64,000 nucleotides of DNA from assembly GCA_016933965.1 (NCBI GenBank), contig JAFGTS010000042.1:1-64000 (forward strand), given 5' to 3'. Numbering within the stretch: position 1 is the first letter of the stretch; each line of letters begins with the position of its first letter. Below the pieces are notes generated by a model that was not told the DNA's origin, searched no databases, and saw only the letters and a program-made list of their open reading frames with translations. This stretch comes from Deltaproteobacteria bacterium. Lineage in GTDB: Bacteria; Desulfobacterota; Syntrophia; Syntrophales; UBA2210. Positions 1 through 64,000 of the stretch are shown in pieces. The translations under genes and the position numbers were made by a program.

Positions 1-313
1 ATTACGGCGAGTAAACCGAATGTGTAATCTGAAGCATGATTGGGTCATGATCAGGACAAAGAATAAACAGAAATGAACGGTGCATGAAATTCCCTCTTCT
101 TATCGTATCTTTAAACTAATCTTCGTTATCGATACAAACGATCGCAGGGTAAAATGATGAGAAGAAAAGGCAAAGCAACATACAAACACCCTTTAAGGTA
201 AGCTGCCTTCATAGTGACCTGAGAATCACGTTGCCTCGGCCATGCCACTACTTTTGGTATGAACGGGTCGTCAAGTTATACAGTTGAGAGTGATTTGTGG
301 CGGTTTTACGCGA
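1..313. other. Non-coding window edge, nothing assigned
   Basis: This AT-rich stretch lies beyond the stop codon of the RRM gene. I see no convincing reading frame, RNA gene or T-tailed hairpin. A minus-strand GG-N10-GC pattern at 229-246 was examined and rejected as a sigma-54 site. Confidence 0.5.
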
Positions 314-583
314 CTAAAATCGCCTGCCGCCTCCGTGTTTTGATCTGCTTTTAGGAGGGCGTGCCACATCCACCCTTAAATTACGTCCCTTGAAGTCCTT
401 GCTGTCTAATTCTTTCTTCGCCTTTTCAGCTTCAGCCTGATTCTCCATTTCAACAAATCCGAATCCTTTTCCCTCGATCACGTTTACCTGCTTCACCTCA
501 CCATAAGCGGAGAACAGGGTCTTTAGATCATCACTGGTAGCTGACATAACGAGATTCCCTACATAGAGTTTGCTGCCTTGCAT
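314..583 (-). CDS. Small RRM-domain RNA-binding protein
   Basis: This 89-residue single RRM protein probably binds single-stranded RNA as a cold-shock or stress RNA chaperone, like other short bacterial RRM proteins. RNP2 (LYVGNL) is at residues 6-11 and RNP1 (KGFGFVEM) at 39-46, followed by a basic Arg/Lys/Gly-rich tail. The frame can begin at a GTG at 592. I prefer the ATG at 583 because an AAGGAAGG sequence lies about 8 nt upstream and the N-terminus then matches the family. It directly follows the 77-residue basic protein, whose stop lies inside the GTG-ATG interval, so the two are probably coupled. The family call is firm; the target RNAs are unknown. Confidence 0.9.
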   Translation of the reverse strand: MQGSKLYVGNLVMSATSDDLKTLFSAYGEVKQVNVIEGKGFGFVEMENQAEAEKAKKELDSKDFKGRNLRVDVARPPKSRSKHGGGRRF

Positions 584-588
584 GGTAA

Positions 589-822
589 TCACCCTTCCTT
601 TTCAAAGTCTTTTGAATTAATGTTTTCCTCACCGTCCCGATCAGGCAGCAGTTGAGGACCCGGTTGAACACTGATGATATCGGAAGCTTCTTCCGATCCC
701 CCTGCTTCGGTTTCACCCCTCAGTTTCTTTGCCTCCATGCGGCGTGCTCTTTTTTCTTCCTGCTTTGCTTTGCGCGCCTTTTCTCTCTCACGTTTGTGGA
801 ACGTATACCTTGATTTTGCCAT
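589..822 (-). CDS. Small highly basic protein upstream of RRM gene
   Basis: This 77-residue protein opens with a Lys/Arg-rich segment (residues 1-37, with a KREREKARKAKQEEKRARR core), followed by an acidic low-complexity tail. To my recollection, short proteins of this kind (KKEREKKRLKKQQEK pattern) often sit beside cold-shock or RRM genes, but their function is not established. An AAGGA Shine-Dalgarno lies 7 nt before the ATG. It is the first gene after the promoter at 1021-1049 and the leader terminator at 905-939. It could assist RNA binding by its RRM neighbour; that is inference from context and charge only. Confidence 0.75.
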   Translation of the reverse strand: MAKSRYTFHKREREKARKAKQEEKRARRMEAKKLRGETEAGGSEEASDIISVQPGPQLLPDRDGEENINSKDFEKEG

Positions 823-904
823 TGGTTATTCCTTAACACCTTAACGGCTATTTTTAGTCGAAACCCTTTTCCCTGAAGAAAATGAATCACAACCGACAGT
901 AAAA

Positions 905-939
905 TAAAAACCGCCATGACCCTAAAGTGCATGGCGGTT
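905..939 (-). terminator. Intrinsic terminator in leader of basic-protein/RRM operon
   Basis: On the minus strand AACCGCCATG (939-930) pairs perfectly with CATGGCGGTT (918-909) around an 11-nt loop and is followed by TTTTATTTT. It lies between the promoter at 1021-1049 and the start codon at 822. It is therefore a leader attenuator, or it ends a short RNA of about 110 nt. Confidence 0.75.
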
Positions 940-1020
940 ACTGTGTGCGCTTTAAATGCCCTTATCAGACTTTCGTGTTCCGGGGGTCATGCCCGCTCGG
1001 AATACATTATGAATACATTC

Positions 1021-1049
1021 ATTATAGCCTCACCTCTATGGAAAGTCAA
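1021..1049 (-). promoter_or_regulatory. Strong sigma-70-type promoter for basic-protein/RRM operon
   Basis: The minus strand reads TTGACT (1049-1044), a 17-nt spacer and a perfect TATAAT (1026-1021). The -35 and the start of the spacer (TTGACTTTCC) recur in the opposite orientation at 1117-1126 upstream of the csp gene. Confidence 0.75.
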
Positions 1050-1116
1050 TTGAATTAAATCCATGCGCATTTTACAGATGATTGGGTCAGTATCAAAAAA
1101 TCATACTCTTTATTCC

Positions 1117-1150
1117 TTGACTTTCCGTAGATGATATGAAATAAGGTGTC
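1117..1150 (+). promoter_or_regulatory. Probable csp promoter (TTGACTTTCC element)
   Basis: TTGACT at 1117-1122 starts a string (TTGACTTTCCGTAGA) almost identical to the start of the facing promoter at 1049. The -10 is weak: at 17-nt spacing it would be AATAAG. The call rests on the shared element and on its position before the csp leader. Confidence 0.45.
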
Positions 1151-1185
1151 AAGAAGTTGGATAGAGACATTTTGCAGTGCAAAAC

Positions 1186-1226
1186 AAGCCACCATGTCTT
1201 TTCTAAAGTCGCGGTGGCTTTTTTCT
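1186..1226 (+). terminator. Intrinsic terminator in csp leader
   Basis: AAGCCACC (1186-1193) pairs with GGTGGCTT (1213-1220), followed by TTTTCTTTCT. A small hairpin (TTTTGC-AGT-GCAAAA, about 1170-1184) comes just before it. It lies 56 nt before the csp start, so the gene is either attenuated here or has a second promoter that I do not see. Confidence 0.75.
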
Positions 1227-1281
1227 TTCTCTCATAATGGGTAGTCCGACTTTTAAAATCAAGGAAAGGAGGATGCCTACT

Positions 1282-1482
1282 ATGCCAGAAGGTAAAGTCA
1301 AATGGTTTAATGAGCGAAAAGGCTTTGGATTCATTGAAACTGATGACGGCAAGGATGTTTTTGTACATCATAGCGCCATTCAGGTCGCGGGATTCAGGAG
1401 TCTGCAAGAGGGTCAAAGCGTGACGTTTGATGTGGTCCAGGGTCAGAAAGGCCCGTCTGCGGAGAACGTAAAGCCCGTCTAA
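1282..1482 (+). CDS. CspA-family cold-shock protein
   Basis: This 66-residue cold-shock-domain protein binds single-stranded RNA/DNA, melts RNA secondary structure, and in some CspA members acts as a transcription antiterminator. RNP1 (KGFGFIE) is at residues 13-19 and RNP2 (VFVHHS) at 26-31. The frame stays open upstream, but AAAGGAGG at 1265-1272 sits 9 nt before the ATG at 1282 and the family N-terminus ([10 protein letters not shown]) starts there. It diverges from the RRM operon and is bracketed by one terminator in its leader and one after its stop. Length and motifs are normal for the family; which Csp paralogue it is cannot be told. Confidence 0.96.
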
Positions 1483-1492
1483 GAGGTATGAG

Positions 1493-1537
1493 AAAGGCAC
1501 TTCTCGATGTATCAGCATTCCGCGGAGTGCCTTTTTT
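1493..1537 (+). terminator. Intrinsic terminator after csp
   Basis: AAAGGCACT (1493-1501) pairs with AGTGCCTTT (1526-1534), followed by a T run. It lies 10 nt past the csp stop codon. Confidence 0.85.
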
Positions 1538-1599
1538 ATTACATTTTATTCCATGTGTAATGCATACGTGAAAAAGAGCAAGACCAAAGGTAACATTGA

Positions 1600-1905
1600 T
1601 TACGTTTTTGTTGTTACCTTCATTCCCCTTGACCATCCAGACTGATCTGTCCGTATATTCCTGCATGTTTTACTATATTCAAACTTGAAAACGATCTCCC
1701 CTTGGTTATCTCCCTCTTTTTCCACTCTGTATCCTTTTATGATTCCCCCATAAAAAGAACGTTCCGTTCTCTTTCTGTGGAAATATATTTTACTGCCAAC
1801 CAGTTCCCTGGCTTTCTCTTCATTGAGTTTCCAATAACCGTTTTCCCATAGATCATCGGGCAGCTTGGTAAAATTTCTCATTGCTTCGATTAAATGTATT
1901 TCCAC
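1600..1905 (-). CDS. Conserved hypothetical protein, about 100 residues
   Basis: This is a 101-residue soluble-looking protein with no signal peptide or membrane segment. It holds a readable core with KARELVGSKIYFH, FYGGIIKGYRVEKEG and a GEIVFKFEY strand-rich end, which I recall only as a conserved hypothetical type; no function is claimed. The longest frame begins at 2052, but that would run through a terminator hairpin. AAGGAG lies 8 nt before the GTG at 1905, and I take that as the start. It is preceded by three consecutive minus-strand hairpins (1974-2038) that may form its leader. Confidence 0.6.
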   Translation of the reverse strand: MEIHLIEAMRNFTKLPDDLWENGYWKLNEEKARELVGSKIYFHRKRTERSFYGGIIKGYRVEKEGDNQGEIVFKFEYSKTCRNIRTDQSGWSRGMKVTTKT

Positions 1906-1973
1906 GTTCCAGACTCCTTGTGATGAACATGTTAATGATTGTTCTACTGTTACTTCTTTACTTTCCTGAAATG

Positions 1974-2038
1974 AAAAACCCCGTCTCATCGTAATGGACA
2001 GGGTTGGGAGATTCCTACTCCGGTTCCCCACAGGGGAA
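1974..2038 (-). terminator. Hairpin series ending in an intrinsic terminator (leader or small RNA)
   Basis: On the minus strand, TTCCCC-TGT-GGGGAA (2038-2024) is followed by a 4-bp GGAG/CTCC hairpin (2021-2007). Then a 9-bp stem, AACCCTGTC/GACGGGGTT with one G-T pair (2005-1977), ends in TTTTT. No gene lies immediately upstream on this strand, so this is either an attenuator for the 101-residue gene or a short independent RNA. Confidence 0.55.
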
Positions 2039-2318
2039 TTAAGACCGTTCAATTCCGGGAAATGTCGATCACTTTGACTTACCTGCTACGGTAACCCCTC
2101 TCAAAAGGTTCTGTCAAGACCTATTATGGAATTATAAACAAAGAATAGATATGATGCCGATATCTTTGACCGAAGCAGGGCACTATTTTTATATACAATT
2201 GTTTGAGAATAAAAAAGAATAAATAGAATATCTGGCGACTCGACCTGCCGCGGAATGTTACCGCGCCGCGTCAGCACCCACTGGTGAATTTTCCGTATAA
2301 GTAAAGCACACAAAAGAG

Positions 2319-2355
2319 AATCGGGGGTTCACGGAATTTCCGTAAACCCCCGATT
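2319..2355 (-). terminator. Terminator of tRNA-Arg
   Basis: An 11-bp inverted repeat (AATCGGGGGTT with AACCCCCGATT) carries a second inner pairing (ACGGAA/TTCCGT). On the minus strand it is followed by CTCTTTTGTG. It starts 5 nt past the tRNA CCA end. Confidence 0.8.
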
Positions 2356-2360
2356 TCACT

Positions 2361-2437
2361 TGGAGGGCGATATGGGATTCGAACCCATGACCTCTGGCTC
2401 CGGAGGCCAACGCTCTATCCAACTGAGCTAATCGCCC
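2361..2437 (-). tRNA. tRNA-Arg (anticodon CCG)
   Basis: The minus strand folds as a full cloverleaf. The acceptor GGGCGAT (2437-2431) pairs with ATCGCCC (2371-2365), the D stem is GCTC/GAGC, the anticodon loop is CTCCGGA with CCG at its centre, and the T arm carries GTTCGAAT. CCA is encoded at 2363-2361 with T at the discriminator position, which is unusual for tRNA-Arg. The 3' terminator follows at once. Confidence 0.93.
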
Positions 2438-2460
2438 TCGAACCTCTGGTTGTTACGATG

Positions 2461-2484
2461 CTCCCGGGTTTCGGAGTCCGGGAG
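2461..2484 (-). repeat. Hairpin between metF and tRNA-Arg
   Basis: CTCCCGG (2461-2467) pairs with CCGGGAG (2478-2484) around a 10-nt loop. A second weak inverted repeat (GAGAAA/TTTCTC) lies at about 2493-2509. Neither has a T run. They may mark the end of the metF transcript or a processing site before the tRNA. Confidence 0.4.
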
Positions 2485-2554
2485 GGTGGATTGAGAAAAC
2501 CGGTTTCTCCTTACTATGGGTGCCTATAATATTCAATATATTTCTTCGTGACCC

Positions 2555-3430
2555 TCAGCCTTCTCTCGGAAGTTGGATTTCTCTCAGAATTTCAAGCACA
2601 TGGTCGCTCTTGTTCATGCTGTAGAAGTGGAGGCCGGCAATATCGCTGGCCAGGAGGTCCTCGCTCTGGCGGATGGCGAACTCGATACCGTATTTCTGAA
2701 CTTCTTCGTCCTTTTCGCTGACCTTGTCAAGTTTATCATGCAGGGATGGAGGTATTTTCGCCCCGCAGAGTGCTGCCATTCGCTGTATCTGCCGATAATT
2801 GAAGATGGGAAATATGCCCGTTATGATGGGAACCCTGATCCCCCGCGCATGGGCGCCGTCACGGAACCGGTAAATGTGTTTGTTATCGAAACATATCTGG
2901 GTGATGATGAAATGGGCGCCCGCGTCGACCTTTTTCTTGAGGTTGTCGAGATCAACCTCAAGGCTCGGTGCCTCGATGTGTCCTTCGGGATACCCGGCAA
3001 CGCCGATGGAAAAGTCACCCCTGGTATGTATGAATTCGACCAGTTCACTGGCGTAGCCGAACCCGCCCGGCGCTCTCCTGAATGCTTCCTCGTCCTTCGG
3101 CGGGTCTCCCCGCAGGGCAAGGATGTTCTCGATGTTGTGGGCGCTCAACTCTTCGATGACCCGGGCGATGTCATCCCTCGATGACTGGACACAGGTGAGA
3201 TGCGCCAGGACCTCCTGATCGAATTCGTTCTTCACTTTCGAGGCGATCTCGACGGTCTTCTCCCTGGTTCCTCCGCCAGCGCCGTAGGTGACGGATACGA
3301 AAACCGGCCTTTGCAGGATCAGTTCCCTGATGGCGGTGTACAGATTTTCAAGGTTTCCATCCCGTTTCGGCGGAAAGAACTCAAAGGAGAGACTGAACTT
3401 TTCCCGTTCCAGTATGTCCCGGATCTTCAT
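2555..3430 (-). CDS. metF: Methylenetetrahydrofolate reductase
   Basis: This 291-residue TIM-barrel flavoprotein reduces 5,10-methylene-THF to 5-methyl-THF. In acetogenic or syntrophic anaerobes it belongs to the methyl branch of the Wood-Ljungdahl pathway and also feeds methionine synthesis. The N-terminal SFEFFPPKRDG motif carries the catalytic Glu. VTYGAGG, LALRGDPP, the ITQICFD substrate-loop segment and GIFPI are all present. I start at the ATG at 3430 (MKIRDILER), which has an AGAAGGGA sequence upstream, rather than at the end of the open frame at 3469. The length is normal for the bacterial MetF family. No MetV-type partner is adjacent, so the redox partner is unknown. Confidence 0.95.
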   Translation of the reverse strand: MKIRDILEREKFSLSFEFFPPKRDGNLENLYTAIRELILQRPVFVSVTYGAGGGTREKTVEIASKVKNEFDQEVLAHLTCVQSSRDDIARVIEELSAHNIENILALRGDPPKDEEAFRRAPGGFGYASELVEFIHTRGDFSIGVAGYPEGHIEAPSLEVDLDNLKKKVDAGAHFIITQICFDNKHIYRFRDGAHARGIRVPIITGIFPIFNYRQIQRMAALCGAKIPPSLHDKLDKVSEKDEEVQKYGIEFAIRQSEDLLASDIAGLHFYSMNKSDHVLEILREIQLPREG

Positions 3431-3574
3431 GTTCCATATCCCTTCTGAAGTGTGACCGATACATGTCATTCCCGGCGTTTCTTGTCAATCCCTTTTCTGA
3501 ACCGACGGGGTTGTAAATGTGGGGTAAAGCTGGTAGACTCCGACATCAAAAAGGGTGGCCACGCAGGATCCGGC

Positions 3575-5407
3575 ATGCGAACGAACAGGGCGATAACTTT
3601 TATTCTGATGATCATCATCTCTGTTCTTTTCGTGTCTCCCGCCTTCGCCGGCGTTACCATACGAGCTGTCCGCCACTGGACCGCCCCTGATTACACACGG
3701 GTCGTCGTCGATACGAGCGACGAGGCACGATATTCGGTCACGGAAACAAAAGGGATACTTGTCATCGATGTCCCGGATGCCTCCTGTTCCCCCTCAGTGC
3801 CCCTCCGATACGAACTCGACAAGCCCGCCGTCCGGGAAATACAGCTCACAACACTGAAACCCCGGGGGATGCGTATTTCCATCACCGTCGGTGACAGGGT
3901 GGAGAACACCGTTTTCGCCCTGGGAAAGATACTGGACAAGCCTCACCGCATCGTCATCGATGTGAAGCTTCCCGACGTGGAGAAGCGTGAGAGCGAGGAG
4001 CGGCAGCGGGTCAAGACACTGAAAAAGAAACGGGTCGTCATGATCGATCCGGGTCACGGCGGTGAGGACCCGGGCGCGGTAGGGCGGCGCAGGACCTATG
4101 AAAAGGATGTCGTCCTGTCTATCTCGAAACGGCTTCGGAACATTCTGAACAAGCGGGGCTACGAGACCTTCCTGACGCGGGACGGTGATTATTACGTCTC
4201 TTTCAGCAAGCGGCTTCAGATGGCGCGGGAGTATGGCGCAGACCTTTTTATCAGTGTCCATGCCGACGCATGCAGGAACCGGGGTGCACGGGGGGCGTCG
4301 GTGTACTGCCTGTCGACGAAGGGAGCCAGCAGCGAGGCGGCGAAGTTGCTTGCGCAAAGTCAGAACCTGTCCGATATCATCGGTGGTGCCGAGAACGATC
4401 AGAACAATGGGGAATCGAATACGATTACCCTGAACATGCTCCAGACGGAAACGATCAACCGGTCCAAGGAATTCGGCGTCGGCGCCCTGAAGGACCTCGA
4501 GCGCATCAACCGGTTGAAGTTCAAGAAAATTCAGGAAGCTCCTTTCAGGGTCCTGAAGCTTCCTGACATTCCCTCCGTCCTGGTAGAGACCGCCTACATC
4601 TCCAATGCCCGGGAGGAGGTGATGCTCCGTGATCCCGCGTACCAGGCCGATGTGGCCTGGGCCCTGGCATCGGCGGTCAATAATTTTCTTCCTCTTCCCT
4701 CCACGGCGGATGCGGAATGGACCGACCGTGCTTCGCAACCGGCTTCGACATACCCGAAGGGTGAGACCTTCTATCTCGAGTATGTCGTGAAACGCGGTGA
4801 CACCCTCCAGTCCATAGCACGGGAACAGGGGGCCACCGTCGATGCGCTCATGAATGCCAACGACATCAGGTCGAAAAACCGCATCTACGTGGGACAGAAG
4901 ATCAAGATCCCCGCGGCGCTTCCCGCCGGTATATACACGGTCAGGAAGGGGGACACGCTCGCGTCGATCGCCCGGAGGAATGGAACAACGATAAACACGC
5001 TGCTTCAGCTCAATGATCTCAGATCGCGAAACCGCATCTATGTGGGACAGAAGCTGAAAGTCCCCGGTCCGGCCGCGGGTGCCGCATCACCTGCAATTCC
5101 GGAAGTCCACGTCGTCAGGAAGGGCGACACGCTGGGGGCTATCGCCCGTCGATACGGGATGTCCGTGGACACCCTGATGAGGAACAATGATATACCGTCG
5201 GAAGACCGTATTTATGTGGGGCAGAAACTGTATATGTATATGCAGGGGCGTCCGCACAAGATGTCAACCTATTATGTGGTAAGAAAAGGCGATACGCTGG
5301 CGGAGATCGCCCGGGCACGGGGCACCACGGTGTCCGCCGTCATGCAGGCAAATCATCTCAAATCAAAAAACCGCATCTACGTGGGTCAGAAGCTGGTTCT
5401 TCCCTGA
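3575..5407 (+). CDS. N-acetylmuramoyl-L-alanine amidase with AMIN and four LysM repeats
   Basis: This secreted 610-residue peptidoglycan amidase should split daughter-cell septa by cleaving the lactyl-peptide bond. A signal peptide (residues 1-25, cut after SPAFA) precedes an AMIN domain (about 27-130). The Amidase_3 zinc domain (153-373) has candidate ligands and catalytic residues H161, E176, H229 and E338. Four LysM repeats (about 403-446, 450-493, 508-550 and 562-605) each end in a near-identical RIYVGQK box. The open frame begins at 3452, but the signal peptide sets the start at 3575. It is larger than E. coli AmiC because of the C-terminal LysM array. Confidence 0.95.
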
Positions 5408-5476
5408 AATTCCTGCAGTGGAAAGGGACAGGTACGCGCGGCAGAGATCGGTGAAGAAAGAGGAGGAACGAAAGGA

Positions 5477-6193
5477 ATGAGCATCGTCGAATGGAAAAAG
5501 GATGATACGGTTGCGATCATGACCATGAATAACGGTGAGAACAGGCATAACCCCGGTTTCGTGGCCGCAGTGCTGAAAACGCTGGACGAGATCGAGCGGG
5601 ACGAATCAATCTACGCCGTGGTCCTGGCGTCAAGTGATGAAAAGAACTGGTCGCTGGGGATCGACCTTGAGTGGATCGGCGGCGCCATGGAGAAGAACCG
5701 CCTCCGGGAGATAAAGAACTTCATGTACGGTTTAAATGAAATGTTCCGGAGGATCCTCTACTTTCCCATGCCCGTCATCGCGGCCATCAACGGTCATGCC
5801 TTCGGTGACGGGACGCTGCTCGCCTGCGCCTGTGATTTCAGGTTCATGCGGTCCGACCGGGGATACTTCTGTTTTCCCGAAGTGGATATCAGTATTCCCT
5901 TTCTGCCCGCCATGCTTGCCATCGTGAAGAAGGCGATACCTTACTACGAAGCCCAGTACCTGATCCTGAGTGGAAAACGGGCGACGGCGCCCGAGCTCGA
6001 GGAAAATCATGTTATCGTAAAAGCCTGTGCCGATGGGGAGGAACTCATGAGAGAATCCCTGTCCTTCGCGAGATCGTTCACCAAGAAGCGGGCCATCTTC
6101 GAACAGCACAAAAAACGGCTTCACAAGGGAATCGTGGAGATAATGGAGAAAGAGGACCCGGAATACATCGAGCCCCTCAATCTGATGGTTTGA
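5477..6193 (+). CDS. Enoyl-CoA hydratase/isomerase (crotonase) family protein
   Basis: This 238-residue crotonase-fold acyl-CoA enzyme is close in length to short delta3,delta2-enoyl-CoA isomerases. The first oxyanion-hole strand reads NWSLGIDLEW instead of the usual FCAGAD. The second reads GHAFGDGTLLACACDFR, where an Asp replaces the middle Gly of GGG and the usual hydratase Glu is absent. Hydratase activity is therefore doubtful, and isomerase or thioesterase chemistry is more likely; that is inference. GAGGAGG lies upstream of the ATG. The gene stands alone between the amidase and the convergent lar genes, with only nine bases before larB. Confidence 0.82.
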   Translation: MSIVEWKKDDTVAIMTMNNGENRHNPGFVAAVLKTLDEIERDESIYAVVLASSDEKNWSLGIDLEWIGGAMEKNRLREIKNFMYGLNEMFRRILYFPMPVIAAINGHAFGDGTLLACACDFRFMRSDRGYFCFPEVDISIPFLPAMLAIVKKAIPYYEAQYLILSGKRATAPELEENHVIVKACADGEELMRESLSFARSFTKKRAIFEQHKKRLHKGIVEIMEKEDPEYIEPLNLMV

Positions 6194-6202
6194 AAGGAGG
6201 GA

Positions 6203-6952
6203 TCACGGAAGGCGGCTTATGATGCTCGCCGCGTATCCCGCTCCGAAGCCGTTATCGATATTGACGACACACACGCCGGCGGCACAACTGTTGAGCATCG
6301 CGAGCAATGCCGCCAGTCCTTCGAAGCTTGCGCCGTATCCGACACTGGTGGGAACGGCGATGACGGGCTTGTCGACGAGACCGCCGATAACGCTTGGAAG
6401 GGCCCCTTCCATGCCGGCAACGACGATGATCACCCGGGCGTCGCGGATGATGGAAAGCTTGTCCATCAGGCGATGGATCCCGGCCACCCCGACGTCGGTG
6501 ATGCGCTCAACACGGTTCCCGAGGATCTCAGCGGTAACGGCCGCCTCCTCGGCCACGGGAATGTCCGCCGTCCCCGCCGTTACGACGGCGATGTAGCCCG
6601 TTCCCGCCGGTGGCTCCTTTCTCCTGATCGTTATCGTCCGGGCCGTTTCGTTATATTCGGCCTCGCCGCACAGGGCGGAAACGGCCTCGTACATTTTCCG
6701 GGTAGCCCGTGTGGCAAGAATATTTGAGTCCCCCGTCAGCATGAACCGGACAATCTCGCGGACCTGGTCCACCGTCTTCCCCTCGCAATAGATCGTCTCG
6801 GGGTGGCCCACGCGTTCTTCACGATGAGTATCGATCTTCGCAAATCCCAGGTCCTTGTAGAATCCCTCTTTCAGCCGCCGCACCCCCTCGTCGACGGCGA
6901 GCGTTCCTTCCCGTATCTCTTCGAGAATCTTCTGCAGGCGATCTTCCTTCAT
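6203..6952 (-). CDS. larB: Nickel pincer cofactor biosynthesis protein LarB
   Basis: LarB carboxylates nicotinic acid adenine dinucleotide at C5 and hydrolyses the phosphoanhydride, the first step of nickel-pincer nucleotide synthesis. The 249-residue protein has the PurE-like C-terminal domain, seen in VVTAGTADIPVAEEA, VVAGMEGALPSVIGG and VPTSVGYG. The N-terminal helical part carries LQKILEEIREG. The open frame extends to 7120, but the ATG at 6952 overlaps the larE stop in an ATGA junction, a clear coupled start. It is the last gene of larC-larE-larB. Without a larA in view, the client enzyme is unknown. Confidence 0.94.
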   Translation of the reverse strand: MKEDRLQKILEEIREGTLAVDEGVRRLKEGFYKDLGFAKIDTHREERVGHPETIYCEGKTVDQVREIVRFMLTGDSNILATRATRKMYEAVSALCGEAEYNETARTITIRRKEPPAGTGYIAVVTAGTADIPVAEEAAVTAEILGNRVERITDVGVAGIHRLMDKLSIIRDARVIIVVAGMEGALPSVIGGLVDKPVIAVPTSVGYGASFEGLAALLAMLNSCAAGVCVVNIDNGFGAGYAASIISRLP

Positions 6953-7761
6953 GACGTCCTCGCGATCGTTGACGGTTGACGGCTGTTTCCTTCCGGTTCC
7001 GTGGGTTCGAAGCACACCTCCGTGAAGCCGAACTCGCGCAGTGCCCGGGTGATGAGGTCGACCGGCGATGCACCCGACAGGAGTTTCCGGTCCTCGGGTG
7101 ACGTTTTGATCAGTGCGCATGTGCCCCGGCTTCGGACACGCACCGCCTTGAAACCCATGCCGCGCAGGTACCGTTCCGATCTGTCGATCCGCTTCAGGCC
7201 GTCAAGGGAAACCGGCGTCCCCGTGGGGATCCTTGTCATGAGGCAACTGTCGGCCGGCTTGTTCCAGGTTGGCAGGCCGAGGGACCACGAGATGGCCCTC
7301 ACTTCCTCCTTCGATATCCCGAGTCCGGCAAGGGGGCTCATGATATTCAATTCTTTCAGGGCACGCAGGCCGGGCCGGTCTTTGTGCAGGTCGTCGCTGT
7401 TGGTTCCCTCGATGATGCGAAGACCATTTCGGCGGGACGCCTCCTCCTGCAGGGTCAGGAACATTTCCCTCTTGCAGTGATAGCACCTGTCCGGGCCGTT
7501 TTCCCAGACGATCGCGGGAACGGCCATCGATATCGTCAGATGTTCAATACTCAGACCCGCGGCTATGTTCTTCGCGTCCCGGATATCCCGGGGTATGACA
7601 TAGGGAGTTTCGATCGTGACCGCCGTTGCGTCCGTACCCAGGGCGTCCCGGGCGGCCCTGGCGAGCAGGGTGCTGTCGGCGCCCCCCGAAAAAGAGACCA
7701 GGCAGGGACCTTCGGCCTGAAGAAGTGACACCAGCCGTTCATATGTCCTTTTCGCGATCAT
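6949..7761 (-). CDS. larE: Sulfur transferase LarE for nickel pincer cofactor
   Basis: This 270-residue PP-loop enzyme adenylates the carboxylated pyridine mononucleotide and inserts sulfur. SGGADST (residues 25-31) is the PP-loop. Three cysteines, C93 and C96 (RCYHCK) and C173 (DSCLMTRIP), match the class thought to hold a [4Fe-4S] cluster rather than the single-Cys sacrificial type of Lactobacillus. C173 aligns with the sacrificial Cys position. The iron-sulfur assignment is inference from the three Cys. larE sits 23 nt after larC and overlaps larB by 4 nt. Confidence 0.94.
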   Translation of the reverse strand: MIAKRTYERLVSLLQAEGPCLVSFSGGADSTLLARAARDALGTDATAVTIETPYVIPRDIRDAKNIAAGLSIEHLTISMAVPAIVWENGPDRCYHCKREMFLTLQEEASRRNGLRIIEGTNSDDLHKDRPGLRALKELNIMSPLAGLGISKEEVRAISWSLGLPTWNKPADSCLMTRIPTGTPVSLDGLKRIDRSERYLRGMGFKAVRVRSRGTCALIKTSPEDRKLLSGASPVDLITRALREFGFTEVCFEPTEPEGNSRQPSTIARTS

Positions 7762-7784
7762 GGCGATTTTTTCATGCCGGCGGA

Positions 7785-8957
7785 TTACGACGGTTCGGGC
7801 TTACCGATGGCCTCCAGGATCTCCTGGATGGAGACCCCCTGTTCGTCGGCGAGTTTCCGTACATCTTCAAACTCGGGCTTTGACTTTATGATGTCCTCTC
7901 CCCAGAAGGCCCGCTTCACACGCACCGGCCCGAAACAGGTGACCACGGTTATGGTGTCCCGTTTCAGTATCGTCCTTTCGACGGGGAGCTTGCGCACACC
8001 GAGGGTCGACGTCTCCCGCAACAGCACCCGGCGGATCTTCTCCTCGTCGCCGGGCGTGCAGAGAACGGACAGGGTCACCGCGGGTCGCGACTTTTTCATG
8101 ATGATCGGCGTCAGGTACACGTCCCGGGCTCCAGCCGTGAAGAGCCGGTCCATGACGTGATCGTAGAATTCGGGGTTCATGTCGTCGATATTGCATTCCA
8201 GCAGGAATGCCGGTTCATGTTCCAGCCCGTCCGCGGCATCGTCCCCGGCTTCTCCCAGCATGACCCGCAGGACGTTCGGTATCTCCGTTTCGCGTGCGCC
8301 GACGCCGTAGCCCACCTCCCGTGGTCTGAACCGGACGCGTTCGGTGAATTCGGAGACCGTGGCGGCGAGGATGGCGGCTCCCGTGGGGGTCGTCGCTTCA
8401 TGAGGAACGGCTCCCGTTCGCATGGGTATCCCCTTGAGGATCTCGACGGTCGCCGGAGCGGGAACGGGAAAAGTCCCGTGGGCCGTTGAGACGAAACCTC
8501 CTCCGACCTCGACCGGTGACGCGCAGACACGGTCGACATCAAGGCGGGTAAGACACAGGGCAGCCCCGACGATATCAATGATGGAATCAACGGCGCCGAT
8601 CTCGTGAAAGTGCACGTCGGCGATATCTTTTCCATGTACCCGCGCTTCCGCACGGGCCAGGATGTGGAATATGGCGAGGCTTCTTTCCCGGACCGGGCCG
8701 GGAAGGCCGCTCGCGGTCAGTATCTCTTCTATATCGTGGATCGTTCTCGAATCATGATGCACGCGGGCGTGCACCTCAACCCGGGTGCCGGTGATGTCCC
8801 TGCGGCTTTCCTTTCGAATATCGATTTCGTAGCCCGTCAGTTTCAGCGCGTTCAGTCCCTCCAGGAGATAGTCCCGCTCCACGCCCAGGTCGACGAGGGC
8901 GCCCAGGTTCATATCACCGCTGATGCCGGCGAAACAATCGTAATAGAGAATTTTCAT
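7785..8957 (-). CDS. larC: Nickel insertion protein LarC, uninterrupted
   Basis: LarC is the CTP-dependent cyclometallase that inserts Ni into the dithiocarboxylated pyridinium nucleotide. The 390-residue protein begins MKILYYDCFAGISGDM, carries HFHEIGAVDSIIDIVG and TPTGAAIL, and ends in the LarC2-type domain (NIDDMNPEFYDHVMDRLFTAGA). In several lactobacilli larC is split by a programmed frameshift; here it is one open frame. AGGAG lies 11 nt before the ATG at 8957. The frame is open to 9005, but the family N-terminus supports 8957. It is 68 nt downstream of hrpA on the same strand, so cotranscription with hrpA is possible. Confidence 0.94.
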   Translation of the reverse strand: MKILYYDCFAGISGDMNLGALVDLGVERDYLLEGLNALKLTGYEIDIRKESRRDITGTRVEVHARVHHDSRTIHDIEEILTASGLPGPVRERSLAIFHILARAEARVHGKDIADVHFHEIGAVDSIIDIVGAALCLTRLDVDRVCASPVEVGGGFVSTAHGTFPVPAPATVEILKGIPMRTGAVPHEATTPTGAAILAATVSEFTERVRFRPREVGYGVGARETEIPNVLRVMLGEAGDDAADGLEHEPAFLLECNIDDMNPEFYDHVMDRLFTAGARDVYLTPIIMKKSRPAVTLSVLCTPGDEEKIRRVLLRETSTLGVRKLPVERTILKRDTITVVTCFGPVRVKRAFWGEDIIKSKPEFEDVRKLADEQGVSIQEILEAIGKPEPS

Positions 8958-9025
8958 GGTTTTCGGAACTCCTGCTTCTCCGAGGCGCGGTGTTTGTGTC
9001 GCCATGTGTTCGCAGCGGCATTATC

Positions 9026-12000
9026 TCATATCATCTGTTCTATTTCTTTTATTTTTTCATTGAGGCGCTTTGGTGAAACGGGGTACAGCGTTTTCATCTC
9101 GGGCGCGAAGAGGGATATCCGGTATTCTTCAAGCATCCATGAAAGCTCTTCGATGGCGGCCTGTTTTTCCGGCGAGGTGAAAGGCGGGATGGTTTCCATG
9201 ATGGTTTCCAGATGTTTCGCGTATACCTTCAGTTTTTCCGCTTTTCCCCGATCTTTTTCCAGGTGGTGCATGCCGCGCCGGGCCCTGATGGTTATGCCCT
9301 GGAGATAGCGGGGCAGGACGGCGAGCCGTTCCCGACCGTAGCGTTCGGGAAAGTTTTCCGGGACCAGGCGGTCCACGTGGCCCCGCAGTTCCTCGATGAA
9401 GCCGCGTACTGCGCGGTTCGCGGCGTTCGCCTGTTCAAGGTCGCTCAGCAGGGTGCGCGTTTCATGATAGGCCCTGAGAACCGGCTCGATCTCCCGCAGC
9501 AGTTCCTGTCCCGTCACGAGGATCTCAGGCTGTACGGCACGGGCGTGGGAGAAAAAATCTTCCTGCCTTCTGACGGGCCGGGCGAACAGGATGTCCGTTG
9601 TCTGCCGGTACAACATTTCTTCTAAATTCCCGGGGCCGCCGAAGTACTGCGCCGGTTTCTTCATTTCCGCCGGAAGCGTGAGAGAGCGGCGTAGATGCCT
9701 GAGCTCCTTCGCAAAGTGAAGCCGATACAAGGCCGCGACACCGGCCGCATGGGATGATTCGGCCCGGTCCCTGCTTTCAAAAAGCCGCAGGTTGACCCGA
9801 TCGTCTTCGGCCTCCAGGGCTGGGAAGGCCAGATGCCCGGTGTCTCTTTGCCCCGAAACCTCGATCCATTCAGGCAGATCACCGAGATCCCATGTCACGA
9901 TACCCTCCCGTTCCCACCGTACCCGTGCCTTCCGGAGGGGCCGGGAAGGGCCATGGTCATCCCCGCTCTCCTCGAGGGCGGCGACATTTCTCCCGGCGCG
10001 GATCTCTCTTCCACGGTCGTCGATGACGGAAAAACGGATCTTCACATGCTCCGGCAGGTCTTCGACCGGCCATGCCGTCGCGGGGACCTCCACGCCGAAA
10101 CGTGACCGGATCAGCCGGGCGAGGCTTGCCAGAAGAGAATCACCTGCGGGTTTGATCTCGCTCGCGATGATGTCCACCGTGCGGGGGAGGGGAACGAGCT
10201 TCCGCCGATATTCCTTGGGGAGCCCCTTGATGAGGGAGGAAATTTTTTCCTTGAGGAATCCCGGGATCTTCCAATCCACCTCCTCCATATGCTGTTTACG
10301 GGCCAGGAATGAAGGCACCTTTACGGTGACACCGTCCTCCTCCGTCCCCGGGGCGAAGCGATATTCACAGGCGAGCTGTTTTCCCTCCAGATCTATTGCA
10401 TCGGGATACTGGATCAGTTCACTGCCGGGATGGCGCCGCACGACGTCTTCTTCCTGCATGGTAAGGAACGTGTTTCCCCGGTCGGCGACGATCCGTGCAA
10501 GGGTTTTCTCGTCGTAAACGACGCCGACCCGCTCTTCATAGAAGGTGGCGAAGTCCTCCGGTGAGACCAGGATATTGCGGCGGCGAAGCTTGTCTTCCAT
10601 GGCGGCTGCTTTGTCGATCAGTGTGCGGTTATGCTCGAGAAAGGGGAACGAACGGTTCAGGTCGCCGGTGACGAGGGCCTCGCGGATGAAGATCGCCGTC
10701 GCTTCCGTTGGGTTGACGGGGCCGTAGGTGACGGTACGCTCGGGGTCGATAACAAGACCGAAAAGCGATATCCGGGCCGTAGCGACGACTTCTCCACGCC
10801 CCCTGTCCCATCGGGGGTTCCGGTAGGTCCGGCGGCAGAGCCCGCCGCCGGCCTTTTCGATCCATTCACTCTGCACTGTTGCGACGATCCGGGCAAAGGT
10901 ACGCGATGTTTCCACGATCTCCGCCGACACGATCCAGGTGCCGGCTCGATTGAACAGGGCGGACCCGGGAAAGATCATGACCTCCTTCCCCTTGGCGGAT
11001 TGATAGATGTTCTGCTCCTTCTTGACGGCGATGCTCGAAAGATACCCGCTGAGAATGGCCCGGTGGACACACTCGTGCAGGGATTTCGCGGTGCGCCCTG
11101 CCGCTGACCGTTCTCTTTTGATTCCCATTTCATCGAGAACGGCGGATATCTGGTCATAGATGTCCCTCCACTCCCTCATTCTCCGGTAGGAGAGAAAGTG
11201 CTCCCTGCAGAATTTCCGCATTCGGTTCTGGGTCCTCAGTTCCGCCCATCGCTCGTTGAAGGTCTTCCAGATATTAAGATATGTTATGAAGTCCGATGCC
11301 GGATCGGCAAAGGAGGCATGAACGGCATCCGCCGCTTCTGTGTTTTCCAGGGGCCGTTCCCGGGGTTCCTGGATGGAGAGTGCCGATGCGATGATGAGGA
11401 CCTCATCCACGCACCCCTCTTTTTCCGCTTCGATGATCATTCGTGAGATGCGGGGATCAAGGGGGAACTGCGCCATTCGCTTTCCCGTGGCGGTGAGCCT
11501 GACCCTGGCGCCCGCGGTGGTGACGGCACCCAGTTCCTTCAGTATATTGAGACCGTCGCCGATGCTTTTCTGCGACGGGGGGTCGATAAAGGGGAAGTCG
11601 GTTATGGCGCCGATGTTCAGGGCCGTCATCCGGAGAATTACTTCCGCAAGGTTCGAGCGGAGGATCTCCGGGGTGGTAAAGGGAGGTCGACCCAGAAAGT
11701 CCTCTTCGGAGTACAGGCGGACGCAGACGCCTTTTTGAACCCGCCCGCACCGCCCTCCGCGCTGAACGGCACTGCTTTGCGAGACGGCCTTCACCGGCAG
11801 GCGTTTGACCCGGCTGACCGGGTTGTACTCGGATATGCGGGCAAGACCCGTGTCGATGACGTACTGAATTCCGGGGATGGTGATCGATGTTTCGGCCACG
11901 TTGGTGGCAACGATTATCTTCCGGTCCCGGCAGGGTGCGAAGACCCGTTGCTGCTCGGCCGTCGAGAGTCGTCCGAAAAGAGGGATCACCGCCGTGTTGA

Positions 12001-12982
12001 GGTATTTCCTGCCTGCCAGGCGGTCGCAGGTTTCACGGATATCCTGCTCGGTGGGCATGAATATCAGAATATCCCCGGCCCTCGACGTTTTCCTTATTTC
12101 GCCCACGGCTGAGACGGCGTGGTCGATGTATGTGACCTCCCCCCGTTCCTCCAGTTCCGGGTCCACGGGCCGGTAACGAACTTCCACGGGAAACATCCGC
12201 CCCGACACTTCGATGATGGGGGCATTGTGAAAGGCACGTGAAAACCTTGCGGGGTCTATCGTGGCCGAAGTGATAATCAGTCGCAGATCGCTTCGCTTTG
12301 TCAAAAGCCGTTTCAGTATCCCCAGGATGAAGTCGATATTGATGCTCCGCTCGTGTGCTTCGTCGACGATGATGGTGTCGTACGCGTTCAGGAAGGGATC
12401 GGCCTGGGTTTCCATGAGAAGGACGCCGTCGGTCATGACCTTGATGCAGTTGAGCGGGTTCGTCCGGTCCTCGAATCGGATCTTGTATCCCACGGACCTG
12501 CCCGGCGGTTCGCCCAGTTCCTCGGCGATCCGTCGTGATACGGTAACGGCGGCTATCCTCCGCGGTTGCGTGCAGCCGATCATGCCGTCCCCGCCCCGCC
12601 CCGCTTCGAGGCACATCTTGGGGATCTGGGTGGTTTTGCCCGACCCCGTCTCGCCGGTGACGACAATAACGCGGTGGTTTCTTATGGCATTGACTATTTC
12701 ATTGCGGGCGGCGCTGATCGGAAGGGAATCGGGGTAGGTGGGGCGGGGAAGGTGCTCCTGCCGGTACTTCCTGCGGTCCACCGACCGGCTCACCCGTACT
12801 TCAAGCCGGGCGAGCCGGGCCTTGCTGCTCTTCGTTACCCCTTCTTCCCGCAACGCTCTGCCGAGAGTGGTGAGCTCCTTCATCAGGAAGTAGCGGTCGG
12901 CACCCATGGAACCGTCGATCCGTGAACGCAGGTTCCGATACCGGGCCTGAAGGGAATCTCTTTCTTCTCTGTTCGTCGTCAT
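9026..12982 (-). CDS. hrpA: ATP-dependent RNA helicase HrpA
   Basis: This 1318-residue DEAH-box helicase has the full length usual for HrpA, which rescues collided or stalled ribosomes and processes some mRNAs. Walker A GETGSGKT is at residues 110-117, DEAH at 207-210 and SAT at 239-241. QRGGRCGRV is motif VI, followed by the helicase-associated and OB-fold domains and a long DUF3418 C-terminal part with RFAPGTEEDGVTVKVP. The start at 12982 has only a weak Shine-Dalgarno. It diverges from the Rho_N gene, with the lar genes downstream. HrpA is less usual in Desulfobacterota than in Gammaproteobacteria, but every helicase motif appears intact. Confidence 0.96.
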   Translation of the reverse strand: MTTNREERDSLQARYRNLRSRIDGSMGADRYFLMKELTTLGRALREEGVTKSSKARLARLEVRVSRSVDRRKYRQEHLPRPTYPDSLPISAARNEIVNAIRNHRVIVVTGETGSGKTTQIPKMCLEAGRGGDGMIGCTQPRRIAAVTVSRRIAEELGEPPGRSVGYKIRFEDRTNPLNCIKVMTDGVLLMETQADPFLNAYDTIIVDEAHERSINIDFILGILKRLLTKRSDLRLIITSATIDPARFSRAFHNAPIIEVSGRMFPVEVRYRPVDPELEERGEVTYIDHAVSAVGEIRKTSRAGDILIFMPTEQDIRETCDRLAGRKYLNTAVIPLFGRLSTAEQQRVFAPCRDRKIIVATNVAETSITIPGIQYVIDTGLARISEYNPVSRVKRLPVKAVSQSSAVQRGGRCGRVQKGVCVRLYSEEDFLGRPPFTTPEILRSNLAEVILRMTALNIGAITDFPFIDPPSQKSIGDGLNILKELGAVTTAGARVRLTATGKRMAQFPLDPRISRMIIEAEKEGCVDEVLIIASALSIQEPRERPLENTEAADAVHASFADPASDFITYLNIWKTFNERWAELRTQNRMRKFCREHFLSYRRMREWRDIYDQISAVLDEMGIKRERSAAGRTAKSLHECVHRAILSGYLSSIAVKKEQNIYQSAKGKEVMIFPGSALFNRAGTWIVSAEIVETSRTFARIVATVQSEWIEKAGGGLCRRTYRNPRWDRGRGEVVATARISLFGLVIDPERTVTYGPVNPTEATAIFIREALVTGDLNRSFPFLEHNRTLIDKAAAMEDKLRRRNILVSPEDFATFYEERVGVVYDEKTLARIVADRGNTFLTMQEEDVVRRHPGSELIQYPDAIDLEGKQLACEYRFAPGTEEDGVTVKVPSFLARKQHMEEVDWKIPGFLKEKISSLIKGLPKEYRRKLVPLPRTVDIIASEIKPAGDSLLASLARLIRSRFGVEVPATAWPVEDLPEHVKIRFSVIDDRGREIRAGRNVAALEESGDDHGPSRPLRKARVRWEREGIVTWDLGDLPEWIEVSGQRDTGHLAFPALEAEDDRVNLRLFESRDRAESSHAAGVAALYRLHFAKELRHLRRSLTLPAEMKKPAQYFGGPGNLEEMLYRQTTDILFARPVRRQEDFFSHARAVQPEILVTGQELLREIEPVLRAYHETRTLLSDLEQANAANRAVRGFIEELRGHVDRLVPENFPERYGRERLAVLPRYLQGITIRARRGMHHLEKDRGKAEKLKVYAKHLETIMETIPPFTSPEKQAAIEELSWMLEEYRISLFAPEMKTLYPVSPKRLNEKIKEIEQMI

Positions 12983-13115
12983 CAGTGAAAAATGTCACCA
13001 TTTCGAATAGTTCAGGTTGATATAGGCGAATCGTGACCGTCTGTCAAGAGTGACCTGTGCTCATTGCCCGTTGAGGGTCTTCCACAGGGGCGCCCCGCCT
13101 CCGGGATATTTCAAT

Positions 13116-13144
13116 TTGCTTTTCTCAAACCCCTTTGTTATATT
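13116..13144 (+). promoter_or_regulatory. Sigma-70-type promoter for Rho_N gene
   Basis: TTGCTT (13116-13121), a 17-nt spacer and TATATT (13139-13144) form a good promoter about 45 nt upstream of the mapped start codon. Confidence 0.6.
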
Positions 13145-13195
13145 TTCTGCGCAGTTCGCGCTGAGCGTGAGAAAGATAAAAGTGAGGGAAATCAA

Positions 13196-13516
13196 ATGGC
13201 TGAAGAGAAACCGTTGGACAAGATGACCGTAAAGGAGCTCAAGGAAGTCGCGCTCGGGATCGAAGAGATACAGGGCGTGAGCGCCATGAAGAAAGAGGAA
13301 TTGCTGACGGCTATCAAAAAGGCGAGGGGCATACCGATCAAGGTGGAGAAACAGAAGATAGCCACAGTTGTTGAACTGAAAGAAAAAATGAAGATACTCA
13401 GGGAGAAGCGGGCGGACCTCCGCGAGAAGGGCGACAAGACAGGAGTCGCACGACTCAGGAGAAGGATCAGCCGGCTTAAAAAACGGACCAGGAGAATGGC
13501 CCATACCGCCTCATAA
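13196..13516 (+). CDS. Rho N-terminal (SAP-like) domain protein
   Basis: This 106-residue protein starts with a Rho_N/SAP-like fold: MTVKELKEVALGI, then IQGVSAMKKEELLTAI at residues 9-45. A basic coiled-coil C-terminus rich in Lys/Arg (about 55-104) follows. Rho_N modules bind nucleic acid at the entrance of transcription terminator Rho, and free-standing copies are thought to be nucleic-acid-binding proteins of unknown role. The frame extends upstream, but the ATG at 13196 follows GTGAGGGAAATCAA and the promoter at 13116-13144 excludes earlier starts. The CBS gene follows by 24 nt. No helicase domain is present, so this is not Rho itself. Confidence 0.8.
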   Translation: MAEEKPLDKMTVKELKEVALGIEEIQGVSAMKKEELLTAIKKARGIPIKVEKQKIATVVELKEKMKILREKRADLREKGDKTGVARLRRRISRLKKRTRRMAHTAS

Positions 13517-13540
13517 CGGGCCGAGATTCGGGGAGGAGCC

Positions 13541-14191
13541 ATGTTTGTTGGAAAGAGAATGACCAGAAACCTCATAACGGTCGACAGGAAGACAAGCATT
13601 CTGAAAGCACGGAATCTTTTGCGGGAACACAATATCGATCAGCTCCCCGTTGTGGATGGGAAAAAACTTGTCGGTATCATCACCGATAGTGATATTCGTG
13701 AAAATTCGGCCTCGCCGGCGACGACACTTTCGATCCACGAGCTGAACTACCTCCTTTCCCAGATGAAAGTGGAAGATGTGATGACGAAATCCGTTTTCAC
13801 CGTTACGCCGGGTACCCCGATCGAAGAAGCAGCGCTGATCATCAACGAAAAACGGGTGAACAGCCTGCCCGTCGTTGCCGGTGATGAGCTCGTAGGGATC
13901 ATTACGACCTGCGACCTGCTCTATGTGCTCGTTGATTTCATGGGCGTCGGCATGCCCAGTTCACGCATAGAAATGAAACTCTCCAGCAACATGGGTGAGA
14001 TCGGAAAAGTGGCGGGTATCGTTAACAGCAAGGGACGCACCATACTGTCCATCATTTCAACTATTGACAGGAAATCACCCGATTCACGGACCACCCTGAT
14101 CAGGGTCGACACGGAAAACCCGGAAGAGTTGTGCAGGGAACTTGAGACGGCCGGCTACCAGTGTGCCAGCGAATATCGGATCATCAAATAA
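13541..14191 (+). CDS. Tandem CBS domain protein with C-terminal ACT-like domain
   Basis: This 216-residue cytoplasmic protein has two CBS motifs, at about residues 7-55 (QLPVVDGKKLVGIITDSDI) and 78-130 (SLPVVAGDELVGIITTCDL). A C-terminal beta-alpha-beta segment (about 140-215, ending CASEYRIIK) resembles an ACT domain, as in AcuB-like proteins. CBS pairs bind adenine nucleotides or AdoMet and act as energy sensors. No enzyme is attached, so it probably regulates a partner; the partner cannot be named. GGGGAGGAGCC precedes the ATG. A terminator-like hairpin follows at 14221-14263. Confidence 0.85.
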   Translation: MFVGKRMTRNLITVDRKTSILKARNLLREHNIDQLPVVDGKKLVGIITDSDIRENSASPATTLSIHELNYLLSQMKVEDVMTKSVFTVTPGTPIEEAALIINEKRVNSLPVVAGDELVGIITTCDLLYVLVDFMGVGMPSSRIEMKLSSNMGEIGKVAGIVNSKGRTILSIISTIDRKSPDSRTTLIRVDTENPEELCRELETAGYQCASEYRIIK

Positions 14192-14220
14192 CCGGGAACC
14201 GGCCGGATGGAGGAACTGGT

Positions 14221-14263
14221 AGAGGGGGGCGGAGGTTGCTGCCATAATCCGCTCCCCTCTTTG
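14221..14263 (+). terminator. Terminator-like hairpin after CBS gene
   Basis: AGAGGGGGGCGGA (14221-14233) pairs with TCCGCTCCCCTCT (14248-14260) through 13 bp with one G-T pair. Only a short TTT follows, so termination may be partial. Confidence 0.6.
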
Positions 14264-14329
14264 GTATGAAGAGGAAGCGCAGCATGGGGCTGCCGGTTCT
14301 CGGGGCTGCGGCGGATTTGTTCGAATGCC

Positions 14330-16402
14330 ATGGGATATATAAAACATATCATTTCGATGCTCTTCAGCATTGATATTCGGAGCCGGCTCATTGTCGGGTT
14401 CCTGGTGGCGACCTGCCTGACCGGAATGGTGGCCACCGTTGTCGGGATCCGCCTTATCAATGAAAACACCATCCGGGAGGCCCAACGGAAAGTACAGCAG
14501 GACATCAACACGGCGAGGCTCATATTCAATTACAATATGGATCGCCTGAGATCACAGGTTCAGTGTATCAGCCAGAGCTGTTCTTTCCAGGATGATCTCT
14601 ATACAAAAAAGGATGTGTCCGCGGAAAATCTCAAGGCATCGATCAAATCGGCGGTCTCATTGCCCGAGCGGTGTTCCTGCCTTGATATGCTCACCCTCGT
14701 GGATGCCGGTGGTACCGTCGTGTTCAGGGGATCGAATCCCGCTGCCGTCGGCGACAACATGCTCTGGGACACCGTGGTGAGAAAATGCCTGCAGGAAGGG
14801 AAGGTTCAATCGGCCCCGGAACTGATACCCGTTTCGCTGATCCTGCTGGAAAATCCCGATCTGTCGGAACGGGTCGATACCCCGATCATTCAGACACCTC
14901 AGTCCGTGGAACTCGCTCCTGAAAGACTCCCGGATGGCATGGTCCTGCGGGTAGCCCATCCCTTGTTCAACGGGAAGGGTGACCTCATAGGCGCCCTGGT
15001 GGGCGGGACTCTTCTGAACAAGGACTACACGATCGTCGACAAGATCAGGGAAACCGTCTATCACGACGAAACCTACCGCGGGCTCGACGTGGGATTCGCG
15101 ACGATCTTCCAGGGAAGTGTCCGCATATCGACGAACGTCATGAACGAAAACAACGAGCGGGCCATCGGAACGATCGTATCCCGGGAAGTTTACGATAAGG
15201 TGATAACCCGCGGTGAGGATTGGATCGGAAGGGCCTTCGTCGTTGATGACTGGTACCTCAGTTCCTATTCTCCGATATACGATATGAACAGGAACATCAT
15301 CGGCATGCTTTATACGGGTATCCTCGAGGCAAAATACCGGGACATGAAGCTGATAACCATGATGATCTTTCTCGGTATCACCTTCGCGGGCATGATCATA
15401 GCGTTCTTCATTTCCTATTTCTTCGGTCATTCCATCATTCAGCGGATCCAGGTCTTGAAGGGAGCGACCGACCGGATCGCTTCGGGCGATCTTAATTACC
15501 AACTGCCGAGGGGAAAGTTCTCCGGCTTCGACATTCTTGATGATGCCTTTGATAATATGGCCAGGTCCCTTCGTGACCGTGACGATCGCCTGCAGAAGGT
15601 ATTCAAACAATTGACGCGGACCGAGCGGCTTGCCGCGCTGGGGCAGATAGCGGCGGGGGTCGCTCATGAGATCAACAATCCCCTCGGGGGCATTCTCCTG
15701 TACAGTAACCTTGTCTATGAGGAACTGCCAGAAGCGAACAGGGCCCGCGCGAACATTGAAAAGATCATATATCAGACCAACCGGTGCAAGCAGATAGTCC
15801 AGAACCTGCTCGATTTCGCCCGTACGCCGGCGGGTGAGTTGATGCCCTTCAACGTGAATGATGTCATCCAGACATCCCTCGCCCTCGTTGAAGACCAGTC
15901 AATGTTCCAGTCCGTCGAGGTGGTGAAGAATCTCGATGGGAACCTTCCCGACATCAAGGGTGACCGTTCCCGCCTGGAACAGGTGTTCCTCAACCTTTTC
16001 ATCAATGCCGCCGATGCAATGAACGGAAAGGGGACCATCACGATCAGTTCGCAGGTGCTCACGAGATATGCCGGCGACACTGAGGATGTGTCCTTTCACG
16101 ATGAGAAGATATGCCTTCTGGGCAGCGATCAGACGGTAAAGATCACCATATCGGACACGGGCAGGGGGATCGATAAGGCCTACCTCCCGCATATCTTTGA
16201 ACCGTTCTTTACAACGAAAGACCCCGGACAGGGAACGGGCCTCGGTCTCTCCATCACTTACGGCATCATCCAGAGCCATGGCGGTTTTATCGACGTGGAG
16301 AGCGAACCCGGTGTCGGAACAAGCTTCATCATAGCCCTCCCCGCCTACAGGGAGACCGACCCGTCGGGGAGCCTCACACAGGAAGGAACAACGGACCGTT
16401 GA
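14330..16402 (+). CDS. Membrane sensor histidine kinase (Cache-HAMP-HisKA-HATPase)
   Basis: This 690-residue inner-membrane kinase has a first membrane helix at about residues 20-42, a large periplasmic Cache-like sensor (about 43-345) and a second helix (about 344-366). HAMP (367-420), HisKA with phospho-acceptor H446 in GVAHEINNPLGG, and a HATPase with N box LEQVFLNLFINAADAM, G1 DTGRGI and G2 GTGLGLS follow. It overlaps the downstream sigma-54 response regulator by 3-4 nt, so the two are a cognate pair. Cache sensors bind small organic acids or amino acids; the ligand here is unknown. The start at 14330 has a poor Shine-Dalgarno, and an ATG at 14357 is possible. Confidence 0.93.
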   Translation: MGYIKHIISMLFSIDIRSRLIVGFLVATCLTGMVATVVGIRLINENTIREAQRKVQQDINTARLIFNYNMDRLRSQVQCISQSCSFQDDLYTKKDVSAENLKASIKSAVSLPERCSCLDMLTLVDAGGTVVFRGSNPAAVGDNMLWDTVVRKCLQEGKVQSAPELIPVSLILLENPDLSERVDTPIIQTPQSVELAPERLPDGMVLRVAHPLFNGKGDLIGALVGGTLLNKDYTIVDKIRETVYHDETYRGLDVGFATIFQGSVRISTNVMNENNERAIGTIVSREVYDKVITRGEDWIGRAFVVDDWYLSSYSPIYDMNRNIIGMLYTGILEAKYRDMKLITMMIFLGITFAGMIIAFFISYFFGHSIIQRIQVLKGATDRIASGDLNYQLPRGKFSGFDILDDAFDNMARSLRDRDDRLQKVFKQLTRTERLAALGQIAAGVAHEINNPLGGILLYSNLVYEELPEANRARANIEKIIYQTNRCKQIVQNLLDFARTPAGELMPFNVNDVIQTSLALVEDQSMFQSVEVVKNLDGNLPDIKGDRSRLEQVFLNLFINAADAMNGKGTITISSQVLTRYAGDTEDVSFHDEKICLLGSDQTVKITISDTGRGIDKAYLPHIFEPFFTTKDPGQGTGLGLSITYGIIQSHGGFIDVESEPGVGTSFIIALPAYRETDPSGSLTQEGTTDR

Positions 16403-17739
16403 GCGAGAGGAATGTCAGGATACTGATAATCGACGATGAGGAAGCCATTCGAGACGCCTGTACGCAGGTGTTGCGGGCTGAACACAGCATCGACAGTACC
16501 GCCGACGGCCCGAGCGGGCTGAAGATGGCCCGGGAAAACGCCTATGACCTGATCCTGCTTGATGTGCGCCTGCCGAAACTTGACGGGATGGAAATCCTGA
16601 GGCGCCTGAAGGAGGACGATCGCAGTGAGACGCCGATCATCATCATAACGGGCTTCGGTACGGTGGAGCTTGCTGTGAAGGCCATGCGTCGCGGGGCCTC
16701 GGATGTTCTGACAAAACCCTTCAGCGCTCAAGAGCTGAAAAAGGCGGTTGCCAATGCGCTGGAAGGGCGTGAACTGCAGGATAGGGAAGAAGAGCTTGCC
16801 GTTCTTGTCGGTGAAAGTGATTACATGAAGGACCTCAAGCGGATGATCAGCCGCATAGCCCGAACGGAGAGCACCGTTCTCATCACCGGTGAAAGCGGTA
16901 CGGGAAAGGAGCTGGTTGCGCGGACGATCCACGGCCTCAGCAGGCGTCACCGGATGCCCTTCATTCCCGTGGACTGCTCCAGCCTCGTTGAAAGCCTGAT
17001 GGAAAGTGAACTCTTCGGTCATCTGAAGGGTGCCTTCAGCGGCGCCACTGAAAAAAGGGACGGACGCTTTCAGGCAGCGGACCGGGGAACTCTCTTTCTC
17101 GATGAAATTTCGAATATCAGTTATCACGTGCAGGCAAAGCTGCTTCGGGTCATCCAGGAACAGGAAGTCCCCCGCGTGGGAAGCCCGGTGCCGGAAAAAG
17201 TGGACGTGCGCCTTGTCGTCGCCTCGAACAGGGATCTCCGGGCGGAAGTTGAGACGGGCAATTTCAGGGAAGATCTCTTCTACCGGATCTCCGTTGTTCC
17301 CATCCATGTTGCGCCTCTTCGGGAACACCGGAAAGACGTGATCCCCCTCGCGGAGCATTTCCTGACCCTGTTCAGCAGAAAGCACGGAAGCCCTGTCGGG
17401 AAATTGTCGTCGGAGGCCCGCCGTTCCCTCCTGTCATACAGCTGGCCGGGAAATGTCCGGGAACTGCGGAACACGATAGAGCGTCTCTGTGTACTTTGCG
17501 ATACCGAAACGGTGGACCTGTCGGATATTCTCTATTACGGCCAGCATGAGCACACACCGGTGCCCGTCTTCGATTCCCCGTCGAAGAAAATGACACTTGT
17601 AGACGTGGAAAAGAAACACATTGAGAAGGCCCTGTCGCATTTCAACAATCAGATCGGCAAAACGGCCGAATTTCTGGGAATAGACCGTAAGACGCTGCGA
17701 ACGAAGATACGAAACTACGGTATCGATAGAAAAAAATAG
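16399..17739 (+). CDS. NtrC-family sigma-54 response regulator
   Basis: This 446-residue activator has a receiver (phospho-acceptor D55 in LILLDVRLP, conserved K in TKPF), an AAA+ domain (Walker A GESGTGKE at about 164-171, Walker B GTLFLDEI) and a Fis-type HTH (KTAEFLGIDRKTLRTKI). The sigma-54 contact loop reads GAFSGA at 211-216, a conservative T-to-S change. It should remodel sigma-54 RNA polymerase when phosphorylated by the kinase directly upstream. It starts with TTG overlapping the kinase TGA stop (TTGA), after AGGAAGGA. The nearest candidate target is the -24/-12 promoter at 18191-18206. Confidence 0.95.
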   Translation: MSERNVRILIIDDEEAIRDACTQVLRAEHSIDSTADGPSGLKMARENAYDLILLDVRLPKLDGMEILRRLKEDDRSETPIIIITGFGTVELAVKAMRRGASDVLTKPFSAQELKKAVANALEGRELQDREEELAVLVGESDYMKDLKRMISRIARTESTVLITGESGTGKELVARTIHGLSRRHRMPFIPVDCSSLVESLMESELFGHLKGAFSGATEKRDGRFQAADRGTLFLDEISNISYHVQAKLLRVIQEQEVPRVGSPVPEKVDVRLVVASNRDLRAEVETGNFREDLFYRISVVPIHVAPLREHRKDVIPLAEHFLTLFSRKHGSPVGKLSSEARRSLLSYSWPGNVRELRNTIERLCVLCDTETVDLSDILYYGQHEHTPVPVFDSPSKKMTLVDVEKKHIEKALSHFNNQIGKTAEFLGIDRKTLRTKIRNYGIDRKK

Positions 17740-17778
17740 TCATGTCCTCCGGTATGCGTGACAGTTTGAGGTGGCTCG

Positions 17779-17988
17779 ATGAGTATCTATGATGATGAAT
17801 CCTATCAGTTTCATGATGACGACAGGGCCGATCGTTGCTTTCTCTGCTGCCGGAACAACGGGCAGCTCTTTGTCGTCCGCCACGCGGAAAACCTAAAGAT
17901 GGTCCATATCTGCGACGAATGCATGGTGAACTGCCCCTCGGACTACATGCTGGACAACACGAAACCCTGGCGGGGGAAGAAGGGGTGA
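17779..17988 (+). CDS. Small four-cysteine zinc-finger-like protein
   Basis: This 69-residue acidic protein has a CFLCC motif (residues 20-24) and an ICDECMVNC motif near residues 44-52, a spacing like the C4 zinc-binding domain at the N-terminus of ClpX. No ATPase follows, so it is a stand-alone module, possibly a protein-protein adaptor. GAGGTGG lies about 5 nt before the ATG. It is 39 nt downstream of the response regulator on the same strand and may belong to that operon. I know of no characterised protein with this exact arrangement. Confidence 0.65.
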   Translation: MSIYDDESYQFHDDDRADRCFLCCRNNGQLFVVRHAENLKMVHICDECMVNCPSDYMLDNTKPWRGKKG

Positions 17989-18006
17989 GGCTGAGTGCCT
18001 GAGTGT

Positions 18007-18090
18007 GTATTTCGTGATTCGGGATTCGTGACTCGGGAACCCTAATCCGTAATCCCATAATCCGTAATCCGTAATCCATAATCCGTATCA
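18007..18090 (+). repeat. Composite heptamer repeat, orientation 1
   Basis: Block A has GATTCGG, GATTCGT and GACTCGG in tandem. Block B has five or six near-perfect AATCCGT units. They are joined by CCCTAATCC. The same two blocks occur in reverse-complement order at 34857-34973. Confidence 0.7.
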
Positions 18091-18190
18091 CGGGGTCATC
18101 CTCCCCATTGACGGGGAATTCTTCTCCATCTGCTTTCGGCATCTCACCGGAATATTCAGAAATATCTAATCAAAACAAAGCATTATGATG

Positions 18191-18206
18191 TGGCATCGAC
18201 TTTGCA
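18191..18206 (+). promoter_or_regulatory. Candidate sigma-54 (-24/-12) promoter
   Basis: TGGCATCGACTTTGCA has the invariant GG-N10-GC spacing and close matches to both the TGGCA and TTGC elements. It lies about 40 nt before the receiver gene at 18245 and about 450 nt after the end of an NtrC-like activator gene. Confidence 0.65.
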
Positions 18207-18244
18207 ATACCAGTTGTCATACATCGATAATGGAGGTGAAGACC

Positions 18245-18631
18245 ATGACAGCGAAAAAGAAAATACTCTTGATCGACGATGACCGGGATTTTCTGATGGC
18301 GACCAAACTGATTCTCGAAAAAGGCGGCTATGAGGTCCACCTCGCCGAGGATGGAAAGACAGGTCTGGAAATGGTGGCGTCGGTCGCGCCGGATCTCACG
18401 ATCACGGACATGATGATGGAAACCTGGGGAGAGGGATTCGCCGTGGTTTCCAAGATCCGCCAGATGAAAGAGGGTAGGGACATGCCCCTGATAGTGCTGA
18501 GCGCCGTCGATCTCCAGGGCCCCTATCAGTCCTATGAACCGTCCGATGAATCGCCGAAAGTCGATATGGTGTTGCACAAACCGGTCAAGGCCGATGACCT
18601 TTTGAAATTCGCAGCCGAACTTCTGGATTGA
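18245..18631 (+). CDS. Single-domain response regulator
   Basis: This 128-residue stand-alone receiver has an acidic pocket (DDD at 11-13), phospho-acceptor D55 (LTITDMMM) and a conserved Lys near 107 (VLHKPVK), but no output domain. Such proteins relay phosphate or bind a partner. The frame is open from 18185, but GGAGGTGA at 18231-18238 sits 6 nt before the ATG at 18245, and the upstream candidate starts overlap the -24/-12 promoter. Only four bases separate it from the receiver-kinase hybrid, so the two form an operon. Confidence 0.92.
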   Translation: MTAKKKILLIDDDRDFLMATKLILEKGGYEVHLAEDGKTGLEMVASVAPDLTITDMMMETWGEGFAVVSKIRQMKEGRDMPLIVLSAVDLQGPYQSYEPSDESPKVDMVLHKPVKADDLLKFAAELLD

Positions 18632-18635
18632 GCCT

Positions 18636-19730
18636 ATGACCGAACAAACAAGACATGATCTGATCCTCATCATAGATGATGAGGAATCGATACGGGATGG
18701 ATGCCGGCAGGCCCTTGAAAAGATGGGTTACTCCGTGATCAGCACCGGTGACGGACAGGAAGGGATCAAACTTGCCCGCGAGAAACAGCCTGATGTGGCC
18801 TATGTTGATCTCAAGCTGCCCGGTATATCGGGGATGGACATCATCGAAATTCTCTCGCGGGAACTGCCCGACCTGGTGCTCATCGTTGTCACCGGGTATG
18901 CATCGATCGTGTCTGCCGTGGAATCCATGAAAAAGGGTGCCTATGATTACCTGCCGAAACCCTTCACGCCGGACCAACTCAGGGCGGTAACGCGTCGTGC
19001 TCTGGAGCATCGCGACCTGAAGGTCGAGGCACTGAAGCTGAAGGAGGAAAAGGAAGAGATACAGCGAAACTTTATAACTTTCGTGAGCCACGAGATGCGC
19101 TCGCCCCTCGTCACAATCCAGCAGTACATAGAATCACTGAAGGTCGTCGCCGGAGAATGCCTGGGGGAGCAGGAACGGCAGATCATTGATCGTATCGAGA
19201 AACGGATCCAGAACCTCGAGGACCTTGTCGAGCACTGGCTTGATATCAGCAGGATAGAGAAGGGGACACTCATCCAGAAGGAACCCGTCAGTCTCGCCGG
19301 GATCATCCAGAGAAGCGTGGATGAAATGATGCCGCTCAGCGAACGGAGGGGTATCGTTCTTCACAGTACGATCCCGCCTGATCTGCCGAAGGTGATCGGC
19401 GACGCGGAAAGCCTCATCCGGGTCCTCATCAATATAATCGGAAACGCGACAAAATACACGCCGAGCGGAGGAACCATATCGATCGCCGCCGATCATGACG
19501 AGCTGTACGTCACCGTGGCAATCACCGATACGGGTATCGGCATTCCACAGGACAAGATCCCCTTTATTTTTGAGCCCTTCTACCGGGCAAAGGGAAATGA
19601 GGATAACTACCGGGGGTCGGGCCTGGGGTTGACCTTCTGCAAACGGATAATGGAAGCGCACCGGGGCATGATAGAGGTGACTTCAAAGGAAGGCGAAGGG
19701 TCGACGTTCCTGTTGCGGTTTCCCCGGTAA
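18636..19730 (+). CDS. Hybrid receiver-histidine kinase
   Basis: This cytoplasmic 364-residue protein has an N-terminal receiver (phospho-acceptor D58 in VAYVDLKLPGISG) followed by HisKA with H152 (FVSHEMRSP) and a HATPase (N box LIRVLINIIGNATKY, G1 DTGIGIP, G2 GSGLGLTF). There is no membrane segment. The receiver-first order suggests that it takes a phosphate input and adjusts its own kinase activity, as in phosphorelay intermediates. It probably works with the single receiver encoded just upstream. A bidirectional terminator follows at 19762-19794. Confidence 0.93.
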   Translation: MTEQTRHDLILIIDDEESIRDGCRQALEKMGYSVISTGDGQEGIKLAREKQPDVAYVDLKLPGISGMDIIEILSRELPDLVLIVVTGYASIVSAVESMKKGAYDYLPKPFTPDQLRAVTRRALEHRDLKVEALKLKEEKEEIQRNFITFVSHEMRSPLVTIQQYIESLKVVAGECLGEQERQIIDRIEKRIQNLEDLVEHWLDISRIEKGTLIQKEPVSLAGIIQRSVDEMMPLSERRGIVLHSTIPPDLPKVIGDAESLIRVLINIIGNATKYTPSGGTISIAADHDELYVTVAITDTGIGIPQDKIPFIFEPFYRAKGNEDNYRGSGLGLTFCKRIMEAHRGMIEVTSKEGEGSTFLLRFPR

Positions 19731-19761
19731 CCCCATGGATGGAGCAGGAAAAAGAAAATGA

Positions 19762-19794
19762 GGACGGCGGTGTCTGTTTCCGCCGTCCCCTTTT
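19762..19794. terminator. Bidirectional intrinsic terminator
   Basis: GGACGGCGG (19762-19770) pairs with CCGCCGTCC (19780-19788). CCTTTT follows on the plus strand and CATTTTC on the minus strand. It lies between convergent transcripts. Confidence 0.75.
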
Positions 19795-19803
19795 GAGAAC
19801 AAC

Positions 19804-19947
19804 TCAGGCAAAGGCGGTTGATACTGAGATCAGCAGACCGGCCGCAAAAATGACCGCCCCGAGACCGGCACCACCGGCAGTCGCGATGATGGGTGCAATG
19901 CCTAAAAGAAGAAAACCAAAGGCGAAACGTGCCTCTCTTGAGTCCAT
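19804..19947 (-). CDS. Small hydrophobic membrane protein, 47 residues
   Basis: This short frame has a perfect AAGGAGG 6 nt before its ATG at 19947 and reads MDSREARFAFGF followed by one or two Ala/Gly/Ile/Leu-rich membrane segments up to STAFA. Its ending resembles a helix pair with a GGAGLG turn. It lies downstream of the focA operon and just before the bidirectional terminator, so it is probably the last gene of fdhA-80aa-focA-OB protein. I do not recognise the family. The Shine-Dalgarno and the membrane-like composition make it believable despite its size. Confidence 0.55.
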   Translation of the reverse strand: MDSREARFAFGFLLLGIAPIIATAGGAGLGAVIFAAGLLISVSTAFA

Positions 19948-19963
19948 AGTATCCTCCTTGTTG

Positions 19964-20434
19964 TCAATCTGTTGTCTTTTCTATGCTGACGGCGGAAATA
20001 ACCGGGTCTTTCCCTGAAAACAGGTTCTTCATCACGATTCCAAGCACCGCGACCCGGTCACCCACCCTGATATTCTGTTCCGGCGACGTGAACATGATCA
20101 CCCGAATTCCGGCTGAGCCCTCCCTGAGGTGGAAGTGGGGTCTGTTCAGCCATCGAAAGGTGATCCGTTCCACCCGTCCCGCTGTCCGCAACACCGTTCC
20201 GGTCATCCCCCGGTTGATCCGGTCCATCTTGATGAACCGGGCAGTACCGCCGACGTTCTCGGCAGCCCTGACGTAGCTCCTGCGGCTCATCCATGCGAGC
20301 GTGAAGGGTATTACGATCAGCATGACGAGACCGGGTATGGCGAAGAGCAGGAACCTCTCATCCCCGGTGGCGTGGTAATGGAGCGCCACCGCCACAGCGC
20401 ATATGATGAATGTTATCCATGCAAGGGCCGACAC
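19964..20434 (-). CDS. Membrane protein with C-terminal OB-fold-like domain
   Basis: This 156-residue protein has two N-terminal membrane helices (about residues 4-20 and 28-49). A soluble part follows with GMTGTVLRTAGRVERI, a histidine-containing PHFHLREG segment and RVGDRVAVLGIV, which looks like a small OB fold of the kind seen in NfeD-like or YgiW-like proteins. No characterised homologue is recognised. It starts at GTG (20434) with AGGA 7 nt upstream and lies nine bases after focA, so it is cotranscribed with the formate channel. A role in formate transport is only contextual. Confidence 0.65.
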   Translation of the reverse strand: MSALAWITFIICAVAVALHYHATGDERFLLFAIPGLVMLIVIPFTLAWMSRRSYVRAAENVGGTARFIKMDRINRGMTGTVLRTAGRVERITFRWLNRPHFHLREGSAGIRVIMFTSPEQNIRVGDRVAVLGIVMKNLFSGKDPVISAVSIEKTTD

Positions 20435-20443
20435 GGTATGTTC

Positions 20444-21325
20444 CTATTCAGTGGGTACTTCCTTTCTGAACATGAGGAAGTAGGCCACGCCGATAAAGAG
20501 GAATCCGCCGAAAATGTTACCGATGGTGACGGGAAAGATATTCCACAGCCACACATCCGACCAGCTCAGGCCGCCGTTTGCCGCCAGCAGTCCACCCGTT
20601 TTTTCGATAACCGCGGGATACCAGTCGCAGAGAAATTTTCCGGCCGGGAGGAAATACATGTTCGCGACACAGTGCTCGAAACCGGAGGCGACGAAGGCCA
20701 TGATGGGGAACCAGATGCCGAAGAACTTTCCAATGATGTCATCGGCCGTTATGGCAAGCAGAATGGCGATGTTGACGAGAAAGTTACAGCCGATGGCCTT
20801 CATGAAACAGGACCACAGCCCTATTGATCCGACAGCCTTGTACGTGAGAATTTTGCCCGTGGCGATACCGATGGCGGACATTCCAAAGGCGTTGACGGCC
20901 ATTGTCCCGTCGGCCTGACCAGTGATGAAAGGACCGATGGCCATCAGGTAGGCGTAAAAGAACGAACCGATGACGTTTCCGATATAGACCCACACCCAGT
21001 TTCTCAGAACGGAACCCCAGGTGGCGCGTTTCATCATCGCCGCCATGGGAACGATCATACAGTCGCCCGTAAAGAGCTCCATTCCGGTAAGGACGATCGC
21101 GATGAGTCCGACGGGGAACACGGCGCCGCCCACCAGCTTGGCTATTCCGGCGCCGAGCACGGCGCCCGTGCCGGTCACGCAAACCGTGCAGAGCGCTCCT
21201 CCGATAGCGATATAGGCACCAGCCATAAAGCCGCGGAGCAGAAGTTGAAAGACCGATAACTTTGATTTGTAGACTCCTGCGTTACCGACAAGAGCCACCA
21301 TTTTTGCCGGGGCATTGAAAGCCAT
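20444..21325 (-). CDS. focA: Formate/nitrite transporter family channel (FocA-like)
   Basis: This 293-residue FNT-family pentameric channel has six membrane helices. It shows the family features GFMAGAYIAIGG, GMELFTGDCM, NWVWVYIGNVIGS and GFEHCVANMYF, the last containing the central histidine. With a formate dehydrogenase gene two positions upstream, formate is by far the likelier substrate than nitrite. It would let a syntroph or formate-using anaerobe export or import formate. AATGGAGGTATCATT precedes the ATG. A NirC or other FNT member is the only serious alternative. Confidence 0.93.
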   Translation of the reverse strand: MAFNAPAKMVALVGNAGVYKSKLSVFQLLLRGFMAGAYIAIGGALCTVCVTGTGAVLGAGIAKLVGGAVFPVGLIAIVLTGMELFTGDCMIVPMAAMMKRATWGSVLRNWVWVYIGNVIGSFFYAYLMAIGPFITGQADGTMAVNAFGMSAIGIATGKILTYKAVGSIGLWSCFMKAIGCNFLVNIAILLAITADDIIGKFFGIWFPIMAFVASGFEHCVANMYFLPAGKFLCDWYPAVIEKTGGLLAANGGLSWSDVWLWNIFPVTIGNIFGGFLFIGVAYFLMFRKEVPTE

Positions 21326-21443
21326 AATGATACCTCCATTTCAATGAATATATAGGACAGTATACGGACACCGCCCACCGCGCTCTTCCATCATCCGTCA
21401 GATCCAGTTCGGGATACGGCAGCCCGTGAGCGGAAGCCATTGT

Positions 21444-21686
21444 TCAACTTGCAAAGGCTTCCTTGACTTCCTTTTTCCAGATGCACAGAAGCTTTCCACC
21501 GTGAGACTGGCACTGGACGAGCTCCCATTCACTTTCTCCCTCCTGGTCAAGGATACCCTTGAAGTATTCAAGACCTCCGGGGATGCCGTCGATGACGCAG
21601 GAGCCCGATTCATCGCAACTGATTGCATCGGGGGGGATCACGGCGTCAAGATCGATGATACTTGATTTGTACTTCCATCGTGGCAT
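21444..21686 (-). CDS. Conserved-looking small protein between fdhA and focA
   Basis: This 80-residue soluble protein has four Cys (DESGSCVIDGIPGG, ELVQCQSH, KLLCIWKK among them) and an acidic centre. AGGAGG lies close before the ATG. It starts 30 nt after the fdhA stop, so it is very probably cotranscribed with fdhA. I do not recognise it. Location suggests a helper of the dehydrogenase or a formate-linked regulator, but nothing in the sequence proves this. Confidence 0.65.
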   Translation of the reverse strand: MPRWKYKSSIIDLDAVIPPDAISCDESGSCVIDGIPGGLEYFKGILDQEGESEWELVQCQSHGGKLLCIWKKEVKEAFAS

Positions 21687-21716
21687 TGCACTACCTCCTC
21701 ATTGTATTTTCGTACC

Positions 21717-24410
21717 TCACGCTGCCGCTTCGACCCTGACCGCGCAGACCTTGAATTCCGGTATTTTGCCGATGGGGTCGAGAGCCGGGTTCGTCAGCAG
21801 GTTGACGGCGGCCTCTCTGAAATGGAAATTCATGAAGATCGTGCCCGCAGGAGGCCGGTCGATGACCAAGGCCTTCGCGGATACGGTGCCGCGGCGGGAT
21901 GTGACCTTGACGATGCCACCATCGCTGATGCCGAATTTCAGGGCATCATCGGGATGTATTTCCACAAGGCTCTCAGGGAACCGCTCAACAAGTCCCTCGT
22001 TGCGCCGGGTCATGGTTGCCGTGTGGAAATGATAGAGGACGCGGCCGGTGGTAAGGATCAACGGATATTCCGCATCGGGCAGTTCGTCCGACGGCCGGTA
22101 GTCTATGGGAGAGAACAACCCGAGACCGCGGGAGAACTTGTCCTTGTGAAGGAACTTCGTGCCGGGGTGATCCGTGTCCGGGCAAGGCCACGGGATCCCT
22201 TCTTTTTCGATTCGTTCATAGGTGATACCGCCGTAACTGGGGGTGAGAGCGCGGATCTCTTCCATGATTTCCTGCGAGGAATCATATGTCATGGTGTATC
22301 CCATGCGTGTTGCCAGATCGGGAATGATCTCCCAGTCCGCCTTCGCTTCTCCCGGCGCCTCGACGGCCTTTCTGATACGCTGGACCCGCCGTTCCGTGTT
22401 CGTGAAGGTGCCATCCTTCTCCGCAAAACACGCAGAGGGCAGGACCACGTCGGCAAGTTCAGCCGTCTCGGTCAGGAAGATATCCTGGACCACCAGGATA
22501 TCGAGATTTTCCAGTGATTCTCTCACATGTTTCAGGTCGGGATCGCTGAGCATGGGATTCTCCCCCATGATATAAAGCCCCTTCACCTTTCCTTCATGGG
22601 CAGCGTTCATTATTTCGACCACTGTTAGTCCTGGATTCAAGGACAGGGGAGCGTTCCATGCCGAACTGAATTTTTTTCTTGCTTCCTCACTGGCGACCTG
22701 CTGGTACCCGGTAAAAACATTGGGAAGAGCGCCCATGTCACAGGCCCCCTGGACGTTGTTCTGGCCTCGAAGGGGATTGACACCACCGCTTTCGATCCCC
22801 ACGTTCCCGCAGAGCATGGCGAGATTGGCGCAGGACTTCACGGCATCGGTTCCGTGTGTATGCTGGGTGAGTCCCATGGCATAGAGGATCGATGCCTTTT
22901 CGGCCTTCCCATACAGGCGGGCAGCCTTCCTGATATCGCCGGCGGGCACACCTGAGATCTCTTCGACATATTCGGGGGTGTATTTTTCAATGGTCGCGCG
23001 GAATTCGTCGAACCCTTCCGTCCGCTCCCGTATATATTCCTGTGCCTGCAGTTCCTCGGCGATGATGACGTTCATTATGCCGTTCAGAACGGCGACATTT
23101 GTTCCCGGCCGGGGCTGGAGGTGGATGCTCGCATACTTCACCAGATCGATACGCCGGGGATCGACGACGATCAGGCTTGCACCCCGTCTCCGGATCGCCC
23201 GCTTCACGGCGGAACCGATAACAGGATGATTTTCCGTTGTGTTCGTGCCGATGGCGAGAATTGCGTCGGCATATTCGATCTCTCCGATCGAATTCGTCAT
23301 TGCTCCGCTTCCGAATGTGGCGGCCAGACCGGCCACCGTTACGGAGTGTCAGAGACGGGCGCAATGGTCGACATTGTTGGTGCCGATCACCGCGCGCATG
23401 AATTTCTGGAAGAGATAGTTTTCTTCGTTGGTGCAACGGGCCGATGAAAGACCGGCGATGCTGTCGGGCCCGTATTGTTCCTTGATACCGGAGAACTTTT
23501 CCGCGATGAAGCCCAGTGCCTCGTCCCAGCTTGCCTCCTGAAGCTCACCGTCCTTTCTGATGAGTGGTGTCTTCAACCGGTCCGGGCTGGACACGAATTC
23601 CATGCCGAACCGGCCCTTGGAGCAGAGCATCCCGAAGTTCGGCTCACCGTGATCGACGTTCGTTGTAACCTTGACGATCCTGCCGTCATGGACGTTCAGG
23701 TCGAGCTGGCATCCCACCCCGCAGTATGTACAAGTGGTCCTGACCTTTTCGATTTCCCAGGGGCGTCCCTTGAAACGGGCCTTCTTGTATGTCAGGGCAC
23801 CGACAGGACAGGCGTCGACGCAGGCACCGCAAAAGACGCAATCGGAGTCTATGTAGTCCTCCCCGAAAGCAGGGCCGACGCTGGCTTTTGAACTGCGCAT
23901 GGAGAAGTCAAGTACCTCGTGAACCTGGATCTCATTGCAGACACGAACGCACCTGCCGCAAAGGATACATTTGTTCATGTCGCGGCATATCATCGAGTTC
24001 GTTTCTTCGATCTCATGCTCAGGCGGCTCGATGTCGAAGCGGGGTTTTTCGATTTCCAGCTGATAGACCAGGTCCTGCAACTCGCAATTTCCGTTCTGTT
24101 CGCACTGCAGGCAGTTGTGGTCTCCCGACGACCACAGGAGTTCGACGATCATTTTCCGGGCGTTGAGGACCCGTTCCGTGTTCGTTTTTACGACCATTCC
24201 CTTGCTCACGGGCATGGCGCAGGACGCCACGAGCGATCGTGCGTTTTCGACTTCGACCATGCACACCCTGCAGGCGCCCACGTTCGTCGTCCCCTTGAAG
24301 TAACAGAGGGTGGGGATATATATGCCGTTCGCTCGTGCCGCTTCAAGAATGGTCTGGCCCGGCGATGCTTCTATCACTTTGCCGTCAATGGTCAAACTGA
24401 TCGTATCCAT
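21717..24410 (-). CDS. fdhA: Formate dehydrogenase alpha subunit, selenoprotein
   Basis: This 897-residue Mo/W-bisPGD formate dehydrogenase interconverts formate and CO2. From the N-terminus it has a [2Fe-2S] ferredoxin domain (1-78), a NuoG-like His-Cys3 cluster (about 80-120) and two [4Fe-4S] sets ([25 protein letters not shown]). The molybdopterin Fe4S4 motif [10 protein letters not shown], the catalytic domain and a C-terminal dinucleotide-binding domain follow. An in-frame TGA at 23351-23349 splits the frame and encodes selenocysteine-354 in CARL-U-HSVTVAG, the family active site; a SECIS hairpin follows. The architecture matches NAD(P)- or ferredoxin-coupled cytosolic enzymes, yet no NuoE/NuoF-type partner is adjacent. 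GGAGGTAACA precedes the ATG. Confidence 0.95.
23319..23337 (-). promoter_or_regulatory. Bacterial SECIS apical hairpin of fdhA
   Basis: GGTGGCC (23337-23331) pairs with GGCCGCC (23325-23319) around the loop GGTCT. The loop begins 18 nt after the UGA, the same spacing and loop as in E. coli fdhF, so SelB should bind here. Confidence 0.85.
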
Positions 24411-24494
24411 TGTTACCTCCTGTCTGTTTAGATATTCCTTTTCTAATTGTCTATCGATAACCCCTGGAGCGGAAGATCGAGATTCTGATCAGGT

Positions 24495-24526
24495 ACAATG
24501 GTCCTTTTTTACTGTGGACCCATTGT
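24495..24526. promoter_or_regulatory. Inverted repeat upstream of fdhA
   Basis: ACAATGGTCC (24495-24504) and GGACCCATTGT (24516-24526) are complementary apart from one extra base, around an A/T-rich 11-nt loop. It lies about 90 nt upstream of the fdhA start and could be an operator or an RNA hairpin in the leader. No clear sigma-70 or sigma-54 promoter is seen here. Confidence 0.4.
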
Positions 24527-24978
24527 CGTGGGATTTGTCACATATCATTCACCGCAGGGATTCGAAAATCGATTGTCTTTTTACAACATACTTGATTCGT
24601 TATGATAATCGACAAATTGAAGTCAAGGACAAAAACTCCCGGGAATATCGGTTCCCGGTTTCAATAAATGATCATGCCGTCACCTTTCACGTATGCGCCG
24701 GCGGCCACAGAGAACCGATGTTCGATTTGCAGAGGTGTGGAAATCTTTTCAGCATCGCGGCTTCTGAAAGTTTATTCAGTGAAGAGTGAGAAGTTTCCTT
24801 TTCCGGGCCTCCGGGAAGGGGATACGGTCGATGGCATGTGTCCTTGTAAGTGCTGTCAAAAAACCGTCGGGACCATATCCTATTTCCTACCACTTTTCAA
24901 GCGGGAAATAGGGGGATACCAGCCTCCGGTCTTTTCTTTTCATAATGAAGGTTTGAATGCTTTGAAAGTGAAAGAGTA
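24527..24978. other. Non-coding stretch between fdhA and the rpsF promoter
   Basis: This AT-rich gap holds only short frames without ribosome binding sites or protein-like composition. A CCGGGAA/TTCCCGG inverted repeat lies at about 24638-24658, and ATTGTC/GACAAT motifs recur on the fdhA side. I assign no gene. Confidence 0.5.
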
Positions 24979-25006
24979 TTGACAGTGTGCATGTTATTAG
25001 TATAGA
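24979..25006 (+). promoter_or_regulatory. Promoter of the rpsF-rplI operon
   Basis: TTGACA (24979-24984), a 16-nt spacer and TATAGA (25001-25006) lie about 145 nt upstream of the rpsF start. The long leader fits an autoregulated ribosomal-protein operon. Confidence 0.6.
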
Positions 25007-25101
25007 AAAACGTACCATTGCCGGAGAAAAAAGTTGCTTTTCGCCGGATGATGGTGTAAAGAATCGCGGATTTGTCGAAACCTATAATTAAATACTGGAC
25101 T

Positions 25102-25145
25102 CCTTGCCCGGGTCGGGAATCCGGGCTACAGAGCCGTGAGGAGGT
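25102..25145 (+). promoter_or_regulatory. Possible S6:S18 leader structure before rpsF
   Basis: GCCCGG pairs with CCGGGC just upstream of an AGAGCCGTGAGG segment, immediately before the rpsF Shine-Dalgarno. A hairpin with a CCG element in this position recalls the known S6:S18-binding rpsF leader. The match to the motif was made by eye only. Confidence 0.35.
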
Positions 25146-25151
25146 GTTCAT

Positions 25152-25685
25152 TTGAGAAGATACGAAACTGTCTTCATCGTTCACTCCGACCTGTCATCGG
25201 ATGAACTCAACAGTCTGGTAGAGCGCTACCAATCAATCATAACATCGCTGAAGGGGATCATCATCAGGCTCGATAACTGGGGAAAGCGAAGGCTTGCCTA
25301 CCCCATCGAGAAGCGCCGGGAAGGTACGTACATATTCGTCGAGTTCGCTTCCGACAATGATGCCGTTTTCGAAATGGAAAGAAATTTCAAGATCGATGAA
25401 CGGATCATGCGGTACCTGACGGTCAAGCTCAGCGATCATGTCGATCCCGTAAAGCTTGAGGAGGAACTGGCGGCGGCCGCGGCGAAACGCGAGGCTCAGG
25501 CTCAGGCTCAGGCAGCGGCCCAGGTACTGGAGGAATCGGCCGCCGAGGGCGAAACGCACTCTGAGACCCCGGTCGAGGAGGAACCTGCGCCTGAATCGCC
25601 GGCACCCGAGGAGAGTGCGGCGGAAGTGAAACCGTCGGATCCCGGTGCTGAAACGGATACAGAAGAAAAGACGGGGGATGAATAA
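25152..25685 (+). CDS. rpsF: 30S ribosomal protein S6 with acidic C-terminal extension
   Basis: Residues 1-97 form a standard S6 ([38 protein letters not shown]), the platform protein that pairs with S18. An extra 75-80 residues (about 100-177) are Ala/Gln then Glu/Pro-rich and strongly acidic, much longer than in E. coli. It starts with TTG after GAGGAGGTG. rpsR follows two bases after the stop; the ssb gene found between them in many bacteria is absent. Confidence 0.97.
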
Positions 25686-25687
25686 CG

Positions 25688-26050
25688 ATGGCTGAAGAGA
25701 GAGAAACAAGAACAACCGGGACACGGGCCCCGGGAGGACGGGGACCGGCCACACGGGGACCGGTCACACGGGGTCCGGGAGGACGGGGACCGGGGGGAAG
25801 AAGCGCTTCCGCGTCGCGGGGCGGCAAGAAGTTCTTTCACCGACGGAAAGTATGCCGGTTCTGCGTCGACTCCGAATTAAAGATAGATTATAAAAATCCT
25901 GCGATCCTGAGGAATTTTCTGACCGAGAGGGGGAAGATCATTCCACGACGGATCACCGGAACCTGCGCGAAGCATCAGAGAGAGTTGACGGTTGCCATCA
26001 AACGGTCGCGATCACTGGCATTGCTTCCCTATGTTGTTTCCGAGGCATAG
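25688..26050 (+). CDS. rpsR: 30S ribosomal protein S18 with basic N-terminal extension
   Basis: This is a 120-residue S18. The conserved core starts at about residue 47 ([13 protein letters not shown]) and ends with [27 protein letters not shown]. The Cys pair and later Cys-His suggest the zinc-binding form. The first 46 residues are an Arg/Gly/Pro/Thr-rich extension built from repeats such as GGRGP and TRGP, visible at DNA level as repeated ACGGGGACCGG units. It is transcribed with rpsF. The extension is opposite in charge to the S6 tail. Confidence 0.96.
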
Positions 26051-26261
26051 AAACATAGCGGGTCCTGAGACGTTTCCGGCACTGAATGGTTCGACACCGC
26101 GTGCGACCGCAGAAAGGAGGCGTACCGTCCTTTGCGCGACGAGCGGGTAATGTCCGTGGGTATATTCCGGGGAACGGCCGAATAAGAGGAAATCCGGTTT
26201 TCATAATGGTGGAGGTGTCCCGATTCGGGAATATTTTTTTGCTGTTGCCATTACCTCTCTC

Positions 26262-27152
26262 ATGTTCGTCACCGTATCAGTGGTTCCGGTGATGGGGTCC
26301 CTGAGCGCCGTTCTTGTGCCGCTTCCCCTGCTGTATTATTACTCCCGGTTCGGCAGAGCGCCAGGTGTGATCGTTTTTGGTCTTGCCCTGTTGATCACGG
26401 TGATCGTATCACCCCTGACAGGGTCGGCTCCCGACATCCGTTTTCTCATTCTGTCCGCCCTGATCGGTCCCGTTCTTTCTGAAACGCTCAGGAAAAACTA
26501 TTCGGTGGAACGAACCGTGGTACAGACCACGGGTATAATTCTGCTTGCCGGATGCTCTGTGCTTCTTTATGAAAGTGTCGTCCGCGACTTCAGTCCCTGG
26601 CGGCTCATTGAAACGTCCATCCTGGAAATGGTCCGTTACAATCTTGATGCCTACCCGGCGGGGGAAATGTCACGGCAGATTGAATTCATCAGGGAAAATG
26701 CTCCCCTCATCGCGAAAGCCGTGACCCACCTCTTCCCCGGCCTTGTCATAGCGGCCACGGCCTTTTCCGTCTGGGTGAACATCCTTGAAGGAAGAGTTCT
26801 TTTTACAATGAGAAGGATGTGGTACCCCGATTTCGGTACCCTTTCCCGGTGGAAGGCCCCGGACAGTGTTGTCTGGCTGCTCATCGGTGCGGGCGTTTTT
26901 ATCATAATCCCGCTCTGGTGGATACGGGTCGTCGGATTCAACATGATGATCGTTCTATTTTTAGTCTATCTGCTTCAGGGGGTGGCGATCGTCTCATATT
27001 ATTTTCAACAGAAAAACATCCCCCTGTTTTTCCGGGGGTTTGCATATTTTATGATTTTTGCCCAGCAGTTCCTATTGCTTGTTGTCATCGGGCTGGGAAT
27101 TGTCGATATCTGGGCCGATTTTCGAAAACTGAACCGCTCATCGCAAGTTTGA
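26262..27152 (+). CDS. DUF2232 (YybS-like) polytopic membrane protein
   Basis: This protein has about eight membrane helices and the DUF2232 look (PVMGSLSAVLVPLPLLYYYSRFG near the start). It sits between rpsR and rplI, the usual place of this family, whose function is unknown. The first ATG, at 26262, has no Shine-Dalgarno and removes part of the first helix. In frame, GGAGGTG at 26211-26217 lies 5 nt before an ATT codon at 26223 that would give an N-terminus reading IREYFFAVAITSL. I therefore suspect an AUU start and 309 residues; the listed start is the conservative one. Confidence 0.8.
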   Translation: MFVTVSVVPVMGSLSAVLVPLPLLYYYSRFGRAPGVIVFGLALLITVIVSPLTGSAPDIRFLILSALIGPVLSETLRKNYSVERTVVQTTGIILLAGCSVLLYESVVRDFSPWRLIETSILEMVRYNLDAYPAGEMSRQIEFIRENAPLIAKAVTHLFPGLVIAATAFSVWVNILEGRVLFTMRRMWYPDFGTLSRWKAPDSVVWLLIGAGVFIIIPLWWIRVVGFNMMIVLFLVYLLQGVAIVSYYFQQKNIPLFFRGFAYFMIFAQQFLLLVVIGLGIVDIWADFRKLNRSSQV

Positions 27153-27227
27153 GTACCTTTTTGTTTTGATTCGTTGTATTGTTATGAACATTCACCCTCA
27201 CAACGAATATTGATGCTCACAAACAAT

Positions 27228-27390
27228 GATGGCCTCGTAAAAAGCCGCAATACCCATGCAGATGGGGAGGCTTTGTAAAAAGCTCCGGAGGCAGGACGCG
27301 CGGATCCTGAGGAATGAAACGTACGTGTTCGTACGTCGCAATGACGAAGGAGGAGCTGGGTGCTGCATATGGACGTTTTACGAAGTCGTC
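27228..27390 (+). repeat. MITE-like intergenic element with TAAAAAGC ends
   Basis: The left end carries CTCGTAAAAAGCC. The right end carries TGCTGCATATGGACGTTTTACGAAGTCGTC-type sequence (27361-27390), roughly its inverted complement. An internal TTTGTAAAAAGC suggests a nested copy. The right end shares the 14-mer TGCTGCATATGGAC with the element at 51307-51427. It lies directly before rplI and encodes nothing. Confidence 0.6.
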
Positions 27391-27418
27391 AACAATGAAT
27401 CCGGTGAAGGAGGATTGC

Positions 27419-27865
27419 ATGAAGGTTATTTTGAAGGAGAACGTAAAGGACCTCGGAAAAACGGGAGATGTGGTCAATGTGTCCGACGGCTATGCCCGGA
27501 ACTTCCTTATCCCGCGGGGACTGGTGATAGAGGCGAGCAACAAGAACGTGAAGACGCTCGAGCACGAAAAGCGCCTGATCGCGAAGAAAGTGGAGAGAGA
27601 AAAAGAAAAGGCACAGCTTCAGGCCGACAGGATTGCGGGTATGACGATTACCGTCTTTCGCAAGGTCGGCGAACAGGAAAAACTTTTCGGCTCCGTGACC
27701 ACAAAGGATGTTGAAACGGCGCTGAGCGAGCAGAATATCGAGATGGACCGTAAAAACATCATTCTTGAAGAGCCGATCAAGAGTCTCGGTGAATTTCCCG
27801 TCAAGGTGAAGCTTCACCGCGAGATCTCCGTGGAGATAACGGTTATCGTAAAGGCCGAGGAATAG
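27419..27865 (+). CDS. rplI: 50S ribosomal protein L9
   Basis: This 148-residue L9 has the N-terminal rRNA-binding domain (MKVILKENVKDLGKTGDVVNVSDGYARNFLIP pattern), a central Lys/Glu-rich helix and the C-terminal domain ending AEITV-like. The frame opens at 27314 inside the repeat element. GAAGGAGG lies 5 nt before the ATG at 27419, which matches the family start exactly. It is followed after nine bases by dnaB, the usual neighbour. Nothing about it is unusual. Confidence 0.97.
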   Translation: MKVILKENVKDLGKTGDVVNVSDGYARNFLIPRGLVIEASNKNVKTLEHEKRLIAKKVEREKEKAQLQADRIAGMTITVFRKVGEQEKLFGSVTTKDVETALSEQNIEMDRKNIILEEPIKSLGEFPVKVKLHREISVEITVIVKAEE

Positions 27866-27874
27866 GACGATCCC

Positions 27875-29227
27875 ATGAAACAGGGCGATGCTACTCTCTA
27901 TAAAGTTCCACCGCAGAATCTCGAAGCGGAGCAGTCCGTCCTGGGCGGCATCCTTCTGGACAATATTGCCGTCAACAACGTCATCGAGGTCCTGGAGGTA
28001 GAGGATTTTTACAGTGAGGCGCACAAGAAGATATACACCGCTCTTATCGCCCTCTCGGACAGGAACGAGCCCTGCGACCTGATAACCCTGAGCAGCATCA
28101 TGAGGGACAGAAAGGAGCTTGACACGGTCGGCGGTGAGGCCTACCTCGCGTCACTGGTTGACTCGGTTCCCTCTGCGGCGAACATCGTGTATTACGCGAA
28201 AATAGTCAAGGAGAAGGCGATCCTGCGGAAACTGATCGGGGCCGCGACCAGGATAATCCAGCAGAGTTACGATTCAGGTACGGACATAGACAGTATCCTG
28301 GACGCGTCGGAACATTCCATATTTGAGATCTCCGAGAACAAGATAAAGCCGGCTTTCTATCCGATAAAAGAGATCATCAAGGATAGTTTCCGGTCCATAG
28401 AGGCCCTGTACGAGCGGAAATCCCTGATAACGGGTGTTCCCACGGGATTTCAAAAGGTCGATGAACTGACCTCGGGTCTTCAGAAGGCCGACCTGATCGT
28501 CGTGGCGGGGAGACCGAGCATGGGCAAAACCGCCTTCGCCATCAACATAGCACAGCAGACGGCCATAGAGCACAACATCCCCGTGGCCATCTTCTCCCTT
28601 GAGATGTCCAAGGAACAGCTTGCCTTCCGCATGCTTGCATCCGAGGCACGGGTCGATTCGCAACGCCTGCGAAAGGGATTTCTGGGGGACCTGGATTGGC
28701 CGAAGCTGACAACGGCTGCGGGAAAATTGTCGGAGGCCCCCATTTACATCGATGACACACCGGCTATTTCCGTCCTTGAAATGAAGGCCAAGGCGCGAAG
28801 GCTCAAGGCCGAGAGGGGACTCGGCCTGGTCGTCCTTGATTACCTGCAGTTGATGCGGGGCCGGGATTTGTCGTTGCCGCGTGAACAGGAGATCTCCGAG
28901 ATCAGCCGTTCACTCAAGGCCCTGGCAAAGGAACTGGATATTCCCGTCATGGCCCTCTCACAGCTGAACCGGCAGGTCGAGGCGCGGGCGGACAAACGCC
29001 CACAGCTCGCAGACCTCAGGGAATCGGGGGCGATCGAACAGGATGCCGATGTGATCATGTTCATCTACCGTGATGAGGTCTATAACAAATCGGAAGATAA
29101 TCCCGAGAAGGGAAAAGCCGAGATCATCGTCGGCAAACAGAGAAACGGGCCCACTGGCCTGGTGAACCTTGTTTTTCTGAAAGAATATACGCGATTTGAA
29201 AATCTCGCCGTCGGTTTCGAGGACTGA
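27875..29227 (+). CDS. dnaB: Replicative DNA helicase
   Basis: This 450-residue hexameric 5'-3' fork helicase has the N-terminal DnaG-interacting domain (PPQNLEAEQSVLGGILLD) and a RecA-like ATPase with Walker A GRPSMGKTAFA at about residue 210. Walker B (LVVLDYLQLM), the arginine-finger region and the terminal EQDADVIMFIYRDEVY segment are also present. No intein is seen. It is the last gene of the rpsF-rplI-dnaB run and ends four bases before the convergent rpoH gene. The length is normal. Confidence 0.97.
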   Translation: MKQGDATLYKVPPQNLEAEQSVLGGILLDNIAVNNVIEVLEVEDFYSEAHKKIYTALIALSDRNEPCDLITLSSIMRDRKELDTVGGEAYLASLVDSVPSAANIVYYAKIVKEKAILRKLIGAATRIIQQSYDSGTDIDSILDASEHSIFEISENKIKPAFYPIKEIIKDSFRSIEALYERKSLITGVPTGFQKVDELTSGLQKADLIVVAGRPSMGKTAFAINIAQQTAIEHNIPVAIFSLEMSKEQLAFRMLASEARVDSQRLRKGFLGDLDWPKLTTAAGKLSEAPIYIDDTPAISVLEMKAKARRLKAERGLGLVVLDYLQLMRGRDLSLPREQEISEISRSLKALAKELDIPVMALSQLNRQVEARADKRPQLADLRESGAIEQDADVIMFIYRDEVYNKSEDNPEKGKAEIIVGKQRNGPTGLVNLVFLKEYTRFENLAVGFED

Positions 29228-29231
29228 CCGT

Positions 29232-30095
29232 CTACCGCTCCGGCAAAAGCCCCCGTTCTTCTCCCAGATAGGGCAGGGCCGTCCGGAGCTTTCTCAGGGC
29301 TTCCTTTTCGATCTGGCGGGCCCGTTCCCGCGTGATGTTGAAGCGATCGCCGATCTCCTGCAAGGTTTCCGGTTTTTCCGCCATTGTCCTGTGTTTGATG
29401 ATGTAATATTCGCGCTCGTTCAGATGAGAGAGCGCCCCGTCGATGTTTTTCTTGACCAGTGCCGTTTCTTGCTTCCTGATAAGGGCGTCTTCCTGGCTGA
29501 TCCCCTCATCGGCGAGCTGATCGATGTACATTGAATCGCCTTCATCATCGATGGAAGCGTCGAGAGAGACATCGCGGTTCATCAACCGCAGGTCCATTTC
29601 CTCTATTTCCGTTTCCTTGACGTTGAGCAGGTCCGCTATTTCTTTGAATTCCGGATTTTTTTCAGATATTCCCTCAAGCTTGCGTTTTGCCTGGGCGAGC
29701 TTGAAGAAAAGCTTGCGCTGGGCCTGCGTCGTGCCGATCTTCACGATGCTCCATGTCTTCATGATGTAATTCTGCATGTAGGCCCGGATCCACCACACGG
29801 CATAGGAGATCAGGCGGTAACCCCTGTAGGGATCGAATTTTTTTACGGCGTGCATGAGCCCGATGTTGCCTTCCTGGATCAGGTCTATCAGTTTTATCCC
29901 GTAGTTCCTGTACTCGTGGGCGATCTTTACGACGAACCGCAGGTTTGACGTGACCAGTTTCTCCGCCGCTTCCATGTCGTTCGTCTTGACGAAGCTGACG
30001 GCAAGTTTGAATTCCTCTTCGGCCGTCAGAATGGGAAACTGGTTGATCTCGGATATGTAAAGGTCCAGTGTGTCGGTTACTGCCGGAAGCTGCAT
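29232..30095 (-). CDS. rpoH: RNA polymerase sigma-32-type heat-shock factor RpoH
   Basis: This 287-residue group 3 sigma-70-family factor has region 2 (LIQEGNIGLMHAVKKFDPYRGYRLISYAVWWIRAYMQNYIM pattern), the RpoH-type box QRKLFFKL and region 4 HTH (LQEIGDRFNITRERARQIEKEALRKLR). It should direct heat-shock gene transcription. The open frame allows a TTG at 30122. The promoter at 30165-30137 puts the transcript start near 30130, which leaves too short a leader, so the ATG at 30095 after AGGGGG is preferred. It is divergent from cdaZ, with clpB and htpX beyond. Confidence 0.92.
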   Translation of the reverse strand: MQLPAVTDTLDLYISEINQFPILTAEEEFKLAVSFVKTNDMEAAEKLVTSNLRFVVKIAHEYRNYGIKLIDLIQEGNIGLMHAVKKFDPYRGYRLISYAVWWIRAYMQNYIMKTWSIVKIGTTQAQRKLFFKLAQAKRKLEGISEKNPEFKEIADLLNVKETEIEEMDLRLMNRDVSLDASIDDEGDSMYIDQLADEGISQEDALIRKQETALVKKNIDGALSHLNEREYYIIKHRTMAEKPETLQEIGDRFNITRERARQIEKEALRKLRTALPYLGEERGLLPER

Positions 30096-30136
30096 GTCTG
30101 TCTGTGATAAACCCCCTGTCAATTTTCAAATTTAAC

Positions 30137-30165
30137 ATTCTAACGATATGAGGTCCTGCAGTCAA
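30137..30165 (-). promoter_or_regulatory. Sigma-70-type promoter of rpoH
   Basis: On the minus strand TTGACT (30165-30160) is followed by a 17-nt spacer and TAGAAT (30142-30137). Confidence 0.7.
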
Positions 30166-30188
30166 GGCTTTTTAACCTCTTGCTTTCC

Positions 30189-30217
30189 TTGACAGAGCTC
30201 GCGGCCATGGTTAGATT
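30189..30217 (+). promoter_or_regulatory. Sigma-70-type promoter of cdaZ
   Basis: TTGACA (30189-30194), a 17-nt spacer and TAGATT (30212-30217) predict a transcript start near 30224. That makes the ATG at 30232 nearly leaderless and supports the GTG at 30262. Confidence 0.6.
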
Positions 30218-30261
30218 AACACCGAAAGCGGATGATGAAAAAACCCGTTACAGGAGGTCCC

Positions 30262-31119
30262 GTGAAATCAGTCAATACGTCGATCATGGAGTTCGCCGGC
30301 AGATTCGCGAAGGAGATAAAGGCGAAAGCGATACTGGTGTACGGTGACGTGGCCCAGGATATCGTTCTCGATCAGGACAAGGACGGATATTACCGGACGA
30401 TCCTGATCACCCGGGATGGCGGAGAAACGAAAGCGGACGGAGGCGTAAAGACGATCACCATTCCCGATGTGGAGTTCACCCGTCTGAGCCAGATCAAAAT
30501 AGCCGTTACAAAGGGCATAGCCACGGGTCTTTTTGAAAAGGGGGACAAACTGGTCTGCCTGACAGGGATCACCCGGTTCGGGTACATAGACAGCATCTTC
30601 ATCATCGATGTGGGTAAGGAATTTGAAATACTCACCTCGGAAGATATTTCGGATTTTTTTGAAGGTATATACCCTGAGGTCTTTGAAACGGTCCTCAACA
30701 TCGCCCTTGAGCTCGGTGCTCAGGGCAGGGAAGGCCGCCAGGTCGGGACCATTTTCATCCTCGGTGACCATGAACGGGTCATGCAGTTGTCGCGGCAGAT
30801 GATCATCAATCCCTTCATGGGCTATAAAGAGGAAGAGCGAAACATCCTCGATCAGAACCTGCGGGAAACGATCAAGGAGTTCTCGGCCCTTGACGGGGCG
30901 TTCATCGTCAAGGAAAACGGTGTTCTGGTCACGGCGGGAAGGCATCTGAGCGCTGCCCTGGAAAGCAAGGAATTCCCGCAGGGTCTCGGAAGCAGGCATA
31001 TAGCGGCCGCGGGAATTACAAGCGTTACCGACGCCATTGCCATCGTCGTTTCCGAATCGACGGGCACGGTGAGAATCTTCAAGAAAGGAAAGATGTTTGT
31101 TGATATTGAAAAAGCGTGA
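30262..31119 (+). CDS. CdaZ/DacZ-type diadenylate cyclase
   Basis: This 285-residue enzyme makes c-di-AMP from two ATP. The C-terminal DisA_N (DAC) domain holds DGA at about residues 211-213 and RHIAAA at about 245-250. The N-terminal 130 residues form an alpha/beta domain like the C-terminal pyruvate-kinase domain, the arrangement of archaeal DacZ and bacterial CdaZ proteins. There is no membrane segment, unlike CdaA. The frame begins at 30232, but AGGAGG just before the GTG at 30262 and the mapped promoter favour that start. It lies between rpoH and clpB. The substrate and product assignment comes from the family. Confidence 0.88.
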   Translation: MKSVNTSIMEFAGRFAKEIKAKAILVYGDVAQDIVLDQDKDGYYRTILITRDGGETKADGGVKTITIPDVEFTRLSQIKIAVTKGIATGLFEKGDKLVCLTGITRFGYIDSIFIIDVGKEFEILTSEDISDFFEGIYPEVFETVLNIALELGAQGREGRQVGTIFILGDHERVMQLSRQMIINPFMGYKEEERNILDQNLRETIKEFSALDGAFIVKENGVLVTAGRHLSAALESKEFPQGLGSRHIAAAGITSVTDAIAIVVSESTGTVRIFKKGKMFVDIEKA

Positions 31120-31132
31120 GGGTCGCAATGAG

Positions 31133-31230
31133 GCGATAGGCCGACAACGGGAGTGAGAGCGTCCCGCCGGCGGGCATCCCGGCCGGGATGGAGTATGAGC
31201 GGTGTGATGCTCGAGGCTTGTCGCTTTTTT
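31133..31230 (+). promoter_or_regulatory. Structured leader with intrinsic terminator before clpB
   Basis: GCGATAGGCC (31133-31142) pairs with GGCTTGTCGC (31215-31224) through 10 pairs, two of them G-U, and is followed by six T. Inside are CGGGA/TCCCG (31148-31152 with 31162-31166), the palindrome CATCCCGGCCGGGATG (31175-31190) and GAGTAT/ATGCTC (31191-31196 with 31207-31212), which gives a four-way junction. The T run ends 16 nt before the clpB ATG, leaving no room for a promoter. This looks like an attenuator or riboswitch-like element. Confidence 0.6.
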
Positions 31231-31246
31231 GTGAAAAGGAGGACAT

Positions 31247-33826
31247 ATGAGATTTGATAAATTAACATTGAAACTTCAGGAAGCCCTTCAGAATGCTGAA
31301 ACCATTACCGGTAACTACGGCCACCAGGGTGTTGATGCGGAGCAGCTGCTCCTCGCCATGGTTCAGCAGCCCGAAGGGATCGTTCCGGAGATATTGAAAA
31401 AGCTCGGCACCGATCCGGTGCAGATCGAGGGGGAACTTGCAAGGGTCCTGAAACGGCTTCCCTCTGTTTCCGGTGCCGACGAACGATATATGAGCCCCCG
31501 GTTGAAGAAGGTCCTTGACCGCTCCTTCTCGGAGGCTTCGCAGTTCCAGGATGAATATGTGAGTGTGGAGCATGCGCTGCTCGCCATTGCCGAGGACGAT
31601 GGAGAGGCCGGCCGGATCCTGAAAAAGAACGGCGTGACACGGGACGCGATACTCCAGGTTCTCGTCGATATCCGGGGCGGCCAGCGGGTGACCGATCAGA
31701 ACCCGGAAGAAAAATACCAGGCCCTGAAACGGTTCGCGAAGGATTTCAACGAAATAGCCAGAAAAGGCGGTTTTGATCCCGTTATCGGGCGGGATGATGA
31801 AATTCGACGGATCATGCAGGTCCTGTCGCGGAGAACGAAAAACAACCCCGTTCTGATTGGTGAGCCCGGTGTGGGTAAGACGGCGATCGTGGAAGGCCTG
31901 GCGCAGCGGATCGTCAACGGTGACGTGCCGGAAAGCCTGAAGGACAAGAGGGTCATCGGTCTCGACATCGGGGCCCTTGTGGCCGGAGCGAAATACCGGG
32001 GCGAGTTCGAAGACCGGCTGAAGGCGGTCCTCAAGGAAGTGACCGCCGCGCAGGGAGAGATCATCCTTTTTATTGACGAGCTGCATACCATGGTCGGGGC
32101 CGGGGCCGCGGAAGGCGCCGTGGATGCTTCGAACATGCTGAAACCGGCCCTCGCACGCGGTGAGCTGCGCTGCGTGGGCGCAACGACACTGAACGAATAC
32201 CGGAAGTATATCGAAAAGGATGCGGCCCTTGAGCGGCGTTTTCAACCCATCATCGTTCAGGAACCGACCGTGGAGGATACCATTGCGATCCTGCGCGGTC
32301 TGAAGGAGCGGTACGAGGTTCACCACGGTGTGAGGATCACCGATGCGGCGCTCATTGCGGCGGCAACCCTTTCGGACCGTTATATCAGCGACCGGTTTCT
32401 GCCCGACAAGGCAGTTGACCTCATCGATGAGTCGGCATCCCGTCTCAGGATCGAACTGGACAGCATGCCGGCGGAAATAGACACGGTCGAGAGAAAGATC
32501 ATGCAACTCGAGATAGAGCGGGAATCCCTGAAAAAGGAAAGCGACACCTCGTCGAGGGAGCGCCTTGATAAACTGAACAGGGAACTGGCGGAGCTTGAAG
32601 AATCCCGGGACGGCATGAAGCTGCACTGGACCCGGGAAAAGGACGCCATCAAGGCGATCCAGACCATCAAGGAAAGCCTGGAGGAGTGCAAGACGGCTGA
32701 ACAGAATGCCATGCGTGACGGTGACCTGGCGAAGGCGGCCGAGATACGGTATGACACACTGGTGCGTCTCGAAAAGGAGTTGGCTCAGAAGACGGGAGAG
32801 CTGGCACAGTTACAGCAGGATGCAAAAACCCTGAAGGAAGAAGTGGACGAAGAGGATGTCGCGGAGGTCGTGGCGAAATGGACGGGTATTCCCGTGGCCC
32901 GCATGATGGAAAGCGATATCCAGAAACTGCTCCACATGGAGGAGCGCCTCAAGCTCCGGGTCGTGGGACAGGACGAGGCGATACGGATCGTTTCAAATGC
33001 CCTTCGCCGGGCGCGGTCGGGGCTCCAGGACCCGAACCGGCCGATCGGTTCCTTCATCTTCATGGGACCTACCGGTGTGGGAAAGACGGAGTTGAGCAAG
33101 GCCCTCGCGGAATTCATGTTCGATGACGAGCACGCCATGGTGCGGATCGATATGTCGGAGTTCATGGAAAAGCATTCCGTCGCCCGGCTTATCGGTGCCC
33201 CTCCCGGGTATGTGGGGTATGAAGAGGGCGGGTACCTGACCGAGTCGGTCCGCCGCCGGCCTTATTCGGTCCTGCTCTTTGATGAGATTGAAAAGGCCCA
33301 TCCCGATGTCTTCAATATCCTGCTTCAGATACTCGATGACGGCAGGCTGACGGACGGGCACGGCCGTACCGTCGATTTCAAGAATACCATCAATATTATG
33401 ACGTCGAACATCGGCGGCCAGTGGTTGCAGGATCCCACTCTTGAGAGCGAGGAACAGCATCGACGGACGATGGACGCCCTGCGGGCGACATTCAAGCCGG
33501 AATTCCTGAACCGGATCGACGATATCATTACCTTCAGGGCACTGACCCTGAGTGATATCGCCCATATCGTCGACATCCAGATGAAGATGCTCAGGAAACG
33601 GCTGTCCGGCAGGAAAATGGACATTGAGTTGACCAAAAAGGCAAAACAGCATATTGCAGAGATCGGATTCAACCCGACTTACGGAGCCCGGCCGCTGAAG
33701 CGGGCACTTCAGAAACTGGTCGAGGACCGTCTGGCGCTGGAGATCCTCGAAGGCGTATTCGTTGAGGGAGACCGCATCCTGGTCGATATTGACGAAAACG
33801 GGTCGGTCGTGTTTACGAAAAAATAA
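31247..33826 (+). CDS. clpB: ATP-dependent disaggregase ClpB
   Basis: This 859-residue Hsp100 unfoldase dissolves protein aggregates together with DnaK. It has an N-domain (1-145), AAA-1 with Walker A GEPGVGKT near 205, a middle coiled-coil domain (about 400-525) and AAA-2 with Walker A GPTGVGKT near 607. Presence of the middle domain separates it from ClpA and ClpC. AAAAGGAGGACAT precedes the ATG. The gene must be transcribed through the terminator-bearing leader at 31133-31230. No CTTGAA/CCCCAT sigma-32 promoter is visible directly upstream. Confidence 0.97.
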
Positions 33827-33869
33827 GGGTCTGATGACCGCTTCAAAAGGGATACAAATACGGGCAACG

Positions 33870-33891
33870 TACCGGTAACATACCGGTAACA
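33870..33891 (+). repeat. Tandem 11-mer before htpX
   Basis: TACCGGTAACA occurs twice head to tail (33870-33880 and 33881-33891) in the clpB-htpX gap, about 10 nt before the htpX Shine-Dalgarno. It is probably a local duplication. Confidence 0.6.
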
Positions 33892-33912
33892 TGTGATTAT
33901 GGAGGTATATCA

Positions 33913-34758
33913 ATGAATACCATGAGAACCGTCATTCTACTCGGCGCGTTGACGGGGCTTTTGATCCTGATCGGGGGATATTTCGGCGGGACGCAGGGAA
34001 TGGTCATTGCCTTTCTCTTTGCGGTGATCATGAATTTCGGGAGTTACTGGTTCTCCGACAGGATCGTCCTGTCCATGTACCGCGCGCAGGAAATATCCGA
34101 GAGTGATACCCCGGAACTTTATGCGATCGTAAAGGATCTCGCTCTTCGGGCGGGTATTCCCATGCCGCGGGTCTGCATCGTTCCCAGCGGTACTCCGAAT
34201 GCCTTCGCCACCGGCAGGGATCAGGAACATGCCGTCGTGGCGGTAACGGAAGGGATCCTGAGGGTCCTCAACCGTGATGAGCTTGAGGGTGTTCTGTCCC
34301 ACGAACTGACCCATATCAAGAACAAGGACATGATGATCGGTTCCATCGCGGCTACCATTGCCGGTGCGGTCATGGTCCTTGCCGGCATGGCGCGGTGGGC
34401 GGCCATTTTCGGGTTCGGCGGCGGTGATGACGATGAAGGGGGTGGCATTGTCGGCCTCCTCCTTATGTCCATCCTTGCGCCCATAGCCGCAATGCTGATC
34501 CAGATGGCCATTTCACGGTCCCGGGAGTACCTCGCCGACGAGGGGGGAGCCAGGATATCAGGCAAACCCGAGGGACTGGCAAACGCCCTCGAGAAACTCT
34601 CGCGGGCCTCGCAGGCCATGCCCATGCGGGCAAATCCCTCTTCGGCGCATCTCTTTATCGTCAATCCCCTGACGGCGAAATCCTTCGCCGCCCTCTTCAG
34701 CACCCATCCCCCTGTTGAAAAGAGGGTGGAGCGATTGAGGAACATGAAGATAGCGTAG
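33913..34758 (+). CDS. htpX: Membrane zinc metalloprotease HtpX
   Basis: This 281-residue M48-family inner-membrane protease degrades misfolded membrane proteins. Membrane helices lie at about residues 5-40, and a second hydrophobic set at about 140-200. The zinc motif HELTH is at 130-134 and the third ligand lies in the [12 protein letters not shown] segment. TATGGAGGTATATCA precedes the ATG. It follows clpB by 86 bases and fits a protein-quality-control cluster with rpoH and clpB. A terminator follows at 34790-34825. Confidence 0.95.
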
Positions 34759-34789
34759 TAACGAGCAATTTGCAAACTGTCGATCACGG

Positions 34790-34825
34790 AAGCCACCGTG
34801 CCGGTACCGGGCGGTGGCTTTTTTT
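34790..34825 (+). terminator. Intrinsic terminator after htpX
   Basis: AAGCCACCG (34790-34798) pairs with CGGTGGCTT (34812-34820), followed by five more T. Confidence 0.85.
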
Positions 34826-34856
34826 GCAAGTGCCTGGGTGCGGGATGAGGATAAGA

Positions 34857-34973
34857 AGGATTATGCGGATTACGGATTAGCGGATTACGGATTAGGGTGG
34901 GTAGATCAAAAAAATGTTCCCGATTTCCGATTCCCGAATCACGAATCACGAATTCAGTATCCCGAATCACGAT
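34857..34973 (-). repeat. Composite heptamer repeat, orientation 2
   Basis: ACGGATT units (34857-34895) and ACGAATC/CCGAATC units (34921-34973) are the reverse complements of blocks B and A at 18007-18090, in the reversed order. The spacer between them differs. Confidence 0.7.
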
Positions 34974-35055
34974 GATGGTGGACATGGAGCCTGCTTTGTG
35001 GTACAAATCTTGACCGTCGGTTATATGTTTAAAGAATTGAAATCAGGAGGGTAAT

Positions 35056-35538
35056 ATGACCGAAGGGAATGACGAAGAAAAGGGGTTTGTCATTAAGGAC
35101 AGAAGGCGTTTCAGCGGGGAGGGCGAGGCCCGGGCAGAATCCGGGACGGAAGAAAAGCCTGCTGAAAAGATAACAGATCAGCAGAAGGCGGCGAAAGAAG
35201 AAGCACCTGAAGAGCAGTCCGGGGGACGGGAGCGGAGGGAACCCGGCCCCGGTGAACAGGCGCAGGAGAGCGAAGAGGAAGACTATGTGCTTCCCGAGGT
35301 GAATTTCGCCACCTTTATTCTGTCGCTGCACACCTCCGCCCTCTTTCACTTCGGTGAACTGCCGGATCCCGTGACGAACGAACGCCGGAAGAATATTGCG
35401 GCCGCGAAACAGACCATCGATATTGTGGACATGCTGAAGAAAAAGACACAGGGGAATCTCGAGGAGGAGGAACAGCACCTGATCGACGGGGTCCTCTATG
35501 AATTAAGGATGCGTTATGTGAAAGAGGCCAAGGAGTGA
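35056..35538 (+). CDS. DUF1844 family protein
   Basis: This 160-residue protein has a disordered acidic N-terminus (residues 1-78, Glu/Lys/Pro-rich) and a conserved C-terminal DUF1844 domain (about 79-158: VNFATFILSLHTSALFHFGELPDP, AAAKQTIDIVDMLKKKTQGNL). The family is of unknown function and commonly precedes ispE-prs type operons in Desulfobacterota. CAGGAGGGTAAT precedes the ATG. Its stop overlaps the ispE GTG start (GTGA), so the two are translationally coupled. Confidence 0.9.
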   Translation: MTEGNDEEKGFVIKDRRRFSGEGEARAESGTEEKPAEKITDQQKAAKEEAPEEQSGGRERREPGPGEQAQESEEEDYVLPEVNFATFILSLHTSALFHFGELPDPVTNERRKNIAAAKQTIDIVDMLKKKTQGNLEEEEQHLIDGVLYELRMRYVKEAKE

Positions 35539-36374
35539 TCACCAGACTTGCGCCGGCGAAGGTGAATCTGTATCTGAAAGTTCTCGGTAAACGGGCGGAC
35601 GGCTATCATCATATTTTGACCCTGATGCAGCGCGTCGGTCTCTATGATGAATTGACCTTTTCCCCCGGATCTGACGGACTGGCGGTTCGATGTCCCGGAA
35701 GCGAACTTCCTGAAGACAAAGGGAATATCGTTCATCGGGCGGCCCGGTCTCTCTTTGAGCACGTGTCACGATCCCCCGGCGTGGAGATAACCATAGGAAA
35801 GAACATTCCCATAGCGGCCGGTCTTGGAGGCGGGAGTTCCGACGCTGCAACGACCCTCCTGACGCTGAATGAAATGTTCGAATTCGGCTGTTCCGGGGAA
35901 GAACTGATGAAGATCGGTGCCCGTATCGGGGCGGACGTTCCCTTTTTCATTTTCGGGAAAACGGCCTGGGCGACCGGTATCGGCGAGCGTCTCGAACCCG
36001 CCGGAGATATTCCCGCTTTGTCGTTCCTCCTGGTCAATCCGGGCTTTGAATTGTCCACACGTACGGTGTATGAAGGCTTAAAAATGGGATTGACAAACGG
36101 GGTAATACAATATAATATGCCGCGATTCCAAACACTGACCCAGGTTGTTAGAGGATTGTATAACGATTTGGAGAGGGTATCTATACGGCTGCACCCCGTT
36201 ATATCGGAGATCAAGAAGCTTCTCATGGAACACGGGGCAATCGGTTCATTAATGTCCGGCAGTGGCCCTACCGTTTTCGGAATCTTCAGGAATGAGGAAG
36301 ATACAATTGCGGCTGAACGGGAAGTAGCAAAGGTGCAGGTCGGTTCTGTGTTCAGGGCACAATCCATCCCATGA
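35535..36374 (+). CDS. ispE: 4-diphosphocytidyl-2-C-methyl-D-erythritol kinase
   Basis: This 279-residue GHMP kinase phosphorylates CDP-methylerythritol in the MEP isoprenoid pathway. The N-terminal APAKVNLYLKVLGKRADGYH segment, the ATP loop PIAAGLGGGSSDAA and the C-terminal GSLMSGSGPTVFG motif are all present. It starts with GTG inside the DUF1844 stop codon. tRNA-Gln and prs follow, the classical order in this group. The length is normal. Confidence 0.96.
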   Translation: MITRLAPAKVNLYLKVLGKRADGYHHILTLMQRVGLYDELTFSPGSDGLAVRCPGSELPEDKGNIVHRAARSLFEHVSRSPGVEITIGKNIPIAAGLGGGSSDAATTLLTLNEMFEFGCSGEELMKIGARIGADVPFFIFGKTAWATGIGERLEPAGDIPALSFLLVNPGFELSTRTVYEGLKMGLTNGVIQYNMPRFQTLTQVVRGLYNDLERVSIRLHPVISEIKKLLMEHGAIGSLMSGSGPTVFGIFRNEEDTIAAEREVAKVQVGSVFRAQSIP

Positions 36375-36386
36375 TTTTTGATGTAA

Positions 36387-36461
36387 TGGGGCGTCGTCAA
36401 GTGGTAAGACACAGGATTTTGGTTCCTGCATTCGGAGGTTCGAATCCTCCCGCCCCAGCCA
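36387..36461 (+). tRNA. tRNA-Gln (anticodon TTG)
   Basis: The acceptor TGGGGCG (36387-36393) pairs with CGCCCCA (36451-36457), followed by discriminator G and CCA. The D arm, anticodon loop with TTG, and GTTCGAAT T loop are intact. It is embedded between ispE and prs and is probably processed from their shared transcript. Confidence 0.95.
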
Positions 36462-36488
36462 TTTATAACGGAAGAATGAAATAATCAG

Positions 36489-37430
36489 ATGCTTGAGAGA
36501 ATCAAGATATTTTCGGGAAATTCAAACATTCACCTGGCGGAAGGTATCTGCAGGAAACTGGGCGTGCGGCTTGGAGATGCCCAGGTGACCACCTTCAGCG
36601 ACGGAGAGACCCGGGTCGAGATCGATGAAAATGTCCGGGGAATGGATGTCTTCATCATTCAATCCACCTGTACCCCCGTGAACAACAGCCTGATGGAATT
36701 GCTCATCATGATCGATGCCATGAAGCGGGCCTCGGCTGATCGGATCACGGCTGTTATTCCCTATTACGGCTATGCCCGGCAGGACAGAAAGGTGGTTCCC
36801 CGGGCGCCGATCACGGCCAAGCTGGTGGCCGACCTGATCACCACCGCCGGCGCGACCCGCATCCTGTCCGTTGATCTGCACGCCGGCCAGATCCAGGGCT
36901 TCTTCAATATTCCCGTGGACAATCTTTACGCAACGCCGCTCCTTCTCGACTACATACGAAACAGGCAGATGAAAAACATGGTGATCGTATCACCCGATAC
37001 GGGTGGCGTCGTCCGGGCCCGGGCCTTTGCCAGACGGCTCGGTGCATCACTGGCGATCGTCGACAAGCGCAGGGATACGCCGAACGAATCGCAGGTTATG
37101 AATATCATCGGGTCTGTCAGGGACATGAACGTTATCATCCTCGACGACATGATCGACACGGCGGGAACCATGGTGCAGGCCGCGGAGGCCTTGAAGGAGA
37201 ACGGGGCGCTGGAGGTCACGGCGTGTTGTACGCATCCCGTCCTGTCGGGCCCTGCCATTGAACGGATCGAAGCATCGGAGATCTCGGAGGTTGTGGTTAC
37301 CGACACCATCCCTCTCAGAGAGAACGCGCATTCCTGTTCGCGGATAACCATTTTATCCATTGCTGATACGCTCAGCGAGGCGATCAAGCGCATTTATTAT
37401 AATGAATCAATCAGTTCGTTGTTTGTATAG
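36489..37430 (+). CDS. prs: Ribose-phosphate pyrophosphokinase
   Basis: This 313-residue enzyme makes PRPP from ribose 5-phosphate and ATP for nucleotide, histidine and tryptophan synthesis. It has the SDGETRVEI start region, the flexible-loop YYGYARQDRK, DLHAGQIQGFFNIPVDN, and the PRPP loop DDMIDTAGTMVQAAEAL. The Shine-Dalgarno is weak, so translation may depend on the upstream operon transcript. rplY follows after nine bases. Confidence 0.97.
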   Translation: MLERIKIFSGNSNIHLAEGICRKLGVRLGDAQVTTFSDGETRVEIDENVRGMDVFIIQSTCTPVNNSLMELLIMIDAMKRASADRITAVIPYYGYARQDRKVVPRAPITAKLVADLITTAGATRILSVDLHAGQIQGFFNIPVDNLYATPLLLDYIRNRQMKNMVIVSPDTGGVVRARAFARRLGASLAIVDKRRDTPNESQVMNIIGSVRDMNVIILDDMIDTAGTMVQAAEALKENGALEVTACCTHPVLSGPAIERIEASEISEVVVTDTIPLRENAHSCSRITILSIADTLSEAIKRIYYNESISSLFV

Positions 37431-37439
37431 GAGAATTGC

Positions 37440-38129
37440 ATGAAGACGATGACGTTGGAAGCATGGCGCCGCGAGGATACCGGGAAGGGTGCTTGCAGAA
37501 GATTACGGGCCGAGGGACGTGTGCCGGCCGTTTTTTACGGGTATCAGGCGGACCCTGTTTCGCTGTCTGTGCGTGATGCGGAATTGATCAGGCTTATTGA
37601 GATGGCGCGCATTGAAAGCCTTTTCGTCAACCTTGCCATCAGCGACGATGATACCGTTCATGAAAAACTCTCCATCATCAAGGATTACCAGGTGAATTCG
37701 GTCAAGAAGCATCTTGTTCATGCCGATTTCTATGAAATCAAGATGGATAGAGAAGTGGTCATAGAACTTCCCATAAGTCTGGTCGGAGAACCGGCCGGTC
37801 TTGAACAGGGGGGTGAGCTGACCCAGTCGAAGCGGGAATTGAAGGTCTCCGGACTCCCTTCGATACTGCCCGAGGCGGTCGAGGTGAATGTCAGCCATCT
37901 GGAACTCGGCGATTCCCTGCGGGTTGCCGATGTGGCACTGGCTGAGGGAATTACCGCCCTTGATTCGGAGGATTCGGTGATTGCCACCGTCGTCGCGACA
38001 CGGCGGGCCCTGACCGCTGCAGAGATGGAGCAAGCCGAAGCCGCCGAGGCTGCCGAGGAAGCGTCCGCTGTTGAGGAAGCCGCTGAAGAAGCCGCAGCCG
38101 AAGAGGGCAGTGAGGAGAAAGGCGAGTAG
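37440..38129 (+). CDS. rplY: 50S ribosomal protein L25, long (Ctc/TL5) form
   Basis: This 229-residue 5S-rRNA-binding protein has the L25 domain (about 1-92; ACRRLRAEGRVPAVFYG) and the TL5-type C-terminal beta domain (about 95-190). A low-complexity Ala/Glu tail (about 193-229) follows. Ctc forms are stress-associated in some bacteria. It is in the usual prs-rplY-pth order, with pth 10 nt downstream. Confidence 0.95.
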   Translation: MKTMTLEAWRREDTGKGACRRLRAEGRVPAVFYGYQADPVSLSVRDAELIRLIEMARIESLFVNLAISDDDTVHEKLSIIKDYQVNSVKKHLVHADFYEIKMDREVVIELPISLVGEPAGLEQGGELTQSKRELKVSGLPSILPEAVEVNVSHLELGDSLRVADVALAEGITALDSEDSVIATVVATRRALTAAEMEQAEAAEAAEEASAVEEAAEEAAAEEGSEEKGE

Positions 38130-38139
38130 CGTTTATACA

Positions 38140-38739
38140 ATGCTTCCCCTGAAGCTCATTGCCGGTCTTGGCAATCCGGGTGACCGGTATCTGCACAGCC
38201 GACATAATTTTGGTTTTATGGTTCTTGAAAATCTTGCGCGGGAAAACAATATTCCGGTCAGTGAAAGGCGGTTTGATTCTCTCATGGGAAGGGGGGTTCT
38301 TGAAGGGACACCGGTTATTTTAGCAAAACCTCAGACCTTCATGAACCTCAGCGGGATTTCCCTTGAAAAGCTGGTTGGATATTTCAAGGTGCCCTGCGAA
38401 GATGTCATTGTTCTTCATGATGATCTGGATATCGTTCTTGGCGATATTCGGATAAAACAGGGAGGAGGTGACGGAGGGCATAAAGGAGTCATGTCGATCA
38501 TCGATCACCTGGGTGAGGCGGAATTCATCAGGGTTCGTCTGGGTATTGGAAGACCCCCCGCGGATGATATGGTTGAGTCCTACGTCCTGAAACATTTTTC
38601 CGCGGCCGAAAAGGCGGTGGTGCCCGGCGTTATCACACGGGCCACGCAGGCGGTGCTGGAGATAATTGCATCGGGAGCGCAGGCGGCGATGAACAGATTC
38701 AATGTAAGGATTACAAACAATTCAGGTAAGGAGGTATAG
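38140..38739 (+). CDS. pth: Peptidyl-tRNA hydrolase
   Basis: This 199-residue enzyme releases peptides from dropped-off peptidyl-tRNA. LIAGLGNPGDRYLHSRHNFGF carries the catalytic His and neighbouring Asn; MNLSGISLEKL and VLHDDLDI with the key Asp, and GGDGGHKGV follow. The frame is open back to 38071 inside rplY, but the family start MLPLKLIAGLGNPG is the ATG at 38140. Confidence 0.96.
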   Translation: MLPLKLIAGLGNPGDRYLHSRHNFGFMVLENLARENNIPVSERRFDSLMGRGVLEGTPVILAKPQTFMNLSGISLEKLVGYFKVPCEDVIVLHDDLDIVLGDIRIKQGGGDGGHKGVMSIIDHLGEAEFIRVRLGIGRPPADDMVESYVLKHFSAAEKAVVPGVITRATQAVLEIIASGAQAAMNRFNVRITNNSGKEV

Positions 38740-38748
38740 TCAAGGATC

Positions 38749-40800
38749 ATGGAATTTTTAGTAAATTATGCATGGTTATGGGGCCTCATCGGGCTGATTC
38801 TGGCGTTTCTTATCTATAAGTATGTAACGTCATTTTCGCCCGGTAATGAAGTTATGGTTGAAATCATGGAGCGGATTCATGCCGGTGCCATGGTGTTTCT
38901 GAAACGGGAATATAAAATAATCGCGATTTTTGTGGTCATTGTATTTGTCGTTCTTTTCTTCGCCCTCGAGAACAGTATGTCGGCGGTGGCCTTCCTCTCG
39001 GGTGCCATCGGCTCACTGCTGGCCGGTGTCTTCGGTATGCAGGCGGCGACACTTTCGAACGCAAGGACCGCTGAAGCCGCAAATACCCACGGACAGGGCA
39101 AGGCGCTGACGGTGGCGTTTTTCGGCGGTTCGGTCATGGGGCTGTCCGTTGCTTCCCTCGGTCTCCTTGGACTGGGTATATTCTTCTACTATTTTTCGGA
39201 GAAAGACCCGGTCGTCATCAACGGTTTTGCCATGGGTGCTTCCTCGATCGCCCTCTTTGCCCGTGTCGGCGGTGGTATCTTCACGAAGACGGCCGATGTC
39301 GGCGCCGACCTGGTCGGTAAGATTGAAGCCGGTATTCCCGAGGACGACCCGAGAAATCCCGGTGTGACCGCCGACAACGTCGGTGACAACGTCGGGGATA
39401 TCGCCGGTATGGGCGCCGACCTGTACGAATCTTACTGCGGTTCGGTTGTCGCGGCCATTGCCATCGGGGCCACCATGGGGGAATTCAAGAGTGTCTGGAT
39501 GATGCTTCCCATGCTGTTCATCGTTGTGGGACTTCTTGCCTCGGTTATCGGGATCGGGCTCTTCAACTTCCTGAAGAACATGAAACCACAGTCCGCCCTG
39601 AGCAATTCTCTCTATATCGCCGGAATTCTTTTCATCATTGCGGCATTTGTCGTTGTGAAATATTCGACGGCCAACATTCCGATCGAGCACCTGAAAGAGC
39701 TGGGCATGATCGGAAAACTGGGCCCCTTCTGGGCCGTTCTTCTCGGTATCATCGCCGGTATGCTTATCGGTGCGGTAACAGAATACTACACGGCACGCGG
39801 TCCTGTCGAGAGGGTCGCCGCAGCCTCCCAGACGGGTCCGGCGACGAACATCATCACGGGATTCGCCGTAGGCCTTGAAAGTGTTGTTGCCCCGGTGTTC
39901 TTTATCGCCATAGCGATCTGGCTGGCCTATATCGCCTGCGGTCTTTACGGTATTGCGATCGCCGGCGTGGGGATGCTCGGCACGGTCGGTATGACCATGT
40001 CCGTCGACAGCTACGGTCCCATCGCGGATAACGCCGGCGGTATCGCCGAGCAGGCACATATGCCCCATCAGGTACGTGAGATCACCGATGGTCTTGATGC
40101 AGTCGGCAACACCACGGCGGCCATTGGAAAAGGGTTCGCCATCGGTTCTGCCGCGCTGACGGCCCTGGCCATGTTCGCCGCCTATACAGCGACGATCAAG
40201 ACCTTCCCCGGTTTTGAGAACTTTGCTCTCGACCTGACGGAAGCCCATGTCATTACGGGTGTCTTTCTCGGCGGCCTGTTCCCCTGCCTGGTGGCGGCCC
40301 TGACCATGAGCGCCGTCGGTGATGCGGCGTTTGACATGGTCAATGAGATCAGGCGTCAGTTCCGGGAAATCCCTGGGATCATGGAAGGCACGACACCTCC
40401 CGACACGAACCGATGTGTTGATATCGCCACCACGGCGGCCCTCAAGAGAATGATCTTTCCCGGAGTTTCCGCCGTTCTGGCACCGGTGCTTGTCGGGATA
40501 TTGATCGGTCCCCATGCCTTGGGTGGATTTTTGGCCGGCGCGACGCTGGTAGGTGTCATCATCGGTCTTCTCATGGCGAATGCCGGTGGCGCCTGGGATA
40601 ATGCAAAGAAATTCATCGAAAAGGGCAACTTCGGCGGCAAGGGTTCCGACGCCCACAAAGCGGGCGTTGTCGGTGACACCGTCGGCGACCCCTTCAAGGA
40701 TACCTCCGGTCCTTCGATGAACATTCTGATCAAGCTGATGTCGGTTGTTTCGCTGGTTACCGCTCCGGCGATCGTCGTGATGTACCAGATGATTTACTAA
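38749..40800 (+). CDS. hppA: Membrane pyrophosphatase, K+-dependent type
   Basis: This 683-residue integral membrane pyrophosphatase has about 16 helices and couples PPi hydrolysis to ion export. The substrate loop [25 protein letters not shown] and the second Asp set near [16 protein letters not shown] are intact. [12 protein letters not shown] has Ala where K+-independent enzymes have Lys, so it is K+-dependent; H+ versus Na+ transport cannot be settled by eye. It lies between pth and ychF, which are normally neighbours. It would save energy from PPi made in acyl-CoA activation. Confidence 0.95.
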
Positions 40801-40823
40801 CAGTTCACAGCAGAGTTGGTATG

Positions 40824-40857
40824 AAAAGGGGTGGAATCAGTTCCACCCCTTTTTTTC
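40824..40857 (+). terminator. Intrinsic terminator after hppA
   Basis: AAAAGGGGTGGAA (40824-40836) pairs perfectly with TTCCACCCCTTTT (40841-40853) around TCAG, followed by TTT. Confidence 0.9.
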
Positions 40858-40864
40858 TGTTTCC

Positions 40865-40893
40865 TTGACAGTATCGCCGAAACAATCTACCTT
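40865..40893 (+). promoter_or_regulatory. Possible ychF promoter
   Basis: TTGACA (40865-40870) and TACCTT (40888-40893) are 17 nt apart. The -10 is weak, but the preceding terminator requires a new promoter near here. Confidence 0.4.
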
Positions 40894-40956
40894 CGGTTGC
40901 AATACCGGTGGTGTTTGAAGCGGTCCCGGATATACCGTGAGGAAAGGGGAGAACCA

Positions 40957-42054
40957 GTGGGATTCAGGTGCGGGATAATCGGACTTCCGAACGTGGGAAA
41001 ATCGACGATCTTCAACGCGCTCACGGCAGCCGGCGCGGAGGTGGCGAATTACCCCTTCTGTACGATCGATCCGAACGTGGGCATTATGCCTGTTCCTGAT
41101 GAGCGTCTTGAATTCATAGCGGGCATCATCAAACCGCCGAAATTCACCTACACAACAATGGAGTTCGTCGATATTGCCGGACTGGTACGCGGTGCAAGCA
41201 AAGGAGAGGGATTAGGGAATAAATTCCTCGGTAATATCCGTGATGTGGATGCGATCGTCCACATAGTGAGATGTTTTGATGACCCGAACATATCCCACGT
41301 ACATGGTAAGATCGATCCGCGGAGCGATATTGAGGTCGTCAATACTGAACTGATCCTTGCCGACCTTGAGACGGTGGAGAAAAGGATCGCCAAGGTCGAG
41401 CGGCAGTCAAAAGCGGGGGACAAATCGTTCGTCAGAGAGCTGAACACCTGCGGGAATATCAGGGACATGCTTGGCAGAGGGATACCCGCCCGGCTTGCGG
41501 TCATTGAGAATGAGGAGGATGAGAACACGCTCAGGGAACTCCATTTACTCACGGCTAAGAATATCCTTTACGTGGCGAACGTGAGTGAAACCGTTCTCAG
41601 GAACGGATACCCGTATATTGCGGATGTCCTGGAAACAGCCCGAAGCGAGGGAGCCAGAGCAATTGTGATTTGTGGTGATATGGAATCGGAAATAGCCGCA
41701 CTGCCGCCTGAAGAGAGAAGGGATTTTCTCGATGATCTTGGTCTCGATGAATCGGGTCTCCAGAAACTGGTCAAGGCCGGATACGAGATGCTTGACCTGA
41801 TAACGTTCTATACCACGGCCGGAACGGAACTGAGGGCATGGACGATCAGAAGAGGGACCAGGGCCGCTGCGGCGGCCGGCAGAATCCACTCGGACATGGA
41901 ACGTGGGTTCATCCGTGCCGAGGTCCTTGCCTATGAAGATTTTTTTCGGCTTCAAAGCATGACCGAAGCGAAAGATAAGGGAGTGCTTCGTTTCGAAGGA
42001 AGGGATTATGTCGTTCGGGACGGAGATATCATTTTTTACCGCTTCAAAGTGTAA
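40957..42054 (+). CDS. ychF: Ribosome-binding ATPase YchF
   Basis: This 365-residue Obg-family P-loop ATPase has GLPNVGKST (Walker A) and the NVSE motif in place of NKxD, which is the reason YchF prefers [20 protein letters not shown], a coiled-coil insert and a C-terminal TGS domain ending [11 protein letters not shown] are also present. The frame opens at 40831 inside the terminator. The GTG at 40957 gives the family start [14 protein letters not shown]. Confidence 0.96.
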
Positions 42055-42771
42055 AAACCCTCTCATCGATCTCCTTGAGAAATTTTCGGAAAATGAATAC
42101 AGACCTCGTTTCCAGGTAGAAAATGGGTACTGCATATACCCATTTCATGCTCAGCAAAATCATTCTTGTCAGGGCGCCGGAATCGTGATTGTATGATGCT
42201 CCATGGACGGTTTCACCGATAGTGCTTTCTCCTTTATTTGTAAGTGTAATTGCAGAAAGGTTTGTTTTACGTTTCCTGCGGGAAGCGTCTCCTCGTTCAG
42301 GATCAACGGTCACGCTGGACGTGGTGGGGGGGGAGAGACAGGGTCTTGCTTGTTAACCGCAGAAACCCCCGAAATGGTCACCAAGGGAACAAGCAAGACC
42401 CTTCCTCAAATTCCGATCCGTTTCTGTAACATCCTTCGTCATTCCACAGAGGGCAGTATTTCCTTTTCAGCTCACCTCCAAGAAAATTTCTGTCATTTTC
42501 AGGATTCAAGGTGCCAAGGTTTCAAGGGTTCAAGTGGAAAACCGGGAATGTCCAAGAATGTGAATCTATCTTGGACATCACGCCGAACATGAATGAATAC
42601 GAGCACTATATAAAAGTACAATACGAAAAAACGACCCCTTGACCCCTCTAATCCTTTCCCCACGTCATTCCCGGCCCTCTCATGCTCGGCGTGGCAGCCG
42701 TTCTTGTGCTTTGCCGGGATGTATGGCACAATAAATCTTACTTTAAAAAAAAGCACCTGGTTTGAACGGTT
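42055..42771. other. Long non-coding gap with inverted repeats
   Basis: No reading frame here has a ribosome binding site or protein-like composition. The gap holds an AAATGGGTA/TACCCATTT hairpin (42121-42145), the 14-bp inverted repeat at 42341-42401 and a degenerate TTTCAAGG-type repeat at about 42502-42536. Confidence 0.55.
42341..42401. repeat. 14-bp perfect inverted repeat
   Basis: GGGTCTTGCTTGTT (42341-42354) and AACAAGCAAGACCC (42388-42401) are perfectly complementary around a 33-nt loop. No T run follows on either strand, so it is not a standard terminator. Confidence 0.7.
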
Positions 42772-43740
42772 GTGACTAAGCAGCAATCCATAGGAGACTT
42801 AGGTCGCTTCTGGGGCTTTTCATTCGAGAAGGTTCGGGAGGACCTCCCCCTTGCCGGGAGTCCCGAACGTTCGGTCAACAGGTATGTTCTTGAGGAAGCA
42901 CTGGGTGGGCTGTATATCCTTGAGGAGCTTTCCCCCGGGAGCTTGTACCGGAAACGGAAGATCGCGGAAGCTCTCCATTACCTCCGTGCGGCGGGATTAA
43001 CCCCGATACAGCCCTGTCTGAAGAACCGGCGGGGGGATTTCATTACCGAAACTGAAGGAAAGTACTGGCAGGTCATGCCGTATGTCCAGGGGGTCCCTCT
43101 GCGCCGGCCGTCTTATGTTGACGATGAGTGGCGGGGGAGACTGCTCGCGGACTTCCTTGTCCGATTGCGGGTGGTTGCCGGAGATATCCCATTTTTCAAC
43201 CCGCTGAAGCCCTTTTCTATCGCGGCCTATATCCATCATTTCATGATGGTACTGGAGCGGCATGATCCCGACATGAAACAAAGGGTTTCACCATTGTTCG
43301 ATTTTCTGAAACGATCTTTCATGGATATACACGATGATCTCCCCCGGGGTTTCTGTCATGGCGATTACCATGTGATGAATGTTATCTGGGGCGCCTCCGG
43401 TATAAAAGCAGTCATCGACTGGGAATTTTCCGGGTTCAAACCGAACATGTACGATGTCGCGCTTCTGATAGGCTGTGTGGGCATTGAGGATCCGGAGGCA
43501 CTGACGGGCGGTCTTGTGAATGCATTTCTCTCGGGACTCAGCGGATCGGAACTGATGGAACCTGGCAACCGAAGCGGAAGCGTTCTGCCCGAGTTCGTCC
43601 TTGCCGTTCGTTTTGCCTGGCTTGCAGATTGGCTGAGAAGAGGGGATAGGAATATGGTTTCTCTTGAACTTGACTATATGAGCCTTCTTGTTGAAAATTG
43701 CGAACTTTACCGTGATGCATGGTGCAGGCGGGTATCGTGA
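42772..43740 (+). CDS. APH-family (aminoglycoside phosphotransferase-fold) kinase
   Basis: This 322-residue protein has a kinase fold of the APH/choline-kinase type. The Brenner motif FCHGDYHVMNVIW and the metal-binding AVIDWEFSG are intact near residues 198-225. CotS-type or homoserine-kinase-type members are the closest looking; the substrate is unknown and antibiotic resistance need not be implied. It starts with GTG with no clear Shine-Dalgarno. It stands alone after a 0.7-kb gap and is followed by a strong hairpin at 43747-43776. Confidence 0.8.
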   Translation: MTKQQSIGDLGRFWGFSFEKVREDLPLAGSPERSVNRYVLEEALGGLYILEELSPGSLYRKRKIAEALHYLRAAGLTPIQPCLKNRRGDFITETEGKYWQVMPYVQGVPLRRPSYVDDEWRGRLLADFLVRLRVVAGDIPFFNPLKPFSIAAYIHHFMMVLERHDPDMKQRVSPLFDFLKRSFMDIHDDLPRGFCHGDYHVMNVIWGASGIKAVIDWEFSGFKPNMYDVALLIGCVGIEDPEALTGGLVNAFLSGLSGSELMEPGNRSGSVLPEFVLAVRFAWLADWLRRGDRNMVSLELDYMSLLVENCELYRDAWCRRVS

Positions 43741-43746
43741 GAAAAG

Positions 43747-43776
43747 GAACGGCCGCAGCAGAAGCTGCGGCCGTTC
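43747..43776 (+). terminator. Strong hairpin after the APH gene
   Basis: GAACGGCCGCAGC (43747-43759) pairs perfectly with GCTGCGGCCGTTC (43764-43776) around AGAA. There is no T run, so it may act as an mRNA stabiliser or a Rho-assisted end. Confidence 0.55.
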
Positions 43777-43811
43777 GTAATCCGTATATATACCAAGAGG
43801 CGTTGCAGTCC

Positions 43812-43905
43812 TCTCAGATTCGAGGGGGGGGTGCCGGCGGATGGAAAGGAGGGAACCAAAAACCACCCGCCGGCAGTATAAATTGAGGGGGATTGAGTGC
43901 CTCAA
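43812..43905 (+). other. Structured intergenic region with GGA-rich loops
   Basis: TGCCGGCGG (43832-43840) pairs with CCGCCGGCA (43867-43875) around a loop holding ATGGAAAGGAGGGAACC-type sequence. TTGAGG (43883-43888) pairs with CCTCAA (43900-43905). It lies between convergent genes and contains no credible coding frame. Confidence 0.4.
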
Positions 43906-43975
43906 TACTCGCAGATCCTCATGGACCGGTTGGCGGTGGGCTACTTAAGGAGGGATGTGTGGATTGCCGACAACC

Positions 43976-44185
43976 TTATTCGTCCTGTTGAAAATCTGAG
44001 AGAAAAAACTCTGAGCTTGCTTCCTTCGTTATGGAATTCTTCTTTTCTTCCGTAATCCCGTCGCTCAATTCTTCATTTGTTGATACGAAGAAGCTTTGTT
44101 CTCGATTCTCTTCTTCTTTTAAAAGATCGCTTTTGCTTACGTTTGTAGTTCGTTTTGTTCTTTCTTTCCTGCTTGCCTTTTTCAT
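43976..44185 (-). CDS. Small charged protein, possible sigma-54-controlled gene
   Basis: This 69-residue protein has a basic N-terminus (MKKASRKERTKR) and an acidic Ser/Glu-rich rest, with no hydrophobic segment. The Shine-Dalgarno is weak (TAGGTATTT). The local sequence is AT-rich, unlike the neighbours. A good -24/-12 promoter lies 96-110 nt upstream, and a GAF-AAA+ activator gene ends about 365 nt further upstream. I do not recognise the protein; the transcript could alternatively be a regulatory RNA. Confidence 0.4.
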   Translation of the reverse strand: MKKASRKERTKRTTNVSKSDLLKEEENREQSFFVSTNEELSDGITEEKKNSITKEASSEFFLSDFQQDE

Positions 44186-44280
44186 AAATACCTAAAAACC
44201 CGTTCCAAACACCGCCTTTGAAAATAACCCGGTCTAGCAATCTTGAAAGAACTTGAAGAAGCTGTTTGTTCTATGTGTTC

Positions 44281-44295
44281 GCAATAACGATGCCA
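44281..44295 (-). promoter_or_regulatory. Candidate sigma-54 (-24/-12) promoter
   Basis: The minus strand reads TGGCATCGTTATTGC (44295-44281), with GG-N10-GC spacing and full TGGCA and TTGC matches. The first eight bases equal those of the site at 18191. It points at the 69-residue gene. Confidence 0.6.
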
Positions 44296-44445
44296 TTATC
44301 CGGAAAATCGTTTTTATTTTTTTCAAAAAAATAAAAATGTAAGTGACAACGGTAGGTTATAAAAGAATAACCTTTCAGTGACGGTGGAGATCGCAGCGGA
44401 TTTGTCGGGAGGGAACATGAAATGCCTGCAAGGGGCTGCATTTCT

Positions 44446-44460
44446 GTGCGATATGCGCAC
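44446..44460. promoter_or_regulatory. Palindrome, possible activator site
   Basis: GTGCG-ATATG-CGCAC is a perfect 5-bp dyad about 150 nt upstream of the -24 element at 44295, the usual distance for a sigma-54 enhancer. The activator gene is next to it. The rest of 44186-44549 holds no gene. Confidence 0.35.
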
Positions 44461-44549
44461 TATTATGAGGCTATCGGCTCTTCTTCGCTGAATATATGCA
44501 GCAGGAGAGGTGTGCTATTATAGAACATGCTGTTTGATATTCGCACACA

Positions 44550-46664
44550 TTAGTGAGGGGGAAGAAAATCAAAGGTGGAATCATCATAGTCTTCAACTTT
44601 TTTCAGCTCACGGATCAGCGTGTACCGGGATATTCCCAGTTGCCGGGCCGCCGCCGTTTTATTACCCCTGTTGATCTCAAGGGCTTTTCTGAGAACTCGT
44701 CCCTTGATATTGCCGATAAGCTGGTCCGTCAGGCTTTTATAATCAACCAAACGGGTCTTGTCGAGTTCAAGCGTGTCTACCAGGGTGAGATCAAGTTCCT
44801 GGGGAGCCGTTTTCTTGATCTCAGCCGGAAAGTCCTCGGGAGTTATGACGCTTTTTACATTCTGCATGATCATGACCCGTTCGACGATATTTTTCAGTTC
44901 CCGGACGTTTCCGGGCCACGGATACTGGCGCAGAATTGTTTCGGCCTTGCTTGAAAAGCCCTTCACGTGTTTGTTGAACTTGTTGTTGAATTCCTCGATG
45001 TAATGGTATGCAAGAATAATGATGTCTTCATCGCGTTCTCTGAGCGGTGGAATATTGATAGGGACGACGCTGATCCGGTAGAACAGGTCTTCCCGGAATG
45101 TTCCCTTGCTCACCATCTGGCTGAGGTCCCTGTTCGTGGAGAATATGAACCGCACATCAGTAGGGATATTCTCGGTCCCGCCGAGACGCCTGATATATCC
45201 GTCCTCGATCATGCGAAGGAATTTTGCCTGAACGGAAAGACTCATCTCCCCGATCTCATCGAGAAGCATTGTGCCGCCTGAGGCATGTTCGATCAGACCA
45301 AACTTGCGTTTGCGAGCGTCCGTAAAGGCACCCGCCTCATATCCAAAGAGTTCGCTTTCCAGAAGTGTGCCGGGAATGGCGGCGCAATTAACATCAACGA
45401 ATCGTTTTGATTTTCTGTTGCTCTGCCGGTGTATCGCCCGGGCAATGAGCTCCTTTCCCGTTCCGCTCTCTCCCTGGACCAGAATGCTGGTGTTGTGCCC
45501 GGCAACCTCCTCGATGATGCGGAAAATTTCCAGCATCTTCTGCGAGCTGCCGATTATGTTGTGAAACCCGAGAAGTTTGTACTCCCGTTCTTTGAGCACC
45601 GCGATCTCGGATTTAAGCGATTTGGCCTCTCGTGAAAGGAGGGAGTGCATGATGGCGCTGTCGTAAGATGTGGCGGCGTTGATGGCGAGAATGTCCAGGA
45701 AATTCCGTTGATCGCTGGTATAGATGCCGTAACGTTTGCTCAGGTACAGAACGCCTTTGAACTTCTCTTTTATCTTGAAGGGGATGGCGATTTCCACGGG
45801 AAACCCCTCAAAGAGCGGGGGGAGCCCAAAGCGCTGGGCATGGTCCTGAATGATGGTTTTCTGTGTTTCCAGGGATTTCTGCACGATGCTGCTCTGGATC
45901 TTCAGAAAGCATTCGTTTTTCTTATCGGTATAGACCTTCTCACCGTCACTGATGAGTGAATTGTTTTTCTCGACATCGAGAAAGTACATGAGTGCATGAT
46001 CGGCGTTCCCGATTTTCAGGGCGCTGTTGATCGTGAGCTCATGCATCCGGTCCAGATCATAGATGGCGTTGAGCTGAGAGGCGGCTTCCTGCAGAACGAG
46101 CAGTTTCTTTATCTTGTCACTGTTCTCCTCAAAAAGTTTGGCGATCTGGATGACAACACTGACCTGGTTCGCAAAGGTCAGAAGGATGTTGACCTGTTCC
46201 GGTGAAAATTGGGACCGTTCCTTTGACCAGAGACTGATGATGCCGACGATCTCATCCTCGATCCTCAGAGGGGCATAGAAGGTGGAGCCTCTTTTATAGA
46301 AATTAGTGATTTTCCTATCGGTTTCGGTTATTCTCGGGTCCGTTGCCGAATCTTCCAGGGCGAGGTATTGTCCCGTTTTCGCCACCAGGGTTTCGAGGCA
46401 TTGGTGACGGTTCAGGTTGAGATTGACCGAAAAGGCACGTTTCGATTCTACGGGGGTGTAGTTCTTGACGACCTTGGTTACGAGATTCTCCCGTTCTTCG
46501 TCGAGGAGAAGAATGATTCCCCGATGAAACCCAACGGTTTCAACGACTTCATCAAGGATTTTCTGAAGAATATCGTCGAAACCCAGAGGTGTCGTTATCA
46601 GATTGCTGATGCGGAAAAAGCTTTCAAGAAGCCGTTCCGCGGAATATTCAGACTGTGATCTCAT
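44550..46664 (-). CDS. GAF-domain sigma-54 activator with GAFTDA loop
   Basis: This 704-residue regulator has two GAF sensor domains (about 20-175 and 190-350), a short coiled coil, an AAA+ domain (Walker A GESGTGKE, Walker B GGTMLLDEIGEM) and a Fis-type HTH at the C-terminus (KTAAARQLGISRYTLIREL). There is no receiver, so input is probably a small ligand or redox signal through GAF. The sigma-54 contact loop reads GAFTDA (445-450), with Asp at 449 for the usual Gly. Such variants occur in the family, but they change the sigma-54 contact. Its own upstream region holds a weaker -24/-12 match. Confidence 0.92.
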   Translation of the reverse strand: MRSQSEYSAERLLESFFRISNLITTPLGFDDILQKILDEVVETVGFHRGIILLLDEERENLVTKVVKNYTPVESKRAFSVNLNLNRHQCLETLVAKTGQYLALEDSATDPRITETDRKITNFYKRGSTFYAPLRIEDEIVGIISLWSKERSQFSPEQVNILLTFANQVSVVIQIAKLFEENSDKIKKLLVLQEAASQLNAIYDLDRMHELTINSALKIGNADHALMYFLDVEKNNSLISDGEKVYTDKKNECFLKIQSSIVQKSLETQKTIIQDHAQRFGLPPLFEGFPVEIAIPFKIKEKFKGVLYLSKRYGIYTSDQRNFLDILAINAATSYDSAIMHSLLSREAKSLKSEIAVLKEREYKLLGFHNIIGSSQKMLEIFRIIEEVAGHNTSILVQGESGTGKELIARAIHRQSNRKSKRFVDVNCAAIPGTLLESELFGYEAGAFTDARKRKFGLIEHASGGTMLLDEIGEMSLSVQAKFLRMIEDGYIRRLGGTENIPTDVRFIFSTNRDLSQMVSKGTFREDLFYRISVVPINIPPLRERDEDIIILAYHYIEEFNNKFNKHVKGFSSKAETILRQYPWPGNVRELKNIVERVMIMQNVKSVITPEDFPAEIKKTAPQELDLTLVDTLELDKTRLVDYKSLTDQLIGNIKGRVLRKALEINRGNKTAAARQLGISRYTLIRELKKVEDYDDSTFDFLPPH

Positions 46665-46749
46665 TTTCTGGTTCTTCTCCCCTGTAGTTGCAGAAAAGGG
46701 TTCGAGGGTTCAACAGCAACTTTTTCGGAGGTGAGCCCATTTTTTTATG

Positions 46750-46767
46750 TTGCACTGTCCTTGCCGG
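46750..46767 (-). promoter_or_regulatory. Weak -24/-12 match upstream of the GAF activator
   Basis: The minus strand reads CCGGCAAGGACAGTGCAA, with GG-N10-GC spacing but mismatches in both boxes. It could mean sigma-54 autoregulation of the activator gene; this is weak evidence. Confidence 0.3.
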
Positions 46768-46931
46768 GGCTCGACTGCTTCGATTTCAAGGGTGGGAATA
46801 ATAGCCGGAACGGGAGGAAATTGCAAGACGGTTGTTTTTCCTAATGAGAAAGAAGTGTTCATTCCTGAGCAGCCGAAGGATTTTCTTGATCGACAGAAAT
46901 AGTGACATGGGTCGGAATCAATATCTCGCTT

Positions 46932-48962
46932 TTATGTTCTGTCAAACTTCAGAAACTGCATCGAAAAGGTCGCTCTTCCCTGTGTGGCCGAACGAAGATC
47001 CGTGGAATAGCCGAACATCTGTCTGAGAGGTACTTTCGCCTGTATTTCGCTGATGGGACCCTTGTGGTGTATCTGCTGGATATCTCCTTTTCGTGCATTG
47101 ATGTTTCCGATGACATCTCCCATGAATTCACTGGGGGTGATGATGTCCACGACCATGATCGGCTCGAGCAGAAAGGCGCCGGCCTTTCCGCATCCGTCGG
47201 CGAAGGCCGTTGTTGCGGCTATCCGGTATCCGAGCTCCGACGATTCGCCGTCGCGGCAGGAACCCCCCGTTATCGTGACAATGATGTCCGTTACGGGATA
47301 CCCTGCCGCGCACCCGCTGAGGGCGGCATCGGAGATCCCTTCCCTGACCGCTTCCCGGTATTCCATGGGTATGGAACCTTCAGCAGCGTTATCGATGATA
47401 CGAAAGCCGCCACCCCGCTCGTTCGGTTCCAGATGGAGCATGACGCGGCCGTAATGTTTTTTGTCACCCAGTTCCCGATCAAAGACACCTTCAATGTCGA
47501 CGGTCGACCCGATCGTTTCCCGGTAGACGACCTTCGGTTTTCCCACGTTGACCCGTGTATTGAAACTTCTCATCAACCGGTCTATCACTATTTCAAGGTG
47601 AAGCTCACCCATTCCCGAAATGATGGTCTGTGCCGTTTCATCGTCGTACGTGACCTTCAGGGTGGGGTCCTCATCAGTCAGCTTGGCCAGGGCGGTCGCG
47701 AGCTTTTCTTGATCCTGCGGTGTCTTTGCTTCCACGGCCTGACTGATGACCGGTTGATAGAATTCGATGGGTTCAAGGATCAGGGGATGGGCCTCATCGC
47801 AGAGAGTTTCCCCCGTCGAGGTCTCCTTCAGACCGGCCACAGCGACGATGCTGCCCGCCCCGGCTTCTTCGATCCGCTCCCGTTTATTGGCGTGCATTTT
47901 CAGAAGGCGGGCCACCCGTTCCTTGATCTTCCTGTTGGCGTTGTACACCTCGTTCCCGACCTTCATTTTTCCCGCGTATATGCGTGTGTAGGTTACCTTC
48001 CGCCCCTCGTCCATCATGATCTTGAAGGCAAGGGCGGCAAAAGGTTCTTTATTGCTGCTGACACGTTTTTCCTTTTCACCGGTGACGGGGTTGATCCCCT
48101 CTATGGGAGGGACCTCCGCGGGAGAGGGGAGGTAATCGACGACCGAATCAAGGATGGGCTGGATACCGATATTCCGGAGGGCCGCGCCACAGAGTACCGG
48201 CACTCCTTTCAGTGAAATGGTCGCCCTCCTGATGGCCTTCATGATATCCTGGACCGGTATTTCATCGCCGTTCAGATACTGCTCGGCTATCTCATCATCC
48301 AGGTCGGCAAGTGTCTCGATCAGCGTTTCACGATGCTTCCGGGTTTCTTCTCCGCGGTCAGGGGGGACGTCGGCAACGCTGAACTGCAGCCCCAGGGTCC
48401 GGTCGTCCCAGGTGATGACCCTGTCGTACAGCAGGTCGATCACCCCCGTGAGCGTGTCCCGTTCCCAATAGGGAAGTTGCAGAATCAGCGGCGTCGAGTG
48501 AAATCGCTCCTTCATCATCTGAATAGTCCCGGTATAGTCGGCCCCGATCCGGTCCAGTTTGTTGATAAAGGCTATCTTGGGAACGTGATATTTGTCCGCC
48601 TGTCTCCAGACCGTTTCGGATTGCGGTTCGACACCGCCGACGGCACAGAAGACGACGATAACGCCGTCAAGCACCCGCAGGGAACGTTCCACCTCTATGG
48701 TGAAATCAACGTGTCCGGGGGTGTCGATGATCTGCACCTCCGTATCACGCCAGGCACAGGTGGTGACGGCCGAGGTAATGGTGATACCCCGCTCCTGCTC
48801 CTGGGGCATCCAGTCCATGACGGCTTCACCGTTATGGACCTCGCCCATTTTATGGGTTTTCCCCGTGTAGAAGAGTATCCGCTCCGTGACGGTCGTCTTG
48901 CCGGCGTCGATGTGGGCGACAATGCCGATATTCCGGATTTTTGACAGTTTCTTCGATGACAT
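46932..48962 (-). CDS. EF-G paralogue (divergent elongation factor G)
   Basis: This 676-residue translational GTPase has five EF-G-like domains. G1 [10 protein letters not shown]2 RGIT, G3 DTPGHVD, G4 NKLD and the GAAL region are intact, so it should bind and hydrolyse GTP. In domain IV the tip loop that usually reads YHDVDSSE is SCRDGESSE, so the conserved tip His is lost. It is thus probably a second EF-G (EF-G2 or spdEFG-like) rather than the main translocase; a role in recycling or stress translation is inference. It lies 26 nt after the GerMN gene, not in a str operon. Confidence 0.9.
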
Positions 48963-48988
48963 CCTGTTCCCTGCCGCTGCTTTGCGGT

Positions 48989-49609
48989 TTAAGCCGATGA
49001 TTCCACAATGAGTTCCTTGTTGTTTTCAAAGGGATACCGGGTATCGATATGACCTTTTATCGTCTCGATCTCTTTTCCTTCCACCAGGATCTGAACCCTC
49101 TTGACCCCGGGAAGATTGAGGGTGATGGTGTTCGCGAGGGAATACACGGTCATCATCTCGCTGGCGCTTCCCCCGGGGTGGCGCACTATGAAGTCATTAT
49201 TAAAACTGATACGGGCCGTTCCATCCTTTTCTATCGTTACGGCCGTCACCCTGGTTTCTTCAGGTATTGTTTCGATCAGGTCCGTGCTTGGTCCTTTTAT
49301 CAGTGCTTCAACAAGTTCCCGTACTTGGTCTTCAGGTGCCCGTGCCTTTGGAATATATCGTGTCTCCGGTATGAGGAACCGTTCGTTGACGTCGGCGAAA
49401 TAGAGGGTCACCTTCTGTTTTTCCCGGGTTGCGGGAGTTTCCCCTGTTCCCGGTCCTGCGGGAAACATGTATTCAAAAAGGGTGAGAAAGAAAAAGACGA
49501 GGAAGCCCACGCCGACCAGTATGATCAGCGACAAAATGAACAACCGCAGGCTCTGCTTCTTTTTCTTTGCCTTGATTTCTTTTGCTTTTCTCTGTTTCTT
49601 CGTTGCCAT
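48989..49609 (-). CDS. GerMN-domain membrane-anchored protein
   Basis: This 206-residue protein has a Lys-rich cytoplasmic start (residues 1-20), one membrane helix (about 21-43) and a periplasmic GerMN domain (about 65-195: [39 protein letters not shown]). GerMN domains are also found in non-spore-formers, where their role is unclear. The frame opens at 49702, but AAGGAGACGG precedes the ATG at 49609. The promoter at 49641-49669 supports this start. EF-G follows in the same operon. Confidence 0.88.
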
Positions 49610-49640
49610 ACCATTCCGTCTCCTTGCGGAAAGCCCGCTA

Positions 49641-49669
49641 AATGTAGGGTATATTTGACATGGTGTCAA
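49641..49669 (-). promoter_or_regulatory. Promoter of the GerMN/EF-G operon
   Basis: On the minus strand TTGACA (49669-49664), a 17-nt spacer and TACATT (49646-49641) precede the GerMN start. Confidence 0.6.
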
Positions 49670-49726
49670 GACCAGAAAGTGAATGAACGGCCCCTGAAAC
49701 ACAGAGCCGGAAAGGATATGTGTGAA

Positions 49727-49909
49727 ATGCTGCCTGTGGACCCGGACGTGGTCGGGGAAATGGAATCCTTCTTGTCATATTACAGAGGATTGTCTATAAA
49801 ATACCGCTGGAGCCTCACCCGGGAGGCGTCATTACTGCTTCGGGAAGGATGTTTTGAAGGAACCCCGGCCGGGAAAAGAGACCGGGGCTCCGACGGGAGG
49901 TTTGAATGA
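49727..49909 (+). CDS. Possible small leader protein before the protease
   Basis: This 60-residue frame has AAAGGA about 10 nt before its ATG, and its TGA overlaps the protease ATG (ATGA), which suggests translational coupling. Residues 1-45 look protein-like (EMESFLSYYRGLSIKYRW), while the end crosses a CCCCGG/CCGGGG hairpin. I do not recognise it. Confidence 0.35.
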   Translation: MLPVDPDVVGEMESFLSYYRGLSIKYRWSLTREASLLLREGCFEGTPAGKRDRGSDGRFE

Positions 49910-50787
49910 TGCGCCGCACAGGTTTCAGCCCTGTATTCCTTGCGTTATGGCTTGTTGTCATCCTGTTACTTACTATTGCTGTCGATGCGGGGGCGGCCCG
50001 TGACATTCCCGATGACAATCTTGCCTATCCCGTTCTGGTCACTCTTGACTCAAACGTATCGGCCTCGGGCTTCTATCTCAAAACGGATCGCCATGCCTAT
50101 TTTGTCACGGCCCGTCACGTGCTCATCGATGAGACGAAGAACATCCCCACCAGCGGCGGAGCCACTCTGCTTTCCTATCCCCGCGACAGTACCGACCGGG
50201 AACGGAACATCCTCAGGCTCGATCTTCAGCGTCTTTCCGAGAGTGGTCAGATACGGTATCATGCGCAGGGCGACGCCGCGCTGGTCCGTATCGCTCAGGT
50301 GGTGACCAGCGGTTCCCGGGACGCCCTGAAATTCATAGAAGGTGTGTCCGTCGTTGAGCGTGCGCCTTCCGGCATCCTTGCCGTGGAGGCTTCGGCGGTG
50401 AAGGGTTTCGACCAAGTCATGATCTCAAATGAGGTCTTCATCTTCGGGTACCCCACATCCCTCGGCATCAAGGCGATACCACAGATCGATTATCGAATGC
50501 CGCTCCTCAGGAAGGGAATCATCGCGGGAAAGAACGAGTCACAAAAAACCATCATCCTGGACTGCCCCATATACCCGGGAAACAGCGGGGGGCCGGTCCT
50601 GGAGGTCGATCAGGTAAGCGCCTTCAAACAGACCTTTCGCGTGATCGGCATGGTGATCCAGTTTGTACCCTTTGCTGAGACATGGGTAAGCCAGCCGCAT
50701 GGATATTCGAATCTTACCCTTTCGAATTCCGGGTATTCCGTGGCCGTTCCCATGGATGTCATACTGGATATTCTCTGGGATGAATGA
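49906..50787 (+). CDS. Secreted trypsin-like serine protease
   Basis: This 293-residue protein has a signal peptide or anchor (about 10-31) and a trypsin fold with candidate triad H71 (TARHVL), D123 (GDAALVRI) and S227 (GNSGGPV). It lacks a PDZ domain, so it is not DegP-like in full. It probably acts in the periplasm on misfolded or specific proteins. GGAGG lies before the ATG. A perfect hairpin at 50786-50817 separates it from the convergent Hsp20 gene. The substrate is unknown. Confidence 0.87.
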   Translation: MMRRTGFSPVFLALWLVVILLLTIAVDAGAARDIPDDNLAYPVLVTLDSNVSASGFYLKTDRHAYFVTARHVLIDETKNIPTSGGATLLSYPRDSTDRERNILRLDLQRLSESGQIRYHAQGDAALVRIAQVVTSGSRDALKFIEGVSVVERAPSGILAVEASAVKGFDQVMISNEVFIFGYPTSLGIKAIPQIDYRMPLLRKGIIAGKNESQKTIILDCPIYPGNSGGPVLEVDQVSAFKQTFRVIGMVIQFVPFAETWVSQPHGYSNLTLSNSGYSVAVPMDVILDILWDE

Positions 50788-50817
50788 GCAAAGGGCACTG
50801 ACGGGTGCCCTTTGCTC
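50786..50817. terminator. Perfect hairpin between convergent genes
   Basis: GAGCAAAGGGCA (50786-50797) pairs perfectly with TGCCCTTTGCTC (50806-50817). There is no long T run on either side; it is probably a shared bidirectional end. Confidence 0.6.
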
Positions 50818-50831
50818 GAGTGTCATCGTTA

Positions 50832-51278
50832 TCAGTTATTACTGATCTCTATCTTTCTGACCTGTTTTTCCAAGGCCTTCGGCATGCTCAGCGTCAGAAC
50901 CCCGTTTTTGTATGCGGCCTCGACCTTGTCGGACAGTACCGCCTCGGGGATCCTGAGACGGCGCTCGAAGGACCCGTAATACCGCTCGGACCAGTAATAG
51001 GTATCACCGTTGCTTTCATTTTCCCGCTTCTTCTCACCTTTGACGGTAAGTATGCCGTCGGAAATAGTGATATCCAGATCTTTCTCTTCCAGCCCGGGAA
51101 GTTCCGCGCTGATGAGGTATTCCTTCTCATTTTCAGCAATGTCAAAAGCAGGTATCCAGGATTGTTCCCCGCGGCCCAACAGGGAGAACATCCCTTCGTC
51201 AAGGATCCGGTCCATGATGTTCATAATCGGAACCATGGTTCCCGTTACCGGTCGTAACTGTAACATGCGTGTCATCAT
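50832..51278 (-). CDS. Hsp20/alpha-crystallin family small heat-shock protein
   Basis: This 148-residue holdase chaperone has a short N-terminal arm and an alpha-crystallin domain (about 45-135: PAFDIAENEKEYLISAELPGLEEKDLDITI, GVLTLSMPKA). A C-terminal tail ending in an IEI-type motif follows. AAGGAGG sits 8 nt before the ATG at 51278; the frame is open to 51305. No sigma-32 or CIRCE site is seen upstream, where a repeat element lies instead. Confidence 0.94.
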   Translation of the reverse strand: MMTRMLQLRPVTGTMVPIMNIMDRILDEGMFSLLGRGEQSWIPAFDIAENEKEYLISAELPGLEEKDLDITISDGILTVKGEKKRENESNGDTYYWSERYYGSFERRLRIPEAVLSDKVEAAYKNGVLTLSMPKALEKQVRKIEISNN

Positions 51279-51306
51279 TATCTTAACCTCCTTTGAGGGT
51301 TTCATT

Positions 51307-51427
51307 GACGGCTCTGTAAAAAGTCCATATGCAGCATTGCGTCTCTCAACATCTGTTATGATTCCTCGATGTTCGCGCGGCCTGCCGTGCCCTCCATGCC
51401 CGTTTTGCGACTTTTTACGAGGGCGTC
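51307..51427. repeat. MITE-like element with 19-bp terminal inverted repeats
   Basis: GACGGCTCTGTAAAAAGTC (51307-51325) and GACTTTTTACGAGGGCGTC (51409-51427) are imperfect inverted copies bounding a 121-bp element without coding capacity. The adjoining GTCCATATGCAGCA matches, in reverse complement, the right end of the element at 27228-27390. Confidence 0.7.
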
Positions 51428-51596
51428 ATGTTTGATGATAAGATATACATGATTTCCGTTCCGTCAAGCCCGCGGGGACAGGCAATGGCTCCCGGGACAA
51501 AACTCCCCTTGCCGGGCCTCACTGGAACGTGACGCTTCTGGTGAAGACGCTGCCAGGTCTGCTGATCCCGTTTTTCGTACCGGTTCGAGGTGGGTT

Positions 51597-52403
51597 TCAG
51601 GGTGATCCCGTGAGGGTTTTCAGGCATTCCGAGGCTTTCGTTGAATATTCCGTGCCCTGCTGTGTCCCCGCCGCTTTCCGTAATGCCTGGAGTGCGGCCT
51701 TAAAATCACCCTTCTTGAGATGGCACAGGCCCTGCAAGTAGTGGGGCTCCGCAAGAGTCGGCGCTATTTCCGATGCTTTGCTGAAGTACACCAGGGCACT
51801 GTCAATGTTGCCGTCATCCATGAAAGCCCGGCCGATGTTGTTGTATATGAGGGGCAGGATGATGGTGTTCGGTTCCCGGTCCAGCGCCCTGAAATAGTGG
51901 TCCAGTGCGTTCTTGTAGTCCTTTTTGTTGTAGTAAGCGATACCGATGTTGTTGAGAGCAAGGGCGGGGGTCCTGTACAGAACGTTCGAAAGGGCCTTTT
52001 CAAATTCACTGATCGCCCCATCGGCATCACCCCGCTCCAGGTAGATCATTCCAAGGTAGTTGTGGGCTTCGGCATAATCAGGGTCCAGGGCGATCGCCCG
52101 GAGGAGTTCGTCCGCCGCTCTGTCGGTCATACCCTTTGCGTAATAACAGGCACCCATATAGTAATACACGGTCGGGTCACTCTGATACATGCGGTCGGCT
52201 TCTATGAACTCCTTGAGCGCATCGGTGTATTCGCCGGATTTCATGTAGGCGATCCCCATGGCCGTGCGTCGTTGCGCATCCTCTTTCCTGTGTTCCATCG
52301 TTGCGCAGGAGGTCATGAAAGCGAGGATGACCGCCCCGAGCAGGAGAATGGCAGGCAGCCCGGTCTTTTTCCGTTCAGTGGTCTTTGTCATTATTGTTTG
52401 CAT
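51597..52403 (-). CDS. TPR-repeat lipoprotein
   Basis: This 268-residue protein has a lipoprotein signal ending at C33 (FMTSC) and six or more TPR units (about 45-260), reminiscent of type IV pilus pilotin PilF. Such proteins scaffold outer-membrane assemblies. The start at 52403 has GGTGGG 5 nt upstream and lies inside the end of the HD-domain gene, overlapping by 29 nt. Pilus linkage is suggested only by the TPR-lipoprotein form; pilT genes are 8 kb away. Confidence 0.85.
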   Translation of the reverse strand: MQTIMTKTTERKKTGLPAILLLGAVILAFMTSCATMEHRKEDAQRRTAMGIAYMKSGEYTDALKEFIEADRMYQSDPTVYYYMGACYYAKGMTDRAADELLRAIALDPDYAEAHNYLGMIYLERGDADGAISEFEKALSNVLYRTPALALNNIGIAYYNKKDYKNALDHYFRALDREPNTIILPLIYNNIGRAFMDDGNIDSALVYFSKASEIAPTLAEPHYLQGLCHLKKGDFKAALQALRKAAGTQQGTEYSTKASECLKTLTGSP

Positions 52404-52962
52404 TTACCCACCAATCACCTTTGTCCTTGAACCACCAATCGCAAAATTCGGTATCCAGTATCACCTCCGCCAGCTTGCGCCCCGTTTCCGTGACAAGCCT
52501 CTTTACGGCGAAATGGATCCATTCCTTGCTGTATTGGTTCCCGAGGTCATCATGTTCCTTCAGCTGCAGAATAAGGGCAAGCTGGTCTGCATCATGGGCG
52601 AGCAGTGATTCCCGTGTTTTTTTTCCGTTGAACTCGGCGATACTCTCCATGATCTCTTCTCCGAAAAAAAGGGTTACCGCCAATTCGCGTACCGCCTTTT
52701 CTTCATCTACCTGGACATATTTTTTATTGACGTAGTTCATGTCTCCCGTTCGTGCTTCCGGGAGGTCGTGGAGGAGACACAGTTTCAATACTTTTGTTTC
52801 ATCAGCTTCTTTTTCGAGCTTGCACAGTACATACCCGACGAAGAGTGTTCGCAGAACATGCTCGGCGACGGATTCCGAGCCGGAACCGAGAAATTGAAAA
52901 CCCGATCGCGGTGTTTTTTGCAGCATGCCCACTTCAAAAAGAAAATTCGCTATATTCTTCAT
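52375..52962 (-). CDS. HD-domain phosphohydrolase
   Basis: This 195-residue metal-dependent hydrolase is of the YfbR-like HD class. Ligand residues are seen in SVAEHVLRTL, LCLLHDLPEARTGD and LLAHDADQLAL. YfbR-type enzymes are 5'-deoxynucleotidases; substrate here is inferred, not shown. It begins one base after the stop of the 72-residue gene and overlaps the TPR gene, so the three form an operon. Confidence 0.87.
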   Translation of the reverse strand: MKNIANFLFEVGMLQKTPRSGFQFLGSGSESVAEHVLRTLFVGYVLCKLEKEADETKVLKLCLLHDLPEARTGDMNYVNKKYVQVDEEKAVRELAVTLFFGEEIMESIAEFNGKKTRESLLAHDADQLALILQLKEHDDLGNQYSKEWIHFAVKRLVTETGRKLAEVILDTEFCDWWFKDKGDWWVNANNNDKDH

Positions 52963-52963
52963 G

Positions 52964-53182
52964 TCATCCCTTTTTCAGTATTTCCATTCTGTTTTCCATC
53001 ATCGTGGAGAGTTTCTTCATTTCCAACTGGAGTGCAGCGATACCTTCCGGTTTCAATGCGATCAGTTTGTCGAGCTTCGTTTTCCAGAACTCCACGACGG
53101 CAATTTCATTTTCCCGCATCTTTTTTTCGAACCGTGCCTGATATTCACGTATGAAATCCTGATCGCTTCCCGTCCGGTTCAT
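52964..53182 (-). CDS. Small coiled-coil protein of unknown function
   Basis: This 72-residue helical protein rich in Glu, Lys and Met (EKKMRENEIAVVEFWKTKLDKL, MKKLSTMMENRMEILKK) is probably one or two helices. AAGGGGG lies 8 nt before the ATG, and a strong promoter lies 37-65 nt upstream. It is the first gene of the operon with the HD hydrolase and the TPR lipoprotein. I do not recognise the family. Confidence 0.7.
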   Translation of the reverse strand: MNRTGSDQDFIREYQARFEKKMRENEIAVVEFWKTKLDKLIALKPEGIAALQLEMKKLSTMMENRMEILKKG

Positions 53183-53218
53183 GGTTTTTCCCCCTTTACG
53201 ATGTTACTGACAGTGATT

Positions 53219-53247
53219 GTTATATATCATGCATCGTCGAGTTTCAA
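53219..53247 (-). promoter_or_regulatory. Promoter of the 72-aa/HD/TPR operon
   Basis: On the minus strand TTGAAA (53247-53242), a 17-nt spacer and TATAAC (53224-53219) precede the small gene. Confidence 0.65.
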
Positions 53248-53293
53248 CGGGTTGTTGCCGAAAAGAATATCCGTCGGCAGGGAAGCACCGTGG

Positions 53294-54181
53294 CTATCGA
53301 AGACAGTAACGGTCGTTCTCGCCGGTAACGGTCCCGTTCTTGATGAGGCGTTCGAGATGTTTTTGTATCATTCCCCGTTCACCCAGTTCGAAGAATGCCT
53401 CCGGTTGCCGGGGTTTCTTGTAAATGATCCATTGATGAACGATCTCATCAAGAAGGCGTGGCTTATCCAGAAAATCCAGGAGCGCCCGTTCGCGGGTGTC
53501 GATCACGGCCAGATATTCCTCGGCCATGCCCCGCAGGTCTCCTTCGATGATTCCCGTTTCATGAGAGGAGATGTGAATGCCGGCCTCGATATCGAGGAGG
53601 CGATGGACGGATTCGATCGTCTGGTCGATGTCGGACACCCGGTCGCCGTACCAGGGACCGAAGCGGGTCATGTCAAGGTCTCCGAGGAACAGGATATCTT
53701 CCCGGGGGAAATAGAAGCTTGAATGCCCGATGGTATGTCCCGGCGTATGGACGACCTCCATAATGGTGTTTCCGAAATCAAAGATATCACCGTTCGCGAA
53801 GGGGCGGTCCGGGACCCGCTCGCGATAGTTGAATTCGTTGAGCATGAGCTGCTGCCAGTAGCGCCGGTAGTCTTCGTCATGTAATCCATAGAAATCGAAG
53901 AAGCTGTCGATAGAGGAAAAACAGGGGGCTTCTTCCCGGGGAACGGCAAGGCTTGCCCCTTCGAAGAGGTAGTTCATTGAGATATGATCTTCGTGATAAT
54001 GAGAGTTGATGATGATATCAACACCTCCGTCACCGGCTATTTTCCGCAGTATGGCGGCATCGGAGCCGGGATCGATGATGGCCCTGATATCGTCTTCAAT
54101 GAAAAGCGAATTGCAGAAGGGATATCTGCTCCCGTTGGCTCCCGCAATGAAGTGAATGCAGCCGAAGCGTGTTTCTTTCAT
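53294..54181 (-). CDS. MBL-fold metallo-hydrolase
   Basis: This 295-residue metallo-beta-lactamase-fold hydrolase has the metal motif SHYHEDH near residues 62-68, with further ligands in HTPGHTIGHS and GDLDMTRFG and a SSHETG segment. A C-terminal helical part (about 200-295) may be a winged-helix-like extension as in glyoxalase-II-related proteins. The open frame goes to 54280, but GTGAGGAACTC precedes the ATG at 54181 and the mapped promoter at 54228-54256 excludes the longer start. The substrate is unknown. Confidence 0.88.
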   Translation of the reverse strand: MKETRFGCIHFIAGANGSRYPFCNSLFIEDDIRAIIDPGSDAAILRKIAGDGGVDIIINSHYHEDHISMNYLFEGASLAVPREEAPCFSSIDSFFDFYGLHDEDYRRYWQQLMLNEFNYRERVPDRPFANGDIFDFGNTIMEVVHTPGHTIGHSSFYFPREDILFLGDLDMTRFGPWYGDRVSDIDQTIESVHRLLDIEAGIHISSHETGIIEGDLRGMAEEYLAVIDTRERALLDFLDKPRLLDEIVHQWIIYKKPRQPEAFFELGERGMIQKHLERLIKNGTVTGENDRYCLR

Positions 54182-54227
54182 GAGTTCCTCACTCCCGCGG
54201 CTCGCAGGCGAACCGCTCACAACGATT

Positions 54228-54256
54228 CTCATATATGAAGTCGAAGGATGTGTCAA
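54228..54256 (-). promoter_or_regulatory. Promoter of the MBL-fold gene
   Basis: On the minus strand TTGACA (54256-54251), a 17-nt spacer and TATGAG (54233-54228) are seen. Confidence 0.6.
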
Positions 54257-54301
54257 ATATCGATGTCCCGTGCCGGGCATTGCTCTTTTCCATATAATGG
54301 T

Positions 54302-54330
54302 TTGACAATACCAGCCGCCTTACGTATGAT
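54302..54330 (+). promoter_or_regulatory. Promoter of the LysM gene
   Basis: TTGACA (54302-54307), a 17-nt spacer and TATGAT (54325-54330) lie 36 nt before the mapped start codon. Confidence 0.7.
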
Positions 54331-54365
54331 TCCACTTCTCAATGCTCGACCGAAAGGAGGGACCG

Positions 54366-56048
54366 ATGAAAACCCGCTTTGGAACAATACCAGGTCTGGT
54401 CGGGATTATTTTTATCGTGACGGCCCTCGGAGCAGTTCCCTGCCTCCCACAAGAAGACACGGTGCACCTCACCTTTCGGAAGAAATCGGAGCAATCCTTT
54501 GAAACCTACGTGGTGAAGCGCGGAGACCGGCTTATCAGGATAATCGAGGAACGGTTCGACCTGTCGGCGGGTGACACGATGGAGGTTCTCAAAGAGGTAA
54601 AAAGGCTCAATCCGCAGATCATGAATATAAACCTTATCTACCCCGGAGAAAAGATCCTGCTTCCCCGGGAGCTTCCTCCGATCGAGGCTGCTAAAGAGGA
54701 GATCAGGGAAATTGTACTGGAAGGCGGTGAAACGGGAAAGGCGGTTCCTTACGTCGTCAGGGAAGGTGACACGGTTGTTGCCATCCTTCAGAAACAGCTT
54801 GGGAAATCGGTCCGTGAGAGCCTCGCCATCTTGGAATCAATGAGCCGTTTCAATCCCGAGATTTCCGATCTGAACAGGATATATCCGGGACAGCGGTTGT
54901 GGATTCCCCTTATGGAGGAAGCGGTCGGTCGGAACGAGGAACAGACCGAAACGGAGGAGCCCCGCCGGGAAGAAGGAGAACCCGTTACCTTCTCAGTTCC
55001 TTCCACGTCGCTTCTCCCTGTCATCGCCCGTGTCGCTGCCTGTATCGACGGTACGTTCATCGACAGTGGAAGTCTGTATATACCCCTTCCGCCATCGGGC
55101 CAGGTGGCGGTTGATACGTCAAAGATCCCGGTCATCGAGCTTGATAGAGGGCGTATGCTCCTCATTGATCTGGAGGACCGGATGCCGGGAGAACTTGAAA
55201 AGGTCGTCGAATCGACATGGAAGAATTATCACTTCATTGAAATGGAAGCGCCCGATGCCGTTCCCGCCCTCATTGAAGACGTGGTAAAGGCCGCCGGTGG
55301 ATACCGGCTGAATAAACATGCGCAGGTCATGACCTTCGGCGGCGGGGACCTGGTGAAGGTCTCCGTAAACTGGTCGATACGTCCCGCTCCGGGAGCCGGT
55401 GCTTCCCCGGCGTCCTTCGGAATAAATTTTCTTGATGATCCCGCGATCTCCATTCCCGCGAACATCCGTCATTTCATGTGGAAGGAGGGCTTTGAGGTTA
55501 TTGAGATCGCCGAGGGTATCGGCGTCACCGGAAGCAGCGAGACCGCTCCGCCCTGTGACGCAGTCCTGCTGAAGACGGGTGGAATCCCCGAGACCCTTGG
55601 ATCGTTTCTGGGCCTCCTGGGATACGAATACACGACCGGTTCCCGGGTCCAGGTATTCAGCATCGAGAATGATGGGTTCAACCTGACGATACAGGCCGAT
55701 ATAAGGTTCGAGGCTGAAGACAGGGATGTCGTTCTCTGCTTTAATGCGATCCCGGAGCAGTTCGTGGAGATCCTGGCCGGGCGGGGGACGCGGGTTACCG
55801 TGATCCCCGGTGAGGCATCCCGGGACGAGGCGATCGCCTCCCTGCTTGAAGCGGTCGGAATATTGTACACCCGCGACACCTTTCACTTTCCTCTGGTAGT
55901 GAACAGAGAGGAACAGGGCGAGGTCTTGCTGACGGGGTTCAGAATAGAGCGGGGGGAAGAGAACCTGTGCCTGGTCGATTATGCGGTTGACCGGGATGTG
56001 TGCGGATGGCTGAAGAACATCTGGAATATCAGGGTGGTTCAATATTGA
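54366..56048 (+). CDS. Secreted LysM-domain protein
   Basis: This 560-residue exported protein has a signal peptide (about 1-28), then two LysM-like modules (about 47-100, YVVKRGDRLIRIIEERFD with IYPGEKILLP; and 129-181, YVVREGDTVVAILQK with IYPGQRLWIP). A long unrecognised C-terminal part (about 205-560) follows. No catalytic domain is identified, so it may be a peptidoglycan-binding scaffold or envelope protein. AAAGGAGGGACCG before the ATG at 54366 decides the start over 54342. It is divergent from the MBL gene. Confidence 0.85.
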   Translation: MKTRFGTIPGLVGIIFIVTALGAVPCLPQEDTVHLTFRKKSEQSFETYVVKRGDRLIRIIEERFDLSAGDTMEVLKEVKRLNPQIMNINLIYPGEKILLPRELPPIEAAKEEIREIVLEGGETGKAVPYVVREGDTVVAILQKQLGKSVRESLAILESMSRFNPEISDLNRIYPGQRLWIPLMEEAVGRNEEQTETEEPRREEGEPVTFSVPSTSLLPVIARVAACIDGTFIDSGSLYIPLPPSGQVAVDTSKIPVIELDRGRMLLIDLEDRMPGELEKVVESTWKNYHFIEMEAPDAVPALIEDVVKAAGGYRLNKHAQVMTFGGGDLVKVSVNWSIRPAPGAGASPASFGINFLDDPAISIPANIRHFMWKEGFEVIEIAEGIGVTGSSETAPPCDAVLLKTGGIPETLGSFLGLLGYEYTTGSRVQVFSIENDGFNLTIQADIRFEAEDRDVVLCFNAIPEQFVEILAGRGTRVTVIPGEASRDEAIASLLEAVGILYTRDTFHFPLVVNREEQGEVLLTGFRIERGEENLCLVDYAVDRDVCGWLKNIWNIRVVQY

Positions 56049-56094
56049 CGGGTCGTTGCCCGGGCGTGCATCCCTTGAAACTGGTTCATCGGGG

Positions 56095-56178
56095 GATCGG
56101 GATTCGTGATTCAGATATGGTAAGAACAGAGTTTTTCGACTGACACCTGACGCTTAACGTCTAACGTCTCACGCTGTC
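56095..56178 (+). repeat. Heptamer repeat cluster, left of the PP-loop gene
   Basis: GGGATTCGTGATTC recalls block A of the 18-kb repeat. It is followed by AGAGTTTTTCG and AACGTCT units (TTAACGTCTAACGTCTCACGC). An inverted copy of the second part lies at 57243-57290. Confidence 0.6.
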
Positions 56179-56234
56179 CCCTTTTCAGTTCATGAGATCA
56201 ACCGTTTTACGAAAGCGTGTCATCCATTACCGCT

Positions 56235-56253
56235 TTGTGACTTTTTGCGAGGG
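56235..56253 (+). repeat. Partial end of the 51.3-kb element family
   Basis: TGTGACTTTTTGCGAGGG resembles the right terminal repeat GACTTTTTACGAGGGCGTC at 51409-51427. It lies just before the PP-loop gene start. Confidence 0.45.
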
Positions 56254-56265
56254 AATGAATTTCTC

Positions 56266-57240
56266 ATGGTTACGGGTATAGCATTGGTATCGGGGGGGCT
56301 GGACAGCATTCTGGCGGTGAAGGTCCTTCAGGAGCAGGGGATCAACGTGATCGGTCTCTCCTTCGAGACACCCTTTTTTAATGCCCGGGCGGCGAGAAAG
56401 GCCGCCAGGGAGATCGATATCCCTCTGGTGGTGAAGAACATTACCAAAGAGCATCTTCTCATGCTTCAGGCGCCTCGGTACGGATATGGAAAACATATGA
56501 ATCCCTGTATAGACTGCCACATCCTGATGTTGAAAAAGGCCGGCGAGGCGATGGAAGAGAAGGGAACCGATTTTGTGTCGACCGGCGAGGTGCTCGGGCA
56601 GAGGCCCATGTCGCAGAACAAACAGTCTCTCCACATCGTGGCTTCCCGATCGGGTTACGGGGATTTTATAATCAGGCCCCTGAGCGCACGGCTGCTTCCT
56701 GAAACGCTGCCGGAGAGAGAGGGGAAGGTTGATCGCGCCCGGCTCTGCGATATCCAGGGAAGATCCCGGAAACGGCAGATCGAGATGGCGGAACGATACG
56801 GGGTCAAAAGTTATTCGAATCCCGCCGGGGGATGTCTGCTGACGGAACCCGTTTTTTCACGCCGGCTGAAGGACCTCTTCGAGCATCAGGAAAATGTGAG
56901 GATACGGGATGTGGAGCTGCTCAAGGTAGGACGTCATCTCAGGATCGATGATGATCACAAGATCATCGTGGGAAGAAAAGAGGGAGAGAACAGTATTATT
57001 GAGCGTCACTTTCTGCCGGGCGATTGCATGGTCAGAATGAGGGATTTCCCGGGACCGACCGTTCTGATACCCGGCGACTGTTCGGAAACCGTTCTATCAC
57101 GCGCCGCGGCCATCTGTGCCCTGTACAGTGATGCCCCCGGGGACAGGGCCGTCACGGCGGTGGTGACACAGGCGGAATCCTCCGTGGAAATAACGGTACA
57201 TCCCGCGGTGCGGGGTGAAACAGCGGAGCTCATGATCTGA
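56266..57240 (+). CDS. PP-loop ATPase, tRNA-thiolation-like
   Basis: This 324-residue protein has an N-terminal PP-loop (SGGLDS at residues 10-15) and cysteines in NPCIDCH and GGCLLTEP spaced as in MnmA/ThiI-type sulfur-transfer enzymes. A C-terminal part (about 200-324) resembles the NFACT-R/DUF814 type. It probably adenylates and thiolates a nucleoside, but the substrate is not known. The longer frame would use TTG inside a repeat; ATG at 56266 gives MVTGIALVSGGLDS. The gene is flanked by inverted heptamer repeats. Confidence 0.82.
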   Translation: MVTGIALVSGGLDSILAVKVLQEQGINVIGLSFETPFFNARAARKAAREIDIPLVVKNITKEHLLMLQAPRYGYGKHMNPCIDCHILMLKKAGEAMEEKGTDFVSTGEVLGQRPMSQNKQSLHIVASRSGYGDFIIRPLSARLLPETLPEREGKVDRARLCDIQGRSRKRQIEMAERYGVKSYSNPAGGCLLTEPVFSRRLKDLFEHQENVRIRDVELLKVGRHLRIDDDHKIIVGRKEGENSIIERHFLPGDCMVRMRDFPGPTVLIPGDCSETVLSRAAAICALYSDAPGDRAVTAVVTQAESSVEITVHPAVRGETAELMI

Positions 57241-57242
57241 CG

Positions 57243-57290
57243 GGGCGTGAGACGTTAAACGTGAAGCGTGAGACGAAAAACTCCGTTCGT
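57243..57290 (-). repeat. Heptamer repeat cluster, right of the PP-loop gene
   Basis: The minus strand reads GGAGTTTTTCGTCTCACGC followed by ACGTTTAACGTCTCACGC, an inverted near-copy of 56130-56175. Confidence 0.6.
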
Positions 57291-57342
57291 ATCATATCCG
57301 ACGACCCCCGAATCCCTTTTTCACAGGCCCGAATCGTTTTTG

Positions 57343-57433
57343 ATACATCTAACGGCTTGCTTCAGGCGATTTCAAAAATCGCCTTCGGCTCAGACAGTTG
57401 AAATCGCTTTCCTTACGCTTCGCTAGGATGTAT
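57343..57433. repeat. Inverted-repeat element before plsC
   Basis: ATACATC (57343-57349) and GATGTAT (57427-57433) bound a segment with an inner hairpin, GGCGATTT/AAATCGCC (57365-57372 with 57376-57383). It has no coding content. Confidence 0.5.
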
Positions 57434-57486
57434 TGCAAAAACGCTTCTATGGCCGCTTCAAAATATGTGTTCCGGGAAACATGTCG

Positions 57487-57516
57487 TTGACAGATAAGTC
57501 AGTGCTCATTTATAAT
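57487..57516 (+). promoter_or_regulatory. Consensus sigma-70 promoter of plsC
   Basis: TTGACA (57487-57492), an 18-nt spacer and TATAAT (57511-57516) are both perfect hexamers. Confidence 0.8.
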
Positions 57517-57573
57517 GCCCCTCCGGGTAAGGGTCTTCATAATCTCACTCTATTTATTAAGGACGTATGAGCC

Positions 57574-58305
57574 ATGTGGAAGAGATTCATCAATCTGTTT
57601 TTTTACATCTATCGTCCGATCCTTTTTACCCTGATCGCCGTTGATACCGCCGCACTCGGCCTGATCTCCGCGATCACCTGCATTTTCGACCATAAAGGCA
57701 ACATCGCCTACTTCATTGTCGGAAGGTTCTGGTCACGGCTCAACCTCATGCTTTCAGGTGTCTCCGTGAAAGTGGAGGGACTGGAGAAGATAGACAGGAA
57801 CCAATCCTATATCGTCATGTCGAATCATCAGAGCCACTTCGATGTATGGGCTCTCATAGCCTTCCTTCCCCTGCAGCTCCGGTGGGTGATGAAAAAAGAA
57901 CTGAGAAAGGTGCCCGTTTTCGGATATTGCTGCGACCGGATGGGACATATCTATGTGGACAGGGGTGATTCGGAGAAGGCCCGGGAGAGCCTTCAGGTAG
58001 CCGGGGAGAAGATGCGGGCCGGGGCGTCGCTCTTCTTTTTCCCCGAGGGGACCCGGAGTCCGCGTAAGGAGATGCTCCCCTTTAAAAAGGGGGGATTTGT
58101 TATTGCCCTGGCGACGGGAATGCCCATTCTTCCGATATCGGTCAAGGGCGGGCGGGAAATCCTTCCCAAGAACAGCATAAAGATCATGCCCGGAGAAATG
58201 ATCATCTGTATTCATGATCCCCTGTTCGTCGATGAATACAGTTATGACACTCGGGACAAACTGATGAGTCGGGTACGCCGTATCATCGAGGACGGACTTG
58301 CGTGA
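57574..58305 (+). CDS. plsC: 1-acyl-sn-glycerol-3-phosphate acyltransferase
   Basis: This 243-residue membrane-associated acyltransferase makes phosphatidic acid. The N-terminus has one or two hydrophobic helices (about 7-50). The catalytic HX4D motif is NHQSHFD (about 87-93), and FPEGTRSP is the acceptor-binding block (about 154-161). A consensus promoter lies upstream. It is convergent with the 112-residue gene. It could be another PlsC-family acyltransferase, since several paralogues are common. Confidence 0.92.
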   Translation: MWKRFINLFFYIYRPILFTLIAVDTAALGLISAITCIFDHKGNIAYFIVGRFWSRLNLMLSGVSVKVEGLEKIDRNQSYIVMSNHQSHFDVWALIAFLPLQLRWVMKKELRKVPVFGYCCDRMGHIYVDRGDSEKARESLQVAGEKMRAGASLFFFPEGTRSPRKEMLPFKKGGFVIALATGMPILPISVKGGREILPKNSIKIMPGEMIICIHDPLFVDEYSYDTRDKLMSRVRRIIEDGLA

Positions 58306-58402
58306 CGCATTCCGGCTTGCCGGGAACGGCACGGGTTTCCTCCAATGCTCTTTCGTGTCTTTCCGGGATGTCAGCCGCCGAACACCTTTCTCACAAAGGC
58401 GG

Positions 58403-58741
58403 TCACGGTTTTGCCTCTCTCGTATTTTCGACGATAAAGGGTGTTGAAAGGATCCCGATACTGCCCCGGCGCACCCATATGCGGTAGATGACGACCGATT
58501 TCCCTTCCATCGTCGCCAGGCTGGGGAGCTCTTCCGCCCCCAAGACGTCGCCGATGTTGAACTCGTAATATGATATGGTATCGCTGAAGGGATCGGTGAT
58601 GAGGATGAGCTTCTTTGTATCGTGGGGATGTTTTTCCGGCGCACCGGTAAAGGAGATCGTGTTGGCCCTGAAGTCGGCTGATGTTTTGTACACATCTATT
58701 TCAAACTTCTTTACCTGTTCAAGGAGCTTCTCAATGGTCAT
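58403..58741 (-). CDS. Conserved hypothetical protein, 112 residues
   Basis: This small soluble protein reads MTIEKLLEQVKKFEIDVYK, with ISFTGAPEKHPHDTKKLILITDPFSDTISYYEF and SIGILSTPFIVENT patterns. I recall such proteins in Desulfobacterota labelled inorganic pyrophosphatase in databases, but none of the standard pyrophosphatase motifs is visible, and I do not adopt that name. GGGGAGAAATCG precedes the ATG at 58741; the longer frame to 58804 is less likely. It diverges from coaE. Confidence 0.7.
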   Translation of the reverse strand: MTIEKLLEQVKKFEIDVYKTSADFRANTISFTGAPEKHPHDTKKLILITDPFSDTISYYEFNIGDVLGAEELPSLATMEGKSVVIYRIWVRRGSIGILSTPFIVENTREAKP

Positions 58742-58882
58742 CGATTTCTCCCCGCGGTCCGGTGGATGGTAGATGATGAAACCGCGTGTGCTTCGGTGAT
58801 GCATGTGGTGTTTAATTACTCTTTTTCTTTACGTACTGTCAAGACCCCCGGCGGGGGGTGATCATCAATGGAGATGGGATCT

Positions 58883-59509
58883 ATGCTCAATATCGGCCTG
58901 ACCGGCGGAATTGGAAGCGGCAAATCGACCGTAGCCGGGCTCTTTGAAAAAAAAGGCGCCCGCATTATTGATTTTGATGTTCTGGCGCGGCGGGTGGTGG
59001 AACCGGGACAACCGGCCTGGAAAGAGATCGTTGATCACTTTGGAGATGACGTGATCGATGACGGGGGCCGGATCGACCGGGAAGCGCTGGCTACCAGGGT
59101 TTTCCGGGACCGGGAGCAGCGTGAGAAGTTGAACGGCGTTGTCCATCCGGCCATCTTCAGGGAGTGGATGGAGGACATCGCGGCGATCCAGAGGGAAGTC
59201 GGGGAAGCAGTGATCATTTCGGATATACCGCTTTTGATAGAAGTGGGGCTTCAACGGCACATGGACGCCACCATCCTGGTCTATGCGTCGCCGGCGGTGC
59301 AGGTTCGGAGAATCATGGACCGAAACGGTTACAGCAGGGAGGAAGCCGAAGACCGGCTCCGGGCGCAGATGAATATCGACGACAAGGTCCATCTCTGTGA
59401 TTTTGTGATACGTAACGAGGGTGATCTTGACGAGACACAACGGCAGGTGGATGCCGTCTGGAAGGAGCTCTTGGAGCTGCAAAAAAAGAAGCGTCAACCG
59501 GCTGATTGA
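58883..59509 (+). CDS. coaE: Dephospho-CoA kinase
   Basis: This 208-residue enzyme performs the last step of coenzyme A synthesis. The P-loop GLTGGIGSGKST is near residues 5-16, and the CoA-binding DFDVLARRVVEPGQPAW and DIPLLIEVG segments are present. An ATG at 58868 is also in frame, but GGAG lies 9 nt before the ATG at 58883, which gives the usual MLNIGLTGG start. It is 30 nt ahead of the carbonic anhydrase gene. Confidence 0.95.
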   Translation: MLNIGLTGGIGSGKSTVAGLFEKKGARIIDFDVLARRVVEPGQPAWKEIVDHFGDDVIDDGGRIDREALATRVFRDREQREKLNGVVHPAIFREWMEDIAAIQREVGEAVIISDIPLLIEVGLQRHMDATILVYASPAVQVRRIMDRNGYSREEAEDRLRAQMNIDDKVHLCDFVIRNEGDLDETQRQVDAVWKELLELQKKKRQPAD

Positions 59510-59539
59510 CGCAGTGAATGTTCAGGAGGGAGACAACAG

Positions 59540-60163
59540 ATGATCGAAAGGAATGTGCTGACGGATTTCAGCTCTCGCGTGTCGGAACCTGAAATAGATC
59601 CCACGGCATATGTTCATCCCCTTGCATCGGTGATCGGCAGGGTCATCCTTGGGAAGGATATCATGGTGTCACCCATGGCATCCGTCAGGGGTGACGAGGG
59701 ACAACCACTGTTCGTCGGTGACGGATCCAATATCCAGGACGGCGTGGTGATCCATGCCCTGGAAACCGAGAAGGACGGAGTTCCCGTGGCGGCTAATCTC
59801 TATGAGGTCGCCGGCAAACAATACGCCGTCTATATCGGGAAACGGGTCTCACTGGCCCATCAGGTCCAGGTTCACGGACCGGCACTCATCGGGGATGACA
59901 CCTTTGTGGGGATGAAGTCCCTCGTTTTCAAGAGTTCCGTAGGTGAGCGGTGTGTGGTGGAACCCGGTGTCATCCTGATGGGGGTTTCGGTTCCCGGAGG
60001 GAGATACGTTCCCGCGGGGTCCATTGTCAGAGACCAGGTGAAAGCCGACGCGTTACCGGAAATTACGGACGACTACCCGCTGAAGAACATGAATAAAGGC
60101 GTGGTGCATGTCAATACGGGATTGGCGAGGGCCTACCGGGCGGCCCGTGACAGATCCCGATGA
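59540..60163 (+). CDS. Gamma-class carbonic anhydrase, Cam type
   Basis: This 207-residue left-handed beta-helix trimer-forming enzyme hydrates CO2. Zinc ligands are H72 (VIHAL), H107 and H112 (SLAHQVQVHG). HALE at 72-75 places a Glu at the position of the proton-shuttle Glu84 of Methanosarcina Cam, and the acidic loop around 75-90 is present, unlike CamH proteins. There is no signal peptide. GGAGG precedes the ATG. It would supply bicarbonate or CO2 for formate and carboxylation chemistry. A hairpin follows at 60193-60226. Confidence 0.93.
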   Translation: MIERNVLTDFSSRVSEPEIDPTAYVHPLASVIGRVILGKDIMVSPMASVRGDEGQPLFVGDGSNIQDGVVIHALETEKDGVPVAANLYEVAGKQYAVYIGKRVSLAHQVQVHGPALIGDDTFVGMKSLVFKSSVGERCVVEPGVILMGVSVPGGRYVPAGSIVRDQVKADALPEITDDYPLKNMNKGVVHVNTGLARAYRAARDRSR

Positions 60164-60192
60164 CGGGGAAGATGGAAAAGGTTATGGAAACG

Positions 60193-60226
60193 CCGGCGGC
60201 CTGTGTCTCCCTGAAGCGGCCGCCGG
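60193..60226. terminator. Hairpin between convergent carbonic anhydrase and receiver-like genes
   Basis: CCGGCGGCC (60193-60201) pairs perfectly with GGCCGCCGG (60218-60226) around a 16-nt loop. There is no T run. Confidence 0.5.
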
Positions 60227-60241
60227 GGTCTGAACGGCCCT

Positions 60242-60757
60242 CTATATTCTGCCGAATTTTTTCATTGTATCCCGGTAGACCCGGTAGAATTCCTCGTTTT
60301 CCGCGATGCCCTTGCGGATGATCACGGCTGCATCATTGATGTTCTCCACATTAACAATAAGATTGACGCTTTTGTTGAACGCGGTCATGGAGTCGTTGCT
60401 CCGGTGCTTGGTGCTGAGCAGGACCACGAAAATATTGCGTCGGATCGACATGGGCAGGGACTCGAGGTACGCAATCACCTCGTTGACACCCGTTCCTTGT
60501 ACGTCGAAGTTTTCATTGACCACGATCAGCTGGTAGACGTGAAAACGCATGAAACGGAGTGCTTCCTGACCTGTATGTGCTTCTGAGCAGAGATATCCAA
60601 CCGTTTCAAGGTTCTCTTTGACCGTATCCTTGATCGCGGCATCCATTTCGCATATGAGGGCCGTATCGGTCCCTTCTTCCACGTAATCGAAGGGTTTTCC
60701 CGCGGCGTCATAAGATTCCGTGGCGATCTTTTCCATCAATGATTTGTCTTCTTCCAT
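60242..60757 (-). CDS. Degenerate receiver-like protein of the pilT cluster
   Basis: This 171-residue protein has a receiver-like alpha/beta pattern (about 35-160: LICEMDAAIKDTVKENLETVGY, LIVVNENFDVQGTG, NIFVVLLSTKH). The phospho-acceptor position appears as Asn/Asp in NENFD, and the usual Lys is not evident, so phosphorylation is doubtful. AAGGAG lies 6 nt before the ATG. It follows the PilT-like genes by 21 nt and probably modulates them through protein contacts. Confidence 0.72.
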   Translation of the reverse strand: MEEDKSLMEKIATESYDAAGKPFDYVEEGTDTALICEMDAAIKDTVKENLETVGYLCSEAHTGQEALRFMRFHVYQLIVVNENFDVQGTGVNEVIAYLESLPMSIRRNIFVVLLSTKHRSNDSMTAFNKSVNLIVNVENINDAAVIIRKGIAENEEFYRVYRDTMKKFGRI

Positions 60758-60778
60758 TCCAGGCTCCTTACCTGCTTC

Positions 60779-61954
60779 CTAGTACTTTCGCTTTGATCGT
60801 CCATAATCCTTATCGACCTCAAGATGGTCGATTTCCGTTGTTGCTTCACCCCGTTCACTCTTCACGGCATCGATACCGCGGCCCACAATTCCCTTTGTTG
60901 TAGAATAGGCGAGGGCGGTTTCCTCGGTGATCTCACCCTTGGCGTAGAGGTCGACGATGAAGTCATCGAAGCTGGTCATCCCGAATGCCGTTCCCGCGTC
61001 GATGATATCACGGAAGGTTTTTCCTTCTTCCTCTCCATTGACGACCGTATCCTTGACACGGAGATTCGATCTCAGTATTTCAAAGGCCGCGACACGGCCG
61101 CCTCCGACCTTCGGAAGCAGTCTCTGGCATACGATCCATCGGACCGTGTCGGCGAGACGGATGCGGATCTGCCTTTCTTCCTCGGTTGAAAACATGCCGA
61201 GGATCCTGTTGACCGTCTGACCGGCATCCACGGTATGGAGGGTCGTCAGCACCAGGTGACCCGTCTCGGCCGCGCTCAATCCGATTTCAACGGTTTCGCG
61301 GTCCCTCATCTCCCCGACCAGGATGACCTTGGGTGCCTGGCGCAGGGCTGCTCGAAGTCCGTTTGCGAAGGTGTCGAAGTCAATGCCCAGTTCCCGTTGA
61401 TTGAAGGTCGATTGGTAATGTGAATGCCGGTATTCCACGGGATCTTCGAGGGTGATGATGTGAACCGACTGTTCGTTGTTTATGATGTCCAGCATGGCTG
61501 CGAGAGATGTTGATTTACCGCTTCCCGTGGCACCCGTCACGAAGACGATGCCGTTTTTCTCCCGGGCTATTTCCTGAAATACCTGAGGAAGGTTCAATTC
61601 CTCACAGGTGGGCACCTTTGTTTCGAGTTTTCTCAGAACGACCGAGTAGTTTCCGGCCTGTGAAAAAACGTTGACCCTGAAACGGGCCTTGCCCAGCAGT
61701 TCGTATGACAGATCGCAGGAACCCTCATGAACGAGAAATTCCGTCAGGCGGCGGTCGCCGTTTAACAGGTTCAGCGCGAATATTTCACTCTGAAAGGGCG
61801 TCAGCTTCTCGAAGTGGGGATCCAGTTCGACCGATTTGAGCTGCCCGTCGCTTTCCACCTGAAACGGTTTTCCCACCGTTACATTCAGGTCGGAAACATT
61901 TCTCTGGGATTCCAGCATTTTTCCCAGAATGTAATCGATTTCCTGTCTTATCAT
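60779..61954 (-). CDS. PilT/PilU-like pilus retraction ATPase
   Basis: This 391-residue hexameric ATPase has Walker A GATGSGKST (141-149), Asp box TLEDPVE, Walker B VILVGEMRD and His box GHLVLTTLHT. It is longer than PilT and has an extended C-terminal tail (about 355-391). With a second pilT just upstream, it is best read as a PilU-type accessory retraction motor. GGAGAGGTAAGGCC precedes the ATG. Confidence 0.92.
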   Translation of the reverse strand: MIRQEIDYILGKMLESQRNVSDLNVTVGKPFQVESDGQLKSVELDPHFEKLTPFQSEIFALNLLNGDRRLTEFLVHEGSCDLSYELLGKARFRVNVFSQAGNYSVVLRKLETKVPTCEELNLPQVFQEIAREKNGIVFVTGATGSGKSTSLAAMLDIINNEQSVHIITLEDPVEYRHSHYQSTFNQRELGIDFDTFANGLRAALRQAPKVILVGEMRDRETVEIGLSAAETGHLVLTTLHTVDAGQTVNRILGMFSTEEERQIRIRLADTVRWIVCQRLLPKVGGGRVAAFEILRSNLRVKDTVVNGEEEGKTFRDIIDAGTAFGMTSFDDFIVDLYAKGEITEETALAYSTTKGIVGRGIDAVKSERGEATTEIDHLEVDKDYGRSKRKY

Positions 61955-61988
61955 GGCCTTACCTCTCCATAGATTGATGCATGATTCG

Positions 61989-63071
61989 TTACACCTCGGT
62001 GAAATCGGCGGGAGCCGCTTTCAAAAAAGCCCTGAATTTCTGTTTGTCGTTCGCTTTCATGTAGGCTTCGTCGGAACCGATGGTGCCCCGGTTGAGCAGT
62101 TCCATTATCGAGTCATCGAGAAGCAGCATGCCGTATTTTTTCCCCGTCTGGATCATGGAGGGTATCTGGAAGGTCTTTGATTCACGAATGAGGTTCCGCA
62201 CCGCCGGAGTGGCGATCATGATTTCGAGGGCTGCAACCCGGCCGGGCTTGTCAACCCGCTTGAAGAGGGTCTGGGATATGACCGCCCTGATTCCGTCGGC
62301 CAGGGTGGAACGTATCTGCATCTGTTCTTCGTGAGGGAACACCTCGATGATGCGGTCAACCGTTTTCGCGGCGCTGGTGGTGTGCACCGTTCCGAAAACA
62401 AGGTGCCCCGTGGCCGCCGCCTCGACGGCGAGAGAGATGGTTTCAAGGTCACGCAACTCACCGACCAGGATAATGTCGGGGTCTTCACGAAGGGCGCCGC
62501 GAAGGGCGGCGGAAAAGGATTTCGTATGGATCCCCACTTCACGATGGTTGACCAGACAGCTCTGACTTTCATGGACGAATTCGATAGGGTCCTCGATCGT
62601 GATGATATGATCCTTCCTGGTCCGGTTCGCTTCGTCGATGATCGCCGCCAGGGTTGTCGATTTTCCGCTGCCCGTCGGCCCCGTAACGAGGACGAGCCCC
62701 CGGGGAAGCGATGCGAGCTTGGTAATGACCGGCGGAAGTCCCAACTGCTGTCCCGTCAGAATCTTGCTGGGTATCTCTCTGAACACGGCCCCAAGCCCGT
62801 TCTTCTGCTGAAAGAAATTCGCCCTGTACCGGGCGAGACCGGGTACCTCGTAAGCAAAATCAATATCACCCGTTTCTTCGAACTGTTTGATCTTATGCTC
62901 CGGGGTGATCTCGTAGAGCATCGCCCTGAGATCGTCATTGGTCAGTTCATCGTATCTGACCCGTTCCAGGTCCCCCCTGAGCCTGATGACCGGCTGCTGT
63001 CCGGCGACGAGGTGAAGGTCCGATGCTCCCTGCTCATTCATCAGTTTGAAAAATGCATCTATTTTTGCCAT
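61989..63071 (-). CDS. pilT: Type IV pilus twitching motility ATPase PilT
   Basis: This 360-residue retraction motor depolymerises pilin. Walker A GPTGSGKST is at 131-139, the Asp box reads ITIEDPIE, Walker B DIILVGELRD and His box GHLVFGTVHT, with the family N-terminal PAS-like domain. GAGGAG lies 8 nt before the ATG at 63071; the frame also allows a TTG at 63077. A possible promoter (TTGACA near 63196-63201 with CACAAT 17 nt away) lies upstream. It leads the pilT, pilU-like, receiver-like operon. Confidence 0.95.
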   Translation of the reverse strand: MAKIDAFFKLMNEQGASDLHLVAGQQPVIRLRGDLERVRYDELTNDDLRAMLYEITPEHKIKQFEETGDIDFAYEVPGLARYRANFFQQKNGLGAVFREIPSKILTGQQLGLPPVITKLASLPRGLVLVTGPTGSGKSTTLAAIIDEANRTRKDHIITIEDPIEFVHESQSCLVNHREVGIHTKSFSAALRGALREDPDIILVGELRDLETISLAVEAAATGHLVFGTVHTTSAAKTVDRIIEVFPHEEQMQIRSTLADGIRAVISQTLFKRVDKPGRVAALEIMIATPAVRNLIRESKTFQIPSMIQTGKKYGMLLLDDSIMELLNRGTIGSDEAYMKANDKQKFRAFLKAAPADFTEV

Positions 63072-63295
63072 AATCAAACTCCTCTTAATATCATATCGTT
63101 GTTATAGGCTATGTATCCTGATACGCGGATAAGACCAGTCCCCTATGCCTTTGCCGAAATGTGAAAATTAGGTGGATTGTGATGGATGTAACGGCAATTG
63201 TCAAGTAAGAAGAGGACAGGAATCAGAGGCCCTATGACCGGGGGACGGCGCGGGAGATATAGATCAAGCGCAGAAATCGAAAAGGAGGGATGATG

Positions 63296-64000
63296 ATGCA
63301 GGCCGGGTTCAGTGATAACGATCTTCGGAGGATCGAAAAACAGGGACGATCGGTTGAGCGTATCCGAGAGCAACTTGCCCTGTTTCAAAAAGGTCCGCGG
63401 TTCATTGTCCTCGACCGATCGTGCAGTGCCGGTGACGGGGTCGTGGTCCTGGAAAATGCCGAAATGAAGCTCCTGAAGGACCGGTATGAGGATGCGGTGT
63501 GTTCGGAGCATTTTTATGTGTTCGTTCCCGCCTCGGGTGCCGCGAGCCGCATGTTTCGCCGGTGGCATCAGTTCATGCAGAAAAAGGATTTTGATGGGTC
63601 GGAAGAAGGAGATCTTTTTGCCCGGGAACTGCCCGGGTTCGCCTTTTATGATGATCTGGAGCGGGTGATCGAACGCGAAGGAGAAAGCCTTGACGAACTG
63701 CTGCAGGAGAAACGATATTCCCGTATCCTTAGGTATGTTCTGACTTCCGAGGGACTGAACTATGCCGATCTTCCCAAGGCGCTTCTGAAATTTCACCGGT
63801 ACGGCGGGGTGAGCAGGACCCCGCTGGAGGAGCATCTGAGCGAATCGGCCAGGTATGTTCGGGACGGATCGGAGACCTGCCGGATCCACTTTACCCTTTC
63901 GCCGGAGCATCGATATGATGCGGCTGCGTACCTGGCGTCAGCGGTACCCGAATATAAGGCTCGGTTCGGCGTGCAATACGAAGTAAGCCTGTCTGAGCAG
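63296..64000 (+). CDS. DUF4301 family protein, cut by the window edge
   Basis: The first 235 codons are visible and open to the last base. The N-terminus reads MQAGFSDNDLRRIEKQGRSVERI and the segment FYVFVPASGAASRMFRRWHQFM is characteristic of DUF4301, a family of unknown function with a sugar-phosphate nucleotidyltransferase-like look. Three ATG codons stand in a row; AAAGGAGG at 63281-63288 lies 7 nt before the third (63296), which I take as the start. It is divergent from pilT. Confidence 0.85.
   Translation, partial: MQAGFSDNDLRRIEKQGRSVERIREQLALFQKGPRFIVLDRSCSAGDGVVVLENAEMKLLKDRYEDAVCSEHFYVFVPASGAASRMFRRWHQFMQKKDFDGSEEGDLFARELPGFAFYDDLERVIEREGESLDELLQEKRYSRILRYVLTSEGLNYADLPKALLKFHRYGGVSRTPLEEHLSESARYVRDGSETCRIHFTLSPEHRYDAAAYLASAVPEYKARFGVQYEVSLSEQ

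Follow-up and report, generated by a model that had tools for sequence, protein, structure and literature searches.

The CcsR1-4 or “cuckoo” RNAs of Rhodobacter sphaeroides are encoded together with the gene of a small protein, CcaF1, and, as the available parts of the papers describe it, protein gene and sRNAs share one transcript that starts at an RpoHI/RpoHII promoter and ends at a terminator (PMC10253847, PMC8625941). In rhizobia, NfeR1/alpha-r14 and AbcR1/2 expose conserved anti-Shine-Dalgarno motifs unpaired in hairpins, the motif among these RNAs being CCUCCUCCC or CUCCUCCC and the stems of alpha-r14 being variable, and they silence messages of metabolism and transport by base-pairing where the ribosome binds (PMC10746234, PMC8844928, in the sections available). 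The SisA-D RNAs of Caulobacter crescentus are described, in the accessible part of the source, in connection with the feast-to-famine transition (PMC12559287), and in Azotobacter vinelandii the excerpted account of CbrB-CrcZ places an RpoN-dependent sRNA promoter in the cbrB-crcZ interval, beside the activator gene (PMC6292655). Here we describe a locus of the order Syntrophales which, as we consider probable, makes a sigma-54-switched, 3'-UTR-derived sRNA that pairs with strong Shine-Dalgarno sequences, like CcsR, NfeR1 and AbcR without belonging to them.

The window, by which we mean the whole stretch of 64,000 nucleotides that was analysed, comes from contig C42, one of the 55 contigs that make up a genome of 2.85 Mb. 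A sequence-only reading of it had pointed to an AT-rich island at 43976-44460, with a small gene under predicted sigma-54 control next to its activator. Every element that it named is present where it had been placed, the island is indeed AT-rich (GC 0.37 at 44000-44399 vs. about 0.48-0.52 in neighbouring segments), and the GAF-type activator gene does adjoin it; the span itself was drawn too short, given that it ends at 43976 and so leaves out the RNA at 43747-43875, where the transcript is most conserved. The features are as follows:

44550..46664, minus strand: activator gene, 704 aa, with GAF domains, a sigma-54 AAA+ domain (GAFTDA loop) and a Fis-type HTH (Pfam, orthologues).
44532..44546, no strand: imperfect dyad I, GTTTGATATTCGCAC, with 2 mismatches and putatively bound by the activator (pattern scan; dyad pairs about 20 nt apart are seen again in several relatives).
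44512..44526, no strand: imperfect dyad II, GTGCTATTATAGAAC, 3 mismatches (from the sequence, its position by analogy with relatives).
44446..44460, no strand: perfect dyad III, GTGCGATATGCGCAC, putative enhancer site (pattern scan, conservation at RNA loci).
44281..44295, minus strand: predicted sigma-54 -24/-12 promoter, TGGCATCGTTATTGC (pattern, conservation across loci).
43976..44185, minus strand: small ORF, 69 aa, charged, with the twin motifs SFFVS and EFFLSD (ORF list, relatives).
43928..43975, minus strand: possible degenerate extra hairpin after the small ORF, loop with CCCUCCUU (from the sequence; weak, and rejected, because it folds no better than shuffles).
43832..43875, minus strand: hairpin H1, 13-bp stem, loop with CCCUCCUUU, the anti-Shine-Dalgarno letters (fold, covariation, loop conservation).
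43793..43817, minus strand: hairpin H2 (UCUGAGAGG...CCUCU), covarying (fold, covariation).
43747..43776, minus strand: hairpin H3, GC-rich 13-bp stem then CTTTTC, predicted intrinsic terminator (fold).
43785..43875, minus strand: whole match of covariance model R1, 84.3 bits, the window sequence being among the 21 training rows.

Along the RNA strand the order is H1, a C-run, the covarying H2 and the terminator, all of them 3' of the ORF. A perfect 13-nt AT palindrome, TTTTTATTTTTTT/AAAAAAATAAAAA, lies at 44311-44337, between the enhancer dyad and the promoter.

The region 43741-43892 folds with a z of -7.9, and H1 alone with a z of -5.9. Its loop is predicted to be unpaired except for a 2-bp helix in the minimum-energy fold, and the modelled structure has what characterises an anti-Shine-Dalgarno sRNA, a single-stranded loop complementary to the Shine-Dalgarno sequence. 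The covariance model R1 was made from an alignment of 21 units with a two-hairpin consensus, and 155 genomes from 53 genera of the order were compared: R1 matches 86 of these genomes, in 42 of the genera, and the other 69 are without the RNA. In a sample of 395 genomes of the phylum, 16 of them from the order by the sorted listing and with at most 10 candidates scored per genome, there were 8 matches, all within the order, and none in the about 379 remaining genomes. The exact hairpin pattern was found in 53 stretches with record titles naming Deltaproteobacteria, Syntrophales/Syntrophobacterales, Syntrophaceae, Syntrophus, or unspecifically Pseudomonadota/Proteobacteria. In an alignment of 93 distinct rows, which was fitted to R1 and includes its training rows, 17 of the 20 pairs show two-sided changes and paired cells make up 94.6%, vs. 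81.6% for shuffles and 34-53% for slid partners. Over the same rows, every column of the loop CCCUCCUUU has 96-100% identity and the stem ends that flank it, GG/CC, are invariant; the stem otherwise varies with compensation, and the H1 loop starts with a near-invariant UUU. The 16S 3' end of a relative (G027) reads GGATCACCTCCTTTCT, and therefore the loop repeats the last letters of the 16S tail; pattern searches did not find that end in the own genome, nor a similar pattern in 59 of the 60 genomes searched, complete ones included, and it is perhaps absent from the sequences searched. Of 68 loci (71 minus 3 with short downstream sequence), 36 have a terminator-like hairpin with a T-run after H1 on the RNA strand, 6 on the other strand and 4 on both. 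Rfam release 15 gave for positions 42000-47500 of the window only an lncRNA, at E 0.59, far below the cut-off and elsewhere in the stretch, and nothing up to E 1 in 13 further loci or up to E 0.5 in 7 others. Among the matches listed from the open-licence literature, no description of this RNA was found, nor any paper mentioning an sRNA with Syntrophus aciditrophicus or a small RNA with Syntrophales.

As the sequence-only reading had observed, the minus-strand site at 44281-44295 shares its first eight bases with TGGCATCGACTTTGC at 18191-18205 on the plus strand, and TGGCAYN5TTGC occurs in the window exactly at these two places, vs. 0.28 expected, two being reached in 3 of 100 shuffles. By a sigma-54 weight matrix the site ranks fourth in the window, with 4 observed vs. 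3.3 expected in shuffles, so that the promoter is insignificant alone by this measure and owes its significance to conservation across loci. The GTGCG dyad reported about 150 nt upstream of it (GTGCGATATGCGCAC, 44446-44460) is likewise there, the exact GTGCGN5CGCAC being the sole instance in the window and one of two in the genome; dyads with mismatches allowed are not over-represented in the window (14 found vs. 27 expected) or genome-wide (39 vs. 66 for the reversed pattern). The site at 18191-18205 precedes a stand-alone response-regulator receiver gene (18245-18628), with no dyad of up to 2 mismatches within 1.5 kb.

Conservation was counted at 72 loci: from 123 R1 matches and related loci 71 had been chosen, after setting aside duplicates, additional hairpins of the same cluster and loci whose upstream sequence was scant; of these 71, L056 was dropped for its short upstream sequence, and L062 and the second L072 match, carrying neither pattern, were added. 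A same-strand sigma-54 pattern lies within 1350 nt upstream of the RNA in 48 of them (reversed-pattern control, 0), and 52 have a GTGCGN5CGCAC dyad upstream that is exact or has a single mismatch (control, 3), counts that are not independent because the loci are related and several come from one genome, and a few of the 48 matches look accidental, e.g., L165 at -930. These patterns support the predicted sigma-54 control of the island beside its activator. The strict pattern is absent at the other 24 loci, some of which have near misses; other loci without it, behind EF-G or response regulators, are under another kind of control.

The activator contains, by Pfam, GAF domains, Sigma54_activat with its AAA lid, and a Fis-type HTH, that is, both the AAA+ sigma-54 interaction domain and the helix-turn-helix of bacterial enhancer-binding proteins. 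Sigma-54 activators of this kind carry a GAFTGA loop, which reads GAFTDA in all 20 orthologues looked at, the window's own included. Full-length orthologues within the order mostly have 54-70% identity, close ones (E <= 1e-150) occur in 72 of the 155 genomes, and in a phylum sample of 297 genomes, with 3 candidates per genome scored, an orthologue was found in 5, all within the order. The island had been expected to accompany the activator in relatives, and 71 of the 72 activator genomes do carry the RNA element, which lies at most 2.5 kb downstream on the same strand in at least 63 of them (median 601 nt); 15 genomes have the RNA with no close activator detected. Among the genomes where the two are not adjacent, G012 has its activator in two pieces on different contigs, the second of them followed by the RNA; in G034, G048 and G109 a contig end comes within 700 nt of the activator; G106 has no such explanation; and the four others belong to genus g25, in which the RNA is not linked to the activator. 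Three g25 loci were inspected: all have TGGTA...TTGC-type sites by eye, G036 and G102 retain GTGCG dyads upstream of the RNA and G101 has weaker ones only, and this retention supports the view that the dyads serve the promoter of the RNA and not the activator gene.

Downstream of the activator, 20 loci were read; L018 has no sequence left there, and the hairpin GGYGGRTGGTTT...CCCTCCTTTCCAYCCRCC follows in 18 of the other 19, the exception being L022, whose genome has the RNA elsewhere. In most of them the interval holds GTGCG dyads and a -24/-12 site and then, before the hairpin, one of three things: a small ORF, a uspA-like gene plus a small ORF, or a second hairpin, GAGACC...GGTCTC. In L006 and L009 a gene that by its letters is universal-stress-protein-like stands between promoter and small ORF. 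The GAGACC...GGTCTC element, a second 5' hairpin just after the sigma-54 site, is present in 11 (L007, L011, L014-L017, L020, L067, L077, L092 and L174) of the 53 loci that match a loose sigma-54 pattern, most of the 11 having an inner CCTTTA...AAAGG. On the other side of the activator, an EF-G paralogue (Pfam) lies upstream in the window (46932-48962, minus strand), an EF-G motif is found upstream in 14 of 20 loci (L003-L022), and a YchF gene is convergent in the window, which makes this a translation-related neighbourhood. Elsewhere in the genome, a CoA-transferase operon of two genes (L155, about 1945-2321; G000:C13:45444-45820) has one-mismatch dyads in front of it, at C13:45716 and C13:45788, with TGGCATTTTTCTTGC, sigma-54-like by eye and absent from a stricter scan, between them and the CoA-transferase gene, and the regulon of the activator may therefore touch acyl-CoA metabolism.

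The own genome has a second true copy of the RNA at C29:50662-50751 (L028, 7663-7752, minus strand), behind an NtrC-kind response regulator and a histidine kinase, with TGGCACGATTTGTG upstream (about 8140 in L028) and a different small ORF. Loci resembling it are seen in G001, G009, G140 and G141, and the leaders of this second class in G001 and G009 contain GCAAAGGAGG. With this second class, two or more sigma-54 circuits seem to share the same 3' module. G154 has at least three RNA loci (contigs C17, C23 and C6; L065, L082/L160 and L094/L161), each with GTGCG-type dyads and its own small ORF. An origin as a dispersed repeat was rejected, the own genome having two true copies and the other three of five pattern matches not folding into the stem.

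The sequence-only reading had offered the small product or its RNA as effector of the activator, and in form this holds, both being conserved and the RNA more widely; it missed the anti-Shine-Dalgarno RNA, which changes the meaning of its finding. One explanation would keep the twin-FF protein as the effector and leave the hairpins as a 3' stability or termination element of its message. The 69-aa protein has no match in Pfam, NCBIfam or PHROG, and, to judge by its twin FF motifs and by purifying selection, it looks real but dispensable. By eye, 35 of 56 distinct loci have an ORF with FF[LVI]S-type motifs, generally two of them, with the final one at the C terminus or close to it (the ORF listing misses at least one, L086, the same locus as L012, where the ORF is present), and the nonsynonymous/synonymous ratio is below 0.5 in 11 of 13 ORF pairs, not all independent because some share members; the others give 0.87 and 1.43, the latter from seven changes only, and 3 of 26 ORFs were dropped since their frame was not recovered. 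Both results speak for the protein. Of the 48 sigma-54 loci, however, 13 have the RNA only 51-159 nt from the start of the -24 element; a 60-codon gene would not fit there, and these loci thus retain the RNA with no room for the protein. Moreover, in the genus g3 three loci have the RNA downstream of a gene that is EF-G-like by motif, at a distance of 200-271 nt in which no ATG frame exceeds 17 codons, and in none of the five g3 genomes that carry the RNA was a close activator detected at E <= 1e-150. These 13 loci without room and three without an ORF make the RNA the commoner product, and given also that a C-run and not a U-tail follows H1, and that termination needs no invariant loop, we regard the protein-effector explanation as improbable. 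Action in cis, where the element would pair with the Shine-Dalgarno sequence of its own transcript or be antisense to the convergent neighbour, seems to us very improbable: the GCAAAGGAGG leaders of G001 and G009 would suit it, but the small ORFs beside the activator mostly lack a strong Shine-Dalgarno sequence before their likely start (by eye), several loci have no ORF at all, and the neighbours vary. That the island is a chance AT-rich intergenic region or a dispersed repeat with no function, as the lack of significance of the single sigma-54 site might suggest, is scarcely credible in the face of the conservation, the covariation, the linkage and the presence of only two RNA copies in the own genome.

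The RNA could also act as a decoy for a protein or imitate the 16S 3' end, its loop titrating a protein that recognises that tail or pyrimidine-rich RNA, and not messages. The loop does equal the letters of the 16S tail, its near-invariant UUU is unneeded for pairing with AAAGGAGGG, and the layout of an activator followed by a sigma-54 RNA is that of cbrB-crcZ, where CrcZ, with its repeated A-rich Hfq/Crc-binding motifs, relieves Hfq/Crc repression; the EF-G motif upstream of the activator in 14 of 20 loci and the convergent YchF point the same way. Nevertheless, a candidate protein is lacking and Shine-Dalgarno pairing is the simpler account of the loop, and we think a decoy unlikely.

With regard to the messages that an anti-Shine-Dalgarno sRNA would meet, AAAGGAGGN3-9ATG has 134 matches in the own genome vs. 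11 for the reversed pattern, a few sites being counted twice, and because the loop equals the 16S tail and so matches every strong Shine-Dalgarno sequence, these 134 sites do not prove targeting. Ten stretches of long complementarity, picked from the first 100 of the 134 sites, hold 11 sites, 8 of which precede acyl-CoA-type genes by eye, and in 822 kb of the own genome 11 of the 21 genes with AAAGGAGGG before the start are acyl-CoA enzymes by eye. AMP-binding (Pfam) was found in 8 of 45 genes with AAAGGAGG or AAAGGAGGG vs. 4 of 110 controls (p 0.006), and AMP-binding, ECH and acyl-CoA dehydrogenase, taken as disjoint, in 14 of 45 vs. 15 of 110 (p 0.02), with the category chosen after the first matches and the genes clustering on one contig; 2 of 47 genes had been dropped for crossing stretch borders and the 110 controls drawn from 263. 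This acyl-CoA enrichment is modest and post hoc, and we take it as a lead only. A AAAGGAGGGAACC leader is that of, e.g., the acyl-CoA ligase of contig C22 (L177).

The promoter pattern, the dyads, the RNA structure, its loop, the linkage to the activator and the coding ORF are all conserved when the genomes are compared at the sequence level, and we infer from them how the proposed Shine-Dalgarno-pairing sRNA would be transcribed and act. The GAF-domain activator would bind the GTGCG dyads and, on its putative signal, open the sigma-54 promoter, giving a transcript that is predicted to start near 44269 and to reach the terminator at 43747 after about 530 nt, and that would encode the small twin-FF-motif protein and end in the structured RNA. 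The H1 loop CCCUCCUUU, exposed on its GC-rich stem, would base-pair with messages having a AAAGGAGG(G) Shine-Dalgarno sequence, its candidate targets, and this pairing would repress them by blocking ribosome entry, by analogy with NfeR1 and AbcR1/2, while H3 would terminate the RNA, which, presumably after processing, would probably act as a 3'-UTR-derived sRNA. Its likely purpose would be to hold back strongly initiated messages, those of acyl-CoA catabolism perhaps among them, when nutrients or stress give the trigger.

A wider reading, which we put forward tentatively and as a possibility still open to considerable doubt, joins all of this into an order-wide translation switch whose loops duplicate the free 3' tail of the 16S rRNA and, under a sigma-54 activator that senses energy or nutrients, are made when needed, a switch by which syntrophs living near the thermodynamic limit might lower their strongly initiated messages, those of catabolic acyl-CoA enzymes first, with no need of new repressors, the twin-FF protein being a partner and the whole having an origin independent of the alphaproteobacterial anti-Shine-Dalgarno RNAs. 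In this locus, which unites activator, promoter, RNA and testable targets in one small place, the syntrophic Syntrophales have a candidate for controlling their energy metabolism post-transcriptionally, and the R1 model finds the RNA across an order. If the proposal is true, the combination of an anti-Shine-Dalgarno sRNA and a small protein arose a second time, outside the alphaproteobacteria and under sigma-54.

In the hairpin loops of the CcsR RNAs there is a C-rich motif, CCUCCUCCC; the loop here is CCCUCCUUU instead, and the 69-aa protein belongs to no Pfam family and so is not of the DUF1127 kind. The likeness to CcsR consists in a small ORF and an RNA on a predicted single transcript with an alternative-sigma promoter and a terminator, the CcsR sRNAs also coming from the 3' UTR, and the difference, as far as the available parts of the papers go, in their DUF1127 protein and alphaproteobacterial hosts vs. 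a sigma-54 pattern with its own adjacent activator (PMC10253847, PMC8625941). This sigma-54 pattern is present and conserved where cuckoo/CcsR has RpoH, and the position of our RNA fits the processing by RNase E of the sRNAs in the 3' part of the cuckoo transcript. With NfeR1 and AbcR it shares, by the sections available, an unpaired conserved anti-Shine-Dalgarno loop on a stem that varies here too, and it differs from them in the letters of the motif and in their control by LsrB, NtrC or RpoH1, no small ORF being mentioned in those sections (PMC10746234, PMC8844928). SisA-D are from Caulobacter crescentus, another phylum than that of the Syntrophales (PMC12559287, accessible part). A predicted sigma-54 sRNA beside its activator gene, as in CbrB-CrcZ, is found by sequence in at least 63 of 72 genomes, the difference being that CrcZ alleviates Hfq-Crc repression and that the excerpted account mentions no anti-Shine-Dalgarno hairpins (PMC6292655). 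Although it has neither the loop motif nor the DUF1127 family of the alphaproteobacterial anti-Shine-Dalgarno RNAs, this RNA would, by analogy, work like them.
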